Source: a virus. From it: a DNA stretch of 22,558 bases. The DNA lies in the IMG/VR virus record IMGVR_UViG_3300021963_000709, positions 1 through 22,558 of that record. One strand, 5' to 3'. Under the pieces are notes generated by a model. That model worked only from the letters and a program-made list of their open reading frames with translations. It ran no database searches and was not told where the DNA came from. The position numbers and the translations under genes were made by a program. Below are positions 1 through 22,558 of this stretch, one piece after another (positions within the stretch are counted from its first letter, which is position 1; each line of letters begins with the position of its first letter).

Positions 1-534
1 AAAGTTGCAGGTGAACAACATGGTTTGGACTGGTGTATCATTCGTCCACATAACGTTTATGGTATCAAACAGAACATCTGGGACAAGTATCGTAACGTTT
101 TAGGTATTTGGATGTATCAACACCTAAACGGTGAACCAATGTCAATCTTTGGTGATGGTGAACAAAAGAGAGCATTCAGTTATATAGATGACTGTCTTGA
201 GGGTTTATGGAAATCATCATATCAAGAAAACTGTTCGAAAGAAATTATTAATCTTGGTGGAACTAAACATTACACGATTAATGAGGCCAATAGAATTTTA
301 AAAGAAGTAATCAAAGATGGTCAAACGGTTTACAAAGAACAAAGACATGAAGTGAAAGTTGCAGTTCCTACTTGGCAAAAATCTGTTGAGTTATTAAACT
401 ACGAAGACAAAACATCTCTGTATGATGGTTTGTTACAAATGTGGGAGTGGGCACAGAAACAACCTAATAGAGAAAGATTCACGTGGGAAAAATATGAACT
501 TGATAAAGGAATTTATAGTTTTTGGAAAAAATAA
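1..534 (+). CDS. NAD-dependent epimerase/dehydratase, C-terminal part (5' truncated by window edge)
   Basis: This is the C-terminal 177 residues of an extended short-chain dehydrogenase/reductase of the nucleotide-sugar epimerase type (GalE/RmlB/WcaG-like), a cytosolic enzyme acting on NDP-sugars. The reading frame is open from base 1 and begins KVAGEQHGLDW. In this family a Tyr-x3-Lys catalytic pair is followed by xAGE and then by a RxxNVYG strand-loop. Here RPHNVYG follows at the expected distance, so the first Lys in the window is probably the catalytic lysine and the NAD-binding Rossmann half lies to the left. FGDGEQKRAFSYIDD is the usual substrate-binding segment (FGDGxQxRxFxYIDD). A TTG at 25 would be an in-frame start but makes no sense structurally. 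It is followed after 4 bases by a glycosyltransferase, which suggests a sugar-modification operon. The exact sugar substrate cannot be read from the sequence. Confidence 0.9.
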   Translation, partial: KVAGEQHGLDWCIIRPHNVYGIKQNIWDKYRNVLGIWMYQHLNGEPMSIFGDGEQKRAFSYIDDCLEGLWKSSYQENCSKEIINLGGTKHYTINEANRILKEVIKDGQTVYKEQRHEVKVAVPTWQKSVELLNYEDKTSLYDGLLQMWEWAQKQPNRERFTWEKYELDKGIYSFWKK

Positions 535-538
535 TTAA

Positions 539-1120
539 ATGAAAAAAATAGAATTTATAATCCCAACTTATAATAGACCAGACAAATTAATGGTTATATT
601 AATGTCAATAAAAGTACAAACAGTTGATAGATGGAAAGTACATGTTGTTGCAGATGCTCCGTATGAAGGGTATGAAGAAGTTAAATCATATTTCAAAAAT
701 GATAATAGATTTAAATTTTCTGAATTAAATGGACCACATAAAGATTGGGGTCACACTGCAAGAAATTATGGGTTAGAAAATTTAGAAGAAGAATGGGTTG
801 TAATGTCTGGCGATGACAATTATTATGTTCCTGTTTTTGTTGAAACATTTTTAGACTCAATAAAATTTAGATATGATGTTAATTTTGTTCATTGTAATTT
901 AGTACATAATTGGGTTAATAGTGATTATATACCATTAATATCAGTACCGAGAGTTAACAGGATTGATATTGGTAATTTTATGTCAAAATCCGAGTATTCT
1001 AAACAACTAAGATTAGACGTTACTAAAGCAAATGCGGATGGATTATTTGTGGAGGAGTATATTAACAAATTTAAAGGAAACATTATACACATAGAAAAGT
1101 TTCTATATGTACACAATTAA
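539..1120 (+). CDS. Short family 2-like glycosyltransferase (GT-A fold)
   Basis: The protein has 193 residues and starts with the typical GT2 first strand, EFIIPTYNRPDKL, ending in the nucleotide-sugar-binding region. VVMSGDDNYYVP (about residues 87-98) carries the acidic DxD-like metal/nucleotide-binding motif (GDD). The C-terminal stretch with GNFMSK and ADGLFVEEY resembles the acceptor side of GT-A enzymes found in large phages. The family reaction is transfer of a sugar from an NDP-sugar to an acceptor in the cytosol. At 193 residues it is a minimal catalytic domain with no membrane segment. ATG at 539 follows the epimerase stop by 4 bases and has only an A-rich leader, no Shine-Dalgarno. 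It is probably co-transcribed with the epimerase upstream and the second glycosyltransferase downstream. Donor and acceptor are unknown. Confidence 0.85.
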   Translation: MKKIEFIIPTYNRPDKLMVILMSIKVQTVDRWKVHVVADAPYEGYEEVKSYFKNDNRFKFSELNGPHKDWGHTARNYGLENLEEEWVVMSGDDNYYVPVFVETFLDSIKFRYDVNFVHCNLVHNWVNSDYIPLISVPRVNRIDIGNFMSKSEYSKQLRLDVTKANADGLFVEEYINKFKGNIIHIEKFLYVHN

Positions 1121-1156
1121 TATTTGAGTTGGAACAATAACATTTAAAAATAATAT

Positions 1157-2266
1157 ATGGATATAACATTTGTATTAGCGGTAATTAATAATCTTGGATT
1201 AACCGAAAATTGTTACAAAAGGATTCGTCAAATTTATCCAAATGAACCTATGGTAATTAGTAGTGGTGGATCAACAGATGGAACTAAAGAATGGTTAGAA
1301 TCACTTAATGATGAGAACTTATCTTTCATACATGACGACGATAAATTAACATTTTCTGAAAATTATAATGCGGGTATCAAATTAGTTGATACCGATAAAT
1401 TAGTTTTGATTCATAACGATATGGTAATTGGTGAGGGTTTCTTGGAAAGTCTATCATCTTTATTACATGAAAATCCTAAAACAATTATCTCATATACAAC
1501 GATTGAACCACCGATATTTAAAGGACATAGAAGACCAGGAAAGATTTTATTTGATTTGGGTTCTAACTTTAATGACTTTAATCATTATCAATTTAATGAG
1601 CTTGTAAATCAAATGAAAACAAACAAATCTTTATATGATGGTGCAACATTTTTTATGTCAGGATTTAAAGATATGTTTATTGATGTAGGTGGATTCGATG
1701 GGTTTAGTTTTGTACCGGCTTTTTGTGAAGATGACGACTTCTTAATTAGGGCAAAATTAAAAGGTTATGAATTAAAAACAACTGAATCTGCAATCGTTTA
1801 TCATTTCGTTTCACAAACATCTAGATTTAGTGAAGATTTTAAAAACACCAGAGTTACCAATGAAATAAATTCAATTAGAAACTTTATTAGAAAATGGGGT
1901 ATTCCTTACGTTTCTTTCAATGAACTACGTTATTGGGAAGATAAGGAATTTAAATATAAAACATTCACTATGGGTTTAACAACGAGAAATAAAAATCGTT
2001 TGTATGAAGTTGAACCGTATTTTGATAAGATTAATTTAGGTGAAATTCCCGAAGATTACATTAAGAATGAGCAATCGAGAACGAGATATGATTTAAGAAC
2101 GAAATTTGTTTTAACTGATGTAGTTGATGTGATGATATATGAAAAGGAACCTTTTACCAATGAGGACATTAATTTATTTAATAAATTAAGACTATCGATA
2201 CCATACTATGAGCCCGGTGAATATGAGATAGGTAACATGGTTATAGAAATAAAAAAGGAGGTTTAA
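1157..2266 (+). CDS. Family 2-like glycosyltransferase
   Basis: This 369-residue protein has a GT-A layout: an N-terminal strand FVLAVINN, GGSTDGTKEWLESL (residues 37-50, like the DxS(x)DGT segment of GT2), NYNAG (69-73), the DxD-like HNDM (86-89), and an acidic EDDD (191-194), which fits the catalytic base region (ED) of GT2 enzymes. VYHF ends with a His (217) in the position of the late conserved His in rhamnosyltransferase-like members. About 140 further C-terminal residues have no recognised domain and may determine the acceptor. The gene lies 36 bases after the shorter glycosyltransferase. Its last codons (AAA AAG GAG GTT TAA) lie inside the palindromic terminator at 2251-2278. Likely role: adding a sugar to a phage or host-surface glycan. 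Substrate unknown. Confidence 0.88.
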   Translation: MDITFVLAVINNLGLTENCYKRIRQIYPNEPMVISSGGSTDGTKEWLESLNDENLSFIHDDDKLTFSENYNAGIKLVDTDKLVLIHNDMVIGEGFLESLSSLLHENPKTIISYTTIEPPIFKGHRRPGKILFDLGSNFNDFNHYQFNELVNQMKTNKSLYDGATFFMSGFKDMFIDVGGFDGFSFVPAFCEDDDFLIRAKLKGYELKTTESAIVYHFVSQTSRFSEDFKNTRVTNEINSIRNFIRKWGIPYVSFNELRYWEDKEFKYKTFTMGLTTRNKNRLYEVEPYFDKINLGEIPEDYIKNEQSRTRYDLRTKFVLTDVVDVMIYEKEPFTNEDINLFNKLRLSIPYYEPGEYEIGNMVIEIKKEV

Positions 2267-2278
2267 ACCTCCTTTTTT
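2251..2278. terminator. Bidirectional intrinsic terminator between convergent genes
   Basis: A perfect 28-base palindrome centred between 2264 and 2265: six A, GGAGG, TTT/AAA, CCTCC, six T. Read on either strand it gives a GGAGG/CCTCC stem followed by a T tract, so it can stop both the plus-strand sugar module and the minus-strand operon. The TAA stop of the plus gene (2264-2266) lies at its centre, and the minus gene's stop codon (2278-2280) starts at its edge. Confidence 0.85.
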
Positions 2279-2745
2279 TATTCTTTTACTTCTTTTTTAA
2301 TTAGTCTAAATAAAACACGGTATTTGTCTTTTGATTTACCCGCCTCTTTTAGATCTTCTTTTGTAATTTCGGGATACTCTACATCGATTTCGGTATTAAG
2401 TAATTCACCATATTCTTTATCGAAATCTACGTATTTTGGGTTTATAACTTTACTGATAACATTACCTTCATCATCTTTTTGTTCAAGATACATTTTAACC
2501 ATTATACCGCCTCTTTCATCCTCTTCACCGTGCTTTTTGATTAAATCATCTCTCAAACTCTCTACCTTTTTTCTTTCTTTAGATAGAACTTCACTAAGTT
2601 CAGTTAGTTCGTATTTTAAAATGATTGAAAGGTTTTGATTTAAGAAACCTTCGTAAATTTTTTCTCCGGTTTCAGGAGCAACAAACCCATTAATTTCGCT
2701 TTCTAATTGAAGCACATCACCTAATTTAAATTTACTTTTTTCCAT
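2278..2745 (-). CDS. Small phage hypothetical protein (DUF1617-like appearance)
   Basis: The protein has 155 residues, is highly charged and has no membrane segment or signal peptide. An N-terminal LKLG-like strand (FKLGDVLQLESEI) is followed by a basic/acidic helical stretch (about 45-75, rich in K, E, L and compatible with a coiled coil). A C-terminal segment with KYVDFDKEYGELLNTEIDVE resembles small phage proteins of the DUF1617 kind, in which an E-rich helix leads to a short 'LL..E..ve.p.i' strand. That resemblance is from memory and is weak. It is the last gene of the minus-strand operon and ends at the palindromic terminator. A 52-base AT-rich gap separates it from the permease gene upstream. 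Function unknown. Confidence 0.7.
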   Translation of the reverse strand: MEKSKFKLGDVLQLESEINGFVAPETGEKIYEGFLNQNLSIILKYELTELSEVLSKERKKVESLRDDLIKKHGEEDERGGIMVKMYLEQKDDEGNVISKVINPKYVDFDKEYGELLNTEIDVEYPEITKEDLKEAGKSKDKYRVLFRLIKKEVKE

Positions 2746-2797
2746 AATATAATTGTTACTTTATAATATATATTTTATTTTTTAAAAAGTAAACACT

Positions 2798-3802
2798 TTA
2801 TAAAATCGTTAGAATTGCAAATGTTATCATAATTGAAATCCAAACAATTAGAGCCTTTAGATAGGTCATAAATCCCGTATGAAAGTATTTCTGACCTATT
2901 GGTAAACATTTATGTGACGGTGATATTAAGTAAGCAGAATACTCTAATGTAAAGAATAAAACAAAATACTGCATTCCAAATACACTTGTTAATAAACTAA
3001 CAATACTAGCATATTTTGCTGATGATCCTAATAAGAATGATGCTAAGAAACCTAATACAGCCACAACCAAAATACTCTCAGGAGTTTTATATTGTTTCAG
3101 ATATTCTTCCATTTGTGGGTAATAACTTCCAATCAAATTACCAAGAATAATAATAACTGCAACAATCCAAATTAATTCCCAATTGATGTAACTAAACAAA
3201 TTCTTCCATAATTTAGAATAACTAATCAAGTAGAATGTGAATGTTGTAAATGCTGCAAAATAATAATCAGTAAAACAACTAACCAGAATCGTTACTAAAA
3301 ATGGAACAACAACAAGAAAAATGTTTTTCCAATTGATTGGTTCATCTTTAACTTCAATATCAATTTCATCATCTTCTAATGATAAAATATAATAGGTAAT
3401 ATAAAGTCCTGTTATCAACAATAACGGCCAGATATATAACATGAATTTAGAATAAGTTAAACCCAATACCGCCATTGGGATGATGACTGTTTTTTCTAAT
3501 GGTGACCACAGATAATAATGGTGAGTTGCTAAGTAATCAATAATACCAAACTTTTTACGTTTCTTATTATCAACTGGTGCAATACTATTCAACATAGATG
3601 CAGACAGAGCCACACGACCTGGTATCGGTAAAATTCCTCCAAATAATGATACGAGGAATACAACCATTTTTTTAGATTTAACTTTCTGTTCAAGTAATCT
3701 GAAGATGTCCATAAGGTATCCTCTTTCTTTGAGGATACCTGTTACGAACATAATGAATATTAGATAGACAAGGAATTCTTGTCCTTTGATTAAAATCTCC
3801 AT
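2798..3802 (-). CDS. DUF401-like polytopic inner-membrane permease
   Basis: This 334-residue protein has about nine or ten hydrophobic segments (roughly residues 10-26, 47-62, 104-118, 122-142, 153-170, 173-190, 203-222, 240-260, 265-285, 312-333), so it should sit in the inner membrane. The sequence FGGILPIPGRVALSAS after the second segment and the HHYYLWSPLEK loop resemble the 'G.LPIPGg...SAP' and 'RHiwEy..PLyp' signatures of DUF401 integral membrane proteins, a family of predicted ten-segment transporters of unknown substrate. An Asp/Glu-rich loop (about 142-152) separates two halves. Its ATG lies inside the 3' end of the outer-membrane barrel gene (13-base overlap), so the two are probably translated together. 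Transporters of this type are rare in phages, and acquisition from a bacterial host is likely. It could serve uptake or superinfection exclusion; neither is shown. Confidence 0.6.
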   Translation of the reverse strand: MEILIKGQEFLVYLIFIMFVTGILKERGYLMDIFRLLEQKVKSKKMVVFLVSLFGGILPIPGRVALSASMLNSIAPVDNKKRKKFGIIDYLATHHYYLWSPLEKTVIIPMAVLGLTYSKFMLYIWPLLLITGLYITYYILSLEDDEIDIEVKDEPINWKNIFLVVVPFLVTILVSCFTDYYFAAFTTFTFYLISYSKLWKNLFSYINWELIWIVAVIIILGNLIGSYYPQMEEYLKQYKTPESILVVAVLGFLASFLLGSSAKYASIVSLLTSVFGMQYFVLFFTLEYSAYLISPSHKCLPIGQKYFHTGFMTYLKALIVWISIMITFAILTIL

Positions 3803-4674
3803 GCGAATATAATTGTGCTTCTTGATAAATGTGATGCGTCTGTTAAACCATGCATGTGTTCAACACTTAGATAGGCTCTATTGTTAAAACGGTATTGTAC
3901 AAGAGGACCGAAATAAACTTCGGTAGATCCTCCACCATAATCGTTATAACGAAGCATATGTGACGCACCTAATGTTAGGTTGTTGTTAATTATCTCAGCA
4001 AACGATGCGGTGTAAGCGTATTCAGGTTCTCTTTCTTCTTTTGTTCCACCTAAATTACCTTCGTAAATAGCGTTGAAACCCCATATACCTCGTTCACCAA
4101 ATCGATCACCTAATAATAATTTAGGTTCAATTCCCCAACGACCATCTAACATTTTAGTTTCCCAATATAATGTTGGATTACCCCAAATCTTACCCCAATC
4201 GGCAAGTGCATAACGAAATTCCCAAGAGAATCCTCTCCACTTAAATTCCTTATCACCATTGTAACCATCATAAACCGTGTGAGAATATAAATCTAACTGA
4301 AGTCGTTTACCCAAACCAAATGTAAATTCATCTCTCATTCTGATTTGTGTGGCACCATCTCTTCTGTTTCTAATATCAAACCACTTCTCGTACATTGCGG
4401 TACCAGGAGGATTCATCACATAAACTCTGGTGGATGGGAACATTCGTATTGTTGTCCAAAGTGGTTGCCCATATGGACCAACTTTGGTCATTAATGGAAC
4501 TTTCTTTGCTGTAACAACAATTTCTTGTAATTGATTAGGGACAGTGTCCGTTTGAACTTTTGAGGATTGTTCTGAACCTTTCTGAATTGCGCTACTACTA
4601 TATTGTCCAAATGACATAGTGGTAGTAAACAATAGTGCTAACATTAGCGATAGCATTGTAATTGTTTTTCTCAT
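3790..4674 (-). CDS. Outer-membrane beta-barrel protein with signal peptide and TonB-box-like motif
   Basis: The 294-residue product starts with a clear signal peptide: MRK, a hydrophobic core at residues 7-20, and SFG/Q cleavage near 23/24, typical of Bacteroidota. EIVVTA at 51-56 matches the TonB box/plug start of TonB-dependent receptors. After that come alternating strands rich in Tyr, Trp and Phe (for example GFSWEFRYALADWGKIWGN, then GIEPKLLLG and GIWGFNAIYEG), and the last residue is Phe (FAWRF), the usual signal for BAM-mediated barrel insertion. At about 270 mature residues it is far too short for a 22-strand receptor; a barrel of roughly 10-12 strands fits. The ADWGKI.GNPTLYWE region resembles bacterial outer-membrane proteins of unknown function, so the gene was probably acquired from a host. 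A 57-base AT-rich leader precedes it and the permease gene overlaps its end. Confidence 0.8.
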   Translation of the reverse strand: MRKTITMLSLMLALLFTTTMSFGQYSSSAIQKGSEQSSKVQTDTVPNQLQEIVVTAKKVPLMTKVGPYGQPLWTTIRMFPSTRVYVMNPPGTAMYEKWFDIRNRRDGATQIRMRDEFTFGLGKRLQLDLYSHTVYDGYNGDKEFKWRGFSWEFRYALADWGKIWGNPTLYWETKMLDGRWGIEPKLLLGDRFGERGIWGFNAIYEGNLGGTKEEREPEYAYTASFAEIINNNLTLGASHMLRYNDYGGGSTEVYFGPLVQYRFNNRAYLSVEHMHGLTDASHLSRSTIIFAWRF

Positions 4675-4731
4675 TTTGTTTTTGTTTAAGAAAAGTTTAT
4701 TATGACTCTAATATAAACAAAAAACATCAAA

Positions 4732-5064
4732 TTATAAAATGTTTCTAAGGATAATTGTTAATGAAATAACAATCCATAAAGTGTTGAAAACTATGAGAGT
4801 AGGTAATGATTTTTTCATACTTGCCCAAATTAAAAGGGATGACGTGGTTAATGTTAAAAAATGTAACCACCATATCTCTTTTCCAAATACCAAACCTGGA
4901 ACTATGATTGCTGCTTTAGCCATCCATGCTGCAAATTCGATTGTATTGTAATCGGTCCAATAAGATTTGTCAAAATACATTAATAATTTTTGATGTATTT
5001 TTTTAATACCGATTAATTTAAAAAGAAAAAATATAAAAAAAATGTATGTTAAAATATAAATCAT
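4732..5064 (-). CDS. Small multi-pass membrane protein of unknown function
   Basis: The product is 110 residues. Hydrophobic stretches at about residues 2-18, 46-60, 66-83 and 88-106 suggest three or four membrane passes, with a short polar loop at 22-42 containing YFDKSYWTDYN. I do not recognise the family. The start codon overlaps the methyltransferase stop as TAATG (one shared base), so translation is probably coupled. Together with the outer-membrane barrel and permease downstream it forms a run of envelope proteins at the end of the operon. It might assist the pair or be a separate superinfection-exclusion type protein; this is inference from position only. Confidence 0.7.
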   Translation of the reverse strand: MIYILTYIFFIFFLFKLIGIKKIHQKLLMYFDKSYWTDYNTIEFAAWMAKAAIIVPGLVFGKEIWWLHFLTLTTSSLLIWASMKKSLPTLIVFNTLWIVISLTIILRNIL

Positions 5065-5729
5065 TATTTACCAATTAAAAATATACCTAAACCATTCCAA
5101 AAATCTTCAGGGTCTTCACCTGATGTGAATATTTCTTTTGAATGGAGAACGTGTAAATTATTATTATCTAAAAATTTTTCTAATGCACCACTATCCCAAT
5201 TCCAATCATCCATAATTAAAATAGTTTCATCTGAAAATATAGGTAACATATTTGTTAGTGCAACATATTGATCATGAAATTTAGTTTCACCATCATAAAA
5301 TACGATATCAACATTTGGTAAAGTTTTAAAATCAAATGTTTGGTAATCTGTTTTATAAACAGATATTTTATTTACATCACCAAATTTTTTTACATTATTT
5401 AAAAATTCTTCTTGTGGTGGTATATCTATATTATGTTTATAATAGTTTCCAATTTTTTGACTTACACCTCTTGGTGTTAAATTTGGTGACATAAAATTGT
5501 CTACTCCAGTAGCAAAAATATCGTTACCATAAATCGCTGAACAAAATGTGGCACCTCTGAATATACCAACCTCAAGATAATTTGCACCATCAATATCACA
5601 AATGTTATTTAAGAAACATTTAACCTTATTACTTGTGATTCCATGAATATCTAAAATATCTTGATTTAATTTAGATACCTCAAGTCTACCCCACTCAATA
5701 GAATCGTCAATATGTTTAATTAAGTCCAT
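5064..5729 (-). CDS. Class I SAM-dependent methyltransferase
   Basis: This is a Rossmann-fold methyltransferase of 221 residues. LEVGIFRG (residues 52-59 from the chosen start) is motif I, the SAM-binding glycine loop. VDIVFYDGETKFHDQYVAL and the later ILIMDDWNWD match the 'DGdH.Y......L....pgG.ii.DD' layout of the Methyltransf_24/TylF-like group, which often O-methylates sugars. The acidic DD may bind a metal. I chose ATG at 5729 rather than the upstream in-frame GTG at 5762, because the sequence after it (MDLIKHIDDS) starts a plausible helix and the longer form adds only a hydrophobic-basic string inside the previous gene. Even so it overlaps the U32-like gene by 14 bases. Neighbours are iron-sulphur enzymes, with glycosyltransferases a few kilobases away, so the target may be a sugar or a peptide. 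Confidence 0.85.
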   Translation of the reverse strand: MDLIKHIDDSIEWGRLEVSKLNQDILDIHGITSNKVKCFLNNICDIDGANYLEVGIFRGATFCSAIYGNDIFATGVDNFMSPNLTPRGVSQKIGNYYKHNIDIPPQEEFLNNVKKFGDVNKISVYKTDYQTFDFKTLPNVDIVFYDGETKFHDQYVALTNMLPIFSDETILIMDDWNWDSGALEKFLDNNNLHVLHSKEIFTSGEDPEDFWNGLGIFLIGK

Positions 5730-6753
5730 ATGATTTTTTCTTATGATCCGCAACAATATCACAATAGTTACAATCCCAACATTGGAATTTACATTTTTTT
5801 ATTTTATTTCTCCATCCTCTTAAGTCTTCGTGTGGTATACCATCAAGATATATTTCAGATGTCTTAGACAAAACATCTTTACCAGATACAAATGAATCAA
5901 CAATTTCAATAGTTTCATCTAAACGATTAAAGCTATCTCTACCATGCATTTTGAACACATCAATGTATTCTAAGAATTCATCAAACTCTTCTTTGAATGG
6001 TGGAATGGTACCAGTCTTAAAAAAAAATGCATTTATTTCTTTCTCCCACTTGTATTCACAAGTTACTTTTGAAATCTCATGATGAAAATATGGTAACTCA
6101 TTTGGTTCACGAAGATTGTTGTATGAATAATGTTCATCCATTACCGGACATCTACCTAAACAACCTTCATTAACTAATAGTGACAGTTTAACATATCTAC
6201 CTTTCTCTTCGTAGTATTTTTGTTGGGCTCTTTTAATGTTCTTTAATTCCTCAACATCTCTCATCAAAATTCTATCAAGATTGATATAATCGAATCCTTG
6301 GTCTGCATTATACCAAAAGTCTTGTCCGGTTGCAACTTTTCTTAAGATAGTGTTTTTAATTTCCATTTCAGGAAAGTGTTTCTTAAGACCCATGGCAACC
6401 CAATGACCATGTGGGATAGTTATACACCTCAAACCTTTTTCATATAAAGGTTTTAAATTTTCAACAAACAGTTTATAATTTTCATACTTTGGTGAAACAT
6501 TGACGTTATTGAATGTCGCACTAATAGTGATTCCCAAAGATTTTTGTATAATCATTGCATTATCAAAAACGGCATCCTTAAATTCATCTGAGAAAACAGA
6601 ACCCATAGCATCTTGTGTAAATGGTGGGATTCTGCAAGTAAAATAGACATCATAAATCCATTCTTTATTTTTTTCTAAGAATGGATAAAATTTATGTACA
6701 AAATAATCCGTTGATAACATTGGATTAAGTGGTATTGAGAATATCTTTTTCAT
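5716..6753 (-). CDS. U32-like iron-sulphur protein
   Basis: The protein has 345 residues, probably a TIM-barrel. The strand and loop LSLLVNEGCLGRCPVMDEH, with Cys198 and Cys202, resembles the N-x-GC...CP cluster loop of U32 'peptidase' family proteins, a group whose characterised members (UbiU/UbiV, RlhA, TrhP) bind a 4Fe-4S cluster and work in hydroxylation rather than proteolysis. Four more cysteines sit at the C-terminus (321, 325, 328, 331, spacing CX3CX2CX2C), which suggests a metal or second cluster site. There is no CX3CX2C near the N-terminus, so it is not a classical radical SAM enzyme. Its ATG overlaps the stop of the radical SAM gene upstream as TAATG, and the methyltransferase overlaps its 3' end. 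The close coupling argues that the three act in one pathway. Substrate unknown. Confidence 0.6.
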   Translation of the reverse strand: MKKIFSIPLNPMLSTDYFVHKFYPFLEKNKEWIYDVYFTCRIPPFTQDAMGSVFSDEFKDAVFDNAMIIQKSLGITISATFNNVNVSPKYENYKLFVENLKPLYEKGLRCITIPHGHWVAMGLKKHFPEMEIKNTILRKVATGQDFWYNADQGFDYINLDRILMRDVEELKNIKRAQQKYYEEKGRYVKLSLLVNEGCLGRCPVMDEHYSYNNLREPNELPYFHHEISKVTCEYKWEKEINAFFFKTGTIPPFKEEFDEFLEYIDVFKMHGRDSFNRLDETIEIVDSFVSGKDVLSKTSEIYLDGIPHEDLRGWRNKIKKCKFQCWDCNYCDIVADHKKKSYGLN

Positions 6754-7754
6754 TATTTGTTACCTTCTAAACAACCCCCACAGATTCCGTTACATTCGGT
6801 CTTATAGAAGACGCAATCTAAACAACCTTGTGGTATTGTATAATCTTTATGATTCAGAGTATAAAGTCTATCAAACTCATCCCTAAGACCTAATATACCA
6901 TTTTTTCCTGAGATTTCCAAAACATTTGGGATGTTTACTTTATCTTGAAGTGGGTAACAATGGATTGAGCTACCATCTGGAAATATATCTAATGGCATAA
7001 ATCCACAAATAGTATCGTGACCTGGTATTTTAAATGTTGCGAAATTGTATGAATTTTCTATTACAGTATTTTTAGTTTTACCTTCCCATAAACATGGTGG
7101 GACTTGACAATCAGATGTTATTTTTACGTTATTATAAACCCCAAATTTTAATATTTTTGTTAACTCTATACCTAATTCTTTATTATTGATTAGATATGTA
7201 CCGGTTAAATCGAGACCTACTCTAAATGCATTTACTTTATACTCTAATTCATTGTATAACCATTTTATATAATCAAATATTTTTCTTTCTTCCCAATCCG
7301 ACGATAATGTAATTGCAATAAAAAGTCTTGGGTTATCTTCAAATCCCCAAGTATTGGCATACGCCGAATAAAGAGATAGATAATTTTTTTTAAATAAATT
7401 TATTCTATTTTTTTCATTTAATTCTGCACCGTTCGGTAAAATCCATTTGATATGTTTTATATTACTTATAATATAATCCAACGTAAATTGACCAAATAAT
7501 AAATTACTAACAAGATTTATCTTGAATCCTCTTGAAATAATATAATCTATTATACCAATAAAATTTGAGTGTTGTGTGGGTTCACCTCCAAGGATTGTTA
7601 TCTCTTCTTTAAATTTCTTTAACTCAAAGTGATCAAGAACCTGACCAATTTTTTCTATAGACATTTCACCAAGAGTATGTTTTAATCTAGCATCCTCTTT
7701 GGTGAAACAAAATGAACATCCTTTAGCACACGAACCGTTGATTGCTAAATTCAT
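6753..7754 (-). CDS. Radical SAM enzyme with SPASM-like C-terminal cluster domain
   Basis: The product has 333 residues. CAKGCSFC (Cys9, 13, 16) is the CX3CX2C motif that ligates the 4Fe-4S cluster cleaving S-adenosylmethionine, and GGEPT (56-60) is the second radical SAM signature. The C-terminus carries a SPASM/twitch-like set: CGFMPLDIFPDGSSIHCYP in the last quarter, then Cys311, 314, 321, 325 and 328 (CX2CX6CX3CX2C), expected to hold auxiliary clusters. Such enzymes commonly modify peptides or proteins, sometimes carbohydrates. The start is well fixed: the SAM motif begins only nine residues in. The gene follows a 9-base gap after an unknown helical protein and is coupled (TAATG) to the U32-like protein. 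No candidate RiPP precursor is visible in the flanking gaps, so a protein, nucleic acid or sugar substrate is equally possible. Confidence 0.92.
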   Translation of the reverse strand: MNLAINGSCAKGCSFCFTKEDARLKHTLGEMSIEKIGQVLDHFELKKFKEEITILGGEPTQHSNFIGIIDYIISRGFKINLVSNLLFGQFTLDYIISNIKHIKWILPNGAELNEKNRINLFKKNYLSLYSAYANTWGFEDNPRLFIAITLSSDWEERKIFDYIKWLYNELEYKVNAFRVGLDLTGTYLINNKELGIELTKILKFGVYNNVKITSDCQVPPCLWEGKTKNTVIENSYNFATFKIPGHDTICGFMPLDIFPDGSSIHCYPLQDKVNIPNVLEISGKNGILGLRDEFDRLYTLNHKDYTIPQGCLDCVFYKTECNGICGGCLEGNK

Positions 7755-7763
7755 TAAAATAAA

Positions 7764-8504
7764 TTAAAAGTCAATTTTCAATGTGAGTGGTGTACTTGGA
7801 ATATTTTCATCCTCTCTTTGTTGTTTACTAATTGCAACACCAAATTTTTCGTGTCTAAGTCTATGACAATCTGCAATTGTTTGACAAGCTTTAACCCTCT
7901 CTTCCATTAATTGTTGTTCTAATAAAAGATTGGCCAATTTAACATTGTATTCTGTAACTTTATCAACAACCTTTTGAATGAATATTTCTTTTTGAATACC
8001 TCTACCATTAGATAATATGTCAATAATTGGTGTTTGATAGTCGTTATCGGCCAAGTATCCAAATGCTTCTCTTTTTTGTTCCTCCCAAGTATCTTTTTCT
8101 AATGTTGAAGCGTCAACCATTAATTCTTTATATCTTTCAGTAAATCTATCAGCTATAAGTTTTTTCATTACGGCTTTGTTGAATGCAACTCCAGCGGCCC
8201 TATCTTCATCAGTTAAATAATGTCTAACTTTTTCTTCCTCGGTTTCACCAGATTCGGCTAATTGAGGGATCTCATCCATGATATGTGAGTTAGTTCTAAC
8301 ACTTATATAATCTTTATAGATGTCAGCAAAAACAAAACCTTTGGCCACGTCTTCAGGAATAATAACTGCACCCATTCTATTCAATTCCAATCTCATATCA
8401 TTATATTCATCGGCAATTCTACCATATTGATAGTTTAAGTACATTCCAATAATTTGGATATAACCCGGAATATTTGGTTGTATTTTAAAAATTACGTGTG
8501 TCAT
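7764..8504 (-). CDS. Phage protein of unknown function, mostly helical
   Basis: This 246-residue protein has no signal peptide or membrane segment. It opens with a beta-type MTHVIFKIQPN, followed by long charged helices, including a probable coiled coil near residues 175-215 (KLANLLLEQQLMEERVKAC). The arrangement of helix pairs around LADNDYQTPIIDIL is reminiscent of accessory/chaperone-like regions that accompany phage tail-fibre genes, but I cannot name a family. It starts within the stop codon of the preceding gene (TAATG), so the two are probably made in fixed ratio. Position at the end of the fibre block suggests a virion or assembly role. Confidence 0.65.
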   Translation of the reverse strand: MTHVIFKIQPNIPGYIQIIGMYLNYQYGRIADEYNDMRLELNRMGAVIIPEDVAKGFVFADIYKDYISVRTNSHIMDEIPQLAESGETEEEKVRHYLTDEDRAAGVAFNKAVMKKLIADRFTERYKELMVDASTLEKDTWEEQKREAFGYLADNDYQTPIIDILSNGRGIQKEIFIQKVVDKVTEYNVKLANLLLEQQLMEERVKACQTIADCHRLRHEKFGVAISKQQREDENIPSTPLTLKIDF

Positions 8505-9265
8505 TATAAAAGTTTTTCTGTTTCTATATTATTTGGTTTATCTAACTTCAATTGATTTTTTAACGATTCTTCAATTGAAAAATTATTTGTTGTTGCTTGT
8601 GTCATCAAATGATTAATATTTTTATCGATTGAGATGGTATATGCGGATGCTAATGATAAGACTTGTTTTTGTTGTGATGGGTCCATCATTAGAATTGAAT
8701 CTAAATTACCAGTGCCTATTCTTCCGTAAGAAATCATATCAAGCATTGCCTGTTTAGCCATACGAACTGTCCAATACTCATGTTCGTATTTTTCCTCTAA
8801 TTCAGGATTACCAAACACATCAATTAGTCTTGTTCCGTCAGGTAAAATTGCATCCTCACTCTCCAAAAATTCTTTAATTAAATCAATGAATCCCTGTCTT
8901 TCTCTATATGCATCTTTAAGATTTCTTTTAAATTTTCTTAAGTCAATCAATTTATCTGCTATGGTTAAATCAACCATTTCTTTTCTTTTAGGGTCCGTAA
9001 TAAATTCTTTACTTTCTTCATCCATTTGAATTTCAAGTTCCGCCTTTCTAACGGTGTATTCAAGATGTTCAACCGCATCTTCCCTACCTCTTAATTCTAA
9101 TAACCACTGTTTTAATTTTGCGTATGATGTGATTTGTGCTCCACCTACAAAGTTATATGCCTTGTATTTTGGTAGTGCAAATGACATGTTCTCAGATATT
9201 TGCATCAATTTTTCATCAAATGGGTTATTTAAATTTTTAGATCTATCATACTTGTAACCTTCCAT
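8504..9265 (-). CDS. Phage protein of unknown function, charged helical
   Basis: The protein has 253 residues, rich in Lys, Glu, Leu and Met, and is predicted helical for most of its length. A long amphipathic region (about residues 52-135, from KLKQWLLELRGREDAVEHLE onward) is coiled-coil compatible. There are no membrane or secretion signals. ALPKYKAYNFVGGAQITSY near the N-terminus is distinctive and I believe it recurs in marine T4-like phages, but I cannot attach a function. It is preceded by a 49-base AT-rich gap, larger than the typical gaps of this operon, containing no recognisable Shine-Dalgarno. It is coupled to the next gene by TAATG. The two may form a complex acting in fibre attachment or assembly; this is inference from context. 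Confidence 0.65.
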   Translation of the reverse strand: MEGYKYDRSKNLNNPFDEKLMQISENMSFALPKYKAYNFVGGAQITSYAKLKQWLLELRGREDAVEHLEYTVRKAELEIQMDEESKEFITDPKRKEMVDLTIADKLIDLRKFKRNLKDAYRERQGFIDLIKEFLESEDAILPDGTRLIDVFGNPELEEKYEHEYWTVRMAKQAMLDMISYGRIGTGNLDSILMMDPSQQKQVLSLASAYTISIDKNINHLMTQATTNNFSIEESLKNQLKLDKPNNIETEKLL

Positions 9266-9314
9266 ATTAATTTTCTTTTTGTAATAATATAATAAAAAAT
9301 ATTTAAAATGTCAA

Positions 9315-10424
9315 TTATTGTCTCCAACCACAATGACCAGAAGAAGTACCCCCATTTACACCTGGATTTAAACCAGTTACACTACTAGTTCCACTATCCG
9401 TTGCATACCAAAACTTCCAACTTGTATTATTTTGTGCGCCATCATAATTCCCCAACATATATTGCCAATCTTGACCCATGGTAAAATTCTCTTCACCACA
9501 GTTAGGATGTGGTTTAGATACATTACCGATATTAGTATCATTACTAGTTTGCCATCTTCTTAGGTTGTATCCACCTGAGTAGGAACCCTCATTACCACAA
9601 TACCCCTTACCATATTTTGAACTAATTCCTTTTTGTTGTGCGTGTGCACTCCAATGAGTTGAGGATGTTGGGGTATCGTTTGAGAAATTGTATTTTATTC
9701 CGGCACTACTTGTCCAACCATACCCAAAGGATTCATCAGAAAAAGCAGACCCTCCATCAGAACCATTTATGGTTGTAACGGCAAATCCTGAAACTAAACT
9801 TTCGTTTGTTAAATTAAATTTCTCTAATGTTGTTGATCCACCTGAAAACAGATAAGCGAATTCCGTTTCTTTGTGCATAGTACCTAAATCACTTCTAGCA
9901 ATAGCATTATTAAATTTAGTTTGGTGGGTATATGTTGTGTCTGTAATCATATTTATTGCAGATGTTCTTGTACCATCTACACTATCCGGTCCTTTAAATG
10001 CCCCATCTGTGTTAACTGACCACACAAAAAATATGGATTTATTACATGCTCCCGATGTATATGATGCGGGGTAATCTAAAAGCTCACCAATATGGGTTGT
10101 TTGATCATTCAAATTGGTTGTTTTGTGTACATTTCTCCATGGTGAGGAATTCTTATAACCACCAGCCAAATATGAATAATTAATTACTTGTCTATATCTA
10201 AATGAAATAGGTTGAAACTCTTGTGCTGCAACTCTTTCCCATCCATCGTCTATATTAGAAATTCCGGTATATAACATCAAGAAACTTCCACTATTAGATT
10301 GTTCTAAATATAAAGAACCTGATCTCGGACTAGTGGGTCTGTTTGCTCTAGTGCCTCTAGGCGGTCTATTAACAACCCTATCAGAATTTAAACTACCACT
10401 AACTTCTAAGTTTTCGTATATCAT
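9315..10424 (-). CDS. Tail-fibre/adhesin paralogue A
   Basis: This is the last of three tandem paralogues, 369 residues. Residues 1-65 are a short adaptor: LEVSGSLN, a Pro/Arg-rich patch (PPRGTRANRPTSP), then GSLYLEQ...GSFLMLYTG...GWERV, a phrase common in fibre proteins of marine myoviruses. From residue 76 (RYRQVINYSYLAGGYK) to the end runs a domain shared with both neighbours, rich in Gly, Ser, Asn, Trp and aromatic residues. It contains DYPASYTSGAC, EENFTMGQDWQYMLGNYDG and the C-terminal SSGHCGWR. No enzymatic motif is visible. The role is probably a receptor-binding or fibre-tip protein on the virion. Identity to paralogue B is very high across the last 100 residues and lower in the middle (about 130-240), as expected for variable recognition loops. 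Confidence 0.8.
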   Translation of the reverse strand: MIYENLEVSGSLNSDRVVNRPPRGTRANRPTSPRSGSLYLEQSNSGSFLMLYTGISNIDDGWERVAAQEFQPISFRYRQVINYSYLAGGYKNSSPWRNVHKTTNLNDQTTHIGELLDYPASYTSGACNKSIFFVWSVNTDGAFKGPDSVDGTRTSAINMITDTTYTHQTKFNNAIARSDLGTMHKETEFAYLFSGGSTTLEKFNLTNESLVSGFAVTTINGSDGGSAFSDESFGYGWTSSAGIKYNFSNDTPTSSTHWSAHAQQKGISSKYGKGYCGNEGSYSGGYNLRRWQTSNDTNIGNVSKPHPNCGEENFTMGQDWQYMLGNYDGAQNNTSWKFWYATDSGTSSVTGLNPGVNGGTSSGHCGWRQ

Positions 10425-10436
10425 TTATTTTTTGTT

Positions 10437-11546
10437 TTATGATCTCCAGCCACAATGACCAGAAGATGTTCCGTTATTCACACCGGGGTTTAATCCACTA
10501 ACGCTGGTAGTTCCCGTATCTGTAGCATAATAAAATTTCCAACTTGTATTATTTTGTGCACCATCATAGTTACCTAACATATACTGCCAGTCTTGTCCCA
10601 TGGTAAAATTCTCTTCTCCACAATTTGGATGTGGTTTAGACACGTTACCGATGTTGGTATCGTTAGAATTACTCCATCTTCTTAATGCATAACCACCTGA
10701 ATAGGACCCATCGGCACCCGCATATCCTTTTCCAATTTTAGAACTAATTCCTTTTTGTTGGGAGTGATTACCCCACTGAGTTGATGATGTAAAAGTTTCA
10801 TTTGCAAAATTCATTTTAACACCTTCACTTGAAGTCCATCCGTATCCAAAAAATTCGTCAGAAAATGCTGACCCACCATCAGCTCCACTTATTGTGGACA
10901 AATTATTACCATATAATATTGTTTCATTATTTAAATCAAATTTTTCTACTTTGGTTGATCCTCCACTAAAAATCCATGCAAAATTTGTTTCTTGGTGCAT
11001 TGTTCCACAATCCGATCTAGTTTCTGTTATATCAAATCTTGATTGGTGTGCATACTTTGTATCATTTGCCATGTTGACAGCGGCGGTCCATAATCCATGT
11101 TTATCTGAAGCAGATTTCCATGCACCGTCTGTGTTAACAGACCAAATAAAAAGAACATATCTACTACATGCACCCGATGTATATGATGCTGGATAATCTA
11201 ATAGTTCCCCCATATGAGATGTCTGATCTGTTGCGTTTGTTGTTCTGTGAACATTTTTCCATGGTGAAGAATCTTTATAACCACCTGCTAAATAACTGTA
11301 GTTAATGATTTGTCTATACTTAAAACCCGCGATGTTTGGATTTGTTTGTGACGAAACCCTAACCCAACCACTATCATTATTACTCACCCCAACATAAACC
11401 ATTAAGAAACTACCTGTTGTTGATTCCTCAAGATATAATGAACCAGATATAGGTGACCCAGGTCTATTTGCTCTACTACCTCTTGGGGGTGTAAAAGTAA
11501 ATTGTCCTCTTAATGATCCACTAATTTCTATATTATCGTGACGCAT
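10437..11546 (-). CDS. Tail-fibre/adhesin paralogue B
   Basis: This has the same length (369 residues) and architecture as paralogue A: IEISGSLR start, PPRGSRANRPGSP patch, GSLYLEE...GSFLMVYVG, then the shared domain from YRQIINYSYLAGGYK, ending SSGHCGWRS. Cysteines at TSGAC, NCGEEN and GHCGW are preserved in A, whereas the KGYCG cysteine of A is KGYAG here. Differences concentrate in the middle third (SASDKHGLWTAAVN and the segment around ILYGNNLSTISG), while the C-terminal third is nearly identical. The gap to the upstream paralogue is 14 bases without a Shine-Dalgarno. Likely a virion surface protein for host binding. The duplication suggests alternative or co-assembled tips. Confidence 0.8.
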   Translation of the reverse strand: MRHDNIEISGSLRGQFTFTPPRGSRANRPGSPISGSLYLEESTTGSFLMVYVGVSNNDSGWVRVSSQTNPNIAGFKYRQIINYSYLAGGYKDSSPWKNVHRTTNATDQTSHMGELLDYPASYTSGACSRYVLFIWSVNTDGAWKSASDKHGLWTAAVNMANDTKYAHQSRFDITETRSDCGTMHQETNFAWIFSGGSTKVEKFDLNNETILYGNNLSTISGADGGSAFSDEFFGYGWTSSEGVKMNFANETFTSSTQWGNHSQQKGISSKIGKGYAGADGSYSGGYALRRWSNSNDTNIGNVSKPHPNCGEENFTMGQDWQYMLGNYDGAQNNTSWKFYYATDTGTTSVSGLNPGVNNGTSSGHCGWRS

Positions 11547-11560
11547 ATTTTATAAATAGT

Positions 11561-13081
11561 TTATGACCTCCAACCACAATGACCAGATGATGTTCCATTA
11601 TTAACACCTGGAGATAAACCCGCAGGATTACTTACACCACTGTCGGTGGAATAATAAAATTTCCAAGAATTATTATTTTGGACACCGTTATAATTTCCCA
11701 ACATATACTGCCAGTCTTGGCCCAATGTAAAATTTTCTTCACCTGTGTTACCTTCTGGTTTTGAAACGTTTCCAATATTTGTTTCATTGAATGCGTTCCA
11801 TCTTCTCAAATTGTAACCACCATTATATGTTCCTTCGTTTCCAGCATAACCTTTACCCCACTTAGAACTAATACCTTTTTGTTGACCACTTGCACCCCAT
11901 TGTTGGCTATTTGTAAATGTATCTGTAGCGAAAAATAATTTATTACCACTCTCTGAACCATAACCGTATCCATAGTTCTCATCTGAAAATCCGGAACAAC
12001 CTAATGAACTTGTTATAGATGTTTTCAATGTTAGGTATGGTTCCATATTTGGATAATACACACTATACATTGTTTCATTAGTTAAATTAAATTTTTCTAC
12101 GGTAGCAACACCTCCACCAAAAACCCATGCGAATTCTGTTTCTTGGAACAAAGTTCCTAAGTCGTCTCTAGCATTTGCTAAATCCCATTTTGATTGATGT
12201 GCATAGGCAGTTTCGTTTACCATATGAACACCTGTTGTATATGTAGAATGTATTGTTGTGGCCGACTTCCATGCACCATCCGTATTTGTTGACCAAATAA
12301 ATAATATACTTTTACTACATGCACCTGATGTATATGAACATGGGTAATCCATTAGTTCTCCAAGATGAACCGTTTGGTCAGTTGAATTTGTTGTTCTGTG
12401 AACATTTTTCCATGGAGATGAATCTTTATAACCACCAGCCAAATAAGAATAATTAATTACTTGTCTATATTTGAATCCGATTCTATCTGTATTTTGTGAA
12501 CCAACCGGTTCCCAACCACCGTTTATGTTTGAAGATGCTGTATAGGTATAAACTGTTGCATCTGTTTTGATACTCGATGAAATATTAAATAAGAAATTGG
12601 TAATTACAATATTGTTTCCACCACCGTTATATCTTAAATAGAATTGTATTGCTCCTGTTGATGTTAGGTTAACAGTTGCAGTGTGTACCTGTGGTGTTGT
12701 GGTTGCACTTAATGTTGTATTAAATGAATCATTATTAACACCATCATTATCTAATACTAATGATGCGGTACCATCTAATGTGAAATAAACAAAACTTAAA
12801 GTGTGATTACCTGTTGCAGTTGTGGTTGCTGGAAAGTTACCAACCCAACCAGATGACGATGTTTTTAGTAAAACACTATCAACAGCCAAAACGGTATAGT
12901 GTGCACTATTACCTCCGTAGTCTGCCCAAGAACGTGCAATTGACGTTCCACTATATACTTCCTCCAAATATAATGAACCAACGTCGGGACTTGATGGTCT
13001 ACCGCTTCTTGGTCCTCTTGGTATGATATATTGTCCACTAACATTTAAAGAGCCACTTACAACTACGTTTTCTCTTAACAT
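11561..13081 (-). CDS. Tail-fibre/adhesin paralogue C with inserted beta-rich domain
   Basis: The 506-residue protein is the first transcribed of the three paralogues. Its N-terminus (VVVSGSLN, PRGPRSGRPSSP, GSLYLEE) and its C-terminal domain from YRQVINYSYLAGGYK (residues 205-219) to SSGHCGWRS match A and B. About 135 residues are inserted between them (roughly 45-180), replacing the GSFLM.Y.G segment. The insert is Thr/Ser/Asn-rich with alternating hydrophobics (HTLSFVYFTLDG, AIQFYLRYNGGGNN, NIVITNFLFNI), the pattern of a beta-sandwich such as a carbohydrate-binding module. The C-terminal half also differs from A and B by an enlarged loop (NMEPYLTLKTSITSSLGCSG). Likely a host-binding structural protein with an extra binding domain; the sandwich assignment is inferred from strand pattern only. 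Confidence 0.8.
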   Translation of the reverse strand: MLRENVVVSGSLNVSGQYIIPRGPRSGRPSSPDVGSLYLEEVYSGTSIARSWADYGGNSAHYTVLAVDSVLLKTSSSGWVGNFPATTTATGNHTLSFVYFTLDGTASLVLDNDGVNNDSFNTTLSATTTPQVHTATVNLTSTGAIQFYLRYNGGGNNIVITNFLFNISSSIKTDATVYTYTASSNINGGWEPVGSQNTDRIGFKYRQVINYSYLAGGYKDSSPWKNVHRTTNSTDQTVHLGELMDYPCSYTSGACSKSILFIWSTNTDGAWKSATTIHSTYTTGVHMVNETAYAHQSKWDLANARDDLGTLFQETEFAWVFGGGVATVEKFNLTNETMYSVYYPNMEPYLTLKTSITSSLGCSGFSDENYGYGYGSESGNKLFFATDTFTNSQQWGASGQQKGISSKWGKGYAGNEGTYNGGYNLRRWNAFNETNIGNVSKPEGNTGEENFTLGQDWQYMLGNYNGVQNNNSWKFYYSTDSGVSNPAGLSPGVNNGTSSGHCGWRS

Positions 13082-13099
13082 ATTTTAATAATACGAATT

Positions 13100-14776
13100 T
13101 TATCTCAAAACAACAACCCTTCCTGATCTTGTTGCTGCAAAAGTTATTGTTACCACACTCGTACTTGTTGTTACAATTGATGATGGCCAGAACATTTCAT
13201 CGTTACTATCATAACACATAACCATAACATCTTTAGTACCTAAATTGTGTGTCACAGTTACAGATGAAACACTTGAAAAAGATGTTGCATATGTTGTGTT
13301 ACCTAAGTGTTTAACTGTGTATTCTGTTGTACCGGCACCAATTCTAACTTTGACACCATTTGTATCCATCGGATTTAAAACAATTAAATCATCAGCATCA
13401 TTTGATGCACCAATAACCAATCTATTTGCTTCACCACTCGACCCACCAATACCATATGAATGAAACTGTATAAAACCAAAATCTGATGGGTGATTAATAT
13501 TTGTGTTGTCCTTTTCTGATTCAAAGAAAATACCACTAACACCACTACTGTTTCCTTTTAATACTAAGTTATCCGCACCTGTAACATAATTAGATGCTGA
13601 GGTATATGTTCCTCTTGTCATTGATCCACCTATTGATACTCCACCAGCAATCCAAACATTTCCAGTGTTACCGTGTATTGACATGTTTGTCGACCCATTA
13701 CCAACAAATACATATTCATTTGGATTGGTACTATTTGTCCAAATATCACCAGGACCACCTGTACCGTTCGTACCATACTGTGCACCGCTGTTTCCCGCCC
13801 AGAATAATCCCCATCCATTATTACTACCAGGTGTACCTGCAACATGTACCATCCATCCAGAATAATCTTGACTAAATCTAAATGGTGCATAACTATCTCC
13901 ACTACCACTACCACCAACATATCCACTTATATAACCACTTGATAATGTTAAATTTCCACTTAGTGTTAAACTTGAAAAGGTTGGAGAATCAGTTGTTCTA
14001 ACATTCTGATTCATATTGGCGGCATATGAATATGCAGTTGTATCCATAAACCTACCTCCACCGTTTGTACCATCCATGTAACCCCTATTAGTACCCGCAA
14101 CATTTCTAAAATAGTGTGTACCGTCAGTGTCTAAATAAATTCCACCACTAGATGTTCTAATGTGTAAATTGTTTGATGTGTCTCTTGGTCTAAACCAAGC
14201 CGTTCCACTTGCGTCTTGAATACCAGTACTTGTTGTATTTGTAAATGTTACATTGTTGGTTTGCATACTCATGGTACCACCAACAATAATACTACTACCA
14301 AACGCTCTGTTTAAATATAATGCATTACCTTCTAATTCTAATCTATCACCTGTACTTCCCGGTCTAATTCTACCATTAGGACCCAATTGAATTAATGGTC
14401 CACCACCATAACTACTACTAACAAACATTTGAATTGCACTTGAAACACCTGTGCCTTCAGTAACAGTGTTCGAACCAATCCCAAGTGAAAAGTTATTACC
14501 ATAAGAACCCATTATCACTTGATTAGTTGCAAATGCTTCCATCACAGGTACACCTGCAATTGTATTTACTGAAAATAATGAATTTGAAAAGTCGTCAGTT
14601 ACCTCAAATAATCGACCGTTCGCACCATCAACCGCAAATATTTCAGTCCTACCTAAAGAACCTGAACCATACAAAACCAAAGAACCAGAGGCTGTCTGTG
14701 TTATTGTTTCTGTGTAATTTAGTGAGCTGGTAAAAGCCATACCAGCCGAGTTGGGTACTATTCTAATATCTGGCAT
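13100..14776 (-). CDS. Glycine/serine-rich tail-fibre protein
   Basis: The protein has 558 residues, low in charge and rich in Gly, Ser, Thr and Asn, as expected for a beta-structured trimeric fibre. The N-terminal part holds LFEVTDDFSNSLFSVNTIAG and VPVMEAFATNQVIMG, a module I know from many phage tail fibres. DSPTFSSLTLSGNLTLSSG in the middle is the common 'd.PTFs.ltvsG' fibre repeat. The final 75 residues (from YTVKHLGNTTYATSF, with VTVTHNLGTKDVMVMCYDSN and ending SGRVVVLR) look like a compact C-terminal beta domain used as a tip or trimerisation cap. No peptidase S74 chaperone motif is present. Its start follows the upstream small gene's stop by one base. Receptor unknown. Confidence 0.82.
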   Translation of the reverse strand: MPDIRIVPNSAGMAFTSSLNYTETITQTASGSLVLYGSGSLGRTEIFAVDGANGRLFEVTDDFSNSLFSVNTIAGVPVMEAFATNQVIMGSYGNNFSLGIGSNTVTEGTGVSSAIQMFVSSSYGGGPLIQLGPNGRIRPGSTGDRLELEGNALYLNRAFGSSIIVGGTMSMQTNNVTFTNTTSTGIQDASGTAWFRPRDTSNNLHIRTSSGGIYLDTDGTHYFRNVAGTNRGYMDGTNGGGRFMDTTAYSYAANMNQNVRTTDSPTFSSLTLSGNLTLSSGYISGYVGGSGSGDSYAPFRFSQDYSGWMVHVAGTPGSNNGWGLFWAGNSGAQYGTNGTGGPGDIWTNSTNPNEYVFVGNGSTNMSIHGNTGNVWIAGGVSIGGSMTRGTYTSASNYVTGADNLVLKGNSSGVSGIFFESEKDNTNINHPSDFGFIQFHSYGIGGSSGEANRLVIGASNDADDLIVLNPMDTNGVKVRIGAGTTEYTVKHLGNTTYATSFSSVSSVTVTHNLGTKDVMVMCYDSNDEMFWPSSIVTTSTSVVTITFAATRSGRVVVLR

Positions 14777-14777
14777 C

Positions 14778-15113
14778 TTATTCTATTATTGGTTTTGTCC
14801 ATTCTTCCGAATTCATTATTTCTAAAATTTGTTCATAGTCATATTCGGGATATTCTGAAGAATAAACCGATGGTCTACCATAAACACCAGGTTCAATTAT
14901 ATGTTCAACCTCTTCCCCCGTTTCTGCATTTATATATGATGACGTAAAACCAAAAGAAATTTCATTTACGTCATATGATATCAATACTTTTGTACCATCA
15001 ATAGATTCACGTAAATTCTCACTTGAATACTCTGAAATCTGTTCAAAATTAACTGTGTTAACTATTGATTTTGGGATTATTAACCATCTTTTATTTGGGA
15101 ACATATTTTCCAT
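14778..15113 (-). CDS. Small phage protein in the fibre cluster, possible fibre accessory
   Basis: The product is 111 residues, acidic, soluble and without signal peptide. NKRWLIIPKSIVNTVNF at the start and DYEQILEIMNSEEWTKPI at the end resemble small proteins found beside tail-fibre genes in T4-like marine phages, where a similar 'Y..EEIL.i...pEWt.p' ending occurs. This is recollection of a pattern, not a database match. DGTKVLISYDVNEI in the centre is beta-like. The gene sits between a LamG adhesin and the glycine-rich fibre with gaps of 11 bases upstream and 1 base downstream, so it is probably translated with them. It could be a fibre chaperone or a minor structural part. Confidence 0.65.
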   Translation of the reverse strand: MENMFPNKRWLIIPKSIVNTVNFEQISEYSSENLRESIDGTKVLISYDVNEISFGFTSSYINAETGEEVEHIIEPGVYGRPSVYSSEYPEYDYEQILEIMNSEEWTKPIIE

Positions 15114-15124
15114 ATTGATAAATA

Positions 15125-16321
15125 TTAAGTTAAACCGAACCTTGTTTTATTATGATTATAATTCTGTTTTATTTCAGTTTCGTTTAGGGCTCTGTTGTAA
15201 ATGTAAACAGCATTCATTTTACCTGAAAAATATTCACCAGATAGTGATCCTTGTCTTCCAAATAACATTGGGCCCGTTCCGGTATATGATAATGCACTAC
15301 CTTTAGTGGCCATTAAATTACCATTTAAGTATATATAAGCATTTGACCCTGTATTAACACCAACAAGATTCATCCACACACCAGTATTTCCCGCACCACT
15401 TACTGTTACATCACTCCAACTATCTGTGAATCTAACATTACTATTATTAAACCCAAAAAAGAATGAATTACCCGAATTGGCATTAGTCCATTGTGCTAAT
15501 AGTTCTTCGTAACCAACATTATTTCTATTTCTGTATACCCAAACAGACACTGTATATGCACTTGATCCTGCACCAACAACAGCTGAACCAATACTTGGTA
15601 TATAATTGCTAGATCCGTCAAATGTTAAATTTGCACTTGAGTCATATGACATATTTGTTAAGTCTATTGTATAATTTTTAGTCAAATCTCTAAGTGAATT
15701 AGTCACACTTCTACTGCTATTTGTAAATTGGGATATTGTTGAACTGTTTAAATCTTCTTTAAATGGTCCTGCCCAATATACTGTTATGGGTACATTGAGT
15801 GTTGCTGATGCCGGATTTATTGCCCAATACTTACCATCCGATCTTGTAACAGTATCGTACCAAATTACTTTAGCTCTAAACCAACCATCTCCCATGTCTT
15901 GTATATCACAACTTGATTGCCATCCACCTATATTAGAATAATGTGTAAAGCATGGACATCCAGCCATTGGAACTGTCGGTCTAAAAAATATACTATGTCC
16001 TGTGTATCTATTTGCAGTTCCACCTCCACCACCAGTAACAATACCAATACCCGGATTATTTGCATTCGTTAAATAATTAACACCACTTGCAGTTGTGGGT
16101 GTCATAACTTCTTTCCAAACCGATGCACCTCTATATGTGTCACTTGTTTGTGTTAGTGTAATTGAAACATCACCACCAACGTTATTATATACACTCAATC
16201 CTACATCGGCTAACACATTTGAGGTTGGTCTACCTAAATATGAAAGATTGGTATCACCAACATCATAACAAAATGTTAAACCACTTGTACTAATTTTACT
16301 ATATCCTGTTCCTACTGCCAT
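15125..16321 (-). CDS. Virion adhesin with C-terminal LamG/concanavalin-like domain (copy 1)
   Basis: The 398-residue protein starts with a short tag (ISTSGLTFCYDVGDTNLSYL, then GRPTSNVL), followed by a beta-rich region to about residue 200 that resembles the carbohydrate-binding-like sandwich preceding LamG in phage adhesins (HSIFFRPTVPMAGCPCF, GWFRAKVIWYDT). From about residue 230 a LamG/laminin-G-3 (concanavalin A-like) domain is clear: LTFDGSSNYI, YTVSVWVYRN, WMNLVGVNTGSNAYIYLNG, MLFGRQGSLSGEYFSGKM, and the closing NAVYIYNRALNETEIKQNY. In this fold the sandwich often binds glycans. It is a paralogue of the next gene downstream of its promoter side (16323-17516). Likely role: surface glycan recognition on the virion. 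Its ATG follows the upstream stop by one base (TAATATG). Confidence 0.85.
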   Translation of the reverse strand: MAVGTGYSKISTSGLTFCYDVGDTNLSYLGRPTSNVLADVGLSVYNNVGGDVSITLTQTSDTYRGASVWKEVMTPTTASGVNYLTNANNPGIGIVTGGGGGTANRYTGHSIFFRPTVPMAGCPCFTHYSNIGGWQSSCDIQDMGDGWFRAKVIWYDTVTRSDGKYWAINPASATLNVPITVYWAGPFKEDLNSSTISQFTNSSRSVTNSLRDLTKNYTIDLTNMSYDSSANLTFDGSSNYIPSIGSAVVGAGSSAYTVSVWVYRNRNNVGYEELLAQWTNANSGNSFFFGFNNSNVRFTDSWSDVTVSGAGNTGVWMNLVGVNTGSNAYIYLNGNLMATKGSALSYTGTGPMLFGRQGSLSGEYFSGKMNAVYIYNRALNETEIKQNYNHNKTRFGLT

Positions 16322-16322
16322 A

Positions 16323-17516
16323 TTAATATCCGAATCTTGATTTTTGTTGGTTAAAACACGATTTTATTTCTGAAGCACTTAATGCACTACTATATATTTG
16401 TAGATTACCCGTTTTTTGAGGTGAGATACCTGTTGCATCACCCCTTGCACCAATTTTCAATGTAGATGCACTACTTCCGATATCTTCAGCAAGTGATGCT
16501 GAACCAACCAAGGCACCATTAATATACAAATACATCAATGAATCATCCATAACACCACACATATGATACCAAACATTTTGAGTAAATGTATATGATACTG
16601 TTATCCTTTTATTGCTTGCATATACATAAAAATCTGATGATGTGGGGTTATTCATTCTTAATGTCATCCCAACACTATTCCAATCACTAACTAGATATGC
16701 ACTGCTACCTCCAGTTTGCATTAACCATCCCATGAATGTTCCCGTTCTTCTAATACCTAATCCGTAAGATGTTACACCCAAATCAACATAACTACTAACA
16801 CCATCAAATAAAACATTATTATTAGCGTCAAAAATTGCATTAGCTAACGATACTGTACTTGTTCTATTCAAATTATATAAACCTTGTGTTGTTGACCTAG
16901 TACCTGCAACCAAATTAGTCATATGTGATTTTGCTTCGACTTGATGTCCGAAATACCAAATTTTATCTCCGACTTGACCACCGATATAATTACTAATGTA
17001 TATTGCATTTTCATTTGATGCGGTTGTACCTGAAGCACTAATTCTTATCCATTGATTCACCGGCCAATTCGCCGAATTAGTATCTCCGTTGTATGCTAAA
17101 TTTCCTAATGAAATATTAGTGACATTAGTTCTCATATACGGTTGGGATGCACCTGATCTATTTTGTCTATACCAAACTGAAACCGTATAGGTTGTTGATG
17201 GACTCACTGTAGTATAACCACATCCATAATGAACACTACCTCCCGCAGTTGTATTTAATCCACTAGTTATTCTATAGTTTGTTGTATCAAAGCCGGGTAT
17301 TATTGGTTTCGGTACGTCTGTTTCATTAGTGTTTTGTGTCCAAGATCCAGCATTAACCCATGTAATTGTTGATGCCAAGTATTGGCTATCAGTTTGACCA
17401 TTGTTAAATGATAAGTTTGTTGTTGGCTCACCAGCATAAGATAATATATCGGTAAAATCTACCGATAAAATTAAATTTGAATTTACTTTAACTTTTGGTC
17501 CTAATGATGTTGGCAT
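16323..17516 (-). CDS. Virion adhesin with C-terminal LamG/concanavalin-like domain (copy 2)
   Basis: This 397-residue paralogue of the 15125-16321 gene has the same length and plan: the N-terminal tag LILSVDFTDILSYAGEPTTNL, a carbohydrate-binding-like sandwich (YTVSVWYRQNRSG, NQWIRISASGTT, YISNYIGGQVGDKIWYFGHQ, about 90-200), and a C-terminal LamG domain from about residue 233 (LFDGVSSYVDLG, GTFMGWLMQTGG, WYHMCGVMDDSLMYLYING, LKIGARGD, LQIYSSALSASEIKSCFNQ). Both copies end in K(S/T)RFG. Sequence between them is diverged outside the fold landmarks, which implies an old duplication with different ligand specificity. It directly abuts the upstream gene (no intergenic base). Likely a structural adhesin; ligand not determinable. 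Confidence 0.85.
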   Translation of the reverse strand: MPTSLGPKVKVNSNLILSVDFTDILSYAGEPTTNLSFNNGQTDSQYLASTITWVNAGSWTQNTNETDVPKPIIPGFDTTNYRITSGLNTTAGGSVHYGCGYTTVSPSTTYTVSVWYRQNRSGASQPYMRTNVTNISLGNLAYNGDTNSANWPVNQWIRISASGTTASNENAIYISNYIGGQVGDKIWYFGHQVEAKSHMTNLVAGTRSTTQGLYNLNRTSTVSLANAIFDANNNVLFDGVSSYVDLGVTSYGLGIRRTGTFMGWLMQTGGSSAYLVSDWNSVGMTLRMNNPTSSDFYVYASNKRITVSYTFTQNVWYHMCGVMDDSLMYLYINGALVGSASLAEDIGSSASTLKIGARGDATGISPQKTGNLQIYSSALSASEIKSCFNQQKSRFGY

Positions 17517-18077
17517 TTATACACTAATTCTTATATTACTTATTGATGTGGTTCCTCCACCTGTACACGCAAATCCTATTGCTATACCCCCCAAACTTCC
17601 ATTAACATTTCTTCTTCTCCTCATCCAAGTTATTATTGGGTATCCTGTATAATATCCTCCATGTAAAAAATTATCACTATTATTATCACAGGCAGATTCT
17701 CTGTTATGTGTTTGAAATTGTGGTTTTTCCCATGCGTTTAAATTAAAAAATGTGATGTCACCTTTATTTTCATCATAACTCAATATATTACCTGATGCGG
17801 GTGCATAACCACCGGTACAAAAAGACCAACAAGAACTAACAAGACTACTTGATGTAAAATTGAAAGAAATATATCTCCAAGGGATATTATCTTTTAGTTC
17901 GATATAATAACCAGTACTCCCACAACCAACACTACTATGTGAAAATGTAAATTGGTAACTATTATATAAACCAATGTTACCTGTAGATGCTGTAACTATA
18001 CTACCATTGCTTGTTGATATTGCGTTAATATCATCTGTTGTGACAATTCTACCTTTTGGTCCATAATTCATTCCCAT
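17517..18077 (-). CDS. Small Ser/Gly/Cys-containing fibre-like protein
   Basis: The protein has 186 residues, low charge and is predicted all-beta. It starts MGMNYGPKGRIVTTDD. The GPK near the start recalls the LGPKVKV of the adjacent adhesin, possibly a shared docking tag. Six or seven cysteines are spread through the chain (SSVGCGSTG, SSCWSFCTGG, ESACDNN, FACTGG). The motif HGGYYTGYPIITWMRRRRN is distinctive, and the C-terminus GGTTSISNIRISV looks like a final beta strand. No family recognised. The position between the zinc-ribbon gene and the LamG adhesins supports a minor tail or fibre component. Confidence 0.65.
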   Translation of the reverse strand: MGMNYGPKGRIVTTDDINAISTSNGSIVTASTGNIGLYNSYQFTFSHSSVGCGSTGYYIELKDNIPWRYISFNFTSSSLVSSCWSFCTGGYAPASGNILSYDENKGDITFFNLNAWEKPQFQTHNRESACDNNSDNFLHGGYYTGYPIITWMRRRRNVNGSLGGIAIGFACTGGGTTSISNIRISV

Positions 18078-18080
18078 AAC

Positions 18081-18293
18081 TTACCATCTATTATCAGGAC
18101 ATTTGGCATCAAAATGGAACATTACTTTTTCCAATAAACAACCACAATATCCACAAATATCATTTTGTTTTAATTCACAATTATTACAAACATTCATCCA
18201 TGATTGTTTTTGTTCATCCGTTGAGTAATCACTCTCTTCATAAAAAGTAGAGTGTACAGGAATCCCATTCACATATGTTGTTTCTGTTCTCAT
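18081..18293 (-). CDS. Small Cys-rich zinc-ribbon-like protein
   Basis: The product is 70 residues. The N-terminal half is polar (MRTETTYVNGIPVHSTFYEE). The C-terminal half carries VCNNCELKQNDICGYCGCLLEKV and a final KCPDNRW, giving cysteines in CX2C, CX2CXC and single-Cys arrangement, enough to bind one or two zinc ions. Small proteins with this 'C..C......C..CGC.l..k......CP...W' ending are widespread in phages next to fibre genes, but their function is unknown to me. The gaps are 1 base to the giant fibre upstream and 3 bases to the next gene. It might be a structural metal-binding cap or an assembly factor. Confidence 0.75.
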   Translation of the reverse strand: MRTETTYVNGIPVHSTFYEESDYSTDEQKQSWMNVCNNCELKQNDICGYCGCLLEKVMFHFDAKCPDNRW

Positions 18294-18294
18294 A

Positions 18295-21200
18295 TTATTT
18301 GTGTTCAGTTATTAATTTATCAACGTCTTTACGTTCTGCAAATACAGTATAATAACAATTTATATTTGCATCACCCCCAACAATTATTTCATTTGAATTA
18401 ACTGATTCAACAAACAATACTTGTTGTGAACCAATAGGTGTTAAATTAACAGTTATGGTGTCTTCATGAATTAATGCATACCAATAATCAGGTAAAACTA
18501 TTTTATTTTCACCAACCAATTTACCTCTAACATATACAGCATGTTCAGGTCCTTCAAGAACACCGTATTGTAATTTCAATCCTTCTTTTGTTGGGTGTTC
18601 AATAGTAAATGATTTAACTGTTGCAGTCAATGTTCCACCAACTGTTAATGTTGACCCATCAAATGTTAAGTTTGATGATGATTGAAATGCAGATGTTCCA
18701 TTACCGTAAGGAATTCTATTAGCGGTTAATGATGATAAACCAGTACCACCATAAGAAACACCAACGGCAGTACCATTCCATGTACCTGATGTAATCGTAC
18801 CACTAGAAATGGTTAAACCATTTACAGCACCAGCAAATGATGCACCAGTAAAATCTAATGTTAAATAATCTTTGTATGTTGAATCATCTCTAAATGCTCC
18901 AAAAATAAATCTAGCGTTCGTACCATTTAATGCCGTTCTAACTAAACGAATGTCACCTAAAACTCTACCACTACCAATTGAACCACCAGGATTGATTTGT
19001 AATGTGATATTTGAATATTGACCAGCAGCATTTGTCGAACTTGTATTTTGCATCACAAAGAAACGTCCCGCATCTGTTGGGTCGGTATTTGCTGAATATG
19101 TTTGTGTTGAACCTGTTTGGACTGTCAACACACCTCTACTATCCGTTCCACCAATTTGCACTCTGCCTGTAGATGTCATTCCTGCGAATGTTGGTGTTGC
19201 GGAGGTATGTATGTCTTGTGGTAATGAGAATGTTACCGCTCCTGTGTTGGCACTAACATTTACTTGATTTGTGGTTCCCGATACCGATGTGATTTTTGCA
19301 TCGGTATAAGACGTGCCGATTGAAGACCCGTTCCAAGTACCTGAAGTAATTGTACCTGAAGATACTGTTAATCCATTTATAGTACCAGGGAAAGATGTGT
19401 TACCACTACCGTCTAATAAAGTTGCGGTTCTTGCAACAGTTGCAAACACTCCTGTATATTGTCTAACATAAATTGGTTCTGTTCCATCATCTGATGTTGC
19501 GATTTCAATCCATCCCGTATTATAGCTATCTGAACCTCCTCGAACACGAACATAATCATCGGAACCAACATTTGCATATAAGAAATTTTCTCCGACACCT
19601 GATGCTAATGTTTTGGTTACAGTTCCATCAATAGAAACGCCAGTTAATGTTTGTGATGCAGATGCTCTACCTAATGATATAGATGTTGTACCAATATTAA
19701 ATGATGAATTTGTTAATGACGAATTACCAATATTTGTAATTGTATTTGATGCACCACTAATTGTTTTGTTTGTTAATGTTTGTGTTGTAGTTCTTAATAC
19801 AACATCATCTTCAGATCCCAAAGGACCAGCAATCCATTTATCATTTGCCGTGTCCCAAAGTAATGACCCCGAAGTCAATGTTGATGCTGTCGCGTCTCTA
19901 ACAACTATACCTGCATTTGTTGCACCTGTTCCATTTAATTGAATAATATTATCCGCAATATTAACTGTTGTTGAGTTTACAGTGGTTGTTGTACCCGATA
20001 CAGTAAAGTTACCTTTAACGGTAACATCGGTACCACTTAAACTAAACGCACTATTAAATGAATTTGTAAAACTATTCAAACTACTTGTGGCAGTATGAAT
20101 TGCATTTATATTAGTTGTATTACTACTTGTATAAGAATTTAAACTACTAGTTGTTGCTTGTAATGTACCAATAACTGTATTGTTACTTCCGGTATACGTG
20201 TTTAATGATGCAATTGAACCAGTAACACCTTCTATTGATGTTAGTCTACCACCTGCACTTGAAGTAAAACTATTTAAACTAGCCGTCGCAGTGTGAATAG
20301 CATTGATGTTTGTAATATTACTACTTGTATATGAATTTAAAGATGATGTTGCTGTATGAATTGCATTTATATTTGTAGTGTTACTACTTGTATAACTGTT
20401 CAAACTACTTGTAGCCGTATGAATTGCATTTATATTAGTAGTATTACTACTTGTATATGAATTCAATGAACCAGTTGTAGTTTCAATAGCTGTTAATCTA
20501 CTATTTTGTGTATTGTTTGTTGTATTGTTTGAACTTGTATAAGAATTTAAACTACTTGTCGCCGTTTCAATACTACTTAATCTACTGTTAGTACTTGAAG
20601 TATAAGAATTCAAACTACTTGTTGCAGTGTGAATAGCGGTGATATTTGTATTATTTGAACTAGTGTAACTATTCAATGAACCTGTTGTAGATTCAATCAC
20701 CCCTAATCTAGTATTAGTACTAGACGTATATGTGTTTAGGGAGGCGGTTGAGGTTTCTAAACTACCGACTCTACTTACCGCATTATTAAATTCTGTTTCT
20801 CTAATTAATCTCTGTTCTGAACCTAATTGACCAGCAATCCAATAATCATTTGTTGCATCCCACAATAAAGAACCTGAGATTTGATTTGGAGCGGTTGTAT
20901 CTTTAACTCTTAATCCGGCAAATGTTGCACCTGTTCCATTTAAGTTAATAAGGTTATTATCAACATCAAGAGTTGTTGTGTTAACATTTGTTGTTGTTCC
21001 TTTAACTAATAGATTTCCTTTAACTGTTAAATTAGATCCCGTTAATTCTACTGCCGCTAGTATTGACGATGTAAAACTATTCAAACTACCTGTAGAAACT
21101 TGAATTGCTGTTATATTTGGACTTGATATGTTACCTGTTGCAATAAATGTACCTGTAACTTCTGTATTTGAATTAATCGATACTTTGGTTCCTGTGTCTG

Positions 21201-22558
21201 TGATATTACTATCTCCAATGTGTTCATCATTAACAGACTTAGGTAATCTATTAACTGTTAAATGGGTTTCTCCACCAATATTATTAAAAGTTTCAGGCCC
21301 CATTATTAATAATGCCGATGTTACAGATGATTGATTTTGATGTACATATAACCATTGATTTTCAACAGAATCAAATAACAATGAACCAGAAACTTGAGGG
21401 GAAGAACCACTATCTATAACTGCCAATCCACCAAATCTTACACTAGGGTTCTGAGCGTTAACTGTTATAATGTTGTCAGCTATGTTCACTACCGAAGAAC
21501 TAATGTGCTGAATTGAAGATGAACCAGCAATAATCAAATCTTGTGAAACGTAAAGTGATCCAGTTATTGTTTGATTACCTATGAATATATTACTACCAGT
21601 AGTTGCATAACTTCCGGTCTTTCCTTCGATAGAACCTAATCTATTATCCTGTCCCGCATCGGTTGTTGCCAATGATGAACTAAATGTACTATAACCTGTT
21701 GTATTAGATAACGTAACTTGTACTGAACCTGAAATAACACCATCAGAATTAAGTTTATTCTTAATGGTTGTGTCAATAGACGAAGTAAAACTATTTAAAC
21801 TACTTGTTGCATTATTAATAGCAGATATATTTGTATTGTTACTACTTGTATACGAATTTAAACTACTTGTTGTAGATTCAATTACTCCTAATCTTGTATT
21901 AGTACTAGACGTATATGTGTTTAAACTAGAGGTTGTTGATTCAATTACTCCTAATCTTGTATTATTACTTGAAGTATATGAATTTAAGCTCGAGGTTGCG
22001 GTATGAATTGCATTTATATTAGTAGTATTTGAACTTGTATAAGAATTTATACTACCTGTTGTACTTTCAAGTGCACTTAACCTACTGTTTTGTGTTGATT
22101 CAACAGTATTGTTTGAACTTGTGAATGTATTAAAATCGCTTCTTATACTAGAACTGGCAGATTCCAAAGAACTTAGTCTACTATTTGTACTAGAACTAAA
22201 TGTATTTAAACTTCCTGTTGAAATCTCAATACCACTCAAACGTGTGTTCGTGCTTGAGGTGTAAGAATTTAAACTACTAGTTGCAGATTCGATTACATCT
22301 AGTCTAGTATTAGTACTGGTGGTATAAGAATTTAAACTACCCGTCGTAGATTCAATTACACCTAATCTTGTATTTGTTGAGCTAGTGTATGTATTTAAAC
22401 TTCCTGTGGTTGTTTCAATAACAACTAGTCTTGTGTTTGTTGAGCTAGTGTATGTATTTAAACTTCCTGTGGTTGTTTCTAAAGAATTTAATCTTCCATT
22501 AGCACTAGAAGTGAATGTATTCAAACTACTTGTAGCAGTATGAATAGACGATATATTT
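18295..22558 (-). CDS. Giant coiled-coil tail fibre, 5' end beyond window
   Basis: At least 1420 residues are visible. The frame is open through the right edge (reading NISSIHTATSSL before any start), so the apparent start near 22524 (TTG) is not real. Order from N to C: a 21-residue repeat block (22558-21767); module 1 (about 21570-21285) with SVRFGGLAVIDS, VSGSLLFD; one linking repeat; module 2 (about 21055-20785) with SGSLLWDATNDYWIAGQ; a second repeat block (20780-20045); module 3 (about 20045-19755) with SGSLLWDTANDKWIAGP; two copies of an SSGTITSGTWNG segment around 19300-19390 and 18745-18830; YGGTGLSSL and NRIPYGNG fibre repeats. The final domain of about 105 residues (FTIEHPTKEGLKLQYGVLEG, LPDYWYALI, LTPIGSQQ, FAERKDVDKL) is one I recognise from the ends of marine phage fibres. 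It probably trimerises and forms a long receptor-binding fibre. No S74 autoprotease motif. Confidence 0.93.
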   Translation of the reverse strand, partial: NISSIHTATSSLNTFTSSANGRLNSLETTTGSLNTYTSSTNTRLVVIETTTGSLNTYTSSTNTRLGVIESTTGSLNSYTTSTNTRLDVIESATSSLNSYTSSTNTRLSGIEISTGSLNTFSSSTNSRLSSLESASSSIRSDFNTFTSSNNTVESTQNSRLSALESTTGSINSYTSSNTTNINAIHTATSSLNSYTSSNNTRLGVIESTTSSLNTYTSSTNTRLGVIESTTSSLNSYTSSNNTNISAINNATSSLNSFTSSIDTTIKNKLNSDGVISGSVQVTLSNTTGYSTFSSSLATTDAGQDNRLGSIEGKTGSYATTGSNIFIGNQTITGSLYVSQDLIIAGSSSIQHISSSVVNIADNIITVNAQNPSVRFGGLAVIDSGSSPQVSGSLLFDSVENQWLYVHQNQSSVTSALLIMGPETFNNIGGETHLTVNRLPKSVNDEHIGDSNITDTGTKVSINSNTEVTGTFIATGNISSPNITAIQVSTGSLNSFTSSILAAVELTGSNLTVKGNLLVKGTTTNVNTTTLDVDNNLINLNGTGATFAGLRVKDTTAPNQISGSLLWDATNDYWIAGQLGSEQRLIRETEFNNAVSRVGSLETSTASLNTYTSSTNTRLGVIESTTGSLNSYTSSNNTNITAIHTATSSLNSYTSSTNSRLSSIETATSSLNSYTSSNNTTNNTQNSRLTAIETTTGSLNSYTSSNTTNINAIHTATSSLNSYTSSNTTNINAIHTATSSLNSYTSSNITNINAIHTATASLNSFTSSAGGRLTSIEGVTGSIASLNTYTGSNNTVIGTLQATTSSLNSYTSSNTTNINAIHTATSSLNSFTNSFNSAFSLSGTDVTVKGNFTVSGTTTTVNSTTVNIADNIIQLNGTGATNAGIVVRDATASTLTSGSLLWDTANDKWIAGPLGSEDDVVLRTTTQTLTNKTISGASNTITNIGNSSLTNSSFNIGTTSISLGRASASQTLTGVSIDGTVTKTLASGVGENFLYANVGSDDYVRVRGGSDSYNTGWIEIATSDDGTEPIYVRQYTGVFATVARTATLLDGSGNTSFPGTINGLTVSSGTITSGTWNGSSIGTSYTDAKITSVSGTTNQVNVSANTGAVTFSLPQDIHTSATPTFAGMTSTGRVQIGGTDSRGVLTVQTGSTQTYSANTDPTDAGRFFVMQNTSSTNAAGQYSNITLQINPGGSIGSGRVLGDIRLVRTALNGTNARFIFGAFRDDSTYKDYLTLDFTGASFAGAVNGLTISSGTITSGTWNGTAVGVSYGGTGLSSLTANRIPYGNGTSAFQSSSNLTFDGSTLTVGGTLTATVKSFTIEHPTKEGLKLQYGVLEGPEHAVYVRGKLVGENKIVLPDYWYALIHEDTITVNLTPIGSQQVLFVESVNSNEIIVGGDANINCYYTVFAERKDVDKLITEHK
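20045..20780 (-). repeat. Tandem 63-base repeats, block B (21-residue coiled-coil units)
   Basis: A second run of about eleven units of the same 21-residue type, between modules 2 and 3 of the giant fibre. Most units here are the NINAIHTATSSL variant rather than the RLGVIE variant. One unit (about 20490-20575) is lengthened to 28 residues, i.e. by exactly one heptad. A 28-base stretch at 20711-20738 is identical to 21896-21923 in block A, showing that the blocks share recent ancestry or exchange sequence. Confidence 0.88.
21767..22558 (-). repeat. Tandem 63-base repeats, block A (21-residue coiled-coil units)
   Basis: About twelve head-to-tail copies of a 63-base unit, mostly encoding S-L-N-(S/T)-Y-T-S-S-x-N-x-R-L-x-x-I-E plus T-x-T/S-x-spacer, period 21. 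Hydrophobic or Thr positions 4, 7, 11, 14, 18 and 21 of the unit keep a 3-4 spacing, so each unit is three heptads. Two neighbouring units (about 22373-22416 and 22436-22479) are identical for roughly 44 bases. One unit is 28 residues and one has a 4-residue insertion near 22132-22146. The block continues past the window edge. Confidence 0.9.

Follow-up and report, generated by a model that had tools for sequence, protein, structure and literature searches.

A phage gene pair predicted to encode an outer-membrane barrel and an elevator-type permease, and its proposed reading as a two-membrane uptake module

To our knowledge, the phage nutrient genes described so far encode mostly single enzymes, binding proteins or parts for a single membrane, and we know of no function for the DUF401 family. 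The megaphage Mar_Mega_1 carries a SusC TonB receptor, for which uptake has been suggested (PMC9723777), and a TonB receptor of Polarivirus skadi has been taken as a sign of adsorption (PMC10504331). For the CsgG-type pore genes of pelagimyophages, uptake of larger molecules has been considered (PMC7029224). Among the DASS/INDY transporters, VcINDY possesses Ser-Asn-Thr (SNT) motifs, and the place of the two sodium ions is taken by an Arg and a His in LaINDY (PMC7553777).

We analyzed a 22.6-kb stretch of DNA (22,558 nt) from an IMG/VR virus record, referred to at its full length as the window. Two ORFs described in an earlier note on this DNA were found at the same positions, on the minus strand, which that note had omitted. 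The first encodes a predicted outer-membrane β-barrel protein of 294 aa (4674..3790, minus strand) and the second a predicted inner-membrane permease of 334 aa (3802..2798, minus strand), which is similar to DUF401 and TIGR00529. The genes overlap by 13 nt (3790..3802, minus strand), where the terminal AWRF and stop codon of the barrel and the initial MEIL of the permease are written in common bases (...TTCGC-ATGGAGATTTTAA...); the overlap and the position of the permease ATG inside the last codons of the barrel were exactly as previously noted. The same 13-nt overlap was observed in dozens of IMG/VR contigs and is present in most of the loci in which the barrel gene comes first. In some relatives the gene order is reversed and the pair is still adjacent. 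Compared pairwise with relatives, the barrel gene of the window gave dN/dS values of 0.04-0.14 and the permease gene values of 0.03-0.10, indicating that both genes are under purifying selection.

A first scan of IMG/VR detected 66 barrel loci. In a second scan 80 loci were kept, 77 of which had the permease on the locus. Since one of the three permease-less loci ends at a contig edge, the evaluable set is 77/79, and the exceptions are L256 and L261; no permease was detected on the 119-kb contig of L256. The two proteins are thus found together in other phages, as their proposed pairing had implied. At least 585 relatives of the permease were present in IMG/VR viral contigs, whereas 84,980 species genomes, searched with patterns nearly identical to the permease, yielded one relative, which indicates that the permease clade is essentially viral. 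This lone cellular-looking relative (L290) came from a small-genome MAG of a phylum that rarely has DUF401, and no outer-membrane gene was seen beside it. A search of plasmids with the permease found none.

When the permeases were clustered at 90% identity, an outer-membrane partner was fused to the permease, next to it or no more than a few kb away in about 48 of 88 clusters, or about 48 of the 69 outside the cyanophage type. Neighboring outer-membrane genes were called by Pfam scans; a predictor based on a signal peptide and a C-terminal Phe missed clear barrels. The cyanophage type, which is carried by the Synechococcus phages S-H25, S-CAM4, ACG-2014j and metaG-MbCM1, accounts for the remaining 19 clusters and had an adjacent outer-membrane partner in none of them. 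About 20 other clusters had no partner within the visible stretch, and a search of nine permease-only contigs for the 12-strand barrel elsewhere on the contig found none. These partner-less permeases suggest that the permease can work alone or via a host porin. The pair had been described as not being a standard phage module, which is right, although the permease itself occurs in hundreds of viral contigs, including those of many T4-like cyanophages without an adjacent partner.

The barrel protein begins with a signal peptide (4606..4674, minus strand; about residues 1-23, MRKTITMLSLMLALLFTTTMSFG), as read from the sequence, which is followed by a linker predicted to be disordered (residues 21-54). 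The TonB-box-like segment EIVVTA (4507..4524, minus strand; residues 51-56) recurs in an alignment of homologues (A1), although the linker around it varies strongly. These two features and the C-terminal Phe had all been pointed out before, and all three are present. An ordered, plug-like pre-barrel segment (4399..4500, minus strand; residues 59-92, VGPYGQPLW..RMFPSTRVYV) is highly conserved in the alignment, with V65, G66, Q70, P71, W73, R77, R83 and Y85 invariant. It was modeled with a pLDDT of about 75-90, and the superposition with FapF begins at its first residue, 59; the segment may serve as a plug. The structure model, which was built from 25 homologues, predicts a 12-strand barrel (3796..4398, minus strand; residues 93-293), mostly with a pLDDT of 90 or more, in agreement with the β-barrel proposed earlier. 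Many charged residues of the barrel are invariant (R112, R114, E116, R124, D128, E152, R154, E172, E183, K185, E205, E218, R242, E272 and R285) and, judging from the alternation along the strands, would face the lumen.

The nearest solved folds for the barrel model were FapF (Z 22.9) and the COG4313 channel 4rl8 (Z 21.0 over 213 residues), which places it among 12-strand channel folds; KdgM/NanC-type channels and autotransporter barrels came next. Searches of Pfam, PHROG, NCBIfam, PDB sequences and INPHARED with the window barrel gave no significant match. Amyloid secretion of the FapF kind was considered as a function and rejected, since the likeness is one of fold alone, at 14% identity. TonB-dependent receptors have a plug inside a 22-strand barrel, whereas the window barrel has 12 predicted strands and no Plug match in Pfam. 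We know of no precedent for a 12-strand barrel with a TonB box but no plug, and the box might be a remnant of a shared leader.

The permease matched Pfam DUF401 (PF04165; E=6.5e-10, 39.3 bits vs a gathering threshold of 24) over residues 11-331 (profile positions 60-388), so that the DUF401-like assignment made earlier now stands above a curated cut-off. It also matched PHROG 14035 (E=1.7e-83). Against TIGR00529, the NCBIfam equivalog of AF0261, it scored 54.8 bits vs a cut-off of 378.4, which indicates a related non-member. No real match to PDB sequences was obtained with shallow or deep profiles, and no solved DASS protein was retrieved. A structure model built from 77 homologues, from which cyanophage rows had been omitted (pLDDT 89, pTM 0.85), matched LaINDY (Z 24.1), NaDC1 (23.9), Pho90 (23.4) and NaS1 (22.7), whereas unrelated folds gave Z below 5. 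The superposition with LaINDY covered 331 of the 334 permease residues with an rmsd of 3.6. The permease is thus predicted to adopt an elevator transporter fold of the DASS/INDY type. The ten segments counted earlier are only approximate, as the model is of the elevator type with re-entrant hairpins, while a transporter fold is indeed predicted. Since the superposition starts at residue 90 of LaINDY, the permease appears to be without the N-terminal part of DASS proteins.

More than 30 residues are invariant across the permease alignment. The first-hairpin motif, S52..GGILPIPGR63VALSA..L71 (3587..3649, minus strand), contains ten of them in 77-80 aligned sequences (S52, G56, L58, P59, G62, R63, V64, S67, A68 and L71). 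In HHYYLWSP (3500..3523, minus strand; residues 94-101) H94, H95, Y96, Y97, W99, S100 and P101 are invariant; in the second-hairpin motif GSSAK (3014..3028, minus strand; residues 259-263) G259, S260 and S261 are invariant and K263 is nearly so; and in SPSHKC (2906..2923, minus strand; residues 294-299) S294, P295, H297, K298 and C299 are invariant. Among relatives these motifs take the forms GGILPIPGR, HHYYxWSP, GSSxK and SPxHKC. Neither of the two SNT substrate motifs of DASS proteins was found in the conserved hairpins. Because GGILPIPGR and GSSxK stand where SNT would be expected, the permease is better described as working like a DASS protein than as being one. R63 and K263 sit at the two hairpin motifs and may take the role of the sodium-replacing Arg and His of LaINDY. 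The permeases of five loci (L043, L044, L059, L267 and L268) are shortened, with about 45 mid-protein residues absent, which suggests that a natural minimal version of the transporter may exist.

A different outer-membrane protein takes the place of the barrel in other loci. This TonB-receptor-like protein of about 590 aa has the same signal peptide, followed by a TonB-box-like segment (EVVVV or PVVV). A dedicated scan detected it in 25 viral loci, and the permease adjoins it, in either order, in 23 of the 23 loci that no contig end interrupts. The only family found for it was Pfam Plug, which five of seven members matched weakly, below the cut-off and with E values no better than 0.013; its motif IDGIKFNNSLFRTGPNQY..DGGNIGGTINR looks plug-like. 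The 98 nt of the window at 4700-4603, which form the leader of the barrel gene, share 99% identity with the beginning of the TonB-receptor-like gene of L094. Beyond the leader the two permeases are 77% identical at the DNA level and the outer-membrane domains are unrelated. Between L298 and L297, the 5,117 nt that end at the leader of the outer-membrane gene are 97.3% identical and the 2,133 nt that follow this gene 96.0%, but their outer-membrane genes, one for a barrel and one for the 590-aa protein, are unrelated, which indicates an exact one-gene swap. On a permease tree, a quick one with a single support measure, the TonB-receptor label requires seven changes, at least six of which are forced by well-supported branches.

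Further partners were found next to other relatives of the permease. Small outer-membrane barrels with matches to OMP_b-brl, DUF2490, Phenol_MetA_deg or KdgM lie a short distance downstream, as does a TorF/Gcw_chp porin (E=4e-43). In L335 a TonB siderophore receptor is encoded 9 nt from the permease; it matched TIGR01783 with E=2.4e-58 (198.3 bits vs a cut-off of 223.5) and the Pfam families for both of its domains, Plug (E=9.7e-13) and the TonB_dep_Rec barrel (E=2e-43). A profile comparison of this receptor with the 590-aa protein gave nothing. The permease is best regarded as the constant half and the outer-membrane protein as a replaceable cassette, which can be a channel, a TonB-dependent receptor or a small porin-like barrel. 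In L093 and L094 (3103-3193) and in L008 (4878-4968), the outer-membrane gene is immediately preceded by a tRNA-Arg(CCG) gene that the window lacks; this tRNA gene is possibly a recombination site for the swapping of gates.

In three contigs from three separate metagenomes (L059, L054 and L267), permease and barrel form a single ORF of about 540 aa, which is cut at its 5' end in L054. The fused protein of L059 matched Phenol_MetA_deg above the cut-off (E=7.5e-5). The last helix of the permease leads into SSAVNA followed by EEKEQIVEEVVVV, or into TTEAKA followed by DVIEEVIVE. The junctions VNA-EE and AKA-DV resemble signal-peptidase sites and precede a TonB-box-like segment, and an in-frame ATG lies just ahead of the helix. 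The helix could therefore double as a transporter segment and a signal peptide, a dual use that might be achieved by cleavage or by internal initiation. The C-terminus of DASS proteins is periplasmic, with which the dual use is consistent. Taken together, the co-occurrence, the exact overlap, the swaps, the reversed orders and the fusions strongly support a pairing that is not due to chance.

Upstream of the barrel, the window encodes a small membrane protein of 110 aa (4732..5064, minus strand); in L061, L066, L294, L297, L331 and L359 relatives of it are encoded 8-10 nt ahead of the permease. In the window it is preceded by a Methyltransf_24-like gene (5064..5762, minus strand; likely start ATG near 5729), whose Pfam match (E=3.5e-5) is slightly below the cut-off and which corresponds to the C-terminal half of phrog_1458. 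The N-terminal half is a Cys-rich protein (5716..6753, minus strand; PHROG E=1.1e-93). These halves are separate, overlapping genes in the window (5064-6753), where a radical SAM gene (6753-7754, minus strand), which is weakly viperin-like but far below the cut-off, precedes them. In L323, L352, L370 and L043 they are fused into one gene that immediately precedes the permease. A larger obligatory cassette including phrog_1458 was rejected, as many permease-outer-membrane pairs are located elsewhere, and the Methyltransf_24-like gene is a neighbor rather than a demonstrated part of the module. In L331 and L359 a Dps/ferritin-like gene lies 60-71 nt downstream of the permease, the place of the outer-membrane gene in other phages.

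Elsewhere in the window, three consecutive paralogous tail-fibre-like ORFs of 369, 369 and 506 aa (9315-13081, minus strand) are alike in their C-terminal region, and the first matches phrog_1417; the arrangement resembles a tandem-duplicated receptor-binding cassette. A protein of at least 1,409 aa with repeated SLNTYTSSTNTRLGVIESTTG-like units (18295-22557, minus strand) runs off the window and is probably a long fibre.

An uptake module best explains why a constant protein of transporter fold occurs with several alternative gates in the outer membrane. We propose, with a probability of roughly 0.6, that during infection the phage uses this pair to bring one anionic solute across the outer and the inner membrane of the cell; the location in the membranes, the transport, its direction and substrate, the use of TonB and the benefit to the phage are what we infer in this reading. 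The barrel would act as a channel in the outer membrane that is selective for the substrate; its N-terminal segment would probably be the gate, and the conserved EIVVTA box possibly a contact site for TonB of the host. The permease, as a secondary transporter of the DASS/INDY kind, would then carry the solute from the periplasm to the cytoplasm. A small anion is the most likely solute, in view of the DASS/INDY fold and of the positively charged residues that are conserved. The candidates, in rough order of likelihood, are a dicarboxylate or a tricarboxylate such as citrate, an iron-carboxylate complex and phosphate; phosphate is suggested by the similarity to Pho90, and iron-carboxylate by the siderophore-type receptor of L335, the Dps-like gene of L331 and L359, and 2OG-Fe(II) oxygenases. 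The hosts of the window's group are likely Bacteroidota, judging from the low GC content and the style of the leader. A broader proposal, to which we give even odds, is that a dedicated system for uptake through both membranes occurs in phages whose hosts belong to several Gram-negative groups, in which a virus-specific elevator permease is combined with an exchangeable gate that alternates between a passive channel and a TonB-powered receptor while the transporter remains untouched, and that one lineage has fused both, with the last transporter helix acting as the signal peptide of the channel.

A narrower form of the uptake reading, which we regard as rather doubtful, is that a ferric-carboxylate or siderophore complex is imported to supply iron enzymes of the phage. 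The L335 receptor at 9 nt from the permease and the Dps/ferritin-like gene that adjoins it in two loci would fit such iron piracy, as would the 2OG-Fe(II) oxygenase genes that adjoin the permease in several phages, the invariant His and Cys of the permease and the radical SAM gene of the window. However, T4-like phages often carry iron enzymes of this kind in any case, DASS proteins are not known as iron carriers, and the small porin-like partners do not point to siderophores.

Phages commonly use TonB receptors and porins as their receptors, and they carry many barrel proteins. The outer-membrane protein might accordingly hide, replace or compete with the receptor of rival phages, with the permease as a helper or an unrelated passenger, and the fast swapping of partners at one site is what an arms race would give. 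Such superinfection exclusion or envelope disguise is nevertheless unlikely, because the constant partner has a transporter fold with its many invariant residues, five or more kinds of outer-membrane protein accompany the same permease, which is also kept in fusions, the barrel is under purifying selection without visible diversification, and permease-only forms persist in cyanophages. The movement of a solute and the blocking of rival phages had been the two functions envisaged for the pair; the former is favored by the DASS/INDY fold and the channel- and TonB-type partners, whereas the latter found no support.

Export, in which the permease would expel a metabolite of the host or one made by the phage and the barrel would be the exit, appears improbable. 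A small molecule could be the product of the nearby radical SAM, methyltransferase and Cys-rich phrog_1458 genes, exchangers of the DASS fold are able to run in both directions, and channels of the Phenol_MetA_deg and COG4313 types are passive, but TonB-dependent receptors act inward, one partner is of the siderophore type, and the phrog_1458 genes are absent beside many of the permease-outer-membrane pairs. That two independent auxiliary genes merely gathered at one insertion hotspot is very improbable, for the tRNA-Arg(CCG) gene in three loci, the frequent exchange of outer-membrane genes and the barrel of L256 without a permease on its contig are outweighed by the fixed 13-nt overlap, the adjacency in both orders and in different genomic settings, the fusions and the co-occurrence of 23/23 and 77/79.

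If the uptake reading is true, some phages rebuild the whole entry route of one solute during infection, and a module for both membranes would point to a solute that limits phage production and offer a direct way of identifying it. The exchange of channel and TonB gates over a constant transporter would represent a natural experiment on outer-membrane limits to uptake, and the L256 barrel without a permease a natural test of a gate working alone. The uncharacterized DUF401 family would gain a testable function.

Phage-borne TonB receptors and pores are already known, whereas the combination of an outer- and an inner-membrane protein, the swapping of gates and the fusion appear to be new: the literature searched contained no such phage pair, swapping or fusion, which is weak evidence, as subscription journals and preprints lay mostly outside the search. 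For the SusC receptor of Mar_Mega_1 and the receptor of Polarivirus skadi, the accessible parts of the reports mention no inner-membrane partner, swap or fusion (PMC9723777, PMC10504331). The CsgG-type pore of pelagimyophages is, as predicted for the window barrel, a phage-encoded outer-membrane pore, but CsgG is the curli secretion channel, and the available text mentions no inner-membrane permease (PMC7029224). The channels of COG4313/Phenol_MetA_deg and FapF share with the window barrel the 12 strands and an ordered N-terminal segment; the identity is 9-14%, and the window barrel adds a TonB-box-like segment after the signal peptide. It matches no family itself, whereas the fused homologue matches Phenol_MetA_deg. 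DASS/INDY proteins of the IT superfamily (LaINDY, VcINDY, NaDC1, Pho90 and NaS1) resemble the permease in the predicted fold over its whole length and in the two hairpin motifs, but differ from it in sequence, with 8-14% identity and no profile match, and the SNT motifs of VcINDY contrast with GGILPIPGR and GSSxK. With respect to DUF401 and TIGR00529 (AF0261), the permease passes the Pfam cut-off and falls far below that of TIGR00529, and the viral clade has motifs of its own.
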